Assembly: GCF_017433805.1 (NCBI RefSeq)
Contig: NZ_JAFRGN010000027.1
Location: forward strand, 1-64,000
From: Butyrivibrio sp.
GTDB lineage: Bacteria; Bacillota; Clostridia; Lachnospirales; Lachnospiraceae
Length of the DNA stretch: 64,000 bases
Reading direction: 5' to 3'
Shown one piece after another: positions 1-64,000 of this stretch; within the stretch, counting starts at the first letter, position 1, and the number at the start of each line of letters is the position of its first letter. Position numbers and translations under genes: made by a program. The notes under the pieces were generated by a model. The model was not told the origin of the DNA. It ran no database searches and worked only from the letters and a program-made list of their open reading frames with translations.

Positions 1-64
1 GATTTTACACGTGCTCAGCAGGCGGATTTCCATCCGTCTATTTGTTGTGTAAATAACCATGGAA

Positions 65-99
65 AAAGAGGATGCTGGAACAATTCCAACATCCTCTTT
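65..99. terminator. Rho-independent terminator hairpin
   Basis: A 13-bp stem with one mismatch (GAGGATGCTGGAA at 68-80 against 84-96) encloses a CAA loop. It is flanked by A residues on the left and T residues on the right, so it could work in both directions. It probably ends a gene lying beyond the left edge. Confidence 0.6.
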
Positions 100-196
100 A
101 AAACTTTTCCCTCATGTTACAATGCTAACTTAATGACATTGCTCGCTTATGAGCTATGGCTTTTTTAGTATATAGACACAGGAAAAGACTAAGTAT

Positions 197-349
197 ATGA
201 ACTCTCATTTCATAAATTTTCAATTAGATGGCCATAAAATTGATGCAGATACAGGGAAAGAGATGATGAAATCTGAACAAAGACCAGCAATTCGCGCCAG
301 TTGGGGACTTTTTGGGAGAGTATTCAGGAGGCAATCCGATGTGATATAA
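197..349 (+). CDS. Possible 50-residue small protein
   Basis: An ATG at 197 follows a purine-rich GGAAAAG (181-187) at a plausible distance, and the frame stays open to TAA at 347-349. The predicted peptide is basic at its C-terminus and matches no family I recognise. It could be a real small protein, the remnant of a decayed gene or chance. It lies just upstream of the J-domain/Hsp70/TIR operon, but nothing in the sequence ties it to that operon. Confidence 0.2.
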   Translation: MNSHFINFQLDGHKIDADTGKEMMKSEQRPAIRASWGLFGRVFRRQSDVI

Positions 350-457
350 TTAACGGGTTTGTAAATAAAATTGCAGCATCTTAATAGATGTTAATGTATA
401 TAATATGGTGTCGAAAGAATTATTATAAAGCCATATTGTGTTGGGGTGAGTATAGAT

Positions 458-2776
458 ATGAACAAAAGTATTTGGGAATGGCTCGGAATAGAGCCGACAG
501 GCAATATAAGTGAAATTAAGAAGGCCTATTCAGAGGCTGCCAAGAAGTATCATCCGGCTGAGCATCCGGAGGAGTTCAGACTGCTTCGTGACAGCTATAA
601 AAAGGCTATGGAATATGCAAAGGGCTGTAACGAGGGTACAGCCACAAGCCCATACATAGAAGAACATTTAGCAAGGCAGGCCAAGGAAGCATTTAAAGAT
701 AAAAAAGACAATCTGACATTCGACAATATATCAAATGTTGAAAATCCCCTTAAGAAGGCTGAAAAAGAAAGTCTGAGTTTTGATCAGATTTCAAATGCAA
801 CAAATCCTCTTAAAATGGATGAACAGAAAGAACAGGAGGAATTTGACTTTGAGCAGATAGGAAAAACTGTAGAGGAGCCGGAAAAGCCGGGACTTGATTT
901 TAGCAAAATTGATGGCATAGACAGATTGTCAGCAAGACAAAGCAGAATGCTTTATTTTGCGGGAGAGATGCTCTTTGCGGCTTCGGCAAAACCTGAAAAA
1001 TATGGTTGCAGGGAGATAGCAGAGGCTATTTTCTATAACTGGGATAAAGAGCCTTATGCAGGTGAAATAACGCCTTCCTTTATTGAACTGTTCATTGACA
1101 TGCTGGGATCTGTAAGCGGATTTGACAAGCAGGCCATAGAGGTAATAGAGAATACATTATTTGGTAATAAAAGCGGAAGTGAATATGATGAGCTTCGTGC
1201 CAGATTCAAGGCTTCCCTGATAGAAAACCCTAATGTTAAGCGTTACAAAGACAAAGCGGAGCGGAATGATATAACAAACTTTTTGATAAAGTACACCGAA
1301 ACTGCGACTCATTCGAGCAGCTTTCAATATGTTATTCCTGAAGGAAAGATCAAGCCCTTATTAAAGGGAACAGTATATCCTGTCAGAAACATTTTATTGT
1401 TTGTGGGAATGCGGCATGAGTATTATTTCATTGAAGATCTGACATTGAGGGTTAATGAAAAGACAGATGAGCTCACTATTACAGATGCAGTTAACAAGGT
1501 AATCCTTAAAGTGCCTGCTACACATAAAGATTATCAGTTCCTGTGCAGCCATCTTGTTGAATACGGATGCAAGGTTATTAGCGAAGAGAGTATAAACATA
1601 AAAACGTTTATCAGTCCATTAAACAGTGCAGGCAAGCTATTTGTATATTTTACGAGCAGGTTCAAGATGTTTGCCATATCCCTTGTTACTGCTTTTTTGA
1701 TCTTGAGTATTTTCTCTATAACAATGAATGCCGATTTTGAAAACATAATACTTAATGCTATAAGGGTATTCGTGATATTCGTCTCCTTATTAACAGTTTG
1801 GATACCTGTTGCACTATGTGCGATTTCCGGACTATCCTCAGCAGTATATCTGATAAGCATGATCTTTTTTGTTCCTGTGATTGGAGAAATGCTGCGGGAT
1901 ATTAAAAATGGAGATGCCGTGTATGAACGAGGCGCCGGAGTGTTTATTTTTAAAAGATATATAGTATCTGTAGCCGGTTCTCACTATCAGGTACTTCCTA
2001 TAGAAAAGATCATGTCTTTTAATCTGACCAAACCTGAAAGTCCGGATAGACAAGCTACTATTACCTGCAATACTACAATCGGGATCAGCAAGAGCTTTTT
2101 TGCTGGATTATATACACCTGCCATGGCTGTGTATATGCTATTGGAGGAAAGACTGCACGCTATAAAAGAGCAGCTTTTGTCTCCTTCACTTGAGAGAAAG
2201 TATGAACGTCTTAAAGCCCGTAAAATAAGACCATTTCTTAGTCCCTTCTTACTTGACAGAAACATGAGGGACACCTACCAGATGGCTGCTGCTGTTATTC
2301 CTATAGCTATAGCTGCTACAACTTTTGCTGTACTAGATTATGCTAATGCTGGGTCACGCAGCTATCAAGGAATGTTGTTTTATAGAGAGGCAGCAGCTGC
2401 CGTACTATTTTGCCTGGTAGGACTTATCAGCCTTATTCCGATTTGGAGTTTTAGAAGATATTCATCCGAGCTTCTTATAAACATCGGAATACAGTGCAAG
2501 CATATGCCATCTTATTACAACAAAGTGTACGGAATATATGTACTCAAAGACTATTTTGTATCAATAGATAAGTGGATGCTTACAATCATTCCATATAACG
2601 ATATTGTAGCAATAGGCAAAGAAGTTATTGGCGGGAAATCCGTGATCAGAATACAGACAACAGATAAAAAAGGGTACGTCTGGGGAAATAACAAAAACGT
2701 ACAAGCCAGGATCAATGCTCAAAACATCAATGAGATACTGGGGCATTACGTTGAGCTTACTAAGAAGACTGCATAA
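458..2776 (+). CDS. Membrane J-domain-like protein, first gene of a J/Hsp70/TIR operon
   Basis: The N-terminal 60 residues resemble a J-domain (helix II KKAYSEAAKKY, then RDSYKKAM), but the hallmark HPD is HPA at residues 32-34. Residues about 80-150 form an acidic linker with repeated [LF]xFxxI motifs, two of them followed by NPLK. Hydrophobic segments near residues 403-423, 437-480, 608-628 and 648-668 predict a membrane protein. The regions between and after them look like small beta-rich PH-like modules; that last point is inference. The ATG at 458 is preferred over GTG at 446 because GGGGTGAG at 443-450 is then correctly spaced as the ribosome site. The gene ends 32 bp before an Hsp70 gene, so it is probably the membrane-bound partner of that chaperone. 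The exact role is unknown. Confidence 0.75.
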   Translation: MNKSIWEWLGIEPTGNISEIKKAYSEAAKKYHPAEHPEEFRLLRDSYKKAMEYAKGCNEGTATSPYIEEHLARQAKEAFKDKKDNLTFDNISNVENPLKKAEKESLSFDQISNATNPLKMDEQKEQEEFDFEQIGKTVEEPEKPGLDFSKIDGIDRLSARQSRMLYFAGEMLFAASAKPEKYGCREIAEAIFYNWDKEPYAGEITPSFIELFIDMLGSVSGFDKQAIEVIENTLFGNKSGSEYDELRARFKASLIENPNVKRYKDKAERNDITNFLIKYTETATHSSSFQYVIPEGKIKPLLKGTVYPVRNILLFVGMRHEYYFIEDLTLRVNEKTDELTITDAVNKVILKVPATHKDYQFLCSHLVEYGCKVISEESINIKTFISPLNSAGKLFVYFTSRFKMFAISLVTAFLILSIFSITMNADFENIILNAIRVFVIFVSLLTVWIPVALCAISGLSSAVYLISMIFFVPVIGEMLRDIKNGDAVYERGAGVFIFKRYIVSVAGSHYQVLPIEKIMSFNLTKPESPDRQATITCNTTIGISKSFFAGLYTPAMAVYMLLEERLHAIKEQLLSPSLERKYERLKARKIRPFLSPFLLDRNMRDTYQMAAAVIPIAIAATTFAVLDYANAGSRSYQGMLFYREAAAAVLFCLVGLISLIPIWSFRRYSSELLINIGIQCKHMPSYYNKVYGIYVLKDYFVSIDKWMLTIIPYNDIVAIGKEVIGGKSVIRIQTTDKKGYVWGNNKNVQARINAQNINEILGHYVELTKKTA

Positions 2777-2808
2777 TTAAATTTATAATGAGGGAAGTGT
2801 GAAAAAAG

Positions 2809-4551
2809 ATGATAGTTGGAATAGATTTAGGTACTACAAATTCACTTGTAAGCGCCTGGACAGATGAAGGAATTACACTAATTCCTAATGAATTCGGAGA
2901 ATATCTTACCCCTTCAGTTGTTTCTTTTGATGGAAAAGAGGCCATTGTGGGTAAGACAGCCAAGGAAAGGCTTGTTACTCATCCTGATAAGACAGCAAGT
3001 GAGTTCAAGAGACAGATGGGAAAAGATGTCAAATATAATCTTGGACTTGGACGCTCTTTTACCCCGGTTGAGTTGTCTGCGATAGTACTCAGAAAGCTTA
3101 TCGCTGATGCAGAAAAGTATATTGGGGAAAAGGTGGATTCTGCCGTAATAAGTGTTCCGGCCTACTTTGATGATCATCAGAGAGAGGCTACAAGAATGGC
3201 AGGAATCAAGGCAGGAATTAAGGTTACACAGCTTGTTAATGAGCCTTCAGCAGCGGCTTTATCCTATCACTATGACAACATGGATCAGGATGATAAGTTT
3301 ATAGTATTTGACTTTGGAGGCGGAACGCTGGATGTTACGCTGGTTGAGGCCTTTGATAATATGGTTGAGATCTGCAATATTTCTGGTGACAATGCACTCG
3401 GAGGCAAGGATTTTAACGAGATCATAGCTCTGGATATCTGCAAGAGCCATGGCATAAACTGGGATAAACTTGATAACAGGAATAAAGCTGTTCTGATAAA
3501 TTGCGGAGAGAGTATCAAGATCAGGCTTTCAGACAGCGATACTACCAAAACAGTTGTAAATGCAGCAGGGGATGAATTTGAGTACGAACTTGACCAGCAA
3601 AGGTTTATCGATATTTCTGCTTCTGTATTCAGAAGGCTTACTATTGTTCTGAAAAGGCTCATGAATGATGCCAGTCTATCGACTGACGATATTGACGGAG
3701 TTATCATGGTTGGCGGATCTTCCAAGATGCCAAGTGTCAGAGCCTATATGGAATCTCTTTTCCCGGGCAAGATCATGGTTGATCCTCAGGGGGATGTGGC
3801 TATCTGCAGAGGCGCAGGAATTGTGACAGGTATCAATTTGAGAAAAGAGTCAGTAAAAGACATAGTCATGACAGATATTTGTCCATTTTCCCTTGGAGTA
3901 GAAGTAATAGGCGATAAAATGGCAGTCATTATCCCTAAGAACCAGATTCTTCCCTATAGTAAGCAGAACAAGTTTTATACTGTCAGCAATATGCAAAAGA
4001 AAATTGAATTTAATGTCTATCAGGGCGAGAAGCTCAAGGCTTCAAGTAACCTTAAGCTTGATACTATCGTGCTGGATGTCCCACCAAGGCCCAAGGGAGA
4101 AGTCTTTGCAAATGTCAGATTCTCTTATGATCTTAATGGTATTTTTGATATCGACATTTATTGCCCTGCAAATGGAGCTGAGATTCACAGAAGCCGCGGT
4201 GCTCAGGATGGAATTGATCAGGATGAGCTGATGAATATCAAGCTCAGGATGGATGAGCTTAAGCAGGATCCAAGAGAAATTCCGGAGATCAAGTATCTTC
4301 TTGAGAAGGCACAGAGACTGTACGAAGAGGGCAATCAGATACAGAGACAGTTCCTCGAAGAGGAGATATACAGCTTTAATGACCTTTTGGACAGAGCTTC
4401 GATAATTGACTGCAAGAAGGCGGCAGCAGTCTTCTCTATTAGACTTGACAGGCTGGAAAAGAGTATGTTCAGTTTTGACAATGAGGCTGAAGATCTCTGG
4501 GAACAGTATATTGAGGAAAACATGGAAAATAAAGATCCGGATAAGGTTTGA
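2809..4551 (+). CDS. Hsp70-family chaperone (HscC/DnaK-like)
   Basis: Clear Hsp70: the phosphate-1 motif IDLGTTNS is at residues 4-11, phosphate-2 GGGTLDVT is near 170, and the adenosine motif VGGSSKMP is near 301. A DICPFSLGVE segment opens the substrate-binding beta domain near residue 355. The helical tail (about 480-575) is shorter than in housekeeping DnaK, and 580 residues fits the HscC-like class. There is no grpE or canonical dnaJ beside it; instead it sits between a degenerate J-protein and a TIR protein. The ATP-binding motifs look intact, so it should bind ATP. I infer a specialised chaperone that folds, holds or gates its membrane neighbours. It is certainly an Hsp70; the specialised role is a guess from context. 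Confidence 0.92.
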   Translation: MIVGIDLGTTNSLVSAWTDEGITLIPNEFGEYLTPSVVSFDGKEAIVGKTAKERLVTHPDKTASEFKRQMGKDVKYNLGLGRSFTPVELSAIVLRKLIADAEKYIGEKVDSAVISVPAYFDDHQREATRMAGIKAGIKVTQLVNEPSAAALSYHYDNMDQDDKFIVFDFGGGTLDVTLVEAFDNMVEICNISGDNALGGKDFNEIIALDICKSHGINWDKLDNRNKAVLINCGESIKIRLSDSDTTKTVVNAAGDEFEYELDQQRFIDISASVFRRLTIVLKRLMNDASLSTDDIDGVIMVGGSSKMPSVRAYMESLFPGKIMVDPQGDVAICRGAGIVTGINLRKESVKDIVMTDICPFSLGVEVIGDKMAVIIPKNQILPYSKQNKFYTVSNMQKKIEFNVYQGEKLKASSNLKLDTIVLDVPPRPKGEVFANVRFSYDLNGIFDIDIYCPANGAEIHRSRGAQDGIDQDELMNIKLRMDELKQDPREIPEIKYLLEKAQRLYEEGNQIQRQFLEEEIYSFNDLLDRASIIDCKKAAAVFSIRLDRLEKSMFSFDNEAEDLWEQYIEENMENKDPDKV

Positions 4552-4561
4552 GGTTTTAGAA

Positions 4562-7500
4562 ATGAGTTTACATTATAACGCGTTTATTTCCTATAAGCAT
4601 GCTGAACTTGACAACAAGGTGGCGGCAGCTATTGAGTGGGATCTTGAGCACTACCACATTCCTAAAAAAATACAGAAAAAGACAGGCTACAAGAAGATAG
4701 AGAGGATATTCAGAGACAAGGATGAACTCCCTATTACAAGTGACCTTAGTAATACTATTGAGGAGGCACTTTTTAATTCGGATTTCCTTATTGTTTTGTG
4801 TTCTACAAACACACATTTATCCACCTGGGTTGAGAGAGAGATTAAGCTCTTTTTACAAAATCATCCTCAGGAAAATGTGCTTACTGTCTTAGTTGACGGT
4901 GAGCCACATGATGTAATTCCGCAGATTCTCCAGAACAGAGAGGTTGAGAAATATAATGAAAAGGGTGAACTGGTCAAAGAACTTGTGCCAGTTGAGCCAC
5001 TTTCCTGTGACTATCGTCTTCCAAGAAGAGAAGCTAAGAGCGTAGAGCTTCCAAGACTTGCAGCAACTCTTATTGGCTGTTCTTATAATGAGCTTATGAA
5101 TAGACAGCGTCAGTACAAGATGAAGAGACTTACAGCGATCTTCTCAGGTGCAATGGCACTTGCTGTTGGCTTTGGCGCATACATGCTCTATAGTAACGCA
5201 AGGATCAACGAGAACTACACCCAGTCACTGATCAGTCAGTCCAAATATCTTTCAAATGCTTCAGGTCAGCTTCTTAATGCGGACAAGAGAATAGATGCGC
5301 TTCACCTTGCACTGGCTGCACTTCCTAATGAAGAGAACCCGGACAGGCCGATTATCCCTGAGGCTGTGAGTGCTCTTACCAAGGCATCACTTGCTTATAC
5401 AGCTACAAAAGGCTCCAGCATTTCTGCGACCTGGAACTACAATATGCAGGATCTGGTCAAGGACTACTATATTGATAGGTTTGGCTGCTCTTTTGCTGCC
5501 ATGGATAAGTCAAATAATATCAGAGTCTGGAACAGGGATACACATGAGCTTTTATATGAATACACATCTCTTGATAAAGAAGCTCAGTCATATGCGTATA
5601 TTGCAACAGACCTGCTTCTTATCTGCAGTTCCAAGTATATGCAGGCTGTGGATGTGACTACAGGTACAATTAAGTGGGAAAAAGAACAGCTTGGTGGGGA
5701 TGACGTTATAGCAACGCTTATCACGGAATCTCCTGTTGTTATGGAGGATGGAAGTGTTCTTATAGGAACCTACGATGATGGACTGTTCAAGCTATCAGCA
5801 GAAACAGGTGAGATTCTGGAAAGATATATTATTGAGCCTGAAGATGCTGATAAATACACTGCTAGTGTAGAATTTGACGGTTTTAAGCTGTCTCCAGACC
5901 AGAAGAACATTATATTCAAGGGACAGGATGATCATTATTCTGATACAAAGATCATCTTCTACAATCTGGAAACAAAGGAGCTTCGCACGGTTGACCTTGT
6001 AGAAGCAGGTGTTCTGCAGTCTGGCTACTATCTTGATAGATATGATTATGTTGATAAAGACAATATCATGCTGGTTGTGGATACTACAGAAGGCTACGGC
6101 TCTTATGGCTTCCTTGATATGGATGTTCTGACTACGAACTATAGGACAATTTACTGCATTGATGCCAACAAGTTCGAGTTAAAATGGACAAATGTATTTA
6201 GCTATAATGCTATTCCATATGGCTCAAGATTCATAGATCTGTATAACTCTAATGAGATCTGCTATTGCTGCGGAAACATGATCAGTGTGTGGGATAAGGA
6301 TACAGGAGAACTCCATGAAGAGTTCAATGTCAACGAGAGTATTGTTGGCGTAGCTGATTCACATGATGGCAATTATCCAAGTTTTATTACCAGAAGTGGT
6401 AAAATGGGCAATCCGATCACTGTTCAGGGCCTTACTAACATGGCTGTACAGGATACCTTTACAAGTGGAATTGAAATGATTGCTTTTGGAAAAGGAGCTT
6501 ATGTAAATACCGACAATTCGAGCACTATTATCTTTTATGAGCAGGGCGTTCATGATAGTGAGTATAAAGACTTTGATAATACCCCAGAGTTTAAGAGCAT
6601 TTTAGATAATGATTACCGTCTTGAGGGTGACGTGCTCGCAGTTCTGGCTGCTACAACTGATGGAAGCAAGACAATGATGGCATTCTTTAATGCTGCAACC
6701 AAAGAGTTCATGGGCCAGGTACAGATAGGCGGTGATGATACCTACAGTTTTCAACTGGTGGGCCTTAAGGATGATATAGCACGAGTTACCCATAAAGAAG
6801 ATGATAGTCTGGTACTTCTTGAAATAGATGCTCATACTCTTGAGGTAAAAAAGACAACGATTGAAGAAGATTACTCTTTATCTTTTGTGGATCCGATCTA
6901 TTCAAATGGGAAGCTTATCTTCTTCAGAAATCCAATTATAGAGGGAATGTCCATAGTTGTAAAAGATATGGAAACTGGAAAAGAGGATACCTTCGGAATT
7001 GAGAAAACTGTATACAGCTGGGGATATAACGAGGAGTTAAATCTTCTCTACGTTGCTACTAAAGCCTTTGATGCTGTGATCGACCTTGAGACACATGAAA
7101 ACTACGAGGTCATTCATTCAGCGGACTGGGAACAAACTAAATGTATTACCATAGATTCACAGAATAAGAGAATTATGGTATCAGACAATCAGTACGTTCA
7201 GATGCTTGATCTTGAAGGCAATGAAATATTTAAAGTGCGTACTCCTAACGTAGAAGTATATGGTATGACCATATATACTCCTAAAAAGGAAGGCTCCAGA
7301 ACAGAATTCCTTGCAGCATATGGAAATGGTGATATCTACAGATATGATGCAGAGACAGGTGAGTATCTCGGAAGGTCTGAACTTGCATATAATAAGGTTT
7401 ATGATAATGCATCATTTACCTTCGACTATGAGCAGAATGTATTGTTCCTGAAGCTTGGTTCACTCCTTAGCCTTATTGATCTTGATAGCTGGAAATTGAT

Positions 7501-7696
7501 CACATATATGAATTCAGAGCTTGCATATCACAAGCCTACTGATACATTTCTAGTTTATGCCTACGATACTATCAAGGAGTCAAGGGTAGGATATTTCAGG
7601 CATTATACTGTAGAAGAACTTATCCAGAAGGGTAATGACATGCTAAAGGGCCAGGAGATGAGTGAAACACTCAAGGATACCTACGGACTTAAATAA
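4562..7696 (+). CDS. TIR domain - transmembrane - beta-propeller protein
   Basis: The start is set at ATG 4562, 10 bp after the Hsp70 stop; an upstream in-frame ATG at 4406 lies inside the Hsp70 gene and is rejected. Residues 1-175 form a TIR-like domain (FISYKHAELD, then FRDKDELP, then a STWVEREI helix). Glu93 in WVEREI lines up with the catalytic Glu of NAD-cleaving TIRs such as SARM1. A single membrane helix covers about 190-210. Residues 290-1044 carry repeated WD40/PQQ-like blades (for example IRVWNRDTHE, VWDKDTGEL, IYRYDAETGE). The topology implies a TIR on one side of the membrane and a large propeller sensor on the other. Similar TIR-propeller proteins are common in Clostridia, to my knowledge without assigned function. 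NADase activity is inferred from one residue and not shown. Confidence 0.85.
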   Translation: MSLHYNAFISYKHAELDNKVAAAIEWDLEHYHIPKKIQKKTGYKKIERIFRDKDELPITSDLSNTIEEALFNSDFLIVLCSTNTHLSTWVEREIKLFLQNHPQENVLTVLVDGEPHDVIPQILQNREVEKYNEKGELVKELVPVEPLSCDYRLPRREAKSVELPRLAATLIGCSYNELMNRQRQYKMKRLTAIFSGAMALAVGFGAYMLYSNARINENYTQSLISQSKYLSNASGQLLNADKRIDALHLALAALPNEENPDRPIIPEAVSALTKASLAYTATKGSSISATWNYNMQDLVKDYYIDRFGCSFAAMDKSNNIRVWNRDTHELLYEYTSLDKEAQSYAYIATDLLLICSSKYMQAVDVTTGTIKWEKEQLGGDDVIATLITESPVVMEDGSVLIGTYDDGLFKLSAETGEILERYIIEPEDADKYTASVEFDGFKLSPDQKNIIFKGQDDHYSDTKIIFYNLETKELRTVDLVEAGVLQSGYYLDRYDYVDKDNIMLVVDTTEGYGSYGFLDMDVLTTNYRTIYCIDANKFELKWTNVFSYNAIPYGSRFIDLYNSNEICYCCGNMISVWDKDTGELHEEFNVNESIVGVADSHDGNYPSFITRSGKMGNPITVQGLTNMAVQDTFTSGIEMIAFGKGAYVNTDNSSTIIFYEQGVHDSEYKDFDNTPEFKSILDNDYRLEGDVLAVLAATTDGSKTMMAFFNAATKEFMGQVQIGGDDTYSFQLVGLKDDIARVTHKEDDSLVLLEIDAHTLEVKKTTIEEDYSLSFVDPIYSNGKLIFFRNPIIEGMSIVVKDMETGKEDTFGIEKTVYSWGYNEELNLLYVATKAFDAVIDLETHENYEVIHSADWEQTKCITIDSQNKRIMVSDNQYVQMLDLEGNEIFKVRTPNVEVYGMTIYTPKKEGSRTEFLAAYGNGDIYRYDAETGEYLGRSELAYNKVYDNASFTFDYEQNVLFLKLGSLLSLIDLDSWKLITYMNSELAYHKPTDTFLVYAYDTIKESRVGYFRHYTVEELIQKGNDMLKGQEMSETLKDTYGLK

Positions 7697-7703
7697 TGAT
7701 ATT

Positions 7704-7733
7704 AAAAAAGACGCTTGTTTAAGCGTCTTTTTT
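7704..7733. terminator. Bidirectional terminator
   Basis: A 13-bp A/T-flanked perfect stem (AAGACGCTT at 7708-7716 against 7721-7729) has a GTTT loop and a T run on the right and an A run on the left. It ends the TIR operon on the plus strand and overlaps the end of the convergent membrane-protein gene. Confidence 0.85.
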
Positions 7734-8378
7734 TTCGTCCTTTATTATGTACAGAAGAGCGAAGGCTATCAGGAATAACTCTCCGAACATACTTATAAAA
7801 AAGATTATGTCTTTTCGTCCGATTGCAGGTCCGAGGCCGGCAAAGAAGAACATCAAAAATGCTGATAAAAACAGGAATGGATTCTTTTGCTTCTTCCAGG
7901 CTATGATTCCGCACACGATCATTGGAATAACTGTTCCAAAGGAAAGTAAGGCAGATACTATAATTGCCCAGGTTGGTGATGAATGGGACATTGAGTGTCT
8001 CATGACATCCTGATACTGCACTACTTCGAGTTTTAAGGCAAAAGCATGAGCAAGGCCAAGGGCGATGACAATTGCAGTGAAGGCCCAGATGATCTTCATG
8101 GTGCGAGGCTTAGCCTTTAGACCATAGCCACATATAGGTATGAGCAGCGGAATAAGTGTTCCGTGAGCTATGAAGCGAATTCTGCTGATGTTCTCTGGGA
8201 GACCACCATAAGGAGCACCGATCGCGATAAAGAAAGCATCAATAAAAAGTCCGATACAGATCAGTAACACACAAAGAGTCATAGGTCTTTTAGTGCGAAG
8301 GTATCTCTTAAGAAGTGTCGCAGCAAGAAGCAGCTCCAGCGTAGCAATGATACCGATTAATGTAGTTAAATGCAGCAT
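7719..8378 (-). CDS. Seven-helix membrane protein of unknown function
   Basis: About seven hydrophobic helices span nearly the whole 219 residues, separated by short loops. The C-terminus is charged (IIKDEKKDA), and there is no signal peptide or soluble domain. I do not recognise the family. It stands alone, transcribed convergently with the TIR operon and divergently from the sigma-factor operon, and its last codons lie in the shared terminator. The composition (Gly/Pro kinks in helices, His in the HAMSHS-like middle loop) does not allow a substrate to be named; a small receptor-like or transporter-like role is possible. Confidence 0.7.
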   Translation of the reverse strand: MLHLTTLIGIIATLELLLAATLLKRYLRTKRPMTLCVLLICIGLFIDAFFIAIGAPYGGLPENISRIRFIAHGTLIPLLIPICGYGLKAKPRTMKIIWAFTAIVIALGLAHAFALKLEVVQYQDVMRHSMSHSSPTWAIIVSALLSFGTVIPMIVCGIIAWKKQKNPFLFLSAFLMFFFAGLGPAIGRKDIIFFISMFGELFLIAFALLYIIKDEKKDA

Positions 8379-8531
8379 GATATGTGTAAATACTCCTTTA
8401 CATTGATATAATTATTATGAACATACCTAAAATAGGCAGTTTAGGTGTGTATACAATATTTTATCAAAAAATTTTGAAAATGTTGAAGACTTTTTTATTT
8501 CTATTTCGTTATATCTAATGAAGGGGCAAGA

Positions 8532-8567
8532 GTACAGACTTATTCCATATTGTTGATAAGTTTGTAC
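8532..8567. promoter_or_regulatory. 12-bp inverted repeat in the leader of the sigma-factor gene
   Basis: GTACAGACTTAT at 8532-8543 pairs with ATAAGTTTGTAC at 8556-8567, with one G-U pair and a 12-base spacer. There is no T run behind it, so it is more likely an operator or 5' leader hairpin than a terminator. Confidence 0.5.
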
Positions 8568-8576
8568 CTGGGCAAA

Positions 8577-8590
8577 ATTCGCTGGCGAAT
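8577..8590. promoter_or_regulatory. 14-bp palindrome ATTCGC-TG-GCGAAT
   Basis: A near-perfect palindrome lies 22 bp before the sigma-factor start codon, downstream of the larger inverted repeat. It could be an operator. No -10/-35 pair typical of ECF autoregulation is obvious around it. Confidence 0.35.
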
Positions 8591-8611
8591 AATCTATGAA
8601 AGGAAGAAACA

Positions 8612-9133
8612 GTGGGGAATACAGATTCTAAAGAAAAGTTAATACAGCTGATGAACTCATATAAGAATCTTGTGTTCTCTGTATGCCTCAAGCTTACAGG
8701 TGATTATTTCGCAGCGGAAGATATAGCCCAGGAAACCTTCATTTCGGCATATGAACATCTTGATGAGTTTGATGGAACTTCGGAAAAAGCCTGGCTATGC
8801 AGAATTGCAAGTAATAAGTGTATCGACTATCTCAAGGCGGCAGAGCGGCGCGCAGTTCCGGCTTCCGATGAGGAAACACTTCTAATGGAGAGTACGAGGG
8901 ACGGTCCACCGGAAGTCTTCGCTACCAGAGATGTACTACAGGAAGTAGAGGGCAAATGCAAGGACCTTCCTGAAGGCTACGCTGAGATAGCGAGAATGTA
9001 CTTCATGGGAAGCATGTCGGCCCGGGAAATATCAGACAAGATGGGCATTCCTGTTAAAACAGTACAAACAAAGATATACAGAGCCCGGGAAATGCTAAAG
9101 AAAACTGTGAGAAAGGAGGATCTGCTGGCATGA
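8612..9133 (+). CDS. ECF-type RNA polymerase sigma factor
   Basis: At 173 residues it has the two-domain form of group IV sigma factors. Region 2 covers about residues 15-80 (AAEDIAQETFISAYEHL, the core-binding and -10 melting segment). Region 4 covers about 118-165, with the helix-turn-helix AREISDKMGIPVKTVQTKIYRARE that reads the -35 box. It starts at GTG 8612 behind AAAGGAAG. The last four bases overlap the next gene (ATGA), which is expected for a sigma factor and its regulator. It should direct a small regulon, probably including its own operon of membrane proteins, which suggests envelope stress. The signal is unknown. Confidence 0.92.
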   Translation: MGNTDSKEKLIQLMNSYKNLVFSVCLKLTGDYFAAEDIAQETFISAYEHLDEFDGTSEKAWLCRIASNKCIDYLKAAERRAVPASDEETLLMESTRDGPPEVFATRDVLQEVEGKCKDLPEGYAEIARMYFMGSMSAREISDKMGIPVKTVQTKIYRAREMLKKTVRKEDLLA

Positions 9134-9573
9134 GTAAGGATTATGAATATTTATCTGATCAGGAACTTAATAGTCTCATTGAGAGCGTAGAGGCGGAAGG
9201 TATTGTAAATGCTCCGGAAGATTTTATGACTGAAGTTCTGGACAACATTGTAGAAATAGACAAGTACAGAATTACAGCTGTACCTGGACCAAGTAATAGA
9301 AATATTCTTGATTATAGTATTTATTGCCTCAAGGTCTTTGGATCAATAGCCGCAGCAATCCTTATCATGGTGATGGTTCCATTTATCAGAGGAGCTGAGC
9401 GGGTTCCGGACAGAGCAGAGATTGTATCTCAGATTTCAGTTCCTTCCAAAGAGGATGTGGTTTCTCAAAAACCAGTGAAATCAAAAGAAGAAGTTTTGAA
9501 TAAGCAAACGCAAGCCCCTGATTTTATTACAGATATTGAGACATGGTTTGACAGTTTACCTATTAGTAAATAA
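9130..9573 (+). CDS. Probable anti-sigma factor, single-pass membrane protein
   Basis: It overlaps the sigma-factor gene by 4 bp, so the two are translationally coupled. The N-terminal cytoplasmic part (about 60 residues) is acidic, a single hydrophobic helix lies near residues 70-88, and a short outer tail follows. The tail repeats a VSQxxVxSKE[DE]V unit twice in tandem. It lacks the HxxxCxxC zinc motif of ZAS anti-sigma factors. The assignment therefore rests on position and topology, not on a conserved domain. It probably holds the sigma factor at the membrane until a signal releases it. Confidence 0.6.
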   Translation: MSKDYEYLSDQELNSLIESVEAEGIVNAPEDFMTEVLDNIVEIDKYRITAVPGPSNRNILDYSIYCLKVFGSIAAAILIMVMVPFIRGAERVPDRAEIVSQISVPSKEDVVSQKPVKSKEEVLNKQTQAPDFITDIETWFDSLPISK

Positions 9574-9588
9574 GCGGAGGATCATATT

Positions 9589-10170
9589 ATGAAACCAACT
9601 AAGAAAAATAACTTTTTTACCTTTATATTCTCATTCCTTCCTGGAGCAGCTGAGATGTATATGGGCTTTATGAAGAATGGATTCAGCATACTTGCCATAT
9701 TCATGGGAGCATGTGCACTGTGTGTGGCAGGAGCAGATTTCATGATGCCAATCGTATTTCTGATCTGGTGCTATGGCTTCTTCCATGCCAGAAATGTAGC
9801 CAAACTTGATGATGCAAGCTTTGCCGCATTTGACGATGCCTATGTATGGGAAGAATTTGACACAAAAAGAGCTATCAATGTTCCAGCAGATAAACTTAGA
9901 ATTGGTGCAGCTATTGTACTTATCTTTGTTGGTCTTGGCATTATCTGGAACTATGTAAGTGAAATAATTATTATGCTTATTCCTAATGAATATTGGGATT
10001 ATCTGTATCCTATTATTTACAATATTCCTAGCGTAGTGATCGCTATTGCTCTTATTGCATTTGGTGTTATGCTCATCTCCGGCAAGAAAAAAGAGCTCGC
10101 AATTCCTAAGAATGCAGCAGATGTTGTAGCTACAGAGGTCTTCGTAGCTAAGGATGTTAAGACTGATTAA
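9589..10170 (+). CDS. Small membrane protein with TM2-like N-terminus
   Basis: The N-terminus (FLPGAAEMYMGFMKNGFS then a hydrophobic helix) resembles TM2-type membrane domains, and two more helices follow near residues 100-122 and 135-162. The C-terminus is a soluble tail. It lies 15 bp after the anti-sigma gene behind a good GGAGG site, so it belongs to the sigma-factor operon. Function is unknown; location suggests a membrane or envelope stress output, and a part in signal sensing is also possible. Confidence 0.65.
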   Translation: MKPTKKNNFFTFIFSFLPGAAEMYMGFMKNGFSILAIFMGACALCVAGADFMMPIVFLIWCYGFFHARNVAKLDDASFAAFDDAYVWEEFDTKRAINVPADKLRIGAAIVLIFVGLGIIWNYVSEIIIMLIPNEYWDYLYPIIYNIPSVVIAIALIAFGVMLISGKKKELAIPKNAADVVATEVFVAKDVKTD

Positions 10171-10205
10171 TTAGGTTAACAGATACTAAGGAAGGAATTA
10201 TATCT

Positions 10206-10511
10206 ATGGATAATACAATAAGAGTACATAGAGTAGGCTCTATCACCACAGGCCTGGGAATGATAGCTATTGGTGTAGCATTTCTTCTTCACCTGTTCCT
10301 TGGCATAGTCAGCTACGAGCTGATCTTCAGACTGTGGCCACTTATGATAATTGGTCTTGGAATCGAGCTTCTCATTTCAAACTTTATGACAGATAAGATT
10401 GTGTACGACAAGGCAGCAATCTTTCTGATGATAGTGATTGTGTTCTTCGCAATGGGAATGGCCGGAGCAGATATGTGCTTTGAACATATTGGTGATGCGA
10501 TGATGTTCTGA
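10206..10511 (+). CDS. Small LiaF/LiaI-like membrane protein
   Basis: This 101-residue protein has three hydrophobic helices. The WPLMIIGLGIELLIS segment is characteristic of the LiaF/LiaI-type transmembrane region found in cell-envelope stress modules. It is the last gene of the ECF sigma operon, 35 bp after the previous gene, and is followed by a strong terminator. Known LiaI/LiaF proteins act beside envelope-stress regulators, which fits this operon, but no substrate or partner can be read from the sequence. Confidence 0.65.
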   Translation: MDNTIRVHRVGSITTGLGMIAIGVAFLLHLFLGIVSYELIFRLWPLMIIGLGIELLISNFMTDKIVYDKAAIFLMIVIVFFAMGMAGADMCFEHIGDAMMF

Positions 10512-10835
10512 GTTTCTCTGAATTTTCTGAGTTTTTCTTTTGGTATTGGAGTGTTACGATATTGCAGCTAAGAGTTATCTGTATTGCAAATGATTTTTAC
10601 TGCTGATTTTAGAAAAAGACAAATCCAGCGGTAGCCTGAATTATTGGTTACTGCCAGATTTGTCTTTTTTGAGTTTTGATAGTAACAAACTCATTTATGC
10701 CCCAGAAAATATATTCATCCATTCCCAAAGAACAAGAAAATCAATAATTTATAGAGAAATAAGCGAATATTAAATCGGAATATGTATTAATATAATAGTA
10801 GAACCAATACAACTTCCACCCTCAAGGAGTATACC
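10512..10835. other. Intergenic region between the sigma operon and nth
   Basis: It contains the terminator of the sigma operon (10613-10670), then an A/T-rich stretch that must carry the nth promoter. TAATAT-like boxes occur near 10790-10797, but no well-spaced pair stands out. The CTCAAGGAG ribosome site lies just before the nth start. Confidence 0.5.
10613..10670 (+). terminator. Strong terminator of the ECF sigma operon
   Basis: AAAAAGACAAATC pairs with GATTTGTCTTTTT, and an inner GCGGTAGCC pairs with GGTTACTGC through G-U pairs. The result is a long hairpin ending in a T run. Confidence 0.85.
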
Positions 10836-11489
10836 ATGACCAAGAAAAAGCTTGCATTAGAAGTAATTGAGAGACTAAGAAAAGAATATCCTGATGCAGT
10901 CTGCACGCTGGCTTATGACAAGGCATGGCAGCTTCTGGTAAGCGTGCGTCTGGCTGCCCAGTGCACTGATAAAAGAGTAGACATGATAACTCCATTACTA
11001 TATGAGAAGTATCCAACCCTGGAGGCTTTGGCAGATGCTCCTGTGGACAAGATCGAAGAGATAGTTCGCCCATGCGGTCTTGGTAATTCCAAAGCCAGAG
11101 ATATTTCTGCATGCATGAAGATGCTAAGAGATGAGTACGGCGGAATAGTACCGGATACTATGGAGGAACTTCTTAAACTCCCTGGAGTTGGCAGGAAGAG
11201 CGCCAATCTTGTCCTTGGTGATGTTTATGGTAAGCCTGCAATAGTGACAGATACCCACTGTATCAGACTCTGTAATCTTATTGGCCTTGTTGATAACATC
11301 AAGGAACCAGGCAAGGTGGAAAAAGAGCTATGGAAGATCATCCCTCCAGAAGAAGGAAATGCACTTTGTCACCGTTTCGTAACACACGGAAGAGAAGTGT
11401 GTGTTGCACGAAGGCCAGACTGTGACAGATGCTGTCTCAAAGATATATGCAAAACGGGAAAAGCAACTATAAAGAAAACAACCAAGTAA
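10836..11489 (+). CDS. nth: Endonuclease III (DNA glycosylase/AP lyase)
   Basis: Base-excision repair enzyme that removes oxidised pyrimidines and nicks abasic sites. The helix-hairpin-helix LPGVGRKSAN carries the catalytic Lys, and the catalytic Asp lies in VTDTH. The four cysteines of the 4Fe-4S cluster are spaced C-x6-C-x2-C-x5-C at the C-terminus (CVARRPDCDRCCLKDIC). The 217-residue length is normal. It starts at ATG 10836 behind AAGGAG. It precedes fbp by 34 bp and may be co-transcribed with it, although the two have no functional link. Confidence 0.97.
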   Translation: MTKKKLALEVIERLRKEYPDAVCTLAYDKAWQLLVSVRLAAQCTDKRVDMITPLLYEKYPTLEALADAPVDKIEEIVRPCGLGNSKARDISACMKMLRDEYGGIVPDTMEELLKLPGVGRKSANLVLGDVYGKPAIVTDTHCIRLCNLIGLVDNIKEPGKVEKELWKIIPPEEGNALCHRFVTHGREVCVARRPDCDRCCLKDICKTGKATIKKTTK

Positions 11490-11523
11490 CCAGTGACCAC
11501 AGTTTCATCTAGTTAGGGGAAAA

Positions 11524-13479
11524 ATGAGAGATATCGAATATTTACGACTTCTTAGCAAAGAATTTCCAAATGCAAGAAAGGCAGGGGCAGAGATAATCAA
11601 TCTGCGTGCTATTTGTGCCCTTCCCAAGGGAACAGAGTATTTCTTTTCAGATATTCATGGAGAGTATGACAGCTTCTCACATCTTCTTAGAAGCTCATCC
11701 GGTATCATAAGAGCCAAGATTGAAGAGACCTTCGGAAATATGATGTCAGAGGCAGAGCAGCTTGAGCTTGCCAATCTCATATACTATCCAAGAGAAGCAA
11801 TCAGTAAATACAGGCACGACGAGAACACTGATGCCAAGGTTCTTCATGAGTACCAGAAGATAGCCATCAACAGACTCATTGCAATCTGCAGGGTTGTTAG
11901 CTCTAAGTACACCAGGTCCAAGGTCCGCAAGAAGATGCCTCAGGACTACGCCTATGCCATAGATGAGCTTTTGCATCTCGACATAAATGACGGCAACAAG
12001 AAGCTCTATTACAATGAGATCATTAGCGGAATCATAGAGATAGATTCTGGAGATGAATTCATTATCGCGCTTTGCGAGCTTATCCAGAACCTTACAATCG
12101 ATTCTCTTCATATTATAGGTGATATTTTCGACAGAGGCCCAAGACCTGATCTTGTTATGGAAGAAATCATGAACTTCCATGATGTTGACATTCAGTGGGG
12201 CAATCATGATATAGACTGGATGGGAGCAGCCTGTGGTAATGAGGCTTGTATTGCCAATGTACTTAGAATAGGAACCAGCTATAACTGTTTTGATGCGCTG
12301 GAGGATGGTTACGGGATCAACCTTCGCCCTCTTTCCATGTTTGCTGCAGAGGTTTATGGGGGTGACCCTTGTACGTGCTTTAGACCACATCTTCTGGACG
12401 AGAACAAATATGATTCAGTTAACCCTGAGCTTGCAGCCAAAATGTGTAAGGCAATCACTATTATCCAGTTCAAATTAGAAGGACAGCTTATCAGGAAGCA
12501 CCCTGAGTATAAGCTTGATAACAGACTCCTTCTTGATAAGGTGGATTACAAAAAGGGAACCATTACTATAGGTAAAAAGACCTATCAGCTCAAGGATACA
12601 AACTTCCCGACAATAGATCCTGCAAATCCATATGAACTGACAGATGAGGAAAAAGAGCTTATGCGAACACTTCGCTTTAGCTTTATTCATTCGCAGCTTC
12701 TTATTAAGCATGTTCAGTTTCTATATTCCCACGGCGCTATGTACCGGACTGTTAACAATAACCTTTTATATCATGGCTGTATTCCCATGGATGATAAGGG
12801 CGAGTTCATGTGCATGGAAACCAGAGATGGCAAATACGCAGGGAAAGAGCTTATGGATTACCTTAATGTTAAGATTCATGATGCCTTTTTCCTTGATCCA
12901 AGAGATGATGCAGACAAAAAACAGGATGCAGTTGATCTCATGTGGTATCTCTGGTGTGGCCCCAGGTCACCTCTTTTTGGAAAAGACAAAATGACAACCT
13001 TTGAGCATCTCTTTTTGAGTCAGGAAAAAGACCTTTGCGTTGAGAAGTTCAATCCATATTACAGTTTTTCTGCGAAAGAGGAGTGTGCAGACAAACTCAT
13101 AAAAGAATTTGGACTTGATCCTGAATGGGCGCATATCATAAATGGCCATGTACCTGTTAAGACCAAAAAGGGAGAGAGTCCCGTTAAGGCTGGCGGTAAG
13201 CTCTATATCATAGATGGCGGAATATCCAAGGCATATCATGAGCAGACGGGTATTGCGGGATACACACTTATTTTTAATTCTCATCATCTTGCTCTTGCTG
13301 CCCACAAACCTTTTGTTAAGGGACAGGAGAACACGCCTGCGATTCAGATCACAGAGAAGACCAAAAAGAGGATTCTTGTGAAAGACACAGATATCGGAAA
13401 GGGCTTACAGAGACAGATTGAAGACCTCAAAGAATTATTATCGGCATATGAGAGTGGTTTGATTAGAGAGAGGTTCTAA
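11524..13479 (+). CDS. fbp: Fructose-1,6-bisphosphatase, class III
   Basis: Gluconeogenic enzyme that hydrolyses fructose-1,6-bisphosphate to fructose-6-phosphate. At 651 residues it is the large Firmicute class III type, unrelated to class I. The metallophosphatase motifs are visible: SDIHGEYDS at about 42-50, GDIFDRGPRP near 199 and WGNHDIDWMG near 225, which bind the two metal ions. The gene starts behind AGGGGAAAA and is followed by its own terminator. In this fermentative organism it complements the gap-pgk-tpiA cluster 36 kb downstream. Confidence 0.96.
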   Translation: MRDIEYLRLLSKEFPNARKAGAEIINLRAICALPKGTEYFFSDIHGEYDSFSHLLRSSSGIIRAKIEETFGNMMSEAEQLELANLIYYPREAISKYRHDENTDAKVLHEYQKIAINRLIAICRVVSSKYTRSKVRKKMPQDYAYAIDELLHLDINDGNKKLYYNEIISGIIEIDSGDEFIIALCELIQNLTIDSLHIIGDIFDRGPRPDLVMEEIMNFHDVDIQWGNHDIDWMGAACGNEACIANVLRIGTSYNCFDALEDGYGINLRPLSMFAAEVYGGDPCTCFRPHLLDENKYDSVNPELAAKMCKAITIIQFKLEGQLIRKHPEYKLDNRLLLDKVDYKKGTITIGKKTYQLKDTNFPTIDPANPYELTDEEKELMRTLRFSFIHSQLLIKHVQFLYSHGAMYRTVNNNLLYHGCIPMDDKGEFMCMETRDGKYAGKELMDYLNVKIHDAFFLDPRDDADKKQDAVDLMWYLWCGPRSPLFGKDKMTTFEHLFLSQEKDLCVEKFNPYYSFSAKEECADKLIKEFGLDPEWAHIINGHVPVKTKKGESPVKAGGKLYIIDGGISKAYHEQTGIAGYTLIFNSHHLALAAHKPFVKGQENTPAIQITEKTKKRILVKDTDIGKGLQRQIEDLKELLSAYESGLIRERF

Positions 13480-13493
13480 TTATAAAATTTATA

Positions 13494-13540
13494 AACGGTT
13501 GATGAAAAGACAGTATTTGTCTAGCATCAACCGTTATTTT
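13494..13540 (+). terminator. Terminator after fbp
   Basis: AACGGTTGATG (13494-13504) pairs with CATCAACCGTT (13525-13535); an inner AGACA/TGTCT pair extends the stem. ATTTTTAT follows. Confidence 0.85.
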
Positions 13541-13748
13541 TATGCCAACAACTATATCTTGTGGTTGGCAATTATAAAATATCTAAATTTTCTATGTATA
13601 ATTTCAAACGTTTGCTTTATTTTGCATTCATTATGTTCATTTTCTTTTAAGCGGAATCCGCAATTTTAGGGGCTTTGTATGATGCACTTTATGATGAAGT
13701 CGCCTGTATCATGATTTTAAAAGAGGATACAAGAAAGGATACATTGCC

Positions 13749-13967
13749 ATGAAGAGAAGAACATCTAAGACAAATTATCCAGATCCTGAAAGAAACAAAG
13801 GAACCTTCATCGTGAGGGTCGACTATTGTCAGAGAAATACCTGGCAAGGCCGAGTAATATGGGCCGAGGAAAATAAAATTCTAAGGTTCAGAAGTGCCCT
13901 TGAGCTGATCAGACTAATGGACGAGGCATTAGGCGAGGGCCAGGAAGTTCACATTCTTGCTGAATGA
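13749..13967 (+). CDS. Small conserved-looking protein, function unknown
   Basis: This 72-residue soluble protein has a basic N-terminus and a compact core: FIVRVDYCQRNTWQGRVIWA, followed by FRSALELIRLMDEAL. The pattern of a beta-hairpin and one helix looks like a small single domain. I recall similar short proteins in Lachnospiraceae but no assigned function. AGAAAGGA lies upstream as ribosome site. An 11-bp palindrome GCGGA-A-TCCGC at 13651-13661 may be an operator. It lies between fbp and the adhesin with its own leader and may be monocistronic. Confidence 0.6.
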   Translation: MKRRTSKTNYPDPERNKGTFIVRVDYCQRNTWQGRVIWAEENKILRFRSALELIRLMDEALGEGQEVHILAE

Positions 13968-14088
13968 TCGGCAATCTAAAAACTAGATGATCATCAAAAA
14001 ATCCCAATCATTACAATCAGTCAGAAGTACCTACTAACCGGCACCTAAAACTCCAAACGAGTCAAATACTTATGAGGAGGAAGATGTT

Positions 14089-17000
14089 ATGTTAAGAAAA
14101 TGGAACCGTTTTTTAGCTTTTCTATTAGCAGTAGCTCTTATTGCAACCACTTTTCATAGTAATCTTGCAAGCATCAGAGTTTTTGCTGAAGGTGAAGATA
14201 CTGTAGAAACTCCTGCAGATCCACCAGCTCAGACAGAAGAGCCTGCAGTAGAACCTGAATCTGATCCGAACCCGGAACCAGCGGGCGAACCGGCAGAACC
14301 AGAAACTACGTATGAAGAGCCTGCACCTGCAGATACTCCAGCTCCAGCCGATGATCCCAATCCTGGAAATGAAGATACTGCAAATGTAGAGCCAGAAACA
14401 CCTCAGACACCACCAGCAGATACTGCTGTAGATGAAGCAACAGCTGGTATAACAGATCCAGCTGAGCTTCCAGAAGATGGTGATGGAACGGCAAAAGAAA
14501 ACGAAGCTGAGGATGATGATGCAGCAACACTCGCTTCTTCTATTGAAGAAGAAATAGAGGATGATGCGGCAGCACTTGGATCATCTGAAGAGGAAGAAAA
14601 AGAAGAAGAGAAAGAGCTTGAAGAAAAACTTGTAACAGTTACTTATTCAGCTCAGCTCGGAGGACGTGTTTCAAAAGCTTCCGAGACAATCGACATTAAT
14701 GATAAGAATGCCAAGTTTGAAGGTTCAACAGCATCAGCTGTAAATCAGTACTATCAGTTCATGGCATGGGTTGATAAGAATGGAAACACAGTTTCTACAG
14801 AAGCAACCTTTGTTCCAGCTGAAGTAGAAGAAGATACATCTTTTACAGCTACATTCGAGAAGCTTTCAAACATGCCGGCACAGGATTTCTCAGGAAGTGC
14901 AGGCGGAATGAACGTATCAGTATCAGCAGATGATGGCGTTTTCCCAGAGGGAACAACAATGACAGTTACTGCTATTGGCGACGATGAAGCTATGGCAGCA
15001 GCTACGGACGCCCTTGGAGATAATGTTAAATCTGCAAAGGGTGTAGATATTACATTTAGAAACGCAGAAGGCGAAGAGGTTGAGCCAGCTAATGCTAAAT
15101 ACGTTCACGTATCAATTAGCATTGCAGATAGTCTTGAAGGTGAATCCTTTAGCGTAGTACATAAAGATGACAACGATAATGTATCAGTTGTAGGTTCTGC
15201 AAGTGAAAGTGGAGCAGAATTTGATGCAAACTCCTTCTCTGTTTATATCGTAGCAGGTGAAGGTCAGGAAGATCCTGAAGCTGTTGCAACACGTACCTAT
15301 AACTTCTATGCTTCAAAATCAGACTCAACACCTTTAAATACACAGACTGTAAAAGAAGGTGAAACAATTTATACACCTGGTATTCCAAGTCTTACACAGG
15401 ATCAGGAATTCTTTGGATGGTACCGCGAAGTAGGTACTAACAAGATTGCCATTGATTTTTCTCAACCTGCTACAGATGTTCAGCCACAGGAAGTATTTAA
15501 CTGTTATGCAGATATTGAGACTACATATTATGTAACAATGGTAGGACCTGACGAAGAAATCGTTCAGGTTAAGAAAAAGACAGTTAAAGATGGTGGCGAT
15601 ACTAATGTAACACTCACAGACGTTTATGTAACACCTGATAGTGCAGAAAAGGTATTTAAGGGCTGGACAACTGTTAAGAATAAGCCAACTCCTGATACCA
15701 GACCGATTGTTACTTATGTTGATGCAGCAGTTGATAAGACTGTCTATGCAGTAATAGTTAGTGGACATTGGATTCGCTTTGATGAAAATGATGGCGGCTC
15801 TGGCGGTGGTGCAAGCTATACCGGACCAGTAGCAGTTATGGAAGGTGAGTATCCAATTGATTCTAAGCCTGCAAATCCATCAAGACCAGGATATGAATTT
15901 GGTGGCTGGTACAAACAGGCCAATGGTCAGGATGGCGGAGTAGTTGAATCTTCAGTATTTAACTGGAATGAGTATCTTAATGCAGATGTTACTCTCTATG
16001 CTAAGTGGACAGCAGCAACTACTACCAATTACACAGTAGTTATCTGGCAGCAGCAGATAGAGAATGCTTCAGCGTATGATTACGTTGAAAGCCATACTGT
16101 AACAGGTACTACCAATGCGACAATTACTGACAACATGCTGAGAACTTATACCAATAATCCTGCAACAGGATTCCAGTATAACAGCGACAAGAAGAGAATA
16201 GTTTATGGCTCAGATGAAAAGACAACTACTGTAATCAGAGCAAAAGGTGATACAGTTGTTAATCTGTATTTTGACAGAAAGACTTTTACACTGACCTTTA
16301 AGAATGGTAATTCAACAGTAAAGACAATAACAGCCAGATATGGTGAGAATATTGAAAGTAATTTCCCAATTAAGGTAGGAAATACCACCTATGATAATTC
16401 ATGGGAGGTTACTAGCAATTCTCAGACCTATGAAAAAGGTCTTTTGATAGTTGTTATTGATAAGATGCCTGCAGAAAACATTACATTTAAAAAGCACAGT
16501 AATAGCAACTATACACAGATAATGAATTATTATCTGGAGGCTGTTGAGGGTGAAAGCTATACTCACTCTTATGGAGGACTTCATTTTAACCTTTATAAGA
16601 CAGCAACAGCTCATTATGGCGCTGTAACTTATGATGAAGACTTCATATTATTTGAAGGCTTTGATAGATTTGGATCAAATCCTTCGTTTAATTCATCTGG
16701 AAGGGCTCTTGTTAATCAGAGTGGAACCATAAACTTCTATTACAAGAGAGTAACGAAACGAATTGACTTTAAAGATAACTACAATGGAATCACATCTGAT
16801 GTACCAGGTGTAGATAGTAGTTTCTCATCGATTCAGTATGGTAAGAACTTATCATCATACAAGAGTCTGGCACCAACACTTCCTGATAGGGAAGGCTGCG
16901 AATTTAAAGGCTGGTACGAAGACCTGAATGGTAATGCACCATTTAACTGGAACAGCACAATGCCTAATGCCAATAAGGTATTGTATGCACATTATGAGAA

Positions 17001-20000
17001 GGTTCAGTACCACGTACACCTTAATCCAAACGGTGGTACTCTTACCGATGGTCAGGAAGAAGATTTTGATCTGGATTATGGCGAGATTATCAGCAAATCA
17101 TCACTTGATAAGACCACAAAGACAGGCTATGAGCTAGTTGGATGGTTTGATGATTCAACAGGATTTGCATATGGCTACGGCGCTGTAACCAGCAATGTAA
17201 ATCTTACAGCTAAGTGGAGAAGCCCTGGTACAGTAAATGTTAAGTACTATGCTGGCGACTTTGGATCAAATCCTCCAGTAGATAATTATGACTACTACAA
17301 GAATTCTACAGTAATAGTTAAAGGAGCGCCTGCAAGTATTGCGGAAGGATATACATTCATTTGCTGGAAGGTAAATGGAGTAGGAGATCCTCTTTATCCA
17401 AATAACAGCTTTGATATTGACACTACAATTATATCCGGCAATGAAGTTAAGCTGATTGCTATATATGAGAAGAAAGGCGCAGGTGGAACATCAACTGAGA
17501 ACACCACTGTTACATATGTTCCAAATGGTGGAACAGGAGAAGCTAAGACTTTCACATATAGAAAGAACGAAGCCTTTAACGCACTTACACTTGCTGACTC
17601 AGGATTCTCACGCTCAGGATATACATTCCTTGGATGGGCAAAGAGTGCAGATGCAACTACTGCTTGGGTAACAGAAGGAACACTTATAGCAGCAGATAAT
17701 CTTCCAGATCCTGATCACAATATCCTTTACGCAGTATGGAAACAGGATATTAAGGTTACAGTAACTATTACAGGAAATACAGATACAGTAAACTATAACG
17801 GATCTGAGCAGAGTGTTACTGGATACTCAGTTGCAATCGCATACTCAGCAAATGGTAGCCCAATTGAAGGTGGCGGATACAGCGAATCAGATTTCACATT
17901 CTCAGGCGAAGCGGTTGCAAAGGGCACAAATAAGGGTACATACCAGATGGGCCTTGCACCTTCACAGTTTACAAACAATAATACAAACTTCGCAGAAGTA
18001 GTATTTGTAGTAAATGATGGATGGCTGAAGATCAATGCCAAGACAGCAGCTGTTACCATTACAGGTATTAAAAAGAGTGCAGATTACGATGGTACAGAGC
18101 ATACAGCATCCGGATATACAGTATCAGGTGACAGCATAGACGAGTCCAAGATCGTATATGACGGAGAGGCCATTGCTAAGCAGACAAATGTTGGAACAAA
18201 AGTTATGGGACTTTCTGCAGAGAAGTTCTCCTACAGCGATCCTAACATTACAGTAACCTTTACAGTAGCATCTGATGGTTCCATGACAATTAAGCCTATA
18301 AATGTAACAGTTAACATTGTAGGTCATCATAATTCAACTGCTTATGATGGGCAGATGCATAGCGTATCAGGTTACGAAGTAGAAATACAGAATAGTCTCT
18401 ACAAAGAAGCAGACTTTGAATTCTCAGGAACTGCATATGCGGAGAGAAAACTCCAGGGTACCACTAATATGGGCCTTGCAGCTTCTCAGTTTACTAATAA
18501 GAATAGCAACTTTGGAATAGTAACCTTTAATGTAACTGATGGTTATCAGGAGATCACTCGTAAGGGATCAGTAGTAGTTACCATTACTGGTCATCACGAT
18601 ACAAAGGTTTATGACGGACAATCCCACAGCGTATCAGGATATGATGTGGAAATCAGTAGTGACCTTTATAAAGAAACTGACTTTTCATTCTCAGGAGGTA
18701 AGGTTGCGGAAAGAACTGATGCTGGTAAAACAGTCATGGGACTTAAGCCAGAACAGTTCACAAATACTAATGATAACTTTACAGATGTAACCTTTAACGT
18801 AGTAACTGATGGTTACATGGAAATTACACCAATTAACGTAACAGTAAATATCATAGGTAATAAGGGAGAGAAGCCATATAACGGATCAGAGCAGAGCGTT
18901 ACAGGATATACAGTTGGCGAAATCAGTAGTTCTCTTTACAAGAAAACAGACTTTACATTTAGCGGAGATGCTACTGCAAAGGGAACCAACAAAGGAACAT
19001 ATCCTATGGGACTTTCTGCAACACAGTTTACTAATACCAATCCTAACTTTGGTACAGTTACATTCGCTATAGATGACGGTTCACTGGTAATCACAGCAGT
19101 TACAGCAACAGCCAAGATTATTGGCCACAATAATACTACTGACTATGATGGACAGCTGCATACAGTAACTGGTTATGATGTTGAACTTCCAGCAGGATCT
19201 CTTTTGACAACGGCTGATATCAAGATTAACGGAAGTGCTTCAGCATCCAGAACAGATGCAGGTACAACTAACATGGGACTTACACCTGAGATGTTCAGCG
19301 TAGAAAACGCAAACTTCTCCAGCGTAACCTTCACAGTAGAAGATGGATATCAGACAGTTAATCCTATCGATGTAACAGTAACAATTGAAGGCCATAAGGA
19401 CAGTGTAACCTACGACGGAAATCCTCATATGGTATCTGGATATGATGTTAAGTCCATAAGCAGTAGTCTCTATACAACAGCTGACTTCACATTTAATGGA
19501 CCTGACAGCATAACACAGACTAATGCTGGAACATATCCAATGGGCCTTGCAGCATCTCAGTTTACTAATACTAATAGCAACTTTAAAACAGTAACCTTTA
19601 GTGTAACTGATGGCGAACTTAAGATCAGTCCTATCGACGGCGTAACAGTTACTATTAAAGGTAATACAGCTAAGGTTGACTACAAGGGAACTGAGCAGTA
19701 TGTAACAGGATACAGCGTAGCATTTAGTAACAGTAAGTATACTGAGGCAGATTTCACTGTTGCAGTAACTGCAAAGGCATCCGGAACTGATGCAGGCACA
19801 TATGCAATGGGGCTTGCAGCGGATAAGTTTACTAACACTAATAGCAACTTTACAAACGTTACCTTCGACGTAACAGACGGCTCACTGGTAATTGAACCTA
19901 TATCAGTAACAGTAACTGTTGTCGGACGAAATGACACTAAGACCTATGATGGTAATAGCCATACAGTTTCTGGAATTGACTACGAATACAGTAACACCCT

Positions 20001-21927
20001 TTATAAGAGAAATGACTTCAACTACTCAGGTAATCAGCAAGCAACCAGAACAGATGAAGGCACAACTTATATGGGAATTGATGAGACAAAGTTCACAAAC
20101 GTTAATAATAACTTTAAGAATGTAAAATTTAACGTAACTGATGGCTTCATAAAGATCGTTCCTAAGGGTAAGGTAGTAGTAACCATTACAGGTAAAAAAG
20201 CTACAGTAGATTACAATGGAACAGAGCAGAAGGTAGAAGGCTACACAGTAGCAATAAGCGATCCTCTTTACAAAGAGGCAGACTTTAGCTACACCGGAGA
20301 AGCTGTTGCTAAGGGAACAGATGCAGGCACATACGACACTGCTATCGACAAGACTAAGTTCACTAACAACAACAGTAACTTTAAGGACGTAACCTTCGAG
20401 GTAGTGCAGGGTGCTCTGACAATCAATCCTATAGCAATGAAGATTACCGTAACTGGTAATAATGACACACTTAAGTACACTGGAGCAGAGCAGAAGGCAC
20501 AAGGCTTTGTAGCAACATCAGACAGCACCTTCTTTGACCAGACTAAGGTTAAATACAGTGGAACTGCAGAAGCTAAGGGTACAGATGTTGGAACATATAA
20601 TATGGAACTGGATGTAACCAAGTTCTCATATAATGATCCTAACTTTACAGGTGTAACCTTCGCAATCGACGCCGATGGATTCCTTATCATCGATCCAGCT
20701 GATGTTACAGTAACTATTACTGGTAAAGAAGATACTCTTGAATACAACGGTAAAGAACAGGAGATCACAGGCTATACACCTTCAACAACAAGTGACATTT
20801 ACGACCTTAGTAACGTAACAATGACAGGCGAAGCAAAGGCAAAAGGTAAGCGCGTAGGCGATTACAACATGAACCTTACAGCGGAGCAGTTCACAAACAA
20901 TGATGATAACTTCAATGTAACCTTTGTTATAGAAGATGGTATTCTTCACATCATAGACAGAGCAGAGAAGTATATTATCACAGCAACAACAAACGACGTA
21001 GAAAGAGAGTATAGCGGCGAGGTTTACTCAGGCTTTGGATTTAGCGTAACGGGCGGCAAGAAGGTTAATCAGGAAGGCAATGCTATAGCTAACATAGTAA
21101 ACTTCATTAGCGGAATTCTCAGACCTATCAAGGCATCAGCAGACGATGGAACTACTACAGATCCTACAGTTATCGTCGATGGAGTTAAGTACACAGTAAC
21201 TGGACTCTATGTTGATGCATCAGGAAGAGACGTTGGAACATATCCTCTTACAATCAAAGGATCAATGGTTGTCCTTGATGAAGACGGACAGGATGTGACA
21301 GGTCAGTTTACACTCGAAGTAAATGAAGGAAATCTTGAGATTACTAAGAGACACATCACAGTAACATCAGGAAGCGCTACAAAACCTTATGATGGAAATC
21401 CTCTTACAAGCAGTGTAATTACAACTGATAAGTCATGGGGAACAGGAGATGCAGTTGGATTTAACATCACAGGTTCTCAGACTGAACAGGGTACAAGCAA
21501 GAACACATTTACATTAGTTCCTGCAGCTGGTACAGATCTTGAAAAGAACTACATAGTAGATACAGTATTTGGAGACCTTACAGTAACTGCAGCAGTTACA
21601 CCTCCAGGAACAGATCCAACACCAGGTGACGACCCAACACCTCCTACACCACCAACACCACCTACTCCTGCAACACCTACTACTCCTACAACAACTATTG
21701 TTGATGCAGCAACACCGCTGGCACCAACAGCACCTGTAGCACCAGTTCTTGATGCGGCGGTTCTTGGAGCAACAAGACAGCAGTCAGGCGCAGCAGTTCT
21801 CGGAGCAAGACGAGCAAAGACAGAGGATGCAACAAATACAATTCCTAGAGTATTTGCAATCATCGCAGCAGCTGCAATATTGGCAGCACTTCTCGCAAGC
21901 TTCAGAAGAAAGGAAGAGGAGCAGTAA
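14089..21927 (+). CDS. Giant repeat-rich surface protein (adhesin)
   Basis: A signal peptide (about residues 1-34) is followed by an acidic Pro/Glu/Ala-rich stalk (35-180). InlB-like (Listeria-Bacteroides type) repeats with the GWY/AKW pattern fill about 430-1220. Residues about 1223-2290 hold twelve tandem Ig-like repeats of about 85-90 residues, and two diverged repeats of MBG type follow. A Pro/Thr-rich linker, two VLGxxR motifs, one membrane helix (RVFAIIAAAAILAALLASF) and a charged tail RRKEEEQ close the protein. This is a wall- or membrane-anchored adhesin architecture, but no LPXTG motif is present; KTED before the helix may be a variant anchor or none. AGGAGGAAG precedes the ATG. It is followed by a terminator. 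The ligand is unknown. Confidence 0.9.
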   Translation: MLRKWNRFLAFLLAVALIATTFHSNLASIRVFAEGEDTVETPADPPAQTEEPAVEPESDPNPEPAGEPAEPETTYEEPAPADTPAPADDPNPGNEDTANVEPETPQTPPADTAVDEATAGITDPAELPEDGDGTAKENEAEDDDAATLASSIEEEIEDDAAALGSSEEEEKEEEKELEEKLVTVTYSAQLGGRVSKASETIDINDKNAKFEGSTASAVNQYYQFMAWVDKNGNTVSTEATFVPAEVEEDTSFTATFEKLSNMPAQDFSGSAGGMNVSVSADDGVFPEGTTMTVTAIGDDEAMAAATDALGDNVKSAKGVDITFRNAEGEEVEPANAKYVHVSISIADSLEGESFSVVHKDDNDNVSVVGSASESGAEFDANSFSVYIVAGEGQEDPEAVATRTYNFYASKSDSTPLNTQTVKEGETIYTPGIPSLTQDQEFFGWYREVGTNKIAIDFSQPATDVQPQEVFNCYADIETTYYVTMVGPDEEIVQVKKKTVKDGGDTNVTLTDVYVTPDSAEKVFKGWTTVKNKPTPDTRPIVTYVDAAVDKTVYAVIVSGHWIRFDENDGGSGGGASYTGPVAVMEGEYPIDSKPANPSRPGYEFGGWYKQANGQDGGVVESSVFNWNEYLNADVTLYAKWTAATTTNYTVVIWQQQIENASAYDYVESHTVTGTTNATITDNMLRTYTNNPATGFQYNSDKKRIVYGSDEKTTTVIRAKGDTVVNLYFDRKTFTLTFKNGNSTVKTITARYGENIESNFPIKVGNTTYDNSWEVTSNSQTYEKGLLIVVIDKMPAENITFKKHSNSNYTQIMNYYLEAVEGESYTHSYGGLHFNLYKTATAHYGAVTYDEDFILFEGFDRFGSNPSFNSSGRALVNQSGTINFYYKRVTKRIDFKDNYNGITSDVPGVDSSFSSIQYGKNLSSYKSLAPTLPDREGCEFKGWYEDLNGNAPFNWNSTMPNANKVLYAHYEKVQYHVHLNPNGGTLTDGQEEDFDLDYGEIISKSSLDKTTKTGYELVGWFDDSTGFAYGYGAVTSNVNLTAKWRSPGTVNVKYYAGDFGSNPPVDNYDYYKNSTVIVKGAPASIAEGYTFICWKVNGVGDPLYPNNSFDIDTTIISGNEVKLIAIYEKKGAGGTSTENTTVTYVPNGGTGEAKTFTYRKNEAFNALTLADSGFSRSGYTFLGWAKSADATTAWVTEGTLIAADNLPDPDHNILYAVWKQDIKVTVTITGNTDTVNYNGSEQSVTGYSVAIAYSANGSPIEGGGYSESDFTFSGEAVAKGTNKGTYQMGLAPSQFTNNNTNFAEVVFVVNDGWLKINAKTAAVTITGIKKSADYDGTEHTASGYTVSGDSIDESKIVYDGEAIAKQTNVGTKVMGLSAEKFSYSDPNITVTFTVASDGSMTIKPINVTVNIVGHHNSTAYDGQMHSVSGYEVEIQNSLYKEADFEFSGTAYAERKLQGTTNMGLAASQFTNKNSNFGIVTFNVTDGYQEITRKGSVVVTITGHHDTKVYDGQSHSVSGYDVEISSDLYKETDFSFSGGKVAERTDAGKTVMGLKPEQFTNTNDNFTDVTFNVVTDGYMEITPINVTVNIIGNKGEKPYNGSEQSVTGYTVGEISSSLYKKTDFTFSGDATAKGTNKGTYPMGLSATQFTNTNPNFGTVTFAIDDGSLVITAVTATAKIIGHNNTTDYDGQLHTVTGYDVELPAGSLLTTADIKINGSASASRTDAGTTNMGLTPEMFSVENANFSSVTFTVEDGYQTVNPIDVTVTIEGHKDSVTYDGNPHMVSGYDVKSISSSLYTTADFTFNGPDSITQTNAGTYPMGLAASQFTNTNSNFKTVTFSVTDGELKISPIDGVTVTIKGNTAKVDYKGTEQYVTGYSVAFSNSKYTEADFTVAVTAKASGTDAGTYAMGLAADKFTNTNSNFTNVTFDVTDGSLVIEPISVTVTVVGRNDTKTYDGNSHTVSGIDYEYSNTLYKRNDFNYSGNQQATRTDEGTTYMGIDETKFTNVNNNFKNVKFNVTDGFIKIVPKGKVVVTITGKKATVDYNGTEQKVEGYTVAISDPLYKEADFSYTGEAVAKGTDAGTYDTAIDKTKFTNNNSNFKDVTFEVVQGALTINPIAMKITVTGNNDTLKYTGAEQKAQGFVATSDSTFFDQTKVKYSGTAEAKGTDVGTYNMELDVTKFSYNDPNFTGVTFAIDADGFLIIDPADVTVTITGKEDTLEYNGKEQEITGYTPSTTSDIYDLSNVTMTGEAKAKGKRVGDYNMNLTAEQFTNNDDNFNVTFVIEDGILHIIDRAEKYIITATTNDVEREYSGEVYSGFGFSVTGGKKVNQEGNAIANIVNFISGILRPIKASADDGTTTDPTVIVDGVKYTVTGLYVDASGRDVGTYPLTIKGSMVVLDEDGQDVTGQFTLEVNEGNLEITKRHITVTSGSATKPYDGNPLTSSVITTDKSWGTGDAVGFNITGSQTEQGTSKNTFTLVPAAGTDLEKNYIVDTVFGDLTVTAAVTPPGTDPTPGDDPTPPTPPTPPTPATPTTPTTTIVDAATPLAPTAPVAPVLDAAVLGATRQQSGAAVLGARRAKTEDATNTIPRVFAIIAAAAILAALLASFRRKEEEQ
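17755..20963 (+). repeat. Twelve tandem Ig-like domain repeats inside the adhesin
   Basis: Each unit runs from VTVTITG-like, through Y[ND]G.[EH], to G..NMGL..[SD]QFTN and ends VTF.V.DG.L.I. Units fall into two types: YNG-EQ units with AKGT..GTY (for example 1, 5, 10, 12) and YDG-H units with RT.AGTT (for example 3, 4, 6, 9). The order of types is mixed and not strictly alternating, so the array probably grew by duplication of more than one ancestral unit. Confidence 0.85.
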
Positions 21928-21962
21928 AGATTTATATAAATAAAACTGAATAATTTCCACAC

Positions 21963-21991
21963 GGGGCAGGCCACATGGCCTGCCCCATTTT
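21963..21991 (+). terminator. Terminator after the adhesin gene
   Basis: GGGGCAGGCC (21963-21972) pairs perfectly with GGCCTGCCCC (21977-21986) around an ACAT loop and is followed by ATTTT. Confidence 0.9.
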
Positions 21992-22027
21992 CTGCTATAA
22001 TTATATCTGTGGAATGGAGGATACATT

Positions 22028-22327
22028 ATGGCAACAGGAAGTCAGACCAAAGAAAAAACGGGCAGCAGGATCAAAGAGCCCAGACAATACAACGTGATAA
22101 TGCTAAATGACGATTTCACTACAATGGACTTTGTAGTTAGCGTTCTTGTGGATATTTTTCATAAGGATCCCGTAAGCGCCGAGGCAATAATGCTGGGAGT
22201 TCATAAGAGCGGCCAGGCGGTTGTGGGTAAGTACCCTTATGACATTGCAGTTACAAGGGTCAATAATGCTCTTGCAAGGGCCAAAAAAGAGGGATTTCCC
22301 TTCAGGATGACAGTAGAGGAGGCTTAA
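22028..22327 (+). CDS. clpS: ClpS, N-degron adaptor for ClpA
   Basis: The protein binds N-terminal Leu, Phe, Tyr or Trp of substrates and hands them to ClpA. Family signatures are visible: YNVIMLNDDFTTMDFVV near residues 25-41 (the Asn-Asp pair contacts the substrate amino group), then HKSGQAVVG and a Lys/Phe-rich C-terminus. The 99-residue length is typical. It stops one base before clpA, so the two are translated together. The promoter probably lies in 21990-22020, where a TATAAT at 21995-22000 overlaps the end of the upstream terminator. Confidence 0.95.
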   Translation: MATGSQTKEKTGSRIKEPRQYNVIMLNDDFTTMDFVVSVLVDIFHKDPVSAEAIMLGVHKSGQAVVGKYPYDIAVTRVNNALARAKKEGFPFRMTVEEA

Positions 22328-22328
22328 T

Positions 22329-24554
22329 ATGGATCTTTCAAAAGAGGCATCTTTAGTATTTCAGAATGCCATAGCTTATGCCAATAAATACAAATATGAG
22401 TATGTGACTCCTGAGATGATCCTTCTCATGATCCTGGATGATGACGTGTTCGCTGAGGCTTTTGAGGAGTGTGGAGGAGATCTTACTATTTTGAGCAGTA
22501 ACCTTCAGAAATATGTTTCTGAGTACGTGGATAAGATAGATAATAAGGAGATTTTATTGTCTACAGGTACTAATTTTGTCCTGAATTTCGCGGGCCAGAG
22601 TGCATATAGCAGTGGAAGTGACATGATTCATGTCCGCCACCTTGTTCACGCCATCTGGAATCTCGAGAACAGCTATGCTGTTTACTACATGGAACAGCAG
22701 GATATCACAGAGGCGGATGTACTCCAGCAGATGGCCATAATCGAGGATGAAAATGCGGCAGAAGCTATTTCTGAGGACATAGATGGCAGTATTAAGACCA
22801 AAGAGGATAAAGCTGGCCTTAGCCTTTATGCTCCGTGCCTTAACGATGTATTAACAGATGTTAATCCCCTTATTGGCAGGGAAAAAGAGCTGGAGAGAAC
22901 TATTCAGATACTCTGTAGAAAAGATAAGAATAATCCGCTTCATATCGGCGAAACAGGCGTTGGTAAGACGGCTATAACCTACGGCCTTGTACAGCGCCTT
23001 AAAAGCGGCGATGTACCTGATGCTATAAAGGGCGCCAAGGTCTTTTCACTTGATCTTGGTGGAATGCTTGCTGGAACTCAGTACCGTGGCGATTTTGAAA
23101 AGAGATTTAAAAAGGTCTTAACAGAGATTGGCAAAGAGGAAAAGCCAATAATATACATAGATGAGATTCATAATCTGGCTGGCGCCGGGGCAGTAGGAGA
23201 AGGCTCTTTTGACGCTTCAAACATGCTTAAACCTTACCTTACAGACGGTCATATCAGATTTATTGGTGCTACAACCTTTGAAGAGTACAAGAAGTATTTT
23301 GAGAAGAATAAAGGCCTTGTAAGGCGTTTTCAGAACGTAGAGATAAAAGAACCTACCGAGGAAGAAACAGTCGAGATTTTAAACGGTTTAAAGGCCAAAT
23401 ACGAGAAGTATCACGGGGTTAAATATGCCAAGGGACTGATGGAATATGCAGCCCATATGAGCGCCAAATTTATTAACGAAAGATACCTTCCTGACAAAGC
23501 AATTGACCTTATCGATGAAGCTGGCTCCTATAGGAAACTCCATCCCCTTTCTCAAAAGACTCAGACAGTAGATAAATCAGTTATAAATGAGATTCTTACA
23601 GGCGTTTGCAGAGTTCCGATAGAGACAGTTGATACTGACGATGCAGCTGGACTGGAAACACTTGAAGAGCGCATTAAGACCAGAATATTTGGTCAGGACG
23701 AGGCTGTATCGCAGGTTGTAAATGCAGTTAAATTCTCTAAAGCGGGACTTATCGAGGATGGTAAGCCTCTTGCAAGCTTATTGTTTGTAGGCCCTACTGG
23801 TGTCGGCAAGACAGAGATAGCAAGGACTTTGGCAGATGAGCTTGGAGTTAAACTCATTAGATTTGACATGAGTGAGTATGGTGAAAAGCATGCTGTTGCC
23901 AAGCTGATCGGATCTCCAGCTGGATACGTCGGCTACGAAGAAGGGGGGATCCTCACAGAAGCCATCAGGAAGAACCCTTCATGTGTACTTCTTTTGGATG
24001 AGATAGAAAAAGCTCACGCTGACATTTATAACGTACTCCTTCAGGTAATGGATTATGCAACTCTTACTGATAATCAGGGCAGAAAAGCAGATTTCAGAAA
24101 CGTAGTAGTTATCATGACTTCTAACGCCGGCGCTAACAGACTTGGAAAGAGCGGAATAGGCTTTATCAGCGAGAGCATGGATGAGAGCGTACTTACAGAA
24201 GCTGTCAAGAACACTTTCCAGCCTGAATTCAGGAACAGACTTAACAAGATTGTTGTATTTAACAGCATGGACGATGACATGGCCTCTATGGTTGTTGATA
24301 AGAAGCTAAAAGAGCTTTCTGAACAGCTACAGGCCAAGAAGATCACACTTTCAGCTGATAAAAAGGCCAAAACTCTTCTTAAGACCAAAGGTGTCAGCCA
24401 GGAGTTTGGGGCAAGAGAAATCGATCGTGTCATTAGAAATGATGTTAAGCCATTATTTGTTGATGAGATTTTATTTGGCAAGCTTAAAAATGGTGGAAAG
24501 ATCAAGCTTACGACCAGAAATAAGGACTTTGTCATAGAAACCAGTAAGAAATAA
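22329..24554 (+). CDS. clpA: ClpA, AAA+ unfoldase of the Clp protease
   Basis: An N-terminal double Clp-N domain (about 1-145) is followed by two AAA+ modules. Walker A motifs are GETGVGKTA and VGPTGVGKT; Walker B segments are IIYIDEIHNL and LLLDEIEKA. Arg-finger regions are also present. The ClpP-docking loop IGF occurs in KSGIGFISES. Length (741) matches ClpA and there is no coiled-coil M-domain, which separates it from ClpC, the usual Firmicute homologue. It lies between clpS and aat, so it is the unfoldase of an N-degron pathway. clpP is not in the window. Confidence 0.94.
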   Translation: MDLSKEASLVFQNAIAYANKYKYEYVTPEMILLMILDDDVFAEAFEECGGDLTILSSNLQKYVSEYVDKIDNKEILLSTGTNFVLNFAGQSAYSSGSDMIHVRHLVHAIWNLENSYAVYYMEQQDITEADVLQQMAIIEDENAAEAISEDIDGSIKTKEDKAGLSLYAPCLNDVLTDVNPLIGREKELERTIQILCRKDKNNPLHIGETGVGKTAITYGLVQRLKSGDVPDAIKGAKVFSLDLGGMLAGTQYRGDFEKRFKKVLTEIGKEEKPIIYIDEIHNLAGAGAVGEGSFDASNMLKPYLTDGHIRFIGATTFEEYKKYFEKNKGLVRRFQNVEIKEPTEEETVEILNGLKAKYEKYHGVKYAKGLMEYAAHMSAKFINERYLPDKAIDLIDEAGSYRKLHPLSQKTQTVDKSVINEILTGVCRVPIETVDTDDAAGLETLEERIKTRIFGQDEAVSQVVNAVKFSKAGLIEDGKPLASLLFVGPTGVGKTEIARTLADELGVKLIRFDMSEYGEKHAVAKLIGSPAGYVGYEEGGILTEAIRKNPSCVLLLDEIEKAHADIYNVLLQVMDYATLTDNQGRKADFRNVVVIMTSNAGANRLGKSGIGFISESMDESVLTEAVKNTFQPEFRNRLNKIVVFNSMDDDMASMVVDKKLKELSEQLQAKKITLSADKKAKTLLKTKGVSQEFGAREIDRVIRNDVKPLFVDEILFGKLKNGGKIKLTTRNKDFVIETSKK

Positions 24555-24568
24555 TACGAGATAAAAAT

Positions 24569-25216
24569 ATGCCTGTATTTGCCCTTAATGAAAACGAAAT
24601 ATCTTTTCCACTTCCGCAGCTTGCTGAGGATGACGGACTTCTGGCTGTAGGAGGAGATTTATCCAGAGAAAGGCTTGTTCTGGCTTACTCCAACGGTATA
24701 TTTCCCTGGTATAACGAAGGCCAGCCAATAATGTGGTGGTGCCCCAAGGAGCGCTATATCATACGACCAGGCAATGTTCATATATCACATTCCATGAAAA
24801 AATTCATGAGAAAGCATGATATTCGGGTTGAGGTTAACAGGGATTTTTCTGATACCATGCACAGATGCAGGATAAAGCGTGAGTTTGCGGAAGGCACCTG
24901 GATCACAACAGATATGGAGAAGGCCTACGCTGATCTTGCAGCTAAAAATCTGGCTCTAAGCGTTGATGCTTTTATCGATGGGGAGCTTGCAGGCGGTTTA
25001 TATGGCGTGAGCCTTGGAAGATGTTTTTTTGGTGAGAGCATGTTTTCAGATATGGAAAATGGCTCCAAGCTGGCGCTCATAGGACTTTCGCAGATACTTG
25101 CTGAAAATGGCTATGTCTTTATAGACTGCCAGTTTCATACAGATCATCTGGAAAGTATGGGCGGAGAGCGGATAACTTATCAGGAATATAAGGAATTACT
25201 GGATAAGGGATTATGA
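24569..25216 (+). CDS. aat: Leucyl/phenylalanyl-tRNA--protein transferase
   Basis: Transfers Leu or Phe from charged tRNA to proteins with N-terminal Lys or Arg, creating a ClpS-recognised degron. The family motifs are all visible: FPLPQLAEDDGLLAVGG near residue 13, the SNGIFPWY and MWWCPKER segments, EGTWIT, GGLYGVSLGRCFFGESMFS, and FIDCQFHTDHLESMG. The 215-residue length is typical. It starts 14 bp after clpA with a weak purine-rich site and completes the clpS-clpA-aat operon. Confidence 0.96.
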   Translation: MPVFALNENEISFPLPQLAEDDGLLAVGGDLSRERLVLAYSNGIFPWYNEGQPIMWWCPKERYIIRPGNVHISHSMKKFMRKHDIRVEVNRDFSDTMHRCRIKREFAEGTWITTDMEKAYADLAAKNLALSVDAFIDGELAGGLYGVSLGRCFFGESMFSDMENGSKLALIGLSQILAENGYVFIDCQFHTDHLESMGGERITYQEYKELLDKGL

Positions 25217-25264
25217 ATTAATTCAAAAACGCTTGGTTGCTAATATTTGCGATATGAGTTATCA

Positions 25265-25290
25265 TAATATTGAGAAAATATAGCCGATAT
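25265..25290 (+). promoter_or_regulatory. Sigma-28 (FliA/SigD)-type promoter match
   Basis: TAAT at 25265-25268, a 14-bp spacer and GCCGATAT at 25283-25290 match the motility sigma consensus TAAA-N14-16-GCCGATAT, with a perfect -10 element. It lies 46 bp before the start codon of the 100-residue gene. Confidence 0.6.
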
Positions 25291-25336
25291 ATAAATATAT
25301 ACATGACTATGATAAAGAGAAAGCGAGGTATTCTCT

Positions 25337-25639
25337 ATGTATATAGCAATGCAGACAGCTGATAGTAACGGAACACTCAATACTGAGATCAGTACATTTT
25401 ATGGTATCAGGTATGATACAAGATATCGAGCAGCTATTCTTTCCACAGAGCATCTCAACCATGACTACGTAATTCCAATGGATCCTAATGACTATGAGGC
25501 AGCTGTCAAACAGATACTTGCTGCAATGGCTGCTAATGCCCAGATGATCAATCTTGGTGATAGCATAGTAAGCCGTGGCAGAAAGGGTGAAGCAAGACAG
25601 GTTAAACCTCAGAAACTGACTATCAAGACTACAATATAA
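25337..25639 (+). CDS. Unknown 100-residue protein behind a sigma-28-type promoter
   Basis: This is a small soluble protein with no signal peptide or membrane helix. It has a mixed alpha/beta pattern with a helix near residues 53-70 (EAAVKQILAAMAANAQM) and a basic C-terminal tail (SRGRKGEARQ). I do not recognise a family. GAAAGCGAGG precedes the ATG, and a strong hairpin follows the stop. The promoter match suggests expression with flagellar or chemotaxis genes; the neighbouring FliM-motif gene supports that. The motility link is inference. Confidence 0.6.
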   Translation: MYIAMQTADSNGTLNTEISTFYGIRYDTRYRAAILSTEHLNHDYVIPMDPNDYEAAVKQILAAMAANAQMINLGDSIVSRGRKGEARQVKPQKLTIKTTI

Positions 25640-25658
25640 TATAAGATAAGGCAAAAAG

Positions 25659-25692
25659 AAATCCGCTACATTTTGTTTGTAGCGGATTTTTT
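25659..25692. terminator. Bidirectional terminator
   Basis: AAATCCGCTACA (25659-25670) pairs perfectly with TGTAGCGGATTT (25678-25689) and carries a T run to the right and an A run to the left. It serves both the 100-residue gene and the convergent PH-domain gene. Confidence 0.88.
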
Positions 25693-25718
25693 ATGATCAT
25701 GTAATTTGAACCTTAGTT

Positions 25719-26156
25719 TCAGGTCATATCATCAATATCTGTGTTATCGTCAGCATCAAAGCCGATATTCTGCATATTAACGGTTCTGCGGCGGATTCGG
25801 GCAGCTTCTGATGCCTGGAAGAGGAAATCCTTGATCTCTCTGCCGTGTTTGATGTTCTTGAGGACAATTGTCTTGTCAGTTACATCTGATGTGAAAAGAG
25901 TGATGGTGCTAAGACCAGCCATTCTCTGCCAGAGAGTACTTGTAATCTCAACGTCAGTGATCTTGTACATGTAGCAGTCATCCTCTGTCACTGTGAAAAA
26001 GCCTTTGATGATAGTCAGAATGTTCTCCCTGATCTCATATTTGGTAAAAGTCCAAGGAAGACCAAGGAAAAGAAGTCTTTTTCTCTCGTTATAGCAAAGC
26101 TGTCCTTTTGCTTCTGTTGAATGAGCATACTGCTCAGGATTAACTATTTTTGTCAT
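25719..26156 (-). CDS. Bacterial PH-domain protein
   Basis: Residues about 25-110 resemble bacterial PH (bPH2-type) domains: a strand-rich segment LGLPWTFTKYEIRENILTI, then ITDVEITSTLWQRMAGL, TITLFTSD, and a final helix REIKDFLFQA. There are no hydrophobic helices, so it is probably a soluble or peripheral version. The C-terminus is acidic (DADDNTDIDDMT). GGAGGG lies upstream on the minus strand. It is a single-gene unit convergent with the 100-residue gene. Function is unknown; such domains bind proteins or membranes. Confidence 0.7.
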   Translation of the reverse strand: MTKIVNPEQYAHSTEAKGQLCYNERKRLLFLGLPWTFTKYEIRENILTIIKGFFTVTEDDCYMYKITDVEITSTLWQRMAGLSTITLFTSDVTDKTIVLKNIKHGREIKDFLFQASEAARIRRRTVNMQNIGFDADDNTDIDDMT

Positions 26157-26338
26157 TTCCCCTCCTGAAATAATGTATTAAGTTTATGAAATTTGAATAA
26201 ACATGAATAACTGTTGTTACCCTTATATAATAGCATATACCTGTGTTTGGGGAAATATTAAGCAAAAAAAGAACATTGTTTACGATTTGACGTGTAGCAA
26301 ATACCTAGATAAAATAAGACAAAGACATTGATAATACT

Positions 26339-26365
26339 TAAGTTTTGACCTATTTTCTTCGATAT
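26339..26365 (+). promoter_or_regulatory. Sigma-28-type promoter match before the FliM-motif gene
   Basis: TAAG at 26339-26342, a 15-bp spacer and TTCGATAT at 26358-26365 resemble TAAA-N15-GCCGATAT, with three mismatches overall. No sigma-A pair of proper spacing competes here. It lies 24 bp before the start codon, so the leader is short. Confidence 0.45.
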
Positions 26366-26389
26366 ATTTTGTAGAGGAAGGTATAAAGT

Positions 26390-26599
26390 ATGGATGCTAA
26401 TGGACTTAATGCTGAGCAGCAGGCATTACTTGCCAGCATAATGGGTAAATCTTCACAGGCAGGCGGAGGCGGTGGATTTTCTCCATCACAGGTTCAGCCT
26501 GCAGCTACAGGCGCGCCAGCGGCAGCAGCTCCGGCAGATTCCGGTAAGATGCTCTCACAGGCTGAGATTGACGCGCTCATTGCTTCTATGGGCAACTAA
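26390..26599 (+). CDS. Small protein with C-terminal FliM/FliN-like CheY-binding motif
   Basis: This 69-residue protein has three parts: an N-terminal amphipathic helix (LNAEQQALLASIMGK), a flexible Gly/Pro/Ala-rich linker (about 21-52), and a C-terminal LSQAEIDALIASM (55-67). The last part is almost identical to the peptide at the N-terminus of FliM and FliY that binds phosphorylated CheY (consensus LSQ.EIDALL). Here it stands alone without the flagellar switch domain. GAGGAAGG precedes the ATG, and the stop codon lies in a terminator stem. The motility link rests on the motif, the sigma-28-type promoter and a cheY gene 17 kb away; binding is inferred. Confidence 0.7.
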   Translation: MDANGLNAEQQALLASIMGKSSQAGGGGGFSPSQVQPAATGAPAAAAPADSGKMLSQAEIDALIASMGN

Positions 26600-26636
26600 A
26601 TGGACCATGGGGACGGGGTTCCTGGTCCATTTTTTT
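26598..26636 (+). terminator. Terminator overlapping the stop codon of the FliM-motif gene
   Basis: AAATGGACCA (26598-26607) pairs with TGGTCCATTT (26623-26632), followed by a T run. Confidence 0.85.
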
Positions 26637-26661
26637 ATTTTGTGAAATATTTATGACGTTA

Positions 26662-26690
26662 TTGACAATATGTAGTTAGCTACGTATCAT
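26662..26690 (+). promoter_or_regulatory. Sigma-A promoter of the marR-ABC operon
   Basis: TTGACA at 26662-26667, a 17-bp spacer and TATCAT at 26685-26690 form a near-consensus promoter. It overlaps the first MarR operator. Confidence 0.75.
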
Positions 26691-26712
26691 AGGATATGTA
26701 ATTAGCTACATA
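26669..26712. promoter_or_regulatory. Two palindromic MarR-type operators
   Basis: Site 1 (26669-26686) is TATGTA-GTTAGC-TACGTA and site 2 (26695-26712) is TATGTA-ATTAGC-TACATA. The centres are 26 bp apart. Site 1 covers the promoter spacer and site 2 the transcription start area, so binding should repress. The natural owner is the MarR regulator encoded next. Confidence 0.75.
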
Positions 26713-26787
26713 TTGTTTTTTTATGTGATTTGTTTGTATATGCCACGTGGGCAGGCGTAAATGCTCACAGAATACGAGAGGTAGAGA

Positions 26788-27276
26788 ATGACTTGTATTA
26801 GCAAAAAGGTGGAGTTCCAAAGGGACAAGGAACACGAATCAACTAGTTTTAAATTCAAGCTCATTCATGAGGCCTTTGCTAACATGTTCAACAGGCAGTT
26901 AAGGGAAGATGATATGACTTTTTCACAGCTTATGGTCATATCAATTTTGTGGGAGAGACGTGATCAGAAGGTGACACAGAAGGATATTTCCGAGGCACTT
27001 CACATCAAGCATCCTACGACAATAGGTCTTTTGAAGAGGCTTGAGGAAAAAGAAATGGTCAAGATTGTGGTGGATCCTGAGAACAGGAAATATCGCAATA
27101 TTGCCATTACTGAAAAGGGGGAAAAGTTTATTGAAATGAACAAAGAGCGCAGAAATAAGATGAATGCCATTTTAGTAGATGGAATGAATGAGCAGGAAGT
27201 CGAAATGCTGCGCAGTCTTTTGGACCGTGTTATAGATAACATGGCCAGCATGAATTCAGGCGATGAGATTGCCTGA
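26788..27276 (+). CDS. MarR-family transcriptional regulator
   Basis: A winged helix-turn-helix occupies about residues 45-110: helices FSQLMVISILW and VTQKDISEALHIKHPTTIGLLKRLEEKEMV, then the wing DPENRKYRNIAITEKG with its conserved Asp-x-Arg-like turn. Flanking helices form the dimer interface. It lies 42 bp before the first of two ABC half-transporter genes, a classic drug-responsive arrangement. Two palindromes overlap its promoter, so it probably represses its own operon and is released by a small ligand. Confidence 0.93.
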   Translation: MTCISKKVEFQRDKEHESTSFKFKLIHEAFANMFNRQLREDDMTFSQLMVISILWERRDQKVTQKDISEALHIKHPTTIGLLKRLEEKEMVKIVVDPENRKYRNIAITEKGEKFIEMNKERRNKMNAILVDGMNEQEVEMLRSLLDRVIDNMASMNSGDEIA

Positions 27277-27317
27277 AGAGAAGGAACGCAATTTATAAAA
27301 TCTAGGAGAGAGGATAT

Positions 27318-29066
27318 ATGGTTAAGACATTATTAAAAGAACTTAAAGAGTACACATTGCCATCTATTTTGACTCCACTGTGTATGATTGGTGAAGTTTT
27401 ATGTGAGATGGTAATTCCCATTTTAATGGCCAGAATCGTCGATTATGGTATTTATGGACAGGATATGGGAGTTATATTCAGAACAGGCGGAATGATGGTC
27501 GTAATCGCCATATTTGGCCTTCTGGCAGGTATTGGAGGTGCATACTACGGGGCAAATGCATCAGCCGGCTTTGCCAAGAATCTGAGAAAGAAAATGTTTG
27601 ATAATATTCAGACCTTTTCTTTTTCTAACATTGATAAATTCTCGACTTCAGGTCTTGTAACACGACTTACAACAGACGTTTCTAACCTACAGAATGCCTA
27701 CATGATGACACTTCGAATGGCTATGAGAGCGCCTGCATCACTTATAATTGCCATGGTTGCAGCATTTACCATCAGCGCCAAGATCGCAAGTATCTACCTT
27801 GTTGCGGTTATTTTCCTTGTGATCGTTATGCTGTTCGTTATGACAAGAGCAACCAGATATTTCAAGCAGGTATTCCAGAAATACGATCAGCTCAATGAGA
27901 GCGTTCAGGAAAACGTATCAGCTATCAGAGTAGTTAAGGCTTATGTTCGTGAGGACTTCGAGAACAAGAAGTTCAAAAAAGCTGCCGAGAATATCTACAA
28001 CATGTTTGTTAAGGCCGAGATGAACGTAGTATTCATGAGCCCATTTATGACAGCTACAGTTTATACCTGTATTCTTCTGGTGAGCTGGGTTGGTGCGCAC
28101 ATGATCGTTGGCGGAGAACTCACAACTGGTCAGCTCATGAGTCTTTTGACCTACTGCATGACAATCCTCATGAACCTGATGATGCTTGCTATGATCTTCG
28201 TAATGCTCACAATGGCGTCAGCTAGTGGCAAGCGTATCGCAGAAGTTATTGAGGAAAAGAGCTCCATCACTAACGGAAGCAATCCTGTCATGGAAGTTAA
28301 GGACGGAAGCATTTCTTTTGACCATGTTGAGTTCGCATATAACGAGGATTCAGAGGAACCTGTATTAAAAGACATAAATCTTGAGATTAAGTCAGGTGAG
28401 ACCATTGGTATCATCGGAGGAACAGGTTCTGCCAAGTCTTCACTGGTTAACCTTATCAGCAGACTTTACGACGTATCAAACGGCTCTGTAAAGGTTGGCG
28501 GAGTTGATGTCAGAGAATATGATCTTGAAACTCTTAGAGATCAGGTATCAGTAGTTCTTCAGAAGAACGTTCTTTTCTCAGGGACAGTTCTTGATAATCT
28601 TCGCTGGGGTGACAAGAATGCCACAGAGGAAGAGTGCAAACGTGCATGCCAGATGGCCTGCGCCGATGAATTTATAGATAAGATGCCAGACGGCTACAAC
28701 ACTGTGATCGAGCAGGGCGGAGCCAACGTATCTGGCGGACAGAGACAGAGACTTTGTATTGCCAGAGCGCTTCTTAAAAAGCCTAAGATCCTCATTCTGG
28801 ATGATTCAACAAGTGCTGTTGATACTAGTACAGATGCCAAGATCAGAAAGGCATTTGCAGAGGAAATACCTGGAACAACCAAGCTTATCATTGCTCAGAG
28901 AATCGGATCTGTTCAGGGATGTGATCGCATAATTGTCATGGATGATGGTAAGATTAACGGATTTGGAACTCATGAAGAGCTTCTTGCAAGTAACGACATT
29001 TACCGCGAGGTATACGAGTCACAGACTGGTGCAAGTGGCGATGCTGATTTTGATCAGGCGGGCTGA
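27318..29066 (+). CDS. ABC exporter half-transporter, subunit with degenerate ATP site
   Basis: Six membrane helices (about 15-305) are fused to an ATPase domain (about 330-570). Walker A is GGTGSAKSS (Ala where Gly is usual). The signature VSGGQRQRL is intact. The Walker B segment is followed by Asp where the catalytic Glu is expected (ILDDSTS), and the switch His is Gln (IAQRIGS). This pattern marks the inactive-site partner of heterodimeric exporters such as BmrCD and LmrCD. The next gene supplies the active-site partner 13 bp later. Confidence 0.93.
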   Translation: MVKTLLKELKEYTLPSILTPLCMIGEVLCEMVIPILMARIVDYGIYGQDMGVIFRTGGMMVVIAIFGLLAGIGGAYYGANASAGFAKNLRKKMFDNIQTFSFSNIDKFSTSGLVTRLTTDVSNLQNAYMMTLRMAMRAPASLIIAMVAAFTISAKIASIYLVAVIFLVIVMLFVMTRATRYFKQVFQKYDQLNESVQENVSAIRVVKAYVREDFENKKFKKAAENIYNMFVKAEMNVVFMSPFMTATVYTCILLVSWVGAHMIVGGELTTGQLMSLLTYCMTILMNLMMLAMIFVMLTMASASGKRIAEVIEEKSSITNGSNPVMEVKDGSISFDHVEFAYNEDSEEPVLKDINLEIKSGETIGIIGGTGSAKSSLVNLISRLYDVSNGSVKVGGVDVREYDLETLRDQVSVVLQKNVLFSGTVLDNLRWGDKNATEEECKRACQMACADEFIDKMPDGYNTVIEQGGANVSGGQRQRLCIARALLKKPKILILDDSTSAVDTSTDAKIRKAFAEEIPGTTKLIIAQRIGSVQGCDRIIVMDDGKINGFGTHEELLASNDIYREVYESQTGASGDADFDQAG

Positions 29067-29079
29067 GAGGTGATAGATT

Positions 29080-30996
29080 ATGGCAGAAAAGTTTAATAGA
29101 CGTGGAAAACCAATGCCCAAGGTAGAGAATCCTGGGAAATTGTTTAAAAGAATAATGAGCTATGTGTTTAAGTTTTATCCAGTGCACATGGTAACAATCG
29201 TAATATGTATTTTTATAACTGTATTTTCAAGTGTTCAGGGAACTCTTTTTACCAAGACACTTATTGATGATTATATCCAACCAATGCTTGATAGTCACAG
29301 CACGGATTATGGCCCGCTTCTTGGAGCGATGGCAAGGGTTGCGGTGTTCTATGCTATTGGTATCATCGCTGCATTTACACAGCAGAGAGTTATGGTATTT
29401 ATCAATCAGGGAACACTGAAAAGACTTCGTGAAGAGCTCTTTGAGCACATGGAGAGCCTTCCTATCAAGTACTTTGACACTCACGCCCATGGCGATATCA
29501 TGTCAATATACACTAACGATATCGATACCCTGAGACAGATGATCAGCCAGAGTATTCCTCAGCTTCTTAACTCTGCGATCACTATCGTGAGCGTATTTGC
29601 ATCAATGCTGGTTCTGAGTGTTCCGCTTACAATCGTTACAATCGCAATGGTTGGAGTTATGCTGTTCTGCTCAGCCAAGGCTACAGCTTCTTCTGGTAAG
29701 AACTTCGTAGCACAGCAGAAGAATATCGGAGCTCTTAACGGATTCATCGAAGAGATGATGACAGGCCAGAAGGTTGTCAAAGTCTTTAACCACGAGCAGG
29801 AGAGCATCAAGAGATTTGATGAACTCAATGAAGAGCTGTTCCAGAGCGCATTTAAGGCTAATGCATATTCAGGAGCACTTGGACCTATCAATGCTCAGCT
29901 TGGTAACACAAGCTACGTACTCTGCGCTATGATCGGTGGAGCCATTGCTCTTTCTGACAGCGTTGCGGTTGGCTTTACAGTAGGTGCGCTTGCCAGCTTC
30001 CTGACCTTTAACAGGAGCTTCTCAATGCCTATCAACCAGGTGAGTATGCAGTTTAACTCAATCATCATGGCTCTTGCAGGTGCTGAGCGTATCTTTAAGC
30101 TCATCGACGAGGAGCCTGAGACTGATGAAGGCTATGTAATGCTGGTTGACGCACAGGAGAAGGACGGACAGGTAGTAGAAGCTGACCACCACACAGGAAA
30201 GTGGGCATGGAAGCATTATCACAAGGCTGATAACACAACAACCTACCAGCCTATGGAGGGTGATGTTACCTTCAATGGCGTAGACTTCGGATATACAGAT
30301 GAGAAGATGGTTCTGCATGATATCGTTCTTCATGCTCATCCAGGTCAGAAGATTGCCTTTGTCGGCTCAACTGGTGCAGGTAAGACAACTATTACCAACC
30401 TGATCAACAGATTCTATGATATTCAGGATGGTAAGATCAGATACGACAATATCAATATCAACAAGATCAAGAAGGCAGACCTTCGTCGTTCTCTTGGTAT
30501 CGTTCTGCAGGATACACATCTTTTCACAGGAACGGTTATGGAGAATATCAGATATGGTAAGCTCGATGCCACAGATGATGAGGTAATTGCAGCAGCCAAG
30601 CTTGCTAATGCGCACAGCTTCATTAAGAGGCTACCTGAAGGATATGACACAATGCTCACAGGTGATGGAGCTAATCTTTCACAGGGACAGCGCCAGCTTC
30701 TTGCAATTGCTCGTGCAGCCATCGCAGATCCTCCAGTTCTGATCCTTGATGAGGCTACATCTTCAATCGATACCAGAACTGAGAAGATTGTTCAGGATGG
30801 TATGGACAAGCTCATGAAGGGCAGAACAACCTTCGTTATTGCCCACAGACTTTCAACAGTCCGCAACAGTGACTGCATCATCGTTCTTGAGCAGGGACGC
30901 ATTGTGGAGCAGGGAACTCACGACGAACTCATCGCCAAGAAGCAGAGATACTACCATCTCTATACCGGCATGAAGGAAGAGGGAGTTACAGCATAA
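29080..30996 (+). CDS. ABC exporter half-transporter, catalytic subunit
   Basis: Six membrane helices (about 25-325) are followed by an ATPase domain (about 385-630). Walker A GSTGAGKTT, Walker B ILDEATS with catalytic Glu and the switch His in IAHRLST are all intact. The signature is LSQGQ instead of LSGGQ. The protein thus contributes an intact Walker set to one site and a weak signature to the other, exactly complementing the preceding gene. Together they should form a multidrug or peptide exporter under MarR control. The substrate cannot be deduced. A 30-40-residue insert lies just before the ATPase domain. Confidence 0.94.
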   Translation: MAEKFNRRGKPMPKVENPGKLFKRIMSYVFKFYPVHMVTIVICIFITVFSSVQGTLFTKTLIDDYIQPMLDSHSTDYGPLLGAMARVAVFYAIGIIAAFTQQRVMVFINQGTLKRLREELFEHMESLPIKYFDTHAHGDIMSIYTNDIDTLRQMISQSIPQLLNSAITIVSVFASMLVLSVPLTIVTIAMVGVMLFCSAKATASSGKNFVAQQKNIGALNGFIEEMMTGQKVVKVFNHEQESIKRFDELNEELFQSAFKANAYSGALGPINAQLGNTSYVLCAMIGGAIALSDSVAVGFTVGALASFLTFNRSFSMPINQVSMQFNSIIMALAGAERIFKLIDEEPETDEGYVMLVDAQEKDGQVVEADHHTGKWAWKHYHKADNTTTYQPMEGDVTFNGVDFGYTDEKMVLHDIVLHAHPGQKIAFVGSTGAGKTTITNLINRFYDIQDGKIRYDNININKIKKADLRRSLGIVLQDTHLFTGTVMENIRYGKLDATDDEVIAAAKLANAHSFIKRLPEGYDTMLTGDGANLSQGQRQLLAIARAAIADPPVLILDEATSSIDTRTEKIVQDGMDKLMKGRTTFVIAHRLSTVRNSDCIIVLEQGRIVEQGTHDELIAKKQRYYHLYTGMKEEGVTA

Positions 30997-31006
30997 AAGA
31001 ATCAGG

Positions 31007-31043
31007 AATCTCACAGATAATTTTTATCTGTGAGGTTCTTTTT
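31007..31043 (+). terminator. Terminator after the ABC exporter operon
   Basis: AATCTCACAGATA (31007-31019) pairs with TATCTGTGAGGTT (31025-31037) with one G-U pair and is followed by a T run. Confidence 0.85.
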
Positions 31044-31045
31044 TG

Positions 31046-31076
31046 TTGTACAACTGCCTCTTAATGGCTGTATAAT
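31046..31076 (+). promoter_or_regulatory. Candidate promoter of the ECF transporter operon
   Basis: TATAAT at 31071-31076 is consensus. TTGTAC at 31046-31051 is the best -35 box but is 19 bp away. GTTGTACAAC around it is a 10-bp palindrome that could be an operator. Confidence 0.45.
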
Positions 31077-31077
31077 G

Positions 31078-31125
31078 GTTGTGTATTGTGTAGGTAACAC
31101 ATGCGAAGATAAACATATTCACAAC
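31078..31125 (+). ncRNA. Possible structured 5' leader of the ECF operon
   Basis: GTTGTG (31078-31083) can pair with CACAAC (31120-31125), enclosing a TGTGT/ACACA hairpin (31087-31091 with 31097-31101) and an A-rich single-stranded part. It resembles a small riboswitch-sized fold but matches no class I know; the stems are short. Confidence 0.25.
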
Positions 31126-31151
31126 GTAGGGGACAATAGGAGGAATTTTGT

Positions 31152-31703
31152 ATGAAAAAACTTTCAGTAAAAACAATTGTTGCAATTGGTATCGGTGCAG
31201 CTCTTTTCTTTGTACTTGGCAGATTTGTAGCTATTCCAAGTCCTGTACCTAATACTAATATTTCAATCCAGTATGGTCTTCTTGCATTTATCGCAGCTGT
31301 ATTCGGACCTGTTGCTGGTGCACTTGCAGGACTTATCGGTCACTTCTTCATCGACTTCAGCTATGGTTGGGGAGTATGGTGGAGCTGGGTTATCGCTTCT
31401 GCTGTATTTGGATGCCTTATGGGCGTTGCTACAATGCGCCTTAAGATTGACGAGGGCGAGTTCGGCACTAAGGGAATCATTACTTTTAACGTAGGCCAGG
31501 CTATTGCACACCTGATCTCATGGGTTGTTGTTGCACCTGTTCTTGATATTCTTATGTTCCAGGAGCCAGCTAACAAGGTATTCCTTCAGGGCGTTACAGG
31601 AGCTATCATCAACATCATCACAACAGCAATCGTTGGAACACTTGTATGCCTTGCATACTCCAAGGCTATTCCTAAGAAGGGCAGTCTTAAAGAGGAAAAT
31701 TAA
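31152..31703 (+). CDS. ECF transporter S component, UPF0397 family (predicted riboflavin type)
   Basis: The protein has six hydrophobic helices in 183 residues. The N-terminal KKLSVKTIVAIGIGAALFFV and LGRFVAIP segments and GLIGHFFIDFSYGWGVWWSW are diagnostic of the UPF0397 family, commonly annotated as the riboflavin-type substrate-binding subunit. S components bind the vitamin and dock on an EcfT scaffold. It is followed after 11 bp by a fused double ATPase and then EcfT, so this is a complete ECF transporter. Riboflavin as substrate is only a family label; no FMN riboswitch is visible upstream. Confidence 0.88.
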   Translation: MKKLSVKTIVAIGIGAALFFVLGRFVAIPSPVPNTNISIQYGLLAFIAAVFGPVAGALAGLIGHFFIDFSYGWGVWWSWVIASAVFGCLMGVATMRLKIDEGEFGTKGIITFNVGQAIAHLISWVVVAPVLDILMFQEPANKVFLQGVTGAIINIITTAIVGTLVCLAYSKAIPKKGSLKEEN

Positions 31704-31714
31704 GCGATTTATTT

Positions 31715-33427
31715 ATGAACGATGTAATTATTGAATTTAATGATCTTGGATTTCAGTATAGAGCGCAGGCAAAACCTACGCTCTATAATATTAATCTGAA
31801 AGTTAGAAAAGGCGAGAAGATTCTCATTGCAGGCCCATCAGGCTGCGGCAAATCTACCATGGCAAGTCTTATTAACGGACTTATTCCAATTTCCTACAAG
31901 GGAGAGATTACAGGCTCTCTTTTGATAAAAGGAAAAGAATCTCGGGAAATGTCCATGTTTGATATCTCACATATCGTGGGAACAGTGCTCCAGGATAGTG
32001 ATGCCCAGTTTGTTGGTATGACCGTGGCTGAGGATCTTGCTTTTGCGCTTGAAAACGACTGTATTCCTCAGGACAATATGAAGAACAGGGTAAAAGAGGT
32101 TGCGGAGATTCTGAATCTTGGCAGCGTGCTTCGCCATGCTCCATCAGAGCTGTCCGGTGGACAGAAACAGCGCGTATCAGTTGGTGGAGTTATGGCCAGT
32201 GATGTGGAGCTGTTCCTGTTTGACGAGCCTCTGGCTAATCTTGATCCCAAGACTGGCAAGCAGGCAATAGAGCTTATCGATGAACTTCAGAAGAGGACTG
32301 GCGCTGCGGTTATCATAATCGAGCATCGCCTGGAGGATGTGCTCCACAGGCCTGTTGACAGGATAGTTCTCATGAATGAGGGACGAATTGTCTCTGATAC
32401 TACTCCTGATGAGCTGCTTGCTTCAGAGAATCTTGCAAACTGTGGTGTTAGAGAGCCTCTGTATCTAACTGCGCTTAAATATGCCGGCGTAGATATAAAG
32501 GCTGAAATGCACCCGGCATCTCTGGATGAGCTTACTTTATCTGAAGCTGATAAGAGCAAGATCAGGGCATTTTTTGAGCAGAATAATAAGGTAAAAGAAA
32601 AGGCGGATAGCGAAGAGCTTCTGACTGTCAGAGACCTTTCTTTTACCTATGAAAAGACAAATAAAAAGACTCTTGAGGATATAGCAGCATCCATCCAAAA
32701 GGGTGAGATGGTGGCTGTTGTCGGCACTAACGGCGCCGGTAAATCCACATTTTCCAAGGTTGTCTGCGGAATGGAAAAAGAGGACAGCGGAGAAATTCTC
32801 TTTAATGGTGAGGATTTCAGGAATCTTTCCATCAAGGAGCGAGCCGAGCATGTGGGCTATGTCATGCAGAACCCCAATCAGATGATCTCCAAGGTTATGA
32901 TATTTGATGAAGTTGCCATGGGCCTTAGACTTCGCGGAGTTCCTGAGGATGAGGTTAAGACCAGAGTTGAGAAGGCACTTGAGATCTGTGGCCTTTACAA
33001 GATGCGCAACTGGCCGATTTCAGCTCTTAGTTATGGCCAGAAAAAGAGAGTAACAATCTGCTCTATTCTGGTGCTGGAGCCGGAGCTTATGATCCTGGAT
33101 GAGCCTACAGCAGGTCAGGACTATAGGAACTATACACGAATCATGGAATTCCTAAAGAGCCTCAATGACAGGGGAATTACCATTGTTATGATCACCCATG
33201 ACATGCACCTTATGCTGGAGTATGCGGACAGGAGCATTGTCTTTAACGGGGGAAGGATAATAGCAGATAAGAGCTGTGCTAAGGTTCTGACAGATACAGA
33301 TATTGTCGACAAGGCGAGCCTTAAGGAAACCAGCCTTTATCACCTTGCAGGGCTCTGCGGAATATCCGATGGAACAGCCTTTGTTCAGGGCTTTATTGAT
33401 TACGAGAGGGAAAACGTCAGGAAATGA
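31715..33427 (+). CDS. ECF transporter ATPase, fused A-A' protein
   Basis: Two complete ABC ATPase domains lie in one 570-residue chain. Domain 1 (about 5-235) has Walker A GPSGCGKST, signature LSGGQKQRV and Walker B FLFDEPLANLD. Domain 2 (about 295-525) has GTNGAGKST, LSYGQKKRV and MILDEPTAGQD. This fusion replaces separate EcfA1 and EcfA2 and energises vitamin uptake. The stop codon overlaps the EcfT start (ATGA), and the S component lies just upstream. Confidence 0.94.
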   Translation: MNDVIIEFNDLGFQYRAQAKPTLYNINLKVRKGEKILIAGPSGCGKSTMASLINGLIPISYKGEITGSLLIKGKESREMSMFDISHIVGTVLQDSDAQFVGMTVAEDLAFALENDCIPQDNMKNRVKEVAEILNLGSVLRHAPSELSGGQKQRVSVGGVMASDVELFLFDEPLANLDPKTGKQAIELIDELQKRTGAAVIIIEHRLEDVLHRPVDRIVLMNEGRIVSDTTPDELLASENLANCGVREPLYLTALKYAGVDIKAEMHPASLDELTLSEADKSKIRAFFEQNNKVKEKADSEELLTVRDLSFTYEKTNKKTLEDIAASIQKGEMVAVVGTNGAGKSTFSKVVCGMEKEDSGEILFNGEDFRNLSIKERAEHVGYVMQNPNQMISKVMIFDEVAMGLRLRGVPEDEVKTRVEKALEICGLYKMRNWPISALSYGQKKRVTICSILVLEPELMILDEPTAGQDYRNYTRIMEFLKSLNDRGITIVMITHDMHLMLEYADRSIVFNGGRIIADKSCAKVLTDTDIVDKASLKETSLYHLAGLCGISDGTAFVQGFIDYERENVRK

Positions 33428-34251
33428 ATAATCTCTTTAACTATATAGAAAAAGAATCACCTATACATGGACTTACAGGGGCTACCAAGCTTGTATGCCT
33501 GCTTCTATGGAGTCTTGCAGCTATGACAACCTATGACACCAGACTGCTTCTTGTTCTGGCTGTTCTTGGCATAGCTCTTTTCCCTATAGGCAGAATCGGA
33601 GTTAAGGATGTGTCATTTATGCTGTGGTTTACTCTGGTATTCCTGGTGCTGAACACAGTGCTGGTGTATCTTTTCTCGCCTCAGCATGGAACGGAGGTTT
33701 ATGGGACCTGTACCTATCTGTTCGGACTTTCAGGACACTTTGCGCCGACGGCTGAGCAGCTCTTTTTCCAGCTCAACTATATTCTCAAGTACTTCGCGAC
33801 TATTCCATTTGTGCTACTGTTTGTTTGCACCACCAATCCAAGCGAATTTGCAGCATCTCTTAATAAGATTGGAGTGAGCTATTCTGTTTCTTATTCCGTT
33901 GCTCTGGCCCTTCGTTATATTCCTGATATTCAGAAGCAGTATCACGAGATCAGCCAGGCATCCCAGGCAAGGGGCGTTGAGCTTAGTAAAAAAGCTTCTC
34001 TTGTAAGCAGACTTAAGTCGGCTTCTGCGATTTTGGTTCCACTTATCCTCAGCAGTATGGACAGAATCGAGATAATATCCAATGCTATGGAGCTTAGATG
34101 CTTTGGTAAGAATAAAAAGAGAACCTGGTACATGGCCCAGAAATTCAAAGCGCTGGACTATGTGAGTATGATTGTGTGTGCACTTCTACTAGTGGCATCA
34201 ATTACGCTTACACATATAAACGGCAGCAGGTTCTATAATCCGTTTAAATAG
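33424..34251 (+). CDS. ecfT: EcfT, membrane scaffold of the ECF transporter
   Basis: Five or six hydrophobic helices surround a long cytoplasmic coupling region. Two Ala/Cys-Arg-Gly-type motifs are visible: SQARGVEL near residue 178 and ELRCFG near 222, which in this family transmit ATPase movement to the S component. It overlaps the fused ATPase gene by 4 bp and ends just before a terminator. Its 275 residues are typical. Confidence 0.92.
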   Translation: MNNLFNYIEKESPIHGLTGATKLVCLLLWSLAAMTTYDTRLLLVLAVLGIALFPIGRIGVKDVSFMLWFTLVFLVLNTVLVYLFSPQHGTEVYGTCTYLFGLSGHFAPTAEQLFFQLNYILKYFATIPFVLLFVCTTNPSEFAASLNKIGVSYSVSYSVALALRYIPDIQKQYHEISQASQARGVELSKKASLVSRLKSASAILVPLILSSMDRIEIISNAMELRCFGKNKKRTWYMAQKFKALDYVSMIVCALLLVASITLTHINGSRFYNPFK

Positions 34252-34269
34252 AAAATGTAACATGTTATT

Positions 34270-34298
34270 AAAAATCCGCAGTTGATGCGGATTTTTTT
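34270..34298 (+). terminator. Terminator after ecfT
   Basis: AAAAATCCGCA (34270-34280) pairs with TGCGGATTTTT (34286-34296) around GTTGA, ending in a T run. Confidence 0.88.
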
Positions 34299-34324
34299 AT
34301 TTTATCAATGTATTTTCCCAGATT

Positions 34325-34485
34325 TGCATCGAATTTTCTGTTTTGTCCATAATAGATGCTAGTTTAGATGTTTTTTTCATGCCTTAGGCATCAAAAAAAT
34401 GGATTATAGTATTATTGATGAGAATTCTTTTCTAATATGCATTTTTAGTGCATCAATAATCAACAATTCCCGCATTATTGATGCA
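34325..34485. repeat. Phased array of three inverted-repeat units (TGCATC ... GATGCA)
   Basis: Unit 1 (34325-34360), unit 2 (34387-34422) and unit 3 (34449-34485) each consist of a TGCATC half-site, 24 or 25 bases, and a GATGCA half-site (unit 2 is weaker: GGCATC and GATGAG). Units are separated by exactly 26 bases and start 62 bp apart. Unit 3 has a perfect 12-bp arm, TGCATCAATAAT. The sequence between the half-sites is otherwise unrelated between units. The same pattern recurs before coaBC. Confidence 0.85.
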
Positions 34486-34648
34486 GCAATGTGAGAAATT
34501 AGTTTAAATGATCGAAATGGCTATGAAATACTTTCTGATAAACGAGAAATACGTTTGATAGTGATGTACAATAATAGAACTGACATGAAATTGTCAGACA
34601 ACTATTATTGCAGGGGTATGCAAAAAGTTTAAAGGAGGGTAATTCAAA

Positions 34649-35794
34649 ATGGCAGATCGTATCGTATTAAACACCGTGTCATACCACGGCTCAGGGGCAA
34701 TTAAGGAGATTGTTGGTATTGCACAGAGCAAGGGATTTAAGCATGTGTTTGTTGCTTCAGATCCAGACCTTATCAAGTTTGGGGTAACTGCTAAGGTCAC
34801 AGATCTTTTGGACGAGGCTAAGATTCCTTATACCGTATATTCCAACATTAAGCCTAATCCAACTATTGAGAACGTTCAGAGTGGTGTTAAGGCATTCAGG
34901 GAGTGCGGAGCAGATTCTATCATCACAATCGGTGGTGGTTCTTCTATGGATACAGCCAAGGCTATTGGCGTAATCATCACAAACCCTGAGTTTGAGGATG
35001 TAAGATCTCTTGAGGGCGTTGCTCCTACCAAGAATCATGCAGTTCCTACAATCGCAGTTCCTACAACAGCCGGAACAGCTGCTGAGGTTACTATCAACTA
35101 CGTTATCACAGATGTGGAGAAAAAGCGTAAATTCGTTTGCGTAGACACCAACGATATTCCAGAAGTTGCTATCGTTGATCCAGATATGATGAGCTCAATG
35201 CCTAAGGGACTTACTGCTTCTACAGGTATGGACGCTCTTACACATGCTATCGAGGGCTATACAACAAGAGGCGCATGGGAACTTACAGATATGTTCCATC
35301 TTGAAGCTATTAAGCTTATTGGCGCTAACCTTCGTGATGCTGTTGAGAACAAGCCAGAGGGAAGAAAAGGAATGGCTATGGCTCAGTACATCGCAGGAAT
35401 GGGCTTCTCAAATGTAGGTCTTGGAATTGACCACGCTATGGCTCATACTCTTTCAGCATATTACGATACACCACATGGTGTTGCATGTGCTATGTTCCTT
35501 CCAATCTCCATGGAATTCAACCGTGACTTCACAGGCGAGAAGTACAGAGAGATTGCAAGAGTTCTCGGAGTTAAGGGCGTTGATGAGATGTCTCAGGAAG
35601 AGTATCGAGACGCAGCAATAGGCGCTGTTAAGCAGCTCTCCAAGGATGTTGGAATCCCAGAAAAGAACGAGAAGATTCGCGAAGAGGATCTTGATCAGCT
35701 TGCAACAGACGCTCTTGCAGATGCTTGCTATCCTGGAAACCCAAGAGAAGCAACCAAAGAGCAGGTTATCGAGATGTTCAGAATGTTGATGTAA
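34649..35794 (+). CDS. Iron-type (group III) alcohol dehydrogenase, FucO-like
   Basis: An NAD(P)-dependent oxidoreductase of the FucO/1,3-propanediol/butanol dehydrogenase family. The nucleotide-binding GGGSSMDTAK is near residue 96. The metal ligands are visible as Asp and His in DALTHAIEGY (about 194-198), His in GIDHAMAHTL and His in TPHGVACA. At 381 residues it is closest in length to lactaldehyde reductase, but the substrate cannot be fixed. It has its own promoter region with a striking operator-like array, and its own terminator. It probably helps regenerate NAD during fermentation. Confidence 0.92.
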   Translation: MADRIVLNTVSYHGSGAIKEIVGIAQSKGFKHVFVASDPDLIKFGVTAKVTDLLDEAKIPYTVYSNIKPNPTIENVQSGVKAFRECGADSIITIGGGSSMDTAKAIGVIITNPEFEDVRSLEGVAPTKNHAVPTIAVPTTAGTAAEVTINYVITDVEKKRKFVCVDTNDIPEVAIVDPDMMSSMPKGLTASTGMDALTHAIEGYTTRGAWELTDMFHLEAIKLIGANLRDAVENKPEGRKGMAMAQYIAGMGFSNVGLGIDHAMAHTLSAYYDTPHGVACAMFLPISMEFNRDFTGEKYREIARVLGVKGVDEMSQEEYRDAAIGAVKQLSKDVGIPEKNEKIREEDLDQLATDALADACYPGNPREATKEQVIEMFRMLM

Positions 35795-35849
35795 TTAGTA
35801 GCATAACGTCTTGGTGAGTTACAAGTAAAACTGAATTAAATGTAAATTG

Positions 35850-35886
35850 TCCGCGCTGCATATGATATGTGGCGCGGATTTTTTTG
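35850..35886 (+). terminator. Terminator after the alcohol dehydrogenase
   Basis: TCCGCGC (35850-35856) pairs with GCGCGGA (35872-35878); an inner TGCATA/TATGTG pair extends it. A T run follows. Confidence 0.82.
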
Positions 35887-35912
35887 TTGCAATATCGAAG
35901 GGTAATTGATAT

Positions 35913-35946
35913 ATTATTGATGCACTGTATTCGAAATAGTTCGAAA
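35913..35946. promoter_or_regulatory. Single ATTATTGATGCA half-site and TTCGAAA direct repeats
   Basis: ATTATTGATGCA at 35913-35924 is identical to the array half-site. At the distance expected for the partner (35888) only TGCAAT is found. Two TTCGAAA copies (35930-35936 and 35940-35946) are spaced by one helical turn. The site lies just before the PanT-like gene. Confidence 0.5.
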
Positions 35947-35979
35947 CGGTAGCTTTTTTATTCAAAAGGAGAATTGAAT

Positions 35980-36630
35980 ATGGATAACATGACAATGCTT
36001 GGCCGCAAGACTGAAGAGAAGTCAGCCGGACTTAGCAGCAAAACTCGTTACATGGTGGAGACTGCCCTCATGATCGCAATCGTACTGATTATGGGCAATA
36101 CAGTACTTGGTACTATTCCTACACCATTTCTTAAGGTTTCTATCGTAACCGTTCCAGTTGCTCTCGCAGCAATGCTTATTGGACCAACTGCAGGAATCAT
36201 CTGCGGTATCGTATTTGGTTTCAACAGCTTTGCAGGCGCTCTTACAGGAGCAAGCGGAATGCTTTCAACACTTTTTACAATCAGCCCAGCAGGCGTATTT
36301 TTCACAGCAGTAGTAGCAAGATTTCTTGACGCTACAGTAGTAAGCTTTGTTTTCCAGGCTCTCAAGAAGGCTGGACTTAAGCAGGCTTCTTATTATATCA
36401 CTGGCGCTCTTATGCCACTTTTCAACACAGTATTTTTCATGGGCTCACTTTGCCTGTTCTTCTATAACACAGACTATGTACAGGGACTTGTTGCCAAGTA
36501 CAACGCAACTAACCCATTTGCATTCGTAATCGCTATGGTTGGCGTTCAGGCTACTGTAGAGGCTGTTATCGGATGCCTCCTTGCTGGAACACTTGGTGTT
36601 GTTCTTTCTAAGGTACTTAAGAGAGCATAA
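35980..36630 (+). CDS. ECF transporter S component, PanT-like (probable pantothenate)
   Basis: A six-helix membrane protein with the S-component pattern: an N-terminal KTRYMVETALMIAIVLIMG helix, then FLKVSIVTVPVALAAMLIGP. The ATG at 35980 is chosen over TTG at 35974 because AAAAGGAG (35964-35971) is then 8 bp away. It lies 13 bp before coaX (pantothenate kinase) and near coaBC, which strongly suggests pantothenate as substrate; the sequence alone does not prove it. No EcfA/T genes are adjacent, so it probably shares an ECF module encoded elsewhere, such as the one at 31.7-34.3 kb. Confidence 0.82.
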   Translation: MDNMTMLGRKTEEKSAGLSSKTRYMVETALMIAIVLIMGNTVLGTIPTPFLKVSIVTVPVALAAMLIGPTAGIICGIVFGFNSFAGALTGASGMLSTLFTISPAGVFFTAVVARFLDATVVSFVFQALKKAGLKQASYYITGALMPLFNTVFFMGSLCLFFYNTDYVQGLVAKYNATNPFAFVIAMVGVQATVEAVIGCLLAGTLGVVLSKVLKRA

Positions 36631-36643
36631 TAGGATTTATAAA

Positions 36644-37537
36644 ATGGTATTAACCGTAGATATTGGAAATTCGAATATCGTAATTGGGGCTTGGGATAAC
36701 GATGCCCTACAGTTTACAGGCAGGATACAGACCAGAAGAGACTATACTGAGGATGAACTTATGACTTCTTTTGAGGAGTTACTCGGTGACATCCAATCGA
36801 ATATGACTTCAGATACCGATGAGAAATCTGATGATCATAAGTTTGCCTGCGCCTTTGAGGGGGCTATTCTGTCTTCTGTTGTGCCTGAAATAACTGACGT
36901 AACACTTAATACACTAGAAAAAATTACAGGGAAGAGGCCTCTATTAATGGGGCCTTTTCTTCATACAGGGGTGGATATTTCTGATTATGCCCCTGGAGCT
37001 ATAGGAACAGACAGGATAGTAGATCTGTCTGCAGCCCTTGCAATGTACGGCGCACCAGTCATGGTGTGCGACCTTGGAACCTGCACCACCATCACTGTGG
37101 CAGGGGGCTTAGATTCTGAAGATATGAATTCAGATGATGGATATGATAAATCAGGCAAGAGATATATGGGCAAGCTTATAGGCGGAATGATCTGCCCTGG
37201 AGTGCAGCTGTCTCTTGATGCTGAGGCACAGCGTGCTTCACAGCTTCCGCAGCTAACTGCCGGCAAGGTGGATTCTCTTTTGGGAAAAGATACAGCGTCG
37301 AATATGATGTCTGGAGCAGTCGCTGCCACAGGACTAATGCTGTCTGAGCTGGCTGACAGGCTTAAGGATGGAACTTACACAGGCATGGAGATTAGAACAT
37401 TGCCTGATCTTAAAGTGGTCATTACAGGAGGTCTTGCCCAATATGTAATACCATGGATCAAGTGCAGCGCAGAAGTCCATTACGAGCAGGATCTGCTCCT
37501 GCGAGGACTCTACGAGATTTATCGCTGCAATAGCTGA
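36644..37537 (+). CDS. coaX: Type III pantothenate kinase
   Basis: It phosphorylates pantothenate, the first step of CoA synthesis. The ASKHA motifs are visible: VDIGNSNIVIGAW at the N-terminus, GTDRIVDLSAAL near residue 126 and CDLGTCTTIT near 145. Start ATG 36644 is set by the conserved N-terminus; an upstream in-frame start at 36581 lies inside the preceding gene. Two acidic inserts (about 50-65 and 160-178) lengthen it to 297 residues against about 255 in most relatives. It forms an operon with the PanT-like gene, and coaBC lies 400 bp downstream. Confidence 0.94.
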   Translation: MVLTVDIGNSNIVIGAWDNDALQFTGRIQTRRDYTEDELMTSFEELLGDIQSNMTSDTDEKSDDHKFACAFEGAILSSVVPEITDVTLNTLEKITGKRPLLMGPFLHTGVDISDYAPGAIGTDRIVDLSAALAMYGAPVMVCDLGTCTTITVAGGLDSEDMNSDDGYDKSGKRYMGKLIGGMICPGVQLSLDAEAQRASQLPQLTAGKVDSLLGKDTASNMMSGAVAATGLMLSELADRLKDGTYTGMEIRTLPDLKVVITGGLAQYVIPWIKCSAEVHYEQDLLLRGLYEIYRCNS

Positions 37538-37940
37538 AAATGATAATTGGAAAGAGAATATTATTGTACTTTCTTGAATTATTTACTTATGAAATGCGTG
37601 ACGAATGCGTGACATCTTATTTGCATCGAATTTTAAAGAAATAGCAATTATAGATGCATATATATAGACGATACTGGCAGTGAGTGCATCGATAATGTGA
37701 TAGTTGCTGATTATTGATGCAGCATAGCCGCGTTTTGGAAGAGAAATTGCATCGATAAGATCAAAAGTTGGTTATTCGATGCATGTGATAAAAATGAAGC
37801 TGTGAAATGAGCATCGATTATGAGCAAAATGGGAAAATTGATGCAGAACCAGAACAAATACAGCTGAAGGAATATCCCAATACATAGAAATGCACAGAAA
37901 CATAGATTTATACTAATATATAGATTAAAGAGGTAATACA
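37538..37940. other. Intergenic region before coaBC
   Basis: Apart from the array (37622-37845) it is A/T rich. AATGCGTGACGAATGCGTGAC near 37593-37612 contains a direct repeat, and TATACT at 37909-37914 may be the -10 box of coaBC. There is no clear terminator after coaX and no gene. Confidence 0.6.
37622..37845. repeat. Phased array of four inverted-repeat units (TGCATC ... GATGCA)
   Basis: Units at 37622-37658, 37685-37721, 37748-37783 and 37810-37845 each have TGCATC (AGCATC in the last), 24 or 25 bases and GATGCA. Gaps between units are exactly 26 bases. Half-sites therefore follow each other every 30-32 bp in alternating orientation, averaging 31.1 bp or three helical turns. The best arms extend to 12 bp (TGCATCGATAAT / ATTATTGATGCA). 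The first unit starts TGCATCGAATTTT like the first unit of the other array. Confidence 0.88.
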
Positions 37941-39137
37941 ATGCTGAAAGGAAAAAATATATTACTGGGAGTCACAGGTGGAATAGCTGCCTACAAGTCA
38001 GCTGATCTTGCGTCCAAACTGATCAAGCAGCATGCAAATGTAGATGTGATCATGACTGAGAATGCAACACAGTTCATTACGCCACTTACATTTGAGGCTC
38101 TTACTCATAACAGATGTGTCACAGATACCTTCGACAGAAATCACCCATGGGAAGTCGAGCACATTGCCCTTGCTGATAAAGCGGATGCACTGGTAATAGC
38201 TCCAGCTACAGCTAATTGTATTGCCAAGCTTGCCTGTGGAATTGCAGACGACATGCTGACAACAACAGCGCTTGCCTGCGATTGCACTAAGATAATAGCA
38301 CCAGCCATGAATACCAAGATGTATGAAAATCCTGTAACACAGAGAAATCTCAATACACTTAAGGAACTTGGTTATATTATAGTAACTCCAGGAGATGGCT
38401 ATCTTGCTTGCGGAACAGTTGGTAAGGGCAGAATGGAAGAGCCGGTTAACATTGTTGATGCCATAATTCATGAGATCGCATGCCCCAAGGATATGACAGG
38501 ACTTAATGTTCTCGTGACAGCTGGCCCAACGAGAGAAGCGATTGATCCTGTCAGATATATCACCAATCATTCAACCGGAAAAATGGGTGTGGCACTTGCC
38601 AAGGCTGCAGCCTGTAGAGGTGCTAATGTAACTTTGGTAGCAGGACCTATTGATATAGATATCCCATCATATGTGAGTGTTGTGCGAGTATCATCAGCTC
38701 AAGAGATGTTTGATGCTGTCACAACAAGGTCTGATGAGCAGGATATCATCATCAAAGCCGCTGCAGTAGCTGATTACACTCCTGAGACAGTAGCGGATGA
38801 TAAGATCAAGAAATCTGATAATGACAGTGATCTTTCTATTAAGCTTGCAAGAACTCAGGATATCCTCGCATGGCTCGGTGAGCACAAGAAGAAGGATCAG
38901 CTTCTTTGTGGCTTCTCCATGGAAACAAGAGATATGCTGGAGAATTCCAGAAAGAAATTAGCCAAGAAAAACCTCGATATGATCTGTGCAAATAACGTTA
39001 AGGTTGAAGGCGCAGGTTTTGGTGTGGACACTAACGTAATTACTATCATCACCAAAGAAAAAGAAACTGAGCTGGAACTGATGAGTAAGAATGATGCAGC
39101 TCACTGTATCCTGACACAGTTACTGGAACTGAAATAA
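37941..39137 (+). CDS. coaBC: Bifunctional CoaBC (phosphopantothenoylcysteine synthetase/decarboxylase)
   Basis: CoaB joins cysteine to phosphopantothenate and CoaC decarboxylates the product. The N-terminal flavoprotein CoaC (about 1-175) shows GVTGGIAAYKS, the catalytic His in VEHIALADKAD, and PAMNTKMYENP. The C-terminal CoaB (about 188-398) shows VTAGPTREAIDPVRYITNHSTGKMG. Length 398 is standard. It starts behind AGAGGT, downstream of the phased array, and completes the local pantothenate-to-CoA set with the PanT-like gene and coaX. Confidence 0.96.
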   Translation: MLKGKNILLGVTGGIAAYKSADLASKLIKQHANVDVIMTENATQFITPLTFEALTHNRCVTDTFDRNHPWEVEHIALADKADALVIAPATANCIAKLACGIADDMLTTTALACDCTKIIAPAMNTKMYENPVTQRNLNTLKELGYIIVTPGDGYLACGTVGKGRMEEPVNIVDAIIHEIACPKDMTGLNVLVTAGPTREAIDPVRYITNHSTGKMGVALAKAAACRGANVTLVAGPIDIDIPSYVSVVRVSSAQEMFDAVTTRSDEQDIIIKAAAVADYTPETVADDKIKKSDNDSDLSIKLARTQDILAWLGEHKKKDQLLCGFSMETRDMLENSRKKLAKKNLDMICANNVKVEGAGFGVDTNVITIITKEKETELELMSKNDAAHCILTQLLELK

Positions 39138-39183
39138 TCTATAACTTGTAACGGCAACATGACTTGAGACAGGGGGAGTAAAA

Positions 39184-40197
39184 GTGAAAGTATTTATGAT
39201 AGGGGGTACAGGTCTCCTTGGAAGCGAGGCAGCAAGGGTGCTTATTGAAAGAGGCCACGAAGTAGTGAGCGTGGCTCTTCCTCCATTGCCAACGGGAGCA
39301 GTCCTTCCGCCAGAAATGAAAATAGAGTATGGCAACTACCTTGAGATGAGCGACGATGATATCAGAGGATATATGCAGGGCTGCGATGGATTTGTATTTG
39401 CAGCAGGAGTAGATGAGCGAGTAGAAGGACCGGCGCCTATCTATGATCTGTTCAAAAAATATAATATCGATCCGCTTAACAGGCTTCTTACAATAGCAAA
39501 AGAGTGTGGTGTCAAACATGTTGCTATATGTGGCTCATACTTTGCTTACTTTGCCAAAGCCAGAAAAGAATTGGAACTGACTAAGTGGCATCCATATATT
39601 AGAAGCCGTATAGATCAAGAGAATGCAGCACTTTCTTTTGCTGATGATAATTTTGATGTGGCTGTTTTGGAGCTTCCTTACATATTTGGAACACAGCCTG
39701 GAAGAAAGCCGGTATGGGTATTCCTGGTCGAGCAGCTTCGTGCAATGAAAGGAGCTACTTTCTATCCAAAGGGCGGTACGACAATGGTAACTGTTCACCA
39801 GGTTGGCGAAGCTCTTGCTGGGGCTATCGAGTACAACAAGGGTGGTAACGCTTATCCTATAGGCTATTACAACATGACCTGGAAAGAGATGCTTGGAATC
39901 GTGCATAAGTACATGGGATGTCCAGATAAAAAGATTATTACTATTCCCACATGGATGTACGCTATAGGCATTAGAAATATTCTTAAGGAGCAAAAGAAAA
40001 AAGGGATTGAAGGTGGTCTTAACCTGAGTAAATTTACGGACCTTCAATGTGCAAAGCTTTTTATAGATAAGGAACTTGGATGTGACAAACTGAAAGTTAC
40101 ACCAGATGATATAGATGCGGCTATTGGTGATTCAATAAAGCTTTGCATTGATGTAATTGATGGCAAGGCGGAGGTTATCGGAATGAGAGGAGAATGA
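39184..40197 (+). CDS. NAD-dependent epimerase/dehydratase-like protein
   Basis: Extended short-chain dehydrogenase fold: the N-terminal nucleotide-binding motif is GGTGLLGSEAA (residues 7-17), followed by a typical alpha/beta pattern. ICGSYFAYFAKARKEL replaces the usual YxxxK active-site region, and the Tyr/Lys pair is not clearly present. It starts at GTG 39184 behind GGGGGAG. The gene overlaps the next, also an SDR, by 4 bp if that gene's first ATG is used. The two probably work on the same sugar or lipid substrate; none can be named. Confidence 0.82.
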   Translation: MKVFMIGGTGLLGSEAARVLIERGHEVVSVALPPLPTGAVLPPEMKIEYGNYLEMSDDDIRGYMQGCDGFVFAAGVDERVEGPAPIYDLFKKYNIDPLNRLLTIAKECGVKHVAICGSYFAYFAKARKELELTKWHPYIRSRIDQENAALSFADDNFDVAVLELPYIFGTQPGRKPVWVFLVEQLRAMKGATFYPKGGTTMVTVHQVGEALAGAIEYNKGGNAYPIGYYNMTWKEMLGIVHKYMGCPDKKIITIPTWMYAIGIRNILKEQKKKGIEGGLNLSKFTDLQCAKLFIDKELGCDKLKVTPDDIDAAIGDSIKLCIDVIDGKAEVIGMRGE

Positions 40198-40199
40198 CA

Positions 40200-41732
40200 A
40201 TGTCTATGAAAAGAAAAGTCGTTTTCATGACAGGTGCTGGTGGCGGAATGGGTTCTGAGAGCTTTAGGCAGATGCTTCCAGATCTGGGAAACCTTTATGA
40301 CCTTGTTATTCTTGTAAGAGATAGTCAAAAGAATCATGATCTTTTTGATAGATATGAGAAGACTCAGGGACTGAAGATAGTTTATGGAGACCTTCTAAAT
40401 CAGGAAGATGTGGAGAAGTGCGTGTCCATGTCCGATATGGTTCTGCACATAGCTGCTTTTGTTTCGCCTGCGGCAGATTATTACCCAAAGAAAGCTATGG
40501 AGAATAATTATGGCTCAGTAGTAAACATAATAAATGCCATAAAAAAGTTTGGTAAGCAGGATAACTATAAATTTGTATACATAGGAACGGTTGCAGAGAC
40601 TGGAGACAGAATGCCGCCTATTCATTGGGGAAGAGTAGGTGATCCAATAAAGCCCAGCATGTTTGACTACTATGCAGTTTCCAAGGTTGCAGCAGAGCGC
40701 TATGTGATAGAGAGCGGATTATCCTACTGGGTATCACTCAGGCAGACTGGGATCATAGGCCCGGCAATGGCCAAGATTCGCAATGCGATACAATTTCATA
40801 ACTGCCTGTTTAATGTGCTTGAGTATGCTTCCGACAGAGACAGTGGAAGAGCTATGAGAAATCTGGCCGCGTTTGATGCGGATAGAAGTCTCCCGGAAGA
40901 TTTTTGGTGTCATATCTATAACGTTGGAGGCGGAAAGAGCTGCAGAGTCAGCACCTTCCAGATGTATCAGGAATTGTACGGAATTCTGGGCTTTAAGAGT
41001 CGTGACACAGTTGTGGATCCTAAAGTTTATGCTACCAGGAACTTCCATGGTCATTTTTATCTTGATTCTGACAAGCTTGAAAAGTATCTTCACTTTAGAA
41101 GCGATTCCATGCAGTATTTGTATGATGCTTACCTTAAGGAACTTGGAGGGGCTGTTACGGCGGCTAAGCTGATCACCAAGTTGCCTGGCGGGCAAAAGCT
41201 TATGGGAAATATTATTAAGTCGTCTTCCAAGAAGGACCTTGTTTCTGAACATGGTACTAAGCGCTGGATAGATGAGAATATAGAAGACCACATAGAAGCA
41301 TATTGGGGAAGCAAAAAAGCATATGACATGATTCCAGACAAACTCAGTCAGATGGAGGCATTTACGGATTGGGATAAGGTAGTGCACATAGATCATGGAT
41401 ATGATGAGAGTAAACCTGAGTCAGAGCTTACATTGGAAGATATGAAGGGAGCTGCCGAGTTTAGAGGTGGTTTCTGTGATTCAAAAGAGATGACGAAGGG
41501 CGACTGGAAGACACTGCTTGAGTTTACCTGTCAGTTTGGTCATCACTTTAAGGGAAGCCCCAGGCTTATTTTGGAGGGCGGACACTGGTGCGATGAATGT
41601 GAGAGAAAGTCATGGAACTATGGTATAAGAGCCAAAAAAGACAAGTTTTTTGCGCAGGTATGGAATCCGCTTCATGATGACAGTGAGATTAGGGAGTATC
41701 CCAAAATAGTAAACGAGTTTACGGGGAAGTGA
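40200..41732 (+). CDS. NAD-dependent epimerase with C-terminal zinc-finger-like extension
   Basis: The nucleotide-binding GAGGGMGSESF lies near residue 14, a conserved YYAVSKVAAERY (Tyr-x3-Lys) active-site motif lies in the middle, and the Rossmann part ends near residue 320. The extra C-terminal 190 residues carry CQFGHHFKGSPRLI and GGHWCDEC, a C..GH.F..SP...G.WC..C pattern like treble-clef zinc fingers. Start 40200 is preferred because GAGGAG is then about 7 bp upstream; ATG 40194, overlapping the previous stop, is the alternative. It forms a two-gene operon with the previous SDR. Function is unknown. Confidence 0.8.
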   Translation: MSMKRKVVFMTGAGGGMGSESFRQMLPDLGNLYDLVILVRDSQKNHDLFDRYEKTQGLKIVYGDLLNQEDVEKCVSMSDMVLHIAAFVSPAADYYPKKAMENNYGSVVNIINAIKKFGKQDNYKFVYIGTVAETGDRMPPIHWGRVGDPIKPSMFDYYAVSKVAAERYVIESGLSYWVSLRQTGIIGPAMAKIRNAIQFHNCLFNVLEYASDRDSGRAMRNLAAFDADRSLPEDFWCHIYNVGGGKSCRVSTFQMYQELYGILGFKSRDTVVDPKVYATRNFHGHFYLDSDKLEKYLHFRSDSMQYLYDAYLKELGGAVTAAKLITKLPGGQKLMGNIIKSSSKKDLVSEHGTKRWIDENIEDHIEAYWGSKKAYDMIPDKLSQMEAFTDWDKVVHIDHGYDESKPESELTLEDMKGAAEFRGGFCDSKEMTKGDWKTLLEFTCQFGHHFKGSPRLILEGGHWCDECERKSWNYGIRAKKDKFFAQVWNPLHDDSEIREYPKIVNEFTGK

Positions 41733-41756
41733 AAACATATTTTGAGGGGAGGAATT

Positions 41757-41903
41757 ATGCAGCAATACGAAAAAGAGCATCGCGCACTTGTACTGGATAA
41801 TGCAGCTGAATGCACAGTTCTTTTGAAGACAGATGGTAAATTTCCACTAGGTAAGCCTGGCAAGCTTGCTGCCTACGGCGCAGGAGTAATAAGCAAATTT
41901 TAG
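41757..41903 (+). pseudogene. N-terminal fragment of a GH3 beta-glucosidase
   Basis: The 48-residue frame begins MQQYEKEHRALVLDNAAE, continues CTVLLKTDGKFPLGKPGKLA and AYGAG, then stops. This is the conserved start of glycoside hydrolase family 3 proteins (which normally have 700 or more residues), including the VLLKxDGxFPL motif. The following DNA does not resume the frame. It has a good GAGGGGAGG ribosome site 25 bp after the upstream gene. It is best read as the remnant of a deleted gene, though an expressed short peptide is not excluded. Confidence 0.7.
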
Positions 41904-41911
41904 AATTAGGA

Positions 41912-41941
41912 TATAATTATTTCAATCTGACCCTCCGATAT
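41912..41941 (+). promoter_or_regulatory. Overlapping sigma-A -10 box and sigma-28-type promoter
   Basis: TATAAT at 41912-41917 is a consensus -10 box without a clear -35. TAAT at 41914-41917, 16 bases, then TCCGATAT at 41934-41941 also resembles a sigma-28 promoter. The two would start transcription about 25 bp apart, on opposite sides of the left arm of the following hairpin. Confidence 0.45.
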
Positions 41942-41982
41942 AGAAAATGGTTAAAGGGAAAACTATTTTTTGTCGGAGGGTC
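41929..41982 (+). promoter_or_regulatory. Hairpin that would hide the ribosome site of the next gene
   Basis: GACCCTCCGA (41929-41938) is the exact complement of TCGGAGGGTC (41973-41982). The right arm contains the GGAGGG ribosome site, 7 bp before the ATG at 41988. The spacer is 34 bases. Confidence 0.6.
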
Positions 41983-41987
41983 TGTAA

Positions 41988-42347
41988 ATGGATTTTGGAT
42001 TCCTTGCATCAGCAAATAGCATTACAAGCAAATATTTGAATCAGATGTCAGCTGAGAAGGCTCTTTCTCAGGTGCAGTCTATAGATGATGAGACCAGGAA
42101 AAAGTTTGGAAAAGAGTTTGAGGAAGCCTACGATTCAATGATGGCTACAAGAGCTCTGAACGAGAACATGCGTAGCAGCTATGAGTTTAATCATCAGGAT
42201 ACGCTCAAGGATCATGCTACAAGACTTGGCTATTCAATAGATAATCGTGTTATAGATATGCTCCATATTCAGTTGTCTGATGACATGAATGAGAAGGTGA
42301 GCTCAGCAATGAACAATGCCATAAAAGAGCTTGGAGAATTGATCTGA
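41988..42347 (+). CDS. Unknown 119-residue helical protein
   Basis: It is a small soluble protein, mostly predicted helix and rich in Ser, Asn, Met and acidic residues, with no signal peptide or membrane segment. Segments such as SAEKALSQVQSIDDETRKKF and LSDDMNEKVSSAMNNAIKEL are amphipathic. I recognise no family. The leader has an inverted repeat covering the ribosome site and a possible sigma-28 promoter, so it may be regulated with motility; this is inference. It is a single-gene unit with its own terminator. Confidence 0.65.
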   Translation: MDFGFLASANSITSKYLNQMSAEKALSQVQSIDDETRKKFGKEFEEAYDSMMATRALNENMRSSYEFNHQDTLKDHATRLGYSIDNRVIDMLHIQLSDDMNEKVSSAMNNAIKELGELI

Positions 42348-42371
42348 TATAAGGAATAATGAGATATTTCT

Positions 42372-42407
42372 AAGGTTTATGATCATACAGGTCATAAACC
42401 TTTTTCT
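42372..42407 (+). terminator. Terminator
   Basis: AAGGTTTATGA (42372-42382) pairs with TCATAAACCTT (42392-42402), followed by a T run. The rest of 42408-42572 is A/T rich with no other feature recognised. Confidence 0.85.
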
Positions 42408-42572
42408 ATGTAAGCCTGATAGACAATAGAAAATTTCATATCCAAAAGAATCTGGTCATATAAAAGAACACTGTTTTGGTATTTTTTATATTATCAGATT
42501 GGTGCTATATTGTGTAAAGTTTAAAAAATCAAAAAGAACGAAAACACTACGCGAGACTCAAAGGAGGAGACT

Positions 42573-43166
42573 ATGAAAAACGACAACGTAAGAAAACTCA
42601 CTTATGCAGGACTTATGGCAGCTCTTTGCTATGTTGGATATGCAGTATTTCCTGCAATCAATGCATCTGGCACTAAGGTACACCTCGGAAATGCTTTTGT
42701 AGTACTAGGAGCACTGCTTCTTGGCGGATTATACGGCGGACTTGCCGGTGCAATAGGTCTTTCAATTGCTGATATTACACTTGGTTATACAGCATCGGCT
42801 CCCAGAACATTTATCTGCAAGCTTGTAATTGGCCTCATTGTTGGTCTTGTTGCTCACAAGATTGCCAAGATTTCAGAAGATCACAAAAAGGGATATATTC
42901 TTCAGTGGTCTGCAATAGCTGCTGTAGCAGGACTTGCTTTTAACTGCGTATTCGAACCAGCACTTAAGTATGTGTGGTTCACAATTCTTACTCCAAATGC
43001 AGAAAAAGCTGCGTCAGCCATCAGTGCACTGCTTGCTGTAACAACTTATGCAACTATCATCAATGCGGTTATCAATTCAATTCTCGCAGTAGTTATCTAT
43101 AACGCACTTCGTCCAGCACTTAATAAGGCGAATCTTTTTCCCACACTTGCCAAAAAGAGCGCCTAA
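42573..43166 (+). CDS. ECF transporter S component, substrate unassigned
   Basis: Six hydrophobic helices fill 197 residues. The N-terminal KLTYAGLMAALCYVGYAVFP and LGNAFVVLGALLLGGLYGGLAGAIG pattern is typical of the general ECF S-component family, where helix 1 carries the AxxxA-like docking face for EcfT. No riboswitch or vitamin gene beside it reveals the substrate. AAGGAGGAG precedes the ATG. No EcfA or EcfT gene is adjacent, so it must share a module. It is a single-gene unit ending in a bidirectional terminator. Confidence 0.85.
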   Translation: MKNDNVRKLTYAGLMAALCYVGYAVFPAINASGTKVHLGNAFVVLGALLLGGLYGGLAGAIGLSIADITLGYTASAPRTFICKLVIGLIVGLVAHKIAKISEDHKKGYILQWSAIAAVAGLAFNCVFEPALKYVWFTILTPNAEKAASAISALLAVTTYATIINAVINSILAVVIYNALRPALNKANLFPTLAKKSA

Positions 43167-43204
43167 GAAGTAATGTAATATAGTAACAATATGAGAACAC
43201 AAAA

Positions 43205-43242
43205 AATGCGCAGCCTCAAACGAGAGCTGCGCATTATTTTTT
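43205..43242. terminator. Bidirectional terminator between the S component and cheY
   Basis: AATGCGCAGC (43205-43214) pairs perfectly with GCTGCGCATT (43226-43235), with A and T runs outside. It serves both convergent genes. Confidence 0.88.
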
Positions 43243-43256
43243 CGCATCAGTAATAA

Positions 43257-43619
43257 TTATCCAATGGCTTTCTTAACCGCTTCAAGAACACGATCTGCCT
43301 GGAATGGCTTAACGATGAAGTCTTTAGCTCCGGCCTGGATAGATTCAATTACCATTGCCTGCTGACCCATAGCAGAGCACATAATGCAAACTGCATTAGG
43401 ATCTGCAGCCTTGATTCCCTTCAAGGCTCCGATACCATCAAGTTCGGGCATTGTGATATCAAGAGTAACAAGGTCGGGCTTCAACTCATTATACTTTTCG
43501 ATTGCGACTTTACCGTTCTCCGCTTCGCCAGCAATCTCGTATCCATTCTTGGAGAGGATATCCTTAAGCATCATGCGCATGAAAGCGGCGTCATCAGTAA
43601 TGAGTACTCTTTTTCCCAT
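43257..43619 (-). CDS. cheY: CheY, chemotaxis response regulator
   Basis: A single receiver domain of 120 residues. The acidic pocket is TDDAAF, the phosphorylated Asp is in DLVTLDITMPE (about 54), and the conserved Ser/Thr and Lys are in MCSAMGQ and FIVKPF. The MGKRVLITDDAAFMRMMLKDIL start and CSAMGQQAMVIE segment are very close to Thermotoga-type CheY. The start is set at 43619, where GGAGG lies 6 bp upstream, excluding an extended frame to 43730. Phosphorylated CheY binds the flagellar switch; a free-standing switch-like peptide is encoded at 26.4 kb. No other chemotaxis gene is in the window. Confidence 0.94.
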   Translation of the reverse strand: MGKRVLITDDAAFMRMMLKDILSKNGYEIAGEAENGKVAIEKYNELKPDLVTLDITMPELDGIGALKGIKAADPNAVCIMCSAMGQQAMVIESIQAGAKDFIVKPFQADRVLEAVKKAIG

Positions 43620-43808
43620 ATTGAACCTCCAATAAGTAGTTTTAGTTGCTAAGAAAATAAATGCAATTTTCTTTTCTTTTCTTAAATAATTGTTGTTCAG
43701 TACATAATCTATTGTAACACGGATTTCCAAATATGAGCGTTAAATCGTTATGCAAAAAATTAAAATTTGATAAAGTCTTAGGGAAATTGTTTTAAAATTT
43801 TCTACCTC

Positions 43809-44213
43809 TTATTTGTATACCGGAAGCGTGTAATCATAGTCATTATCGGCATAATTGACGATTTGCCACTGTGATATTGTGTATTTATTTGATGAATTGA
43901 CGGAGTTGTTCCCAATATTTGACATTAACGCAATATCGAGCGATTGATTATCAGTTATAGGTATACTTTTCTTTATGACACCATTTTCTTCAGATGCCTC
44001 ATAACCAGAATTAACGGCTGCTATAAAGGCATATCCCTTGTGGCAGGCACTGTAGTAAGCACTTTGTCTTTCTGCCAGATTCTGGCTCAAATTATAATCT
44101 GCTTTGGAATTGACAAGTGTCAAGGTGGCAAAAGAAACAAGGCTTAACACTGTGAATATAAGGAGAATAGAGGCGCTGCCTACATTTATTCCCTTTTGCT
44201 TTTGTGTTTCCAT
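43809..44213 (-). CDS. PilX-like minor pilin candidate, last gene of the pilus-like operon
   Basis: This 134-residue protein has one N-terminal hydrophobic helix (about 11-34, SASILLIFTVLSLVSFATLTL). A polar domain with a coiled start (DYNLSQNLAERQSAYYSACHKG) follows, a layout seen in PilX/GspK-like minor pilins. No consensus prepilin cleavage Gly-Phe-x4-Glu is visible. It is 25 bp downstream of a pilin-like gene. The assignment comes from layout and context. Confidence 0.55.
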   Translation of the reverse strand: METQKQKGINVGSASILLIFTVLSLVSFATLTLVNSKADYNLSQNLAERQSAYYSACHKGYAFIAAVNSGYEASEENGVIKKSIPITDNQSLDIALMSNIGNNSVNSSNKYTISQWQIVNYADNDYDYTLPVYK

Positions 44214-44238
44214 ATCGTGGCCCTTCTCATTAAATCAT

Positions 44239-44778
44239 TTATTTACCAATATAAACATCTATTTTATTGCTAAAGATCACATCTTCAGAATCCTCCGGGA
44301 TTGTAAGATATTCCTCGCTTCGGTTCTTTATATCAATAATTGCGATATTACCTGCGATTGCATCTCCGTCCAAAAGAACTCCATAATCATTAACATCTGA
44401 ATATACGCTGGAAGCAAAATCTTTTTTGACATCAAGAATTGCTTCGTAGGCTGCATCACCCAGGGAATTATCAATTACTTCCCATTTTTCATTAAAGAAG
44501 ATTGTGATGGTGCCATCGCTTTCTTTTTCTCCGGCTGCAAGAAATGCGTCTGGATAAAGATTTTTGATCAGCACAATATTGCCATCACAGCCATAAAAGC
44601 TCTCTGACAGGTTCTGAGACCAAAGCAGTGCATTGTTCAGATTTTTGTCGTGGTCTGACAGACTGTGAGCTGATGCAAAGAGTCTCAGACAGATAGCACT
44701 TGCCAGGGAAAAGAAAAATATGGCTATTATGATTTCCATTAGAAATAAGCTGGATTTGGAGTGGGTAGTGGTGCTCAT
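44239..44778 (-). CDS. Prepilin-like protein
   Basis: A short polar N-terminus precedes SSLFLMEIIIAIFFFSLASAI, which matches the pilin helix with a conserved Glu at position +5-like spacing after the likely cleavage site (the site itself lacks the usual Gly-Phe). The rest is a 140-residue exported domain. It lies 14 bp after the DUF4860-like gene. It probably assembles in a pseudopilus or pilus tip; the peptidase that would process it is not in the window. Confidence 0.65.
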   Translation of the reverse strand: MSTTTHSKSSLFLMEIIIAIFFFSLASAICLRLFASAHSLSDHDKNLNNALLWSQNLSESFYGCDGNIVLIKNLYPDAFLAAGEKESDGTITIFFNEKWEVIDNSLGDAAYEAILDVKKDFASSVYSDVNDYGVLLDGDAIAGNIAIIDIKNRSEEYLTIPEDSEDVIFSNKIDVYIGK

Positions 44779-44792
44779 GTCATCCTTCTTCC

Positions 44793-45278
44793 TTATTTAC
44801 TGTGAATGGAGATAAAAACGGTTTCTTCGGAACCATCGTCTTCGGTTACTTTTGCCCTCAGGAGATTATCGTTTGTTTTTTCTACATCGAATGAGTGGAG
44901 CTTTAATATCTTTTGACCAGTCTGAGGATAGAAATTATTAAGATCGGCTCTGGCAAACAGCTCCATCAGATATCCATCATAGCTGTAAATATAAGTGTTA
45001 TATAGATCGCCGTTTACTGTTTCCTGGAAAACAAGTACGTTTGAGCCAAAGAGCTCCTGTACGAAGACATTACCTTCCAGATCAGACTGGCGGACTTTTT
45101 CAGTTATATAGGCAATCGATACTCTTTGGGCATAGTTTTCACTGGTCTGCTCCACGTTCTTTTTGTAGATACTTGCACCGATGGAAATGACAGTCAGTGC
45201 AGATATCAAAAATAGCAGCAGCAGACATATTACGAAAACAGTATCGATTACATGACGCTTGTCAGAACCAGGATTCAT
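44793..45278 (-). CDS. DUF4860-like pilus-operon protein
   Basis: The N-terminal HVIDTVFVICLLLLFLISALTV helix and IGASIYKK segment followed by a beta-rich exported domain fit the DUF4860 family, which in my knowledge occurs in clostridial type IV pilus/type II secretion-like operons. It starts 1 bp after the preceding gene's stop. No enzymatic motif is visible, and a minor pseudopilin role is likely. Confidence 0.65.
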   Translation of the reverse strand: MNPGSDKRHVIDTVFVICLLLLFLISALTVISIGASIYKKNVEQTSENYAQRVSIAYITEKVRQSDLEGNVFVQELFGSNVLVFQETVNGDLYNTYIYSYDGYLMELFARADLNNFYPQTGQKILKLHSFDVEKTNDNLLRAKVTEDDGSEETVFISIHSK

Positions 45279-45279
45279 A

Positions 45280-45627
45280 CTAGTTGTTCCTTATCTTGAT
45301 AACAGTTACATCCGGGTAAAGATTGGATGCTATAGGCATATATTCAACGAAAAAAGTAGTTTTATCGTAGGTCAGGCCGTAGTGATGCTCTAAGTAATCA
45401 ATGTTTGGAGGGTATCTGCCCTCAATGGCGTAGCACTGAACGATGTCTCGTGCAAGAGCGCTTTCCAGAGATTCCTGCTGTTTGCTGATGGAGCTCTTAC
45501 CTGTTGCATCTACAGCAAAGAAAAACAGCACAGCAATAGTGACGAAGATAGCAATGGAAATAAATCTGTATGCTCCGTCAGATAATCTGAATATTTGATT
45601 GCCCTTTTGCTCGAATCTGTTGCTCAT
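45280..45627 (-). CDS. Small pilin-like membrane protein
   Basis: The 115-residue protein has a charged cytoplasmic start, one helix (about 20-40, RFISIAIFVTIAVLFFFAV) and an outer domain with CYAIEGRYPPNIDYLEHHYGL. The GxYPP segment is common in pseudopilins of type II secretion-like systems. It follows gspF by 26 bp. The precise class is not recognised. Confidence 0.6.
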   Translation of the reverse strand: MSNRFEQKGNQIFRLSDGAYRFISIAIFVTIAVLFFFAVDATGKSSISKQQESLESALARDIVQCYAIEGRYPPNIDYLEHHYGLTYDKTTFFVEYMPIASNLYPDVTVIKIRNN

Positions 45628-45653
45628 ACGCTATACCTGCTAAAACAAAGGTT

Positions 45654-46709
45654 TTATCCGATAGTTGTCATGATACCCATAAGAGGCAGGATTACGGATA
45701 AAAGAATCATTCCTACGATGATGGACAAAACAATTACAAGTGTTGGCTCTAAAATGGCGATGAGAGAGTAGATCTTTCTCTCTGTTTCTTTTTCAAAACG
45801 GTCAGCTATCTGCTGCATTGCACTATCCATGGAACCGGATTTAAATCCAACTGAAACCATCTGTGAATAGAAGGATGAAAAGATATTTGACTTTGCCAGA
45901 GCTTCTGGGAAGCTGTCGCCCTCAATCAGAAGATTTCTGCAGTTCTCAATTTTTTCCTTCATTTCATTAGTTTCAACGAGCTTATTAACAAGAGAAAGGC
46001 CTTCATAGGTGTCCATTCCACTTGATAGAGTCAGAACCATACCACTTGCAAAGCGGGCACTTTCAAGATCCTGCATGAGCTTTTTGGTGATATGGAGCTT
46101 ACCAAGGAAGGACTTAAACAGGTCTTTTCCCTTTGTTGTACTTGTGAAAAAGATAAACAGAAGGGCGATGACTGCAAGAAGGATCACCATGATGATTGAA
46201 TATCTGTTGAGCAGATTTCCGAAGTCAAGAAGCGACTGTGAAAAACCACTCATGTTAGTTCCAAGCTGCGCAAATACCTGCTCAAAAATAGGAAGAACCT
46301 TGGTGATGAGAACTACAACAACCACAAGCATCATAAATACCATGATAAGTGGGTAGCTGACAGCACTTTTTATGCTGGAGCTGATATTTTCCTCTCGCTC
46401 ATAGTATTCTGCAAGTGAGTTCATAACTGTATCAAGGCTTCCCGATTCTTCACCGATTGTCACCATGTGGATCAGATATTCAGGGAAAGCACCGCTCATC
46501 TCAAGAGCTATATGGAATTTTTCACCGCTCATCAGGACCTGGCTGATTGAGTCAAGGAGTTTCTGAGCAGATGAATCATGCGTATCCTGCTTTAGAATCT
46601 CAATTCCTTCTGCAGGGGAAATGCCGGCTTTTATCAAGAGCGACATCTGTCTGCAAAAACTTGAGATTTCATAATTTGATAAGTGAACAACTGAGCTTTT
46701 CTTGATCAT
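45654..46709 (-). CDS. Type II secretion/type IV pilus inner-membrane protein GspF/PilC-like
   Basis: It is 351 residues long with two homologous cytoplasmic four-helix domains (FCRQMSLLIKAGISPAEGIEIL near 15 and ARFASGMVLTLSSGMDTYEGL near 220). Each is followed by a GSMD/GSLD-type turn, and there are three membrane helices (about 125-148, 172-195, 325-348). This is the platform that couples an assembly ATPase to pilus growth. In this operon no GspE/PilB ATPase is seen, which is odd. It is followed by four pilin-like genes. Confidence 0.92.
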   Translation of the reverse strand: MIKKSSVVHLSNYEISSFCRQMSLLIKAGISPAEGIEILKQDTHDSSAQKLLDSISQVLMSGEKFHIALEMSGAFPEYLIHMVTIGEESGSLDTVMNSLAEYYEREENISSSIKSAVSYPLIMVFMMLVVVVVLITKVLPIFEQVFAQLGTNMSGFSQSLLDFGNLLNRYSIIMVILLAVIALLFIFFTSTTKGKDLFKSFLGKLHITKKLMQDLESARFASGMVLTLSSGMDTYEGLSLVNKLVETNEMKEKIENCRNLLIEGDSFPEALAKSNIFSSFYSQMVSVGFKSGSMDSAMQQIADRFEKETERKIYSLIAILEPTLVIVLSIIVGMILLSVILPLMGIMTTIG

Positions 46710-46729
46710 ATGACACCTTTCTCAAATGA

Positions 46730-47773
46730 TTAGTAGATATACTTAACAGAATAATTCTCACCGTCTCCAATAAATTCCTGAAGAGACTTTTCTTCAGTGT
46801 TGGAGGCAAAAGTGGGATCCATCAGCGACCATTCTTTTCCATCAAACTGGATCATTCCATTAACCCAGCCAATATCAGTTATGTATGTGCTGATCCATGC
46901 GTGGTAAGCAGTTCCTGCGTAGCCGATTTCCATTCGGGTAGGTATTCGCTGGCTTCGTAGCATGCTGCACATTAGAGCGGAGTAGTCGAGGCAGATACCT
47001 GTTTTGGTAGAAAGAACTTCATCCACATCAGGAAGATAGCCACTTTGAACAGTTTCAGCCTCTTCGTAGTCATATTTGATGTTGTCGATCATGAAGTTGT
47101 AGACTTCGGAGACAACGTCCAGATCATTGTTGCAAGGATAGGCCAGATCGGCAGCTTTTTTTACCGCATTGCTCTCCGCTGAGAAGGTGCAGTACTGATT
47201 AGGATAAAGAAATGGACCAAACTCATTGGCTATCTGAACATCCAGTAGTTGGGAGAAAACAGTTGTGTACTGGGTTCCTTCAAGCTGCTCAAATACATTG
47301 ACCATATATTCACCGTTGCCAAACTGCAAAGGGAAAACTTCGTTAGTGGGATTACCGACTGTCAGGTTGTAGGTATAGGTGATACTGTTAGGGCCTGTGA
47401 TCTGAAGCTTAACCTTGCCAGAGGAGCCGGTATACTTGATGACAAGATAGCCTTCCGAAATATTGGAAGCATCAAGGCTGGCATATTCGTTTTCATAGAC
47501 TGTAACACCCGAAGCTTCCGGGACAAGACAAACAGAGGTGTTGTCGCGACTTCCTTTTTCACGTGGAGCGGCAGGAGCTTCTTCCTTGGCTGGCTCTTCT
47601 GCGGCGGAAGGCTTAGTCTTAGTGGAAACAGAGTCTTTTTCACCCGCAGAACCGCATGAACAAAGAGAAAACGCGGTAATACCTACTATTAACAAAAGAG
47701 ATAGTTTTTTTCTTAAGATTTTTTGCATACGCACTTTTTTCCGAAGGTGCAGGTCAAACCTGCTACTTATCAT
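46730..47773 (-). CDS. Lipoprotein with transglutaminase-like (papain-fold) domain
   Basis: The signal peptide ends in a lipobox SLCSC-GSAG, so the protein is probably membrane-tethered outside. After a Pro/Glu/Lys-rich linker and a beta domain, residues about 215-345 form a transglutaminase-like core with the triad Cys in TGICLDYSAL, His in AYHAW and Asp in LMDPTF. Such bacterial domains usually act as proteases or cross-linkers. ATG 47773 overlaps the previous stop (ATGA), but the internal ATG 47728 also gives a complete signal peptide. It lies between a GGDEF-like gene and gspF. Confidence 0.85.
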   Translation of the reverse strand: MISSRFDLHLRKKVRMQKILRKKLSLLLIVGITAFSLCSCGSAGEKDSVSTKTKPSAAEEPAKEEAPAAPREKGSRDNTSVCLVPEASGVTVYENEYASLDASNISEGYLVIKYTGSSGKVKLQITGPNSITYTYNLTVGNPTNEVFPLQFGNGEYMVNVFEQLEGTQYTTVFSQLLDVQIANEFGPFLYPNQYCTFSAESNAVKKAADLAYPCNNDLDVVSEVYNFMIDNIKYDYEEAETVQSGYLPDVDEVLSTKTGICLDYSALMCSMLRSQRIPTRMEIGYAGTAYHAWISTYITDIGWVNGMIQFDGKEWSLMDPTFASNTEEKSLQEFIGDGENYSVKYIY

Positions 47774-48510
47774 GACAAAATCTGTGGAACCGCTCTTAGT
47801 CTTTTATATCCAAGAGAAATGAGTTCGGATATCTTTTCCTTGTGCTCATCATGATTGAGAGCTTTGGAATAGGCTATTTCCAGAGGGTCACCCACATTCA
47901 TTTCGTTGTAGCCGTGAATTCTTTTGGTGAGATCCATCAGGAACATCTCGAGCTTGGTGCTGTCACAGTTCTCCATCATTACTACGAACTCGTTTCCACC
48001 GTTTCTTCCAACGTAGCCATATTCCTGACTGACATCCTCGAGTATCGAACTAAACTCAGCAATGAGGAAATTTCCGTTGTTGTGGCTCTTATCCTTATTT
48101 ATAGCCACGAGGTTATTGATCTTTAGTAAAAGAAATCCAGCGCCAGGTAGTAGTTCGGGACTATTGAAGTTATCGAAGAGAAGATCGCAGCTATATCTGT
48201 TAGGAATACCCGTCAGCTTATCAATGTAAGCAAGACGATTTAATTTTTTTCCTATAGATATAGTTCTGTGAAGAATATAGAAGTCAATTATTATTGAGAT
48301 GAGAAAAAACAAAATGCAGAAGCCCATGATTATGAATATGGTTGGGGCAGGAGCACCCTCCAGATTCTCAAACTGGGATCTTTCTACAAAGAAGGTAAAG
48401 GTCATCACGACAGTAAGCATGATGACTATCACCATAGATACTATTTTATAGATAATAATAGAGCCATATATTCTGGATCTTTTGCTCTTATCAGGATAAT
48501 CGGATTTCAT
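47770..48510 (-). CDS. Membrane protein with degenerate GGDEF domain
   Basis: Two N-terminal membrane helices (about 17-42 and 55-80) precede a GGDEF-type fold. The fold is recognisable in LAYIDKLTGIPNRYSCD and RNGGNEFVVMM, but the signature is GGNEF, and the metal-binding Asp segment (normally D-x-D-N-F) reads KINNL. Loss of these acids suggests it does not make cyclic-di-GMP and acts as a scaffold or sensor. It is the first gene of the pilus-like operon and is coupled by 4-bp overlap to the next. Function is inferred from context. Confidence 0.82.
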   Translation of the reverse strand: MKSDYPDKSKRSRIYGSIIIYKIVSMVIVIMLTVVMTFTFFVERSQFENLEGAPAPTIFIIMGFCILFFLISIIIDFYILHRTISIGKKLNRLAYIDKLTGIPNRYSCDLLFDNFNSPELLPGAGFLLLKINNLVAINKDKSHNNGNFLIAEFSSILEDVSQEYGYVGRNGGNEFVVMMENCDSTKLEMFLMDLTKRIHGYNEMNVGDPLEIAYSKALNHDEHKEKISELISLGYKRLRAVPQILS

Positions 48511-48596
48511 CAGTTGACCTCCGGACTAATTGGCTTATATGAATATATACGAAATTATTATACTATATTTAGTTAATTTTGGCTAAAGGCCATTTT

Positions 48597-49433
48597 TTAA
48601 AGTGGATTGGCTAAAGGCTCTCTTTTATCAAAAGTGTAGTAGGAATCAAAGCCGCAGTTAAGAGCAATTTCGCGGGCTTTATCAAAGCAGCCTGCAACTT
48701 CCTCAGGATTATGGGCATCTGAGCCAAAGGTTATGATCCTTCCACCCAATTCATTAAATCTTTTTAAAATTTCTGAGTTAGGATTTGGCTGACTACCTCC
48801 CCTTGTAAGAGACTTGGTGTTGAGGTCAAGGCCCTTACCATTTTCTGCAAGACAGGTGAGTATGGCGTCAATCTCATCCTTATATTTGTTATAGGAATAT
48901 CCAGCACCTTTTGTTGGAGTGTAGCGGACAATATAGTCAAGGTGTCCCAGAACATCAAAGTCAGTAAATGCTTTGATATTCTCAAGGGTAGCAACAAAAT
49001 AGCGGCGAATGATATCCTCCTCATCGCGTCCTTCCCACATGTCAGGGTAAAAAGGGTCTGCGTGGTCGAGAAGGTGGATTGAGCCAATGACAAAATCAAA
49101 ATTATTATCCGCAAGGATCTGAGTATTTTCTTTTACTATCTGAGTCTGAAGGCCAAGCTCTATTCCATATTTGATAGAAATCTTTTCTTTATATTCTTCT
49201 TTATAGGAAAAAAGTTCTCTTGTATAAGATGGAATATCTAATGTAAAAGTTCCCTCGGGAACACTTTCAGTTATTGGAAAATCCAAATCCATATGTTCGG
49301 TAAAACATATTTCTGAAAGGCTGCATGAAATGGCGCTTTCAATCATGTCTTTCATGGGGGCTGTAGAATCTCCCGAATTATGAGTATGCATATGGTAATC
49401 AGATGGTAGTAATTTCCTAGTCATAAACTTCAC
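48597..49433 (-). CDS. PHP-domain phosphatase, histidinol-phosphatase (HisJ/HisK) family
   Basis: PHP metal-binding motifs are in order: DYHMHTHNS (about 12-20), FTEHMDL, GIELGLQ, GSIHLLD, LGHLDYI and FGSDAHNP. These bind a trinuclear metal centre. Length 278 fits histidinol-phosphate phosphatase, the eighth step of histidine synthesis, but no his genes are nearby, and other PHP phosphoesterases look alike. It is transcribed separately, upstream of the pilus-like operon on the same strand. Confidence 0.85.
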   Translation of the reverse strand: MKFMTRKLLPSDYHMHTHNSGDSTAPMKDMIESAISCSLSEICFTEHMDLDFPITESVPEGTFTLDIPSYTRELFSYKEEYKEKISIKYGIELGLQTQIVKENTQILADNNFDFVIGSIHLLDHADPFYPDMWEGRDEEDIIRRYFVATLENIKAFTDFDVLGHLDYIVRYTPTKGAGYSYNKYKDEIDAILTCLAENGKGLDLNTKSLTRGGSQPNPNSEILKRFNELGGRIITFGSDAHNPEEVAGCFDKAREIALNCGFDSYYTFDKREPLANPL

Positions 49434-49474
49434 CTCGCAAAATTAATAATATCATGTTTTTTATATATTCTTAC

Positions 49475-49503
49475 TTGATTTATAGCAGAAAGTCTATTAG
49501 AAT
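49475..49503 (+). promoter_or_regulatory. Candidate promoter of gap
   Basis: TTGATT at 49475-49480, 17 bp, TAGAAT at 49498-49503. Downstream in the leader, TGATAA-N4-TTATCA and GTTGCTG...CAGCAA can form nested hairpins, and TTTTAGGAGGA is the ribosome site. Confidence 0.5.
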
Positions 49504-49585
49504 TAGAGTTGCTGATAAAAAATTATCAATTCAAATGATATAGTAACAGCAATCAATATAAAATTCATTTTAGGAGGAACTTAAA

Positions 49586-50617
49586 ATGGCAGTAAAAGTT
49601 GCAATTAATGGTTTTGGCCGTATTGGTCGTCTTGCATTCAGACAGATGTTCGGTGCAGAAGGCTACGAAGTAGTAGCTATCAATGATTTGACAAGCCCTA
49701 AGATGCTTGCTCATCTTCTTAAGTACGATTCATCACAGGGACGTTACGTAGAAGTAGGTCACGAGGATGACGTTACAGCTGATGACGAGGCTGGCACAAT
49801 CACAGTAAAGGGTAAGACAATCAAGATCTACAAAGAGCCTGATGCTAATAACTGCCCATGGGGAGAGCTTGGCGTAGACGTAGTTCTCGAGTGCTCAGGA
49901 TTCTACACATCAAAGGAGAAGGCACAGGCACACATCAACGCTGGTGCTAAGAAGGTTGTTATTTCAGCTCCTGCTGGAAACGATCTTCCTACAATCGTTT
50001 ACAACGTAAACCACAAGACACTTACAAAGGACGACAAGATCATTTCTGCTGCTTCTTGCACAACAAACTGCCTTGCACCTATGGCTAAGGCTCTTAATGA
50101 TTACGCTCCAATCCAGTCAGGTATCATGTGCACAATCCACGCTTACACAGGTGACCAGATGATCCTTGATGGACCACAGAGAAAGGGCGATCTTAGAAGA
50201 TCACGTGCTGGTGCTGTAAACATCGTTCCTAACTCAACAGGTGCTGCAAAGGCTATCGGCCTTGTTATCCCTGAGCTTAACGGAAAGCTTATCGGCGCTG
50301 CTCAGCGTGTTCCTACACCTACAGGATCAACAACACTTCTTTTCGCTGTAGTTAAGAAGGCTGACGTTACTAAGGAAGCTGTTAACGCAGCTATGAAGGC
50401 AGCAGCTACAGAGTCATTCGGATACAACACAGACGAGATCGTTTCATCTGATATCGTTGGTATGAGATTCGGTTCACTCTTCGATGCTACTCAGACTCTT
50501 GTAAACAAGGTTGATGACGATACATACGAAGTACAGGTTGTTTCATGGTATGACAACGAGAACTCATACACATCACAGATGGTTAGAACAATTAAGTACT
50601 TTGCAGAGCTTGGTTGA
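49586..50617 (+). CDS. gap: Glyceraldehyde-3-phosphate dehydrogenase
   Basis: Oxidative phosphorylation of glyceraldehyde-3-phosphate with NAD. The nucleotide-binding [13 protein letters not shown] is at residues 7-19. The catalytic Cys lies in [12 protein letters not shown] (about 155), with the catalytic His in [10 protein letters not shown]. Length 343 is normal. Codon choice is strongly biased, like that of pgk and tpiA, as expected for a highly expressed gene. It has its own promoter and leader; pgk follows after a palindromic hairpin, so they may be transcribed together with attenuation. Confidence 0.98.
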
Positions 50618-50648
50618 TTAACCTCTAATATCAAATAGACTTTTGATG

Positions 50649-50678
50649 AGGTCCGGTCCATATGGACCGGACCTTATT
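50649..50678 (+). terminator. Palindromic hairpin between gap and pgk
   Basis: A perfect 26-bp palindrome (50649-50674, AGGTCCGGTCCA and its complement) is followed by TATTTCTTT. The T run is interrupted, so it may terminate only partly or act as an RNA processing or stabilising element between gap and pgk. Confidence 0.65.
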
Positions 50679-50711
50679 TCTTTCAAACAAAAATCCCAGG
50701 AGGAAAAAAAT

Positions 50712-51950
50712 ATGGCACTTAATAAGAAGTCCGTAGATGACATCAATGTAAAAGGCAGACGCGTACTTGTTCGTTGCGATTTCAACGTACCTCTTAAGAA
50801 CGGCGAGATCACAGACGAGACAAGAATTGTAGCTGCTCTTCCTACAATCAAGAAGCTCGTTAAGGATGGTGGTAAGGTTATCCTTTGCTCACACCTTGGA
50901 AAGGTTAAGAATGGCCCTAACGAGGGAGAATCTCTTGGACCAGTTGCTAAGAGACTTTCAGAGAAGCTTGGCAAGGACGTTAAGTTCATCGACGATTACA
51001 GCGTAACAGGCGCTGCTGCTACAGGTGCAGTAGAGGCTATGAAGGAAGGAGACGTTATCCTTCTTCAGAATACTCGTTTCAGAGGCAAAGAGGAGACTAA
51101 GCCTGAAGAGGCTGGTGAGGCTTTTGCAAAAGAGCTTGCTGATCTTGCTGATGACTATGTATGCGACGCTTTCGGTTCAGCTCACAGAGCACACGCTTCT
51201 GTTGCAGTTGTAACTAAGTATATCAAGGAAAAAGGCGGCAACAATGCAGTTGGTTACCTTATGCAGAAGGAAATCGACTTCCTTGGAAACGCAGTTGAGA
51301 ATCCAGTTAGACCTTTCGTAGCTATTCTTGGTGGCGCTAAGGTTGCTGATAAGCTCAACGTTATCAACACACTTCTTGACAAGTGCGACACTCTTATCAT
51401 CGGTGGTGGTATGGCTTACACATTCCTTAAGGCTAAGGGATATGAAGTTGGTAAGTCACTCCTTGATGAGACTAAGGTTGATTACTGTAAGGAAATGATG
51501 GAAAAGGCTGAGAAGGCTGGCAAGCAGCTCCTTCTTCCTGTTGATACAGTATGTATCGATTCTTTCCCAGATCCTATCGACAACCCTAACATCACAACAA
51601 CAATCGTTGATGCTGATAAGATCCCTGCTGACAAAGAGGGTGCTGATATCGGACCTAAGACAATCGAGCTTTACTCTGAGGCAGTTAAGTCTGCTAAGAC
51701 AGTAGTTTGGAACGGACCTATGGGCGTATTCGAGAACCCAGTTCTTGCAAACGGTACAAAGGAAGTTGCTAAGGCTCTTTCAGTTACAGCAGCAACAACA
51801 ATCATCGGTGGTGGTGATAGTGCAGCAGCTGTTAACCAGCTCGGCTATGCTGATAAGATGAGCCACATCTCAACAGGTGGTGGTGCTTCTCTTGAGTTCC
51901 TTGAGGGCAGGAAGCTTCCTGGTGTTTACGCAGCTGATGACAGAGCGTAA
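50712..51950 (+). CDS. pgk: Phosphoglycerate kinase
   Basis: It makes ATP from 1,3-bisphosphoglycerate. Motifs seen: [14 protein letters not shown] near residue 19, the RIVAALPTI substrate region, LLQNTRF, and the nucleotide-binding [13 protein letters not shown] near 365. Start ATG 50712 (behind CAGGAGG) gives 412 residues; an upstream in-frame ATG at 50643 lies in the intergenic palindrome and is rejected. It sits between gap and tpiA. Confidence 0.97.
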
Positions 51951-52123
51951 TATGTGAGTCAAAGTGGCGACATTTCTGCTTGCAGAGAATGGCGCAACCT
52001 TGACGAATAAACCGGTTGAGCAATATCCCGTGCAATGCACGGAATAGATATTGCGAAAGCGGTAGGATTTCGAGAGCGAAGCGAAGAAATCCGTATTCGC
52101 TCAATGACGAGAGGAGATTAGTA
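51951..52123 (+). ncRNA. Structured intergenic element between pgk and tpiA
   Basis: Three helices can form a three-way junction: TTGAGC (52016-52021) with GCTCAA (52099-52104), GCAATATC-CCGTGCA (52020-52034) with its complement ending 52054, and GGATTTC (52065-52071) with GAAATCC (52086-52092). The last helix encloses GAGAGCGAAGCGAA. It may be a dispersed repeat or a regulatory RNA element of tpiA, whose ribosome site GAGGAG follows at 52111-52116. No known RNA class is recognised. Confidence 0.4.
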
Positions 52124-52870
52124 ATGGCAAGAAGACGTATTATCGCCGGTAACTGGAAGATGAACAAGACTCCCAGCGAGGCAGTAGCTCTTTGCGCAGA
52201 GCTTAAAGACTTAGTTAAGAACGATGCTGTAGACGTAGTATACTGCGTACCAGCTATCGATATTGTTCCTGTAGTAGAGGCTGTTAAGGGCACAAACGTA
52301 CACGTTGGTGCTGAGAACTTCTACATCGAGGACAAGGGAGCTTTCACAGGCGAGATTTCAGCTCCTATGCTCAAGGATGCTGGTGTTGAGTATATCATCA
52401 TCGGACATTCAGAGAGAAGAGATATCTTCGGTGAGAACGATATCCTTATCAATCAGAAGGTTAAGAAGGCATTTGCTTCTGGCCTTAAGCCAATCCTTTG
52501 CTGTGGCGAGTCACCTACACTTCGTAAGGCTGGCACATACAAGGAGTGGATCGAGAGACAGATTACATGGGATCTTGATGGCGTAACAGCTGATCAGGTT
52601 AAAGAACTTGTAATCGCATATGAGCCAATCTGGGCTATCGGAACAGGTGAGACAGCTACAGCTGATCAGGCTGAAGAAGTTTGTGCACTTATCCGTGAGC
52701 TTATTGCTAAGCTTTATGATCAGGCTACAGCTGATGCAGTTCGCATCCAGTACGGCGGATCAATGAACGCTGGTAACGCAGCAGAGCTTCTTTCAAAGGC
52801 TAACATCGACGGTGGACTTATCGGCGGCGCTAGCTTGAAGCCAGACTTCGGCCAGATCGTTAATGCTTAA
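52124..52870 (+). CDS. tpiA: Triosephosphate isomerase
   Basis: It interconverts dihydroxyacetone phosphate and glyceraldehyde-3-phosphate. GNWKMNK (about 9-15) carries the catalytic Lys, the catalytic His is in IIIGHSERR (about 93-101), and [11 protein letters not shown] (about 165-175) carries the catalytic Glu before the flexible loop. Start 52124 behind GAGGAG gives 248 residues; an in-frame ATG at 52016 is inside the structured element. Last of the glycolytic trio. Confidence 0.98.
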
Positions 52871-52881
52871 TTAAATGTGTG

Positions 52882-52911
52882 GGCCCTCTGCCTAGGCAGG
52901 GGGCCTTTTTT
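52882..52911 (+). terminator. Strong terminator after tpiA
   Basis: GGCCCTCTGCC (52882-52892) pairs with GGCAGGGGGCC (52895-52905), with one G-U pair and a minimal loop, followed by a T run. The kinase gene starts only 11 bp later, so its expression depends on read-through or an unseen promoter. Confidence 0.88.
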
Positions 52912-52921
52912 AGGAGTTATT

Positions 52922-53422
52922 ATGAAAAAAAATAATATCATTTTGATTGGAATGCCTGCATCAGGAAAGAGTACCGTTGGCGTAATACTTGCTAAGATTC
53001 TTGGCTACAATTTTATAGATGCAGATATAGTGATTCAGGAAAAAGAAGGTCGTAAGCTTGCTGAGATTATAGAAACAGAGGGTATTGACGGCTTTATCAA
53101 TATAGAGAATAAGATCAATTCAGAAATAGAAGTGGAGAAATCTGTAATATCAACTGGCGGAAGTGCTGTATATGGCAAAGAAGCCATGGATCATTACAAG
53201 AACATTGGAAGAGTTGTTTACCTTAAGGTCAGCATGGATGTTCTCACTAAGCGTCTTAGTGATGTTAAGCAGCGCGGAGTAGTTATGAGAGAGGGACAGT
53301 CACTGGTATCTCTCTACAACGAGAGAACTCCTCTTCACGAGAAGTATGCTGACATCGTAATTGACGAAGGCAGCAAGACAATGGAAGAGGTTGTGGCAGA
53401 TCTTTTGGCAGCACTTGCCTAA
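52922..53422 (+). CDS. Divergent shikimate-kinase-like protein
   Basis: The P-loop GMPASGKST (10-18) and DADIVIQEKEGRKLAEI follow the shikimate kinase pattern. Several usual substrate residues are changed: the FRxxE region reads FINIE, the GGG motif reads TGGSAVYG, and the lid motif RPLL reads RGVVMREG. The C-terminal YNERTPLHEKYADIVID fits the family. At 166 residues the size is right. It may be a true shikimate kinase of a diverged clade or a kinase with another substrate. Start 52922 is set by GGAG at 52913-52916; an upstream frame from 52877 crosses the terminator. Confidence 0.75.
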   Translation: MKKNNIILIGMPASGKSTVGVILAKILGYNFIDADIVIQEKEGRKLAEIIETEGIDGFINIENKINSEIEVEKSVISTGGSAVYGKEAMDHYKNIGRVVYLKVSMDVLTKRLSDVKQRGVVMREGQSLVSLYNERTPLHEKYADIVIDEGSKTMEEVVADLLAALA

Positions 53423-53474
53423 TTTTAATATGACTTTTGCGTAACATTCTTATGAAGGGGCTATCTGGAAAAGT

Positions 53475-54500
53475 ATGAAGAAAAAAGTGGGGGCGATTCT
53501 GGTAATAGCGGCATTGCTGTTATCGGGTATATGCTTTTTTGTGATATCCAAATCTAATAAAGATATAGAGACCTCACAGACCCTGGTGGTAGTGTCTCCT
53601 CATCCCAAGGAATTCATGATTCCGCTTATTCAGGAGTTTGAGAGTGAAACTGGCATCAGGACTACTATCATTAGTAGCGGTACATCAAATGCCATTGAGA
53701 GCATAGAAAATGGCGAAGATGTGGATGCTCTGTGGGGCGGATCTATATTGTCTGTTGGTCCCTACAAGGACTATTTTTACCCATATGTGAGCCTTAACAG
53801 GGCAATTTATAAAGAGAAATATAAAAAGGTAGACGATGAGTTTACTTGTTTTTCTGATGTTCCAAGTATCCTGATCGTCAATGAAGACATTATAGGTGAC
53901 ACTATCATTGAAGGCTACGAAGATCTGTTAAAACCTGAGCTTAAGGGTGAGATTGCCTTTGCTGATCCTGCTAAATCATCATCTTCCTTTGAGCATTTAG
54001 TTAACATGCTATATGCCATGGGGGATGGTAATGCTGATGATGGCTGGGAGTATGTTGGTAAACTCATTGATCAGCTTGATGGTAAGCTTCTTACAAGCTC
54101 ATCTGAGGTGTATACGGGAGTAGCTAATGGCAAGTACAAGGTTGGCCTTACCTTTGAAGAAGCTGCTGTAACCATGCTTAAAAATGATAAACATATCAGG
54201 ATCGTGTACATGGAAGAAGGCGTAGTAACAACTCCTGATGGCATTTATATCAACAAGAATACGGATAAACTCACAGAGGCAGAGAGGTTTGTGGATTTCA
54301 TGACTTCCAAGAATACTCAGGTGTATATGGCCAGCGAGCTTGGAAGACGCTCTGTCCGCAAGGATGTGGAGCCATCAAGCCTTGTTATAGCTGATGATGA
54401 GATACACACCATAAGTGTTAAAAAAGACAGAGTAGTAAACAGCAAGTCACTGTGGACTGACAGATTTTCTGCTATGTATGGGGAGAAGAATCATGAGTAA
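53475..54500 (+). CDS. Membrane-anchored binding protein, sensor partner of the histidine kinase
   Basis: An N-terminal hydrophobic helix (about 5-26, no lipobox) precedes a periplasmic-binding-protein fold of the Fe3+/polyamine class: TLVVVSPHPKEFMIPLIQEFE, then a two-lobe alpha/beta pattern of 341 residues. It overlaps the histidine kinase start by 8 bp. The actual transport binding protein is encoded separately at 57.0 kb, so this copy probably feeds signals to the kinase, as PgtC does in the phosphoglycerate system. The ligand is unknown. Confidence 0.8.
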   Translation: MKKKVGAILVIAALLLSGICFFVISKSNKDIETSQTLVVVSPHPKEFMIPLIQEFESETGIRTTIISSGTSNAIESIENGEDVDALWGGSILSVGPYKDYFYPYVSLNRAIYKEKYKKVDDEFTCFSDVPSILIVNEDIIGDTIIEGYEDLLKPELKGEIAFADPAKSSSSFEHLVNMLYAMGDGNADDGWEYVGKLIDQLDGKLLTSSSEVYTGVANGKYKVGLTFEEAAVTMLKNDKHIRIVYMEEGVVTTPDGIYINKNTDKLTEAERFVDFMTSKNTQVYMASELGRRSVRKDVEPSSLVIADDEIHTISVKKDRVVNSKSLWTDRFSAMYGEKNHE

Positions 54501-56148
54501 AAAAACTGGTTCTTTTCAGGAAAACATAAGAGGAACATTCATAAAGTATTCGCTTGTACCCGTTGCGGTTATTGTAACTGTAGCGTTATTTCTGTTTGTC
54601 TTTTCATGGATAGTGTTCATGGCACATTTCAATGAGCAGGAAAATCAGTCAATTGTATCTGAGATTACAAGGACCATGAACATCTGTAATGAGATGATGT
54701 CAGATGTGGCAGATTCTCTTGTGGATAATGATTTTGAGGTCAAGGACAGCGAGATATTTGCTGTTTTATATAAGCGTACTGCTGATTTTGGAGAGATGGG
54801 AAATCTCATCATCCTGTCATCGGATCACAAGACGCTTTTTTCCAGTAAGAATTCTGTACCGAGATTTCTCACGGGCAGGGAGAGCTATGACTGGGGAATC
54901 TGGCATCAGATCTACAAGAATAAAAACAGCGTCAATACCATTCTCTACAACAAGAATCTGTATGTGACCTACGGTTTATATGAAGGAAGCAATCTGAAAG
55001 TAGCTGTTGTCTATGCTATTCCGGGCGAAGCTATCACTTCAAACATAAGTGCTCAGGCCAGGTACGTGATAATTACAGATGAAAATGGATGGGTATATGC
55101 AAGCAACACCAAAAAGCTTCAGAATGAATATGGCAAGGTGGAGCAGATCTTTACTGAGAGATCAGGCTATATCAGATATGATGGCAACATTTATTATGCT
55201 AACAGGAACAATACAGATAAGGGCCTTGTGGTTTACACAATAAATGACATCAGCAGAAGCGTTCATCTGATCTATGTCCTGATAGCTATCATTGTGGTTA
55301 TTTTTGGAGCGATTGCTCTGGTTACCATCAGGAGCACCAAGGTGAGCTCTGAGAAATATACCAAGGATATCAGGAGAATCGAGGATGCTTTTGAAGAGGT
55401 ACAGAATGGTAACCTTGATGCCAAGCTGGATATTAACAGCAGTACTGAGTTTACGATAATTGCCGACGATTTCAATGACATGTTACAGGGCCTTAAGGAC
55501 CAGATTCAGCAGAATAAAGAGCTGGCTGAACATGCGGCTTTTTCTCAGGTTAAGCAGCTGGAGAGCCAGTTTAATCCGCATTTTCTTTTTAATACCCTTG
55601 ATAACATAAGGTTTATGGCCAAGATAGATGCGGCGGCAGCAGATAAGATGATTGTCTCTTTGTCAGGACTGTTGCGCTACAGTATCAGGGAGATGCGTGA
55701 AGAGGTTACGGTAAAAGAGGACCTTGAAAACCTCCAGTATTACCTCAATATCCTGCAGATAAGATTCAACAAGCGCTTTGCTTATTCAATCGATGTGACC
55801 GAGGATATTATGGAGTACCTTATCCCCAAGCTCCTTATACAGCCACTTTTGGAGAATGCTGTCAAATATGGCTTTAACGGTCAGGAGAAATTATCAGTAA
55901 ATGTTCGCGGCTATCAGATGAAGGAGAATCTTATCTTTGTCTGCGAGGACGACGGCGCTGGCATAGAAGAGGATATGCTGCGTGAGATACAGGAAAATCT
56001 CAAGAAAGAAGACAATGCCACTGCCCACTATGGCCTTTACAACATTCATCGCAGAATAAGGCTGATGTACAAGGGTGATTACGGCCTTGATATCAGCAGT
56101 AAAAAGAATGAGGGCACTGTGGTCAGACTTACTATTCCCAAGCACTAG
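54493..56148 (+). CDS. Sensor histidine kinase (YesM/LytS-like)
   Basis: Two membrane helices (about 20-45 and 255-278) flank a 210-residue extracellular sensor domain. A HAMP domain (about 280-335) is followed by a His_kinase domain with QFNPHFLFNTLDNI, in which the His is the phosphorylated residue. The ATPase domain has LLIQPLLENAVKYG, DDGAGI and the G2-like YGLYNIHRRI. ATG 54493 is preferred over 54478 because GGGAGAAG is then well spaced. It forms a two-component system with the next gene. Confidence 0.93.
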   Translation: MSKKTGSFQENIRGTFIKYSLVPVAVIVTVALFLFVFSWIVFMAHFNEQENQSIVSEITRTMNICNEMMSDVADSLVDNDFEVKDSEIFAVLYKRTADFGEMGNLIILSSDHKTLFSSKNSVPRFLTGRESYDWGIWHQIYKNKNSVNTILYNKNLYVTYGLYEGSNLKVAVVYAIPGEAITSNISAQARYVIITDENGWVYASNTKKLQNEYGKVEQIFTERSGYIRYDGNIYYANRNNTDKGLVVYTINDISRSVHLIYVLIAIIVVIFGAIALVTIRSTKVSSEKYTKDIRRIEDAFEEVQNGNLDAKLDINSSTEFTIIADDFNDMLQGLKDQIQQNKELAEHAAFSQVKQLESQFNPHFLFNTLDNIRFMAKIDAAAADKMIVSLSGLLRYSIREMREEVTVKEDLENLQYYLNILQIRFNKRFAYSIDVTEDIMEYLIPKLLIQPLLENAVKYGFNGQEKLSVNVRGYQMKENLIFVCEDDGAGIEEDMLREIQENLKKEDNATAHYGLYNIHRRIRLMYKGDYGLDISSKKNEGTVVRLTIPKH

Positions 56149-56160
56149 GAGTTAACTTAT

Positions 56161-56931
56161 ATGTATAGAGTTTTAATTGTTGAGGATGAAGATATTATCA
56201 GAAAAGGCATAGCCTACACCATGGACTGGATGGGCATGGGCTGTACTATAGTTGGAGAGGCAGCAAGCGGAAGTGAAGGTCTTGATAAGATAAAAGAGCT
56301 GTCTCCTGACATTGTGCTTGCTGATATTATGATGCCTGTAATGGATGGGATTGAGATGATAAGGACAGCCAAGGCTGATGAGAGCATGCCTTTGTTTAAA
56401 TCAATAATCCTCACCAGCTACGCTGATTTTGACTACGCCAAAAAGGCTATCGACCTTGATGTATCAGCCTATCTTATGAAGCCAGTAGATGAGCAGGAAC
56501 TGGCTGGCGCTATCAGTAAGATTATTACAGAGCTGGAAAAAGAAAAACAGTTTGACGAGCTTCTTGAGAAAAAGGTTTTGGCAGAAGAGACAGAAGCCTT
56601 GTTCATAAAATCGGATAAAGAAAATGATTATGTCCAGCAGATACTGGATTTTACCAAGGAACACTATTCAGAGAAGATCAGCATAGAAGCCTTTTCAGAC
56701 AAAATGGGTGTTTCTGCCAGCTATTTATCAAGGAAATTCAAGGAGGCCACCGGCACAAGCTATCTGGATTTTCTTAATAAGTATAGAGTACAGCAGGCGG
56801 TTAAACTCCTGGAAACAGGCAAATATAAAGTCTATGAAGTGTCGGATATGACGGGCTTTACTGATTACAAGCACTTTAATACTGTCTTTAAGCGCTATAC
56901 AAATGTGGCGCCCTCTGAATTTATGAACTAG
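56161..56931 (+). CDS. AraC-type response regulator
   Basis: Receiver domain (about 1-125): acidic pair in VEDEDI, phosphorylated Asp in DIVLADIMMPVMDG (about 55), Thr in ILTSYAD and Lys in LMKPVDE. Two AraC helix-turn-helix motifs (about 160-256) include KMGVSASYLSRKFKEATG and SDMTGFTDYKHFNTVFKRY. It lies 12 bp after its kinase and upstream of an ABC importer operon, its probable target. A short coiled linker separates the domains. Confidence 0.94.
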   Translation: MYRVLIVEDEDIIRKGIAYTMDWMGMGCTIVGEAASGSEGLDKIKELSPDIVLADIMMPVMDGIEMIRTAKADESMPLFKSIILTSYADFDYAKKAIDLDVSAYLMKPVDEQELAGAISKIITELEKEKQFDELLEKKVLAEETEALFIKSDKENDYVQQILDFTKEHYSEKISIEAFSDKMGVSASYLSRKFKEATGTSYLDFLNKYRVQQAVKLLETGKYKVYEVSDMTGFTDYKHFNTVFKRYTNVAPSEFMN

Positions 56932-57038
56932 TTCAGAAAATCGGATAATAAAACAGAAAAATAGGTATAGAAGAGTTGCTATTTCTTTTATCATTTTTTT
57001 ATCAAATGTTTATTATACATTTTGAAAGGAGAAGGGAA

Positions 57039-58208
57039 ATGAAAAAGAAATTAGCATTGGTATTGGCAGGTCTTTTGACACTTGGCGCAATTGGATGCGG
57101 AAATACAGCAGCGCCTGCTCCAGAGACTACAACAACAGAAGCACAGACAGAAACAAAAACAGAAGAAGCTAAAACAGAAGAGCCACAGGCTCAGGAAACA
57201 GATGCTCTTGCAGAGCTCGTTGAAGCTGCTAAGGCAGAGGGTGAACTTATTGTCTACGGTTCTTGTGAGGAGGAATATTTAGCAGCGGCATGTGAGAACT
57301 TTGAGAGCATGTATGGTATCAAGGTTCAGTATCAGAGACTTTCAACTGGTGAAGTTCAGAGTAAGATCGAAGAAGAGAACGGAAATCCTTCTGGTGACGT
57401 TTGGTTCGGTGGCACAACTGATCCTTACAATGTAGCAGCAGGTGAGGGACTTCTTGAGGCTTACGAGGCTCAGAATGCAAGCCATCTTCTCAGCGATATG
57501 TATCGTGATGCTGACGGATACTGGTATGGTATCTATAAGGGAATCCTTGGATTCATGGTTAACAAGGATGAGCTTTCCCGTATGGGTATCGATGAGCCAG
57601 CTGACTGGCAGGATCTTCTCGATGAGAAGTACAAAGGTCTTGTATGGCTTTCAAACTACAACACAGCTGGTACAGCTAAGCTTGTTGTTAACACAATGAT
57701 TCAGAAGTATGGTCACGACGAAGGCATTCAGTACCTTGTTGACCTTGATAAGAACATCGAAGTATACACCAAGTCAGGTTCTGGCCCATCCAAGAACGTT
57801 GGTACAGGTGAGTGCGTAGTTGGTATCGGATTCCTTCACGATGGTATTACACAGATCGTTGATAACGGATATGGCAATGTAGGACTTATCATTCCTTCAT
57901 CCGGAACTTCTTTCGAAGTTGGTGCTACAGCTATCTTCAAGGGATGTGCTCATCCAAACGCTGCTAAGCTTTGGATCGAATATGCTCTTAGCCCTGATTG
58001 CGTAGAACTTGCAGCTCAGAACGGTTCTTACCAGTTCCTTGTTATTGATAATGCACAGCAGCCTGAGGTTGCAGCTCAGTTTGGTCTTGATCCAGAGAAC
58101 GTTATGGCTTATGACTTTGCTGATGCAAAAGAGAACACAACCAAGTATGTTGAGGAAGTTATGACAGCACTTGGAAGTGCAGCTGATGATCGTTTCAAGA
58201 CAGAGTAA
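57039..58208 (+). CDS. ABC importer solute-binding lipoprotein (Fe3+/polyamine class)
   Basis: A lipoprotein signal (LALVLAGLLTLGAIGC, lipid on Cys) is followed by a Thr/Glu-rich tether and a type II binding-protein fold (about 65-389: ELIVYGSCEEEYLAAACENFE, GDVWFGGTTDPYNVAA, YKGILGFMVNKD). This class binds Fe3+, spermidine, phosphonates or similar. Start 57039 lies behind GAAAGGAG; an upstream in-frame start is rejected because it lacks a signal peptide. The operon continues with permease and ATPase. Confidence 0.9.
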   Translation: MKKKLALVLAGLLTLGAIGCGNTAAPAPETTTTEAQTETKTEEAKTEEPQAQETDALAELVEAAKAEGELIVYGSCEEEYLAAACENFESMYGIKVQYQRLSTGEVQSKIEEENGNPSGDVWFGGTTDPYNVAAGEGLLEAYEAQNASHLLSDMYRDADGYWYGIYKGILGFMVNKDELSRMGIDEPADWQDLLDEKYKGLVWLSNYNTAGTAKLVVNTMIQKYGHDEGIQYLVDLDKNIEVYTKSGSGPSKNVGTGECVVGIGFLHDGITQIVDNGYGNVGLIIPSSGTSFEVGATAIFKGCAHPNAAKLWIEYALSPDCVELAAQNGSYQFLVIDNAQQPEVAAQFGLDPENVMAYDFADAKENTTKYVEEVMTALGSAADDRFKTE

Positions 58209-58233
58209 TGAAAGTTTTATAGTAATACTTGCT

Positions 58234-58260
58234 GGAGCGGATGACTACCTCATCCGCTCC
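58234..58260 (+). repeat. REP-like hairpin between binding protein and permease genes
   Basis: GGAGCGGATGA (58234-58244) pairs perfectly with TCATCCGCTCC (58250-58260) and has no T run. In ABC operons such hairpins commonly stabilise the upstream binding-protein message so that it exceeds permease mRNA; this role is inferred. Confidence 0.65.
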
Positions 58261-58288
58261 ATGTATATTAAACCGGAGGAAATCTAAG

Positions 58289-60001
58289 ATGGCAAAGAGT
58301 CAGAGCGCCAGCCTTGACAGGAAAAAGCTTTTGGCGGATCCGATTATGGTCACCACCATAATTCTTTTAATCGTCTTTTTGACGGTATTTATCTTATATC
58401 CACTGGCAATTCTGCTTGTGGACAGCTTTTTAACGGATGGACATTTTACAATGGATACCTTTAAGAGAGTAATGGCACTTCCAAACTTTAGAAGAGCTAT
58501 TTCCAACACTCTTAAGGTGGGCTTTTTAGTAGGTATTGCATCTGCACTTATTGGTCTGTTGTTTGCCTACGTAGAAGTTTATGTCAAGCTTCGTACCAAG
58601 TTCATGGAGGGACTTTTCAAGGTTGTATCAATGCTGCCTGTAGTATCTCCTCCATTTGTACTTTCACTTTCAATGATTATGCTTTTCGGAAAAGCTGGTA
58701 TCATTACACGTTTTCTTTTACACATTTATGACAACAGTGTGTATGGCTTCTGGGGAATTGCGATAGTTCAGACACTTACTTTCTTCCCAGTTTGCTACAT
58801 GATGCTCAAGGGTCTTCTTAAAAATATCGACCCATCCCTTGAAGAGGCTGCCAGAGATATGGGCGCTTCAAGATTCAAGGTATTTATGACAGTGACTTTC
58901 CCATTGATACTGCCAGGACTTGGAAATGCTTTCCTTGTTACTTTCATTGAGTCAAGTGCAGACTTTGCAAACCCAATGATCATCGGCGGTTCATATGATA
59001 CACTTGCAACAACTATATATCTGCAGATCACAGGTGCTTATGATAAGCAGGGCGCTGCTGCTATGGCGGTAGTTCTTTTGGCAATAACACTTCTTATGTT
59101 CGTTGTTCAGAAGTACTATCTGGAGGCCAAGAGTACAGCAACACTTTCAGGAAAAGCTTCAAGAGAGCGTATGCTCATTACTGATAAGAGTGTTACAGTT
59201 CCTCTTACAATCCTGTGCTCAGCACTTGCTTTATTCGTAATCATCATGTATATCTGCGTTCCATTCGGAGCTATGTTCAGAACCTGGGGCTACGATTTCC
59301 ATCTCACCTTCAAGTGGTTTGGACTTGTATTCACCAAGTACAAGGGCTTTAAAGCCTTCAAGGACAGCTTTATCCTGTCACTTATTTCAGCTCCGATAAC
59401 AGCTCTTTTATCCATGATCATTTCTTACCTTGTTGTTAAAAGAAAATTCAAGGCCAAGGGCTTTATAGAAGCAGTTTCAATGCTGGCTATGGCAGTTCCT
59501 GGAACAGTTCTTGGTATCGGATATATCAGAGGCTTTTCAGGAGGTCTCTTTGGTTCAGGAATTCTGCAGGGACTGTATGGAACAGGAGCAATCCTGGTAA
59601 TCGTCTTCATTGTTCGAAGCCTTCCAACAGGTACCAGAAGCGGTATTTCAGCACTCAGGCAGATCGATAAGAGCATTGAGGAATCTGCCTACGACATGGG
59701 CGCCGACAGCTTTAAAGTATTTATGACTGTTACACTTCCACTTATTAAGGATAGCTTCCTTTCAGGCTTTGTAACATCATTTGTACGTAGCATCACAGCT
59801 ATCAGTGCGATCATCCTTCTGGTTACACCTTCGTATCTGCTTATTACAGTTCAGATCAATGAGTTTGCTGAGAAAGGATCTTATGGTATAGCATGTGCCT
59901 TTGCTTCAATCCTGATCCTTATCACTTACAGCTCAGTTCTTATCATGAATCTGATCATCAAGCATTTTGGAACAAGTCGTAAGGTAACAATAGAAGAATA
60001 A
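58289..60001 (+). CDS. ABC importer permease, fused two-domain type
   Basis: About twelve membrane helices in 570 residues, made of two homologous halves. Each half has an EAA-type coupling motif: EEAARDMGASRFKVFMTV near residue 187 and EESAYDMGADSFKVFMTV near 466. The repetition gives one chain doing the work of two permeases, as in FbpB/PhnV-like systems. Start 58289 behind CCGGAGGA excludes an upstream frame through the hairpin. It is followed by its ATPase gene after 15 bp. Confidence 0.93.
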   Translation: MAKSQSASLDRKKLLADPIMVTTIILLIVFLTVFILYPLAILLVDSFLTDGHFTMDTFKRVMALPNFRRAISNTLKVGFLVGIASALIGLLFAYVEVYVKLRTKFMEGLFKVVSMLPVVSPPFVLSLSMIMLFGKAGIITRFLLHIYDNSVYGFWGIAIVQTLTFFPVCYMMLKGLLKNIDPSLEEAARDMGASRFKVFMTVTFPLILPGLGNAFLVTFIESSADFANPMIIGGSYDTLATTIYLQITGAYDKQGAAAMAVVLLAITLLMFVVQKYYLEAKSTATLSGKASRERMLITDKSVTVPLTILCSALALFVIIMYICVPFGAMFRTWGYDFHLTFKWFGLVFTKYKGFKAFKDSFILSLISAPITALLSMIISYLVVKRKFKAKGFIEAVSMLAMAVPGTVLGIGYIRGFSGGLFGSGILQGLYGTGAILVIVFIVRSLPTGTRSGISALRQIDKSIEESAYDMGADSFKVFMTVTLPLIKDSFLSGFVTSFVRSITAISAIILLVTPSYLLITVQINEFAEKGSYGIACAFASILILITYSSVLIMNLIIKHFGTSRKVTIEE

Positions 60002-60016
60002 TGAGGAGAATGAAAA

Positions 60017-61078
60017 ATGGCAAAAGAGAAAAAGGGCGTACGCCTTGAACATATTTCAAAAATTTATAAAGATCCTAAGACAGGAAAAGATTTTTATGCA
60101 GTTAAGGATGCTAATCTTGAGATCGAGCCAGGAAGCTTTGTAACACTTCTGGGCCCATCAGGATGTGGTAAAACAACAACTCTTAGAATGATAGCTGGTT
60201 TCGAGAGCCCTGATGAGGGTGAGATTTATCTTGGAAATGAGCCTATCAACGCTCTTACACCTAATAAGCGTGATACAGCCATGGTTTTCCAGAGCTATGC
60301 GCTTCTTCCACACTACAACATTTTTGACAATGTTGCCTATGGACTTAAGCTTCGTAAACTTGATAAGTCAGTTATCAAGGAAAAGGTTACAGATATCCTT
60401 AAGCTCGTTGGACTTGAGGGAATGGAGAACCGTATGACTAACCAGCTTTCTGGAGGTCAGCAGCAGAGAGTAGCTCTTGCAAGAGCACTTGTAATTGAGC
60501 CTGGAGTTCTTCTTTTTGATGAACCTTTGTCTAACCTTGATGCCAAGCTTCGTGTATCAATGCGTACTGAGATCAGAAGAATCCAGCAGGAAGCAGGTAT
60601 CACAGCTATCTATGTAACTCATGATCAGAGTGAGGCAATGGCTATCTCTGACAAGGTTATCATCATGAACAAGGGCCTTGTTGAACAGATTTCTACACCT
60701 CAGGAAGCATATTATTATCCTAACAACAAGTTTGTTGCTGATTTCATTGGCGAAGCGAACTTCCTTAATGGAACAGTTAAGTCTCAGGACGTTGTTGTTA
60801 TCGATGGGGCGGAGGTTAAGTGCTCTACAGGCAGCATGGAGCCAGGTGCTCAGTGTAGCGTAGTTCTTAGACCAGAGGGAGCTTTCCTTGGTGATAACGG
60901 CGCTATCCGTGGTAAAGTAATGTACTCATGCTTCATGGGAGCTTATCAGGATTACCATATTCAGGTAGCAGATGCACTTGTTAAGATTCAGGAGTATAAT
61001 CCTAAGAATAAGAAGATATATAATGTAGGTGACGAAGTATTTCTGAATTTCGAGGACAACACTCTTTACGCACTATAA
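60017..61078 (+). CDS. ABC importer ATPase (FbpC/PotA-like)
   Basis: Walker A GPSGCGKTT (about 44-52), Q-loop MVFQSYALLPH, signature LSGGQQQRV, Walker B LLFDEPLSNLD and switch His VTHDQSE are all intact. A TOBE domain (about 280-353) follows. It powers uptake through the fused permease; ligand class is that of Fe3+, spermidine or phosphonate importers. Whether the AraC-type regulator upstream controls this operon is inferred from position. Confidence 0.95.
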   Translation: MAKEKKGVRLEHISKIYKDPKTGKDFYAVKDANLEIEPGSFVTLLGPSGCGKTTTLRMIAGFESPDEGEIYLGNEPINALTPNKRDTAMVFQSYALLPHYNIFDNVAYGLKLRKLDKSVIKEKVTDILKLVGLEGMENRMTNQLSGGQQQRVALARALVIEPGVLLFDEPLSNLDAKLRVSMRTEIRRIQQEAGITAIYVTHDQSEAMAISDKVIIMNKGLVEQISTPQEAYYYPNNKFVADFIGEANFLNGTVKSQDVVVIDGAEVKCSTGSMEPGAQCSVVLRPEGAFLGDNGAIRGKVMYSCFMGAYQDYHIQVADALVKIQEYNPKNKKIYNVGDEVFLNFEDNTLYAL

Positions 61079-61099
61079 TAAGATTATTAGGAGGTGCCT

Positions 61100-61798
61100 A
61101 TGGGAGCACAAACACTAATAGAATTTTTGGAAGGGCCTACTGATATAGCAGTTGCTATCAGACTGGTGATAGCTACGCTTTTTGGAAGCTTTATAGGATG
61201 GGAGCGAGTTGTCAAAAGACATAGCGCAGGAATTAAGACCTTTGCGCTTGTAAGTCTTGGATCTGCCATAGCTACAGCTCTTAACATATTCCTTGCTATG
61301 GAGCCTGGCCTTAATGCGGATGTCAGCCGTATTCCTGCAGGTGTTGTAAGCGGAATCGGTTTCCTTGGTGCTGGAACTATCCTTGTAACAGGTCGTCAGC
61401 AGATCAAGGGTCTTACAACAGCAGCTTCTCTCTGGGTTACTTCCTGTATGGGAATGGCTATTGGCGGTGGCTATCTTATTGTTGGTATTGCCTGTTTTGC
61501 CCTTATCATGATTGCCAACGTGGTACTTATGAATGTCAGCAGGGTTGTTGAGGAATACAGTAAGTACATCAGTATCTTTATCGAGGTTGATAAGAACGGA
61601 GGAGTTAAGAAACTGTCCAAGTGGCTTAATGAGCAGGGCTATACAACAAGCAGTCTTGCCAAGTCCAAGGAGAAAACTCTTAATTCATCTGATGTAGCCC
61701 TTATTGTAGATGTGGATTTCGACAAGAAGCGTTCTCACAGAGAGTTTTTAACTGAGCTCAATGAGTTTGATTTTGTAAGCTACGTTGAGGAAATCTGA
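61100..61798 (+). CDS. MgtC/SapB family membrane protein
   Basis: Four to five helices (about 15-145) include the family motifs GWERVVKRHSAGIKTFALVSLG and GVVSGIGFLGAGTILV, then LTTAASLWVTSCMGMAIG, which line the MgtC membrane core. A 70-residue soluble ACT-like tail follows. MgtC proteins influence Mg2+ homeostasis and ATP synthase. ATG 61100 with AGGAGG 5 bp upstream is preferred to GTG 61094. It begins 21 bp after the ABC ATPase and may be the last gene of that operon. A terminator follows. Confidence 0.92.
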   Translation: MGAQTLIEFLEGPTDIAVAIRLVIATLFGSFIGWERVVKRHSAGIKTFALVSLGSAIATALNIFLAMEPGLNADVSRIPAGVVSGIGFLGAGTILVTGRQQIKGLTTAASLWVTSCMGMAIGGGYLIVGIACFALIMIANVVLMNVSRVVEEYSKYISIFIEVDKNGGVKKLSKWLNEQGYTTSSLAKSKEKTLNSSDVALIVDVDFDKKRSHREFLTELNEFDFVSYVEEI

Positions 61799-61816
61799 TA
61801 GTATCAGAATAAACAT

Positions 61817-61847
61817 AAGCCGGTGCATTTGCACCGGCTTTGATTTT
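61817..61847. terminator. Bidirectional terminator
   Basis: AAGCCGGTGC (61817-61826) pairs perfectly with GCACCGGCTT (61831-61840), followed by TGATTTT. It separates the MgtC gene from the convergent helicase gene. Confidence 0.87.
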
Positions 61848-61857
61848 GCCACAAAAC

Positions 61858-64000
61858 TTATCCCAATATTTCCAGTAGCTCTTCCTTGGACAAGGTAGGA
61901 TTTCTTAGTGAATCTGAGTTAAGAAGCTGGTCAGCCAGCTCTTTTTTCTTGTTCTGAAGAAGAATAATTCGCTCCTCGATTGTGTTCTGCATAATGAGCC
62001 TATAAACAGTCACCACATTCTTTTGGCCTATTCTGTGAGCTCTGTCGGTTGCCTGATTTTCTACAGCTATATTCCACCAGTGATCATAGTGGATTACGAT
62101 ATCTGCAGCTGTAAGGTTAAGTCCGGTTCCTCCTGCTTTAAGGGAAATACAGAATACCGGAGTGTCGTCCTCCTGGAAGGCATCAACCATCTGGATTCGG
62201 TCCTCCTTCTTGGTAGAGCCTGTTAGAAGATAGTGCTTAATTCCTTCTTTTTTCAAAAGCGCAGTCAGTCTGTCCAGCATTGACGTGAACTGTGAGAACA
62301 GCAGAACCTTATGGCCGCTTTCTGCAGCGCTTCTGATCATCTCAAGACACAGGTCTGCCTTGGCGCTTCCGCCTTCATAGTTATCATAAATAAGCCCCGG
62401 ATCACAGCATAGCTGACGAAGTCTTGTAAGCTCTGACAGGATCATGATTCTGTCGCGTCTGAAATCATCCTCACTCTTGGAATCAACCATGAGTTTGATG
62501 CGCTGAAGATGAGCTTTGTACAGTTCCTCCTGCTCTTTTACCATAGGTGCGTAGATGTTTTCTTCAAGCTTATCCGGAAGATCAGCAAGTACATCCTTCT
62601 TAAGTCGCCTTAGTATAAATGGAGAAATCATTCTCTTGAGACGTTTCATGGCATCTTCATCCCCGTCAAGGATGGCAGGAGATTCTATGGACTCCTTAAA
62701 ATGCCTGTAATTGAACAGATATCCTGGCATACAAAAGTCAAATATGCTCCATAGCTCACTGAGCCTGTTTTCGATAGGAGTTCCGGTGAGGGCTATCTTG
62801 AAGGAAGCATTGAGACTTTTAACAGCCTTGGCTACCTGCGTGGTTGGATTTTTGATAAACTGCGCTTCATCTATGATCTGGCAGTCAAAATCAATATATT
62901 TGTACAGATCAATATCGCGGCGTAGAAGGTCATAGGAAGTGATGAGCACATCTGTTTCTTCCTCGTCGATTTCTGATGTTACCCTTACCCTGTCGGGCTT
63001 GATTCCAACAGCTAGCTCGCATTTAAGGGAAGGAGTGAACCTCTTTATTTCATGCTGCCAGTTGTAGACCAGAGATGCTGGGCATACAACAAGAGATGGT
63101 CGATTTTTCTTTTTGTTTCTGACAGATTCCTCTTTGATACTTAATAGGAGCGACAGAACCTGCAGAGTCTTACCAAGACCCATGTCATCGGCCAGAATTC
63201 CTCCAAAGCCATTGTGGCGAAGGGTACGAAGCCATACAAAGCCGTCCTTTTGGTAATCACGCATTACCTTATCAAGTGACTTGGGAACTGAGAACAGGTT
63301 ATCCTTGGTGGTGGCAAAAGAACTTACGAGTTCCTTGAATTCTCTGGTTTTACCAATGGCGGCACCACTTATAATAGCGCTGTTGTCAGCAAGTTCATTT
63401 AGATATAGTGCTCTGTATTTGGGAATAGAAACGTGGCCTGCGAGAATATCCTTGGGAGAGAGTCCGAGGCCTTCATTTATGCTGTATAAAAGCTCCATTT
63501 CCTTGGTCTGAAGATCAATAATATCTCCAGAGGACAGACGGAAATATTTTTTTCTCTGTTTGTATCTGCTAAGGATATTGTTGAGCTCGGTTGCAGAAAT
63601 ATCAGTTGGTACTATAGATAATTCCAACAGGTCTGAAACTACGGAGATGCCCATGGTTACAGTAGGAGCAGATGTTATGTTTACAGCTTTGATGGAATCT
63701 GATAAGTAAACATCCCCAAGCCTTGCCAGTTTTGGAATATCATCTGCAATAAATAAAAAGAGTTTGTCCTCGTTATCCTGTGCTCCATTAAGGATTAGGA
63801 GGCCCTTTTGCTGATCCAGAGTATCAAAGTGCTGGCTTACGAGCTTGATGATAGTGCTCTCCTGATGGAAGTTTCTCTTGATGAGAACCTCGGATTCATT
63901 ATTTAAAGCAGAATCCGCCGTTGCTTCTGGGCCTTCGAATAAATGAATTACCTGCTCGGAAGGTTTTCCTTCATGATAAGTAGCCTGTATATCGCAAGTT
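61858..64000 (-). CDS. SNF2-family helicase, N-terminus beyond the right edge
   Basis: The ATPase core shows ILADDMGLGKTLQV (Walker A), LVVCPASLVYNW, IDEAQFIKN (DEAQ box), TGTPIENRL, and in the second lobe SLKAGGTGLNL and ATDRAHRIGQ. It is a Snf2-like DNA translocase involved in chromatin-like or repair processes; bacterial forms are often HepA-related. The frame stays open from the ATG at 63654 to 64000, where it encodes more of an N-terminal SNF2-associated domain (LIKLVSQHFDTLDQ, KLFLFIADDIPKLARLGD). The protein is therefore longer than 598 residues and incomplete in this window. Confidence 0.93.
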   Translation of the reverse strand, partial: TCDIQATYHEGKPSEQVIHLFEGPEATADSALNNESEVLIKRNFHQESTIIKLVSQHFDTLDQQKGLLILNGAQDNEDKLFLFIADDIPKLARLGDVYLSDSIKAVNITSAPTVTMGISVVSDLLELSIVPTDISATELNNILSRYKQRKKYFRLSSGDIIDLQTKEMELLYSINEGLGLSPKDILAGHVSIPKYRALYLNELADNSAIISGAAIGKTREFKELVSSFATTKDNLFSVPKSLDKVMRDYQKDGFVWLRTLRHNGFGGILADDMGLGKTLQVLSLLLSIKEESVRNKKKNRPSLVVCPASLVYNWQHEIKRFTPSLKCELAVGIKPDRVRVTSEIDEEETDVLITSYDLLRRDIDLYKYIDFDCQIIDEAQFIKNPTTQVAKAVKSLNASFKIALTGTPIENRLSELWSIFDFCMPGYLFNYRHFKESIESPAILDGDEDAMKRLKRMISPFILRRLKKDVLADLPDKLEENIYAPMVKEQEELYKAHLQRIKLMVDSKSEDDFRRDRIMILSELTRLRQLCCDPGLIYDNYEGGSAKADLCLEMIRSAAESGHKVLLFSQFTSMLDRLTALLKKEGIKHYLLTGSTKKEDRIQMVDAFQEDDTPVFCISLKAGGTGLNLTAADIVIHYDHWWNIAVENQATDRAHRIGQKNVVTVYRLIMQNTIEERIILLQNKKKELADQLLNSDSLRNPTLSKEELLEILG

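Follow-up and report, generated by a model that had tools for sequence, protein, structure and literature searches.

The closest chaperone pair described is that of E. coli HscC with DjlB and DjlC, in which the Hsp70 has GrpE-loop and lid helix-B deletions and the J-like partners have a non-HPD motif and membrane segments (PMC8215388; this and the other PMC papers are cited from partial text). Hsp70 and J-domain proteins also occur together in proposed conflict loci, the GAP1-N2 GTPase conflict systems, as an HSP70/GrpE/DnaJ-FNIII theme (Kaur et al. 2020, PMC7159879). In DnaK and DnaJ, activation is driven by a D35-R167 salt bridge, and DnaK R167A is suppressed by DnaJ D35N (PMC13012618); R167H in turn suppresses D35N (PMC5519331). 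A TIR domain with a conserved glutamate is carried by bacterial TIR effectors, ThsB of Thoeris among them.

We analysed a window of 64,000 nucleotides from a Butyrivibrio sp. contig, in which genes for a J-like protein, an Hsp70 and a TIR-propeller protein lie together at 458..7696. The locus resembles HscC with DjlB/DjlC in its 580-aa Hsp70, which has both deletions and is a reciprocal best match of HscC, and in its J-like partner; it differs in having HPA rather than HPE, Gln rather than Arg at position 167 (E. coli DnaK numbering), and no loop L1,2 insertion. Unlike the GAP1-N2 systems, it has a TIR-propeller gene, and the scanned neighbours of the trio included neither a GTPase nor a GrpE gene (nine genes at 458-13479 were scanned for a GTPase gene, the upstream side being truncated by the contig start). 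The TIR protein was matched weakly by the PADLOC ThsB model (3e-4) and by Pfam ThsB_TIR at 36.8 bits, but unlike ThsB it has a membrane helix and a propeller; no ThsA model was among the PADLOC matches of 13 window proteins, the contig starting just upstream. As in the DnaK/DnaJ suppressors, the same contact is altered on both sides; here, however, the change is natural and fixed in a clade, and the protein is a specialised Hsp70 rather than DnaK, with a putative function. We marginally favour the overall reading that these are two independent modules which, in a single Butyrivibrio lineage, are presumably transcribed together.

Gene layout and the J-like/Hsp70 pair

The first-pass annotation had described three genes on one strand with short gaps and one terminator, and the ORF listing and raw sequence agreed with it on genes and gaps. 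The J-like protein gene (458..2776, + strand, 772 aa; ORF listing, Pfam and hydropathy) is followed after 32 bp by an HscC-like Hsp70 gene (2809..4551, +, 580 aa; Pfam and HscC comparison), and after a further 10 bp by a gene encoding a TIR domain, a single helix and a beta-propeller (4562..7696, +, 1044 aa; Pfam and hydropathy). The J-like frame was started at the ATG at 458, an in-frame GTG at 446 being the alternative. The first base of the window is also the first base of the contig, and genes 5' of the operon are out of view here. A strong intrinsic terminator (7704..7735, +) was recognised from its stem, T-run and folding energy, the stem reaching -16.5 kcal/mol (z -6.15, matched by 0 of 200 shuffles). 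This terminator was absent from the output of a consensus scan of 1-9200, whose counts were at chance (26 promoters against 25.8 in shuffles, and 7 terminators against 5.8). The spacing suggests a common transcript for the three genes.

We observed that the J gene adjoined Hsp70 in 34 of the 40 loci picked by Hsp70 alone, and that Hsp70 adjoined the J gene in 18 of the 20 loci selected by J. One J gene of this family (L132, from G211, taken as VCB2006) lay in a stretch without an Hsp70 gene. The counts support this part of the earlier interpretation: the two genes form a conserved pair, and on the strength of this adjacency we conclude with high confidence that they make up a separate module. 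The two proteins are likely to be physical partners.

The J-like protein has an N-terminal J-like domain followed by a variable linker. Pfam DnaJ matched it at 28.8 bits (cut-off 27.8), spanning residues 6-38 only, and its profile matched nothing but J domains in PDB. Hydropathy predicted hydrophobic segments near residues 404-422, 438-469, 608-626 and 645-663, in keeping with its earlier description as a membrane protein. Compared with DjlB/DjlC, it is longer and similar only in the J-like region. When the genome contigs were searched with the whole protein, one locus was found, in VCB2006.

HscC/Djl systems combine an Hsp70 of 550-580 aa with a J protein that stimulates it without GrpE. The Hsp70 here, of 580 aa, is the second of its genome, with a DnaK on another contig, and its identity as an Hsp70 was confirmed by Pfam (HSP70, 373.9 bits). 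It scored 324 bits against E. coli HscC, 281 against its own DnaK, 237 against E. coli DnaK and 230 against HscA, and in the reverse search with HscC as the query it was again top among the four. The top NCBIfam model was DnaK at 362 bits, far under the 822-bit cut-off. The GrpE signature loop is absent and lid helix B is deleted, while its own DnaK retains both; it also has the NBD 76-101 deletion, but shares that one with its own DnaK. The loop L1,2 insertion (4-8 residues in the substrate domain), which is given as an HscC feature (PMC8215388), is absent from the alignment, and we therefore term this protein HscC-like. Fifteen residues at or near the nucleotide site were identical to DnaK in the 4 clade Hsp70 rows examined.

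The HPD-Arg167 contact

In the J-like protein the HPD motif is replaced by an HPA triplet (551..559, +; residues 32-34, family alignment). In the Hsp70, Gln141 (codon at 3229..3231, +) aligns with Arg167 of E. coli DnaK, to which the aspartate of HPD bonds. The ten genus genomes with a close pair all have HPA, HPT or HPV in place of HPD, with Gln or Leu at position 167, and in the Butyrivibrio clade HPA/T/V is paired with Gln in 10 of the 11 Hsp70 rows and with Leu in the remaining one. Outside the clade, HPE or NPE goes with Arg almost always. Of the 53 acid-bearing rows, 52 also had Arg, three E. coli reference rows among them, and in L179 HPE is paired with Cys at 167. Two rows lost the acid and kept Arg (L133 with HPQ and L178 with HPS), and L241, from outside the family, kept Arg with no recognisable HPx. 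L176, L177 and L188 were out of the 66-row table, having no residue at 167; L176 and L177 were left out of the co-change tree as well, and column 167 was masked in the trees.

In the tree the acid changed twice and Arg changed twice. Since the changes fall within one clade and there are exceptions, the statistics are weak. A Fisher p of 8e-10 was discarded as proof of co-change, as it ignores kinship, and a test of independent pairs had no power (of 200 pairings, none gave the expected direction, a fraction of 0.5 gave the opposite and 0.5 no difference).

We examined other DnaK contact positions. The clade Hsp70s retain Y145, D148, R151, D393 and P419, and have V or A at 378, M at 391, S at 477 and N at 481; at 378, 477 and 481, other HscC-like proteins are likewise variable or unlike DnaK. 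At the position of D481, all 11 clade Hsp70s have Asn, as do 23 of 25 HPE rows and 27 of 27 NPE rows.

From these alignments, a rewired but still working chaperone interface would have slightly less than an even chance. The alignments show the salt bridge removed on both sides in the clade, and the pair would work through the remaining contacts, like the laboratory suppressor pairs. Docked at the membrane by the J-like protein, the Hsp70 might there aid the folding or assembly of membrane proteins. In DnaK, D481 clamps Arg167 (PMC8215388); as this residue is Asn in nearly all these Hsp70s, Arg167 could drift more freely, which lowers our confidence in an interface that was rewired and still works.

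The same replacement raises our confidence in a different account, which we consider possible though not favoured: HPA, HPT or HPV lost ATPase stimulation, Arg167 drifted later under no selection, and the J protein was left as a tether or brake. In the systems tested, stimulation is lost with HPN and with QPD (PMC8215388, PMC13254874), and the HPQ/Arg and HPS/Arg rows fit a loss of the acid before that of Arg. HPE alone seems to be tolerated (PMC13254874), and simulated D35A with Arg167 retained blocks activation (PMC13012618), so that HPA may be inactive; HPD-to-AAA leaves some stimulation in some systems (PMC13012618). Against a loss of stimulation, His and Pro are invariant in 16 of 16 aligned J family members (the third residue being A, T, V or Q), the ATPase residues that were checked are kept, and a J gene adjoins all 11 clade Hsp70 genes. 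A 2026 review asks whether HPD-less J proteins rewire the network through competition with working J domains or recruit Hsp70 (PMC13254874).

The clade offers non-HPD J proteins encoded beside their own Hsp70s, with the partner residue changed as well, so that a single purified pair and two point changes would suffice to put this question to the test. Among the open-licence papers listed by our searches, none was on HPA/Gln167 pairs. The altered contact, nearly universal elsewhere, makes this two-gene pair from a gut bacterium a ready test of J/Hsp70 partnering. We regard as rather improbable the stronger proposal of a naturally orthogonal couple, in which both sides of the contact were replaced, the pair still cycles without cross-talk with DnaK/DnaJ, and it captured the TIR receptor as a dedicated client in one lineage, making the receptor's assembly or silence dependent on a chaperone of its own.

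Linkage of the three genes

The three genes had been proposed to form one chaperone-gated system, with the propeller as the sensor, the Hsp70 keeping the TIR inactive or assembling it, and the J-like protein as the anchor of the Hsp70. We found TIR-propeller matches in 52 of 79 genus genomes, and these lay beside the J/Hsp70 pair in 3. In 41 of the 52 there was no HscC-like Hsp70 at E 1e-90. Among the 10 close-pair genomes, a TIR-propeller gene adjoined the pair in 3 and had no match in 2, and in the stretches fetched from 25 other genera a J or Hsp70 gene was near the TIR-propeller gene in 0 of 30 loci. In the tree, the TIR proteins of the trios fall in a single clade nested among unlinked ones (SH-aLRT 99). 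On the counts above we reject a general three-gene system; what was proposed as a defence system is for the most part a neighbourhood particular to one lineage.

Some observations do speak for a single system. The spacing is tight in all three linked genomes: G205 has the same gaps as the window (32 and 10 bp), and VCB2006, in which the TIR gene is duplicated 3' of the J/Hsp70 pair, has gaps of 66 and 31 bp, with 20 bp between its two TIR copies. Between the window and G205, positions 751-4800, which reach from the J gene into the TIR gene as far as about residue 80, are 95-100% identical, while most bins of the downstream flank are at 64-87%; identity at fourfold sites was 0.98 for J and 0.95 for Hsp70, and 0.39-0.55 for three flank genes. 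As the identity of 751-4800 is far above that of the flank, this stretch was exchanged as a single block. However, the block terminates within the TIR gene. The flanking genes are also syntenic in the linked genomes, and the linkage of the trio is therefore kept no better than its neighbourhood. Together with the counts above, this makes a single chaperone-gated system improbable.

A second alternative, to which we give a chance not far below even, is that the genes are neutral neighbours: the pair arrived next to a TIR-propeller gene already present there, or relatives lost it, and the transcript is shared but the function is not. In G263, near relatives lie after the ~185-aa membrane-protein gene that also precedes the G205 trio, and they lack the pair; each module is common without the other. 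This is opposed by the persistence of the short gaps and the orientation through divergence to 48% identity in J and about 41-55% in the propeller. In the two-module reading, the receptor would be co-expressed with the pair in this lineage and might be its client, with most relatives managing without the pair; that the pair acts on the receptor here is, in our view, unlikely.

As to phage-defence neighbours, the PADLOC matches among 10 further window proteins at 7.7-34 kb were ClpB-like, MarR and ABC genes by Pfam. Those at 22-34 kb (DolB, mad3, CARF-like and others) were ClpB-like, ABC transporter and MarR genes, and a defence-island context was rejected. A mobile-element origin was also rejected: the TIR end matched no phage record, and ten plasmid records, all below 60% identity. 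The plasmid match from Butyrivibrio fibrisolvens was 40.6% identical to the TIR end.

The TIR-propeller protein and its DHH/DHHA1 neighbour

The earlier description of a TIR domain joined through one helix to a propeller was upheld. The TIR domain (4571..4933, +; residues 4-124, Pfam and alignment) matched TIR_2 at 40.6 bits and is predicted to be cytoplasmic. Hydropathy predicted one transmembrane helix (5129..5185, +; residues 190-208), with 5 K/R in the preceding 12 residues and 1 in the following 12. The WD40/PQQ-like propeller region (5297..7693, +; residues 246-1044), with Pfam beta-propeller matches under their cut-offs, is predicted to be extracellular.

Glu93, the glutamate of the WxxxE motif (codon at 4838..4840, +), aligned by profile with the conserved glutamate of the Roq1, L6, AT1G72930 and 7uxr TIRs, and was invariant in 40/40 and 35/35 aligned members; searched as a single sequence against PDB, the TIR gave a best E of 0.39. 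The conserved glutamates of the aligned plant and bacterial TIRs are presumably catalytic. Judged from its sequence, the TIR is probably enzymatically active. We know of no biochemical result for the J-like protein, the Hsp70 or the TIR-propeller protein.

Hypervariability of the propeller was not accepted from the comparison of the window with G205 alone (Hsp70 99%, propeller 55%). Since the block from J through Hsp70 to the TIR start was recently exchanged, the speed of the propeller can be judged only by other genomes or paralogous copies. Against the two VCB2006 copies, 85-98% of TIR residues were kept and 36-57% of those of the propeller; TIR fourfold-site identity in the same comparison was 0.25-0.65 (20-30 sites per bin). 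We read the second module as a bitopic receptor of predicted topology, in which the outer propeller diverges fast and a single helix joins it to a strongly conserved cytoplasmic TIR. The outer part would gather the TIRs, leading to NAD cleavage or a nucleotide signal. For immunity research, this analysis resolves an apparent unit into an HscC-like chaperone pair on the one hand and, on the other, an extensive family of membrane TIR-propeller receptors.

The true partner of the receptor could instead be a DHH/DHHA1 phosphoesterase that clears a TIR-made nucleotide signal, an idea that we entertain only tentatively. This gene (~505 aa, Pfam) lies elsewhere in the three trio genomes, and 12 of 52 genus genomes that have it gave no TIR-propeller match. 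It was, on the other side, the commonest neighbour of the TIR-propeller gene (17 of 39 loci). The two genes are side by side in 22 of the 52 genus genomes and no more than 4.5 kb apart in 14 of 26 family genomes, with the DHH/DHHA1 gene placed upstream, downstream or convergently.

Linkage of the three genes and recent exchange of part of them

We confirmed by ORF and sequence inspection and by the terminator fold that the genes for the J-like protein (458-2776), the Hsp70 (2809-4551) and the TIR-helix-propeller protein (4562-7696), all on the forward strand, follow one another in this order with gaps of 32 and 10 bp and a terminator. The window begins at base 1 of contig C23, in a genome of 74 contigs. 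The first-pass annotation had proposed that the three genes make up a single chaperone-gated TIR system. As a general arrangement this is unsupported, since the linkage was seen in three genomes only and neither a J nor an Hsp70 gene was found in 30 fetched TIR-propeller loci of other genera (0/30). The TIR-propeller query matched 52 of 79 genomes of the genus and 26 of 200 of the family (the window genome being counted in both), and fetched loci and match coordinates placed the J-Hsp70 pair beside a TIR-propeller gene only in the window, in genome G205 and in Butyrivibrio sp. VCB2006. Ten genomes carried a close pair; three of these were linked, five had the TIR protein elsewhere and two had no TIR-propeller match.

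The four TIR proteins of the trios (two from VCB2006) formed one clade nested among unlinked ones. In another genome, G263, two TIR-propeller copies lie behind a gene for a membrane protein of ~185 aa, which from its sequence we took for a putative GtrA-like protein; the pair is absent there, and the same gene precedes the trio in G205. Because the trio clade lies inside the unlinked ones and the pair is missing at this place in G263, either the pair was inserted at a TIR locus that already existed or the sister lineages lost it. A 537-aa protein (L032:7168-8781), with an N-terminal hydrophobic stretch as judged by eye, is encoded divergently upstream of the VCB2006 trio, and gave no Pfam match.

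When the window was compared with the G205 locus, the bins from 751 to 4800 were identical at 95-100%, the propeller from 5401 at 52-71%, and most of the downstream flank at 64-87%. Identity at fourfold sites was 0.98 for the J gene and 0.95 for Hsp70, against 0.39-0.55 for the fbp, nth and sigma genes. The block from the J gene to the start of the TIR gene was thus exchanged recently between species, with an end point inside the TIR gene, so that each strain retained its own propeller.

The J-like and Hsp70 genes as a module

The window Hsp70 is the second Hsp70 of its genome, 35% identical to the DnaK (C38:147817-149472), and its best-scoring match in both search directions was E. coli HscC. 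The GrpE loop is missing from it and lid helix B is partly deleted, as in HscC according to excerpts of PMC8215388; the loop insertion of HscC, however, is not present. The 15 nucleotide-site residues checked were identical to those of DnaK in the window Hsp70 and three other members of its clade.

The J-like protein is the less conserved of the two (48% identity between the window and VCB2006, as against 79.5% for Hsp70). Its Pfam DnaJ match is confined to residues 6-38 (28.8 bits), and hydropathy predicted several helices beyond residue 400.

The J-like and Hsp70 genes form a module. At E 1e-3 the J-family profile had matches in 150 of 200 family genomes, many of which covered the J domain only, and an HscC-like Hsp70 adjoined the J gene in 18 of 20 loci drawn from the best J-profile matches. 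Searches with Hsp70 only (E 1e-90) matched 88/397 family and 13/79 genus genomes; a same-strand J gene lay within 300 bp of Hsp70 in 34 of 40 loci, these being part of all found, and among the six without a J gene, L210 is a contig of 3 kb. A phylum search added six loci, all with Arg at 167 (E. coli DnaK numbering); four had a J gene with HPE (L237, L238, L240, L242), L241 had one without the motif, and L239 had no J match.

At least two kinds of J protein stand beside HscC-like Hsp70s, namely a shorter kind, whose triplet is HPE or a related one, and a kind of mostly about 1100 aa with NPE (L181, L187, L189, L190 and others). The sole NPE protein scanned, that of L181, has TPR repeats. Some loci have one Hsp70 gene with two paralogous J-like genes, which both precede Hsp70 in L127 and flank it in L129 and L130. 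The VCB2006 genome also holds a J-like gene of the window family with HPT (L132:9084-10763) beside its trio with two TIR copies, and no Hsp70 was found in the fetched stretch around it. In three Butyrivibrio loci (L124, L129, L131) the pair is followed by a gene of 116-121 aa; the products from L124 and L129 were scanned, and both matched Pfam PilZ.

The contact between the J triplet and residue 167

In excerpts of the DnaK-DnaJ literature, D35 of the HPD motif bonds R167 and Q378, D481 is the other partner of Arg167 (PMC8215388), and the D35-R167 bridge is considered the driver of activation (PMC13012618). We aligned the Hsp70s to DnaK and compared residue 167 with the triplet of the neighbouring J protein. 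In 16 aligned members of the window J family, His and Pro were invariant; the third position held A, T, V or Q and in no case an acid (D or E). Eleven Hsp70 rows from 10 genomes make up the Butyrivibrio clade (SH-aLRT 100); the J residue there was A, T or V, and residue 167 was Gln in ten rows and Leu in one. The chaperone pair is a variant of the HscC/Djl kind in which the hallmark contact is changed on both sides. Among 66 rows with both residues, 52 (three E. coli references included) had the acid and Arg, 11 had neither, two had Arg without the acid (HPQ, HPS) and one had the acid with Cys.

A working HPA/Gln pair is plausible by analogy, since R167A with D35N (excerpts of PMC13012618) and R167H with D35N (excerpts of PMC5519331) are reported as suppressor pairs. 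The clade also has V or A at 378, M at 391, S at 477 and N at 481; of these positions, 378, 477 and 481 depart from the DnaK residue in many further HscC-like rows. As D481 is almost generally absent in these Hsp70s, Arg167 would be freer to drift, which slightly lowers the odds of a rewired but working contact. On a tree built without column 167, the J acid and residue 167 changed twice each; an independent-pair test for co-change yielded one or two pairs only, none in the expected direction. A counter-example from outside the family is L241, where the J-like protein (3469-4746) lacks any HPx motif and the adjoining HscC-like Hsp70 retains Arg167. Ser at 170 occurred in 24 of 27 partners of NPE proteins and in 2 of 25 HPE rows (three of the 25 being without a residue), a second hint of co-divergence at the interface.

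The TIR-propeller protein and its neighbours

As a single sequence, the TIR gave no convincing match against the PDB; a profile of 35 members reached TIRs of plants and bacteria, with E values of 1e-6 to 1e-3. In this profile Glu93 of the WxxxE motif, invariant in 40/40 and 35/35 aligned rows, lined up with their conserved Glu, which is catalytic in known TIRs. The remainder of the protein is WD40/PQQ-like. Five K/R before the helix and one after suggest that the TIR lies inside and the propeller outside. When the linked relatives and four copy sets were compared, each bin kept 78-100% of residues in the TIR and 28-58% in the propeller. In the TIR bins fourfold-site identity spanned 0.25-0.91; its high values point to recent exchange or conversion in some of them.

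A gene for a DHH/DHHA1 phosphoesterase (about 505 aa) is the neighbour of the TIR-propeller gene in 22 of the 52 genus genomes; in 14 of the 26 family genomes it lies within 4.5 kb. Its orientation varies (loci include L034, L036, L037, L047, L049 and L141). None was found at the trio. This neighbour is the best lead to a general role of the TIR-propeller receptor. A kinase-TIR-propeller fusion was also observed (L058:5172-8831), as was a related kinase-propeller protein (L062:7687-12000), for which no TIR model passed the Pfam threshold applied.
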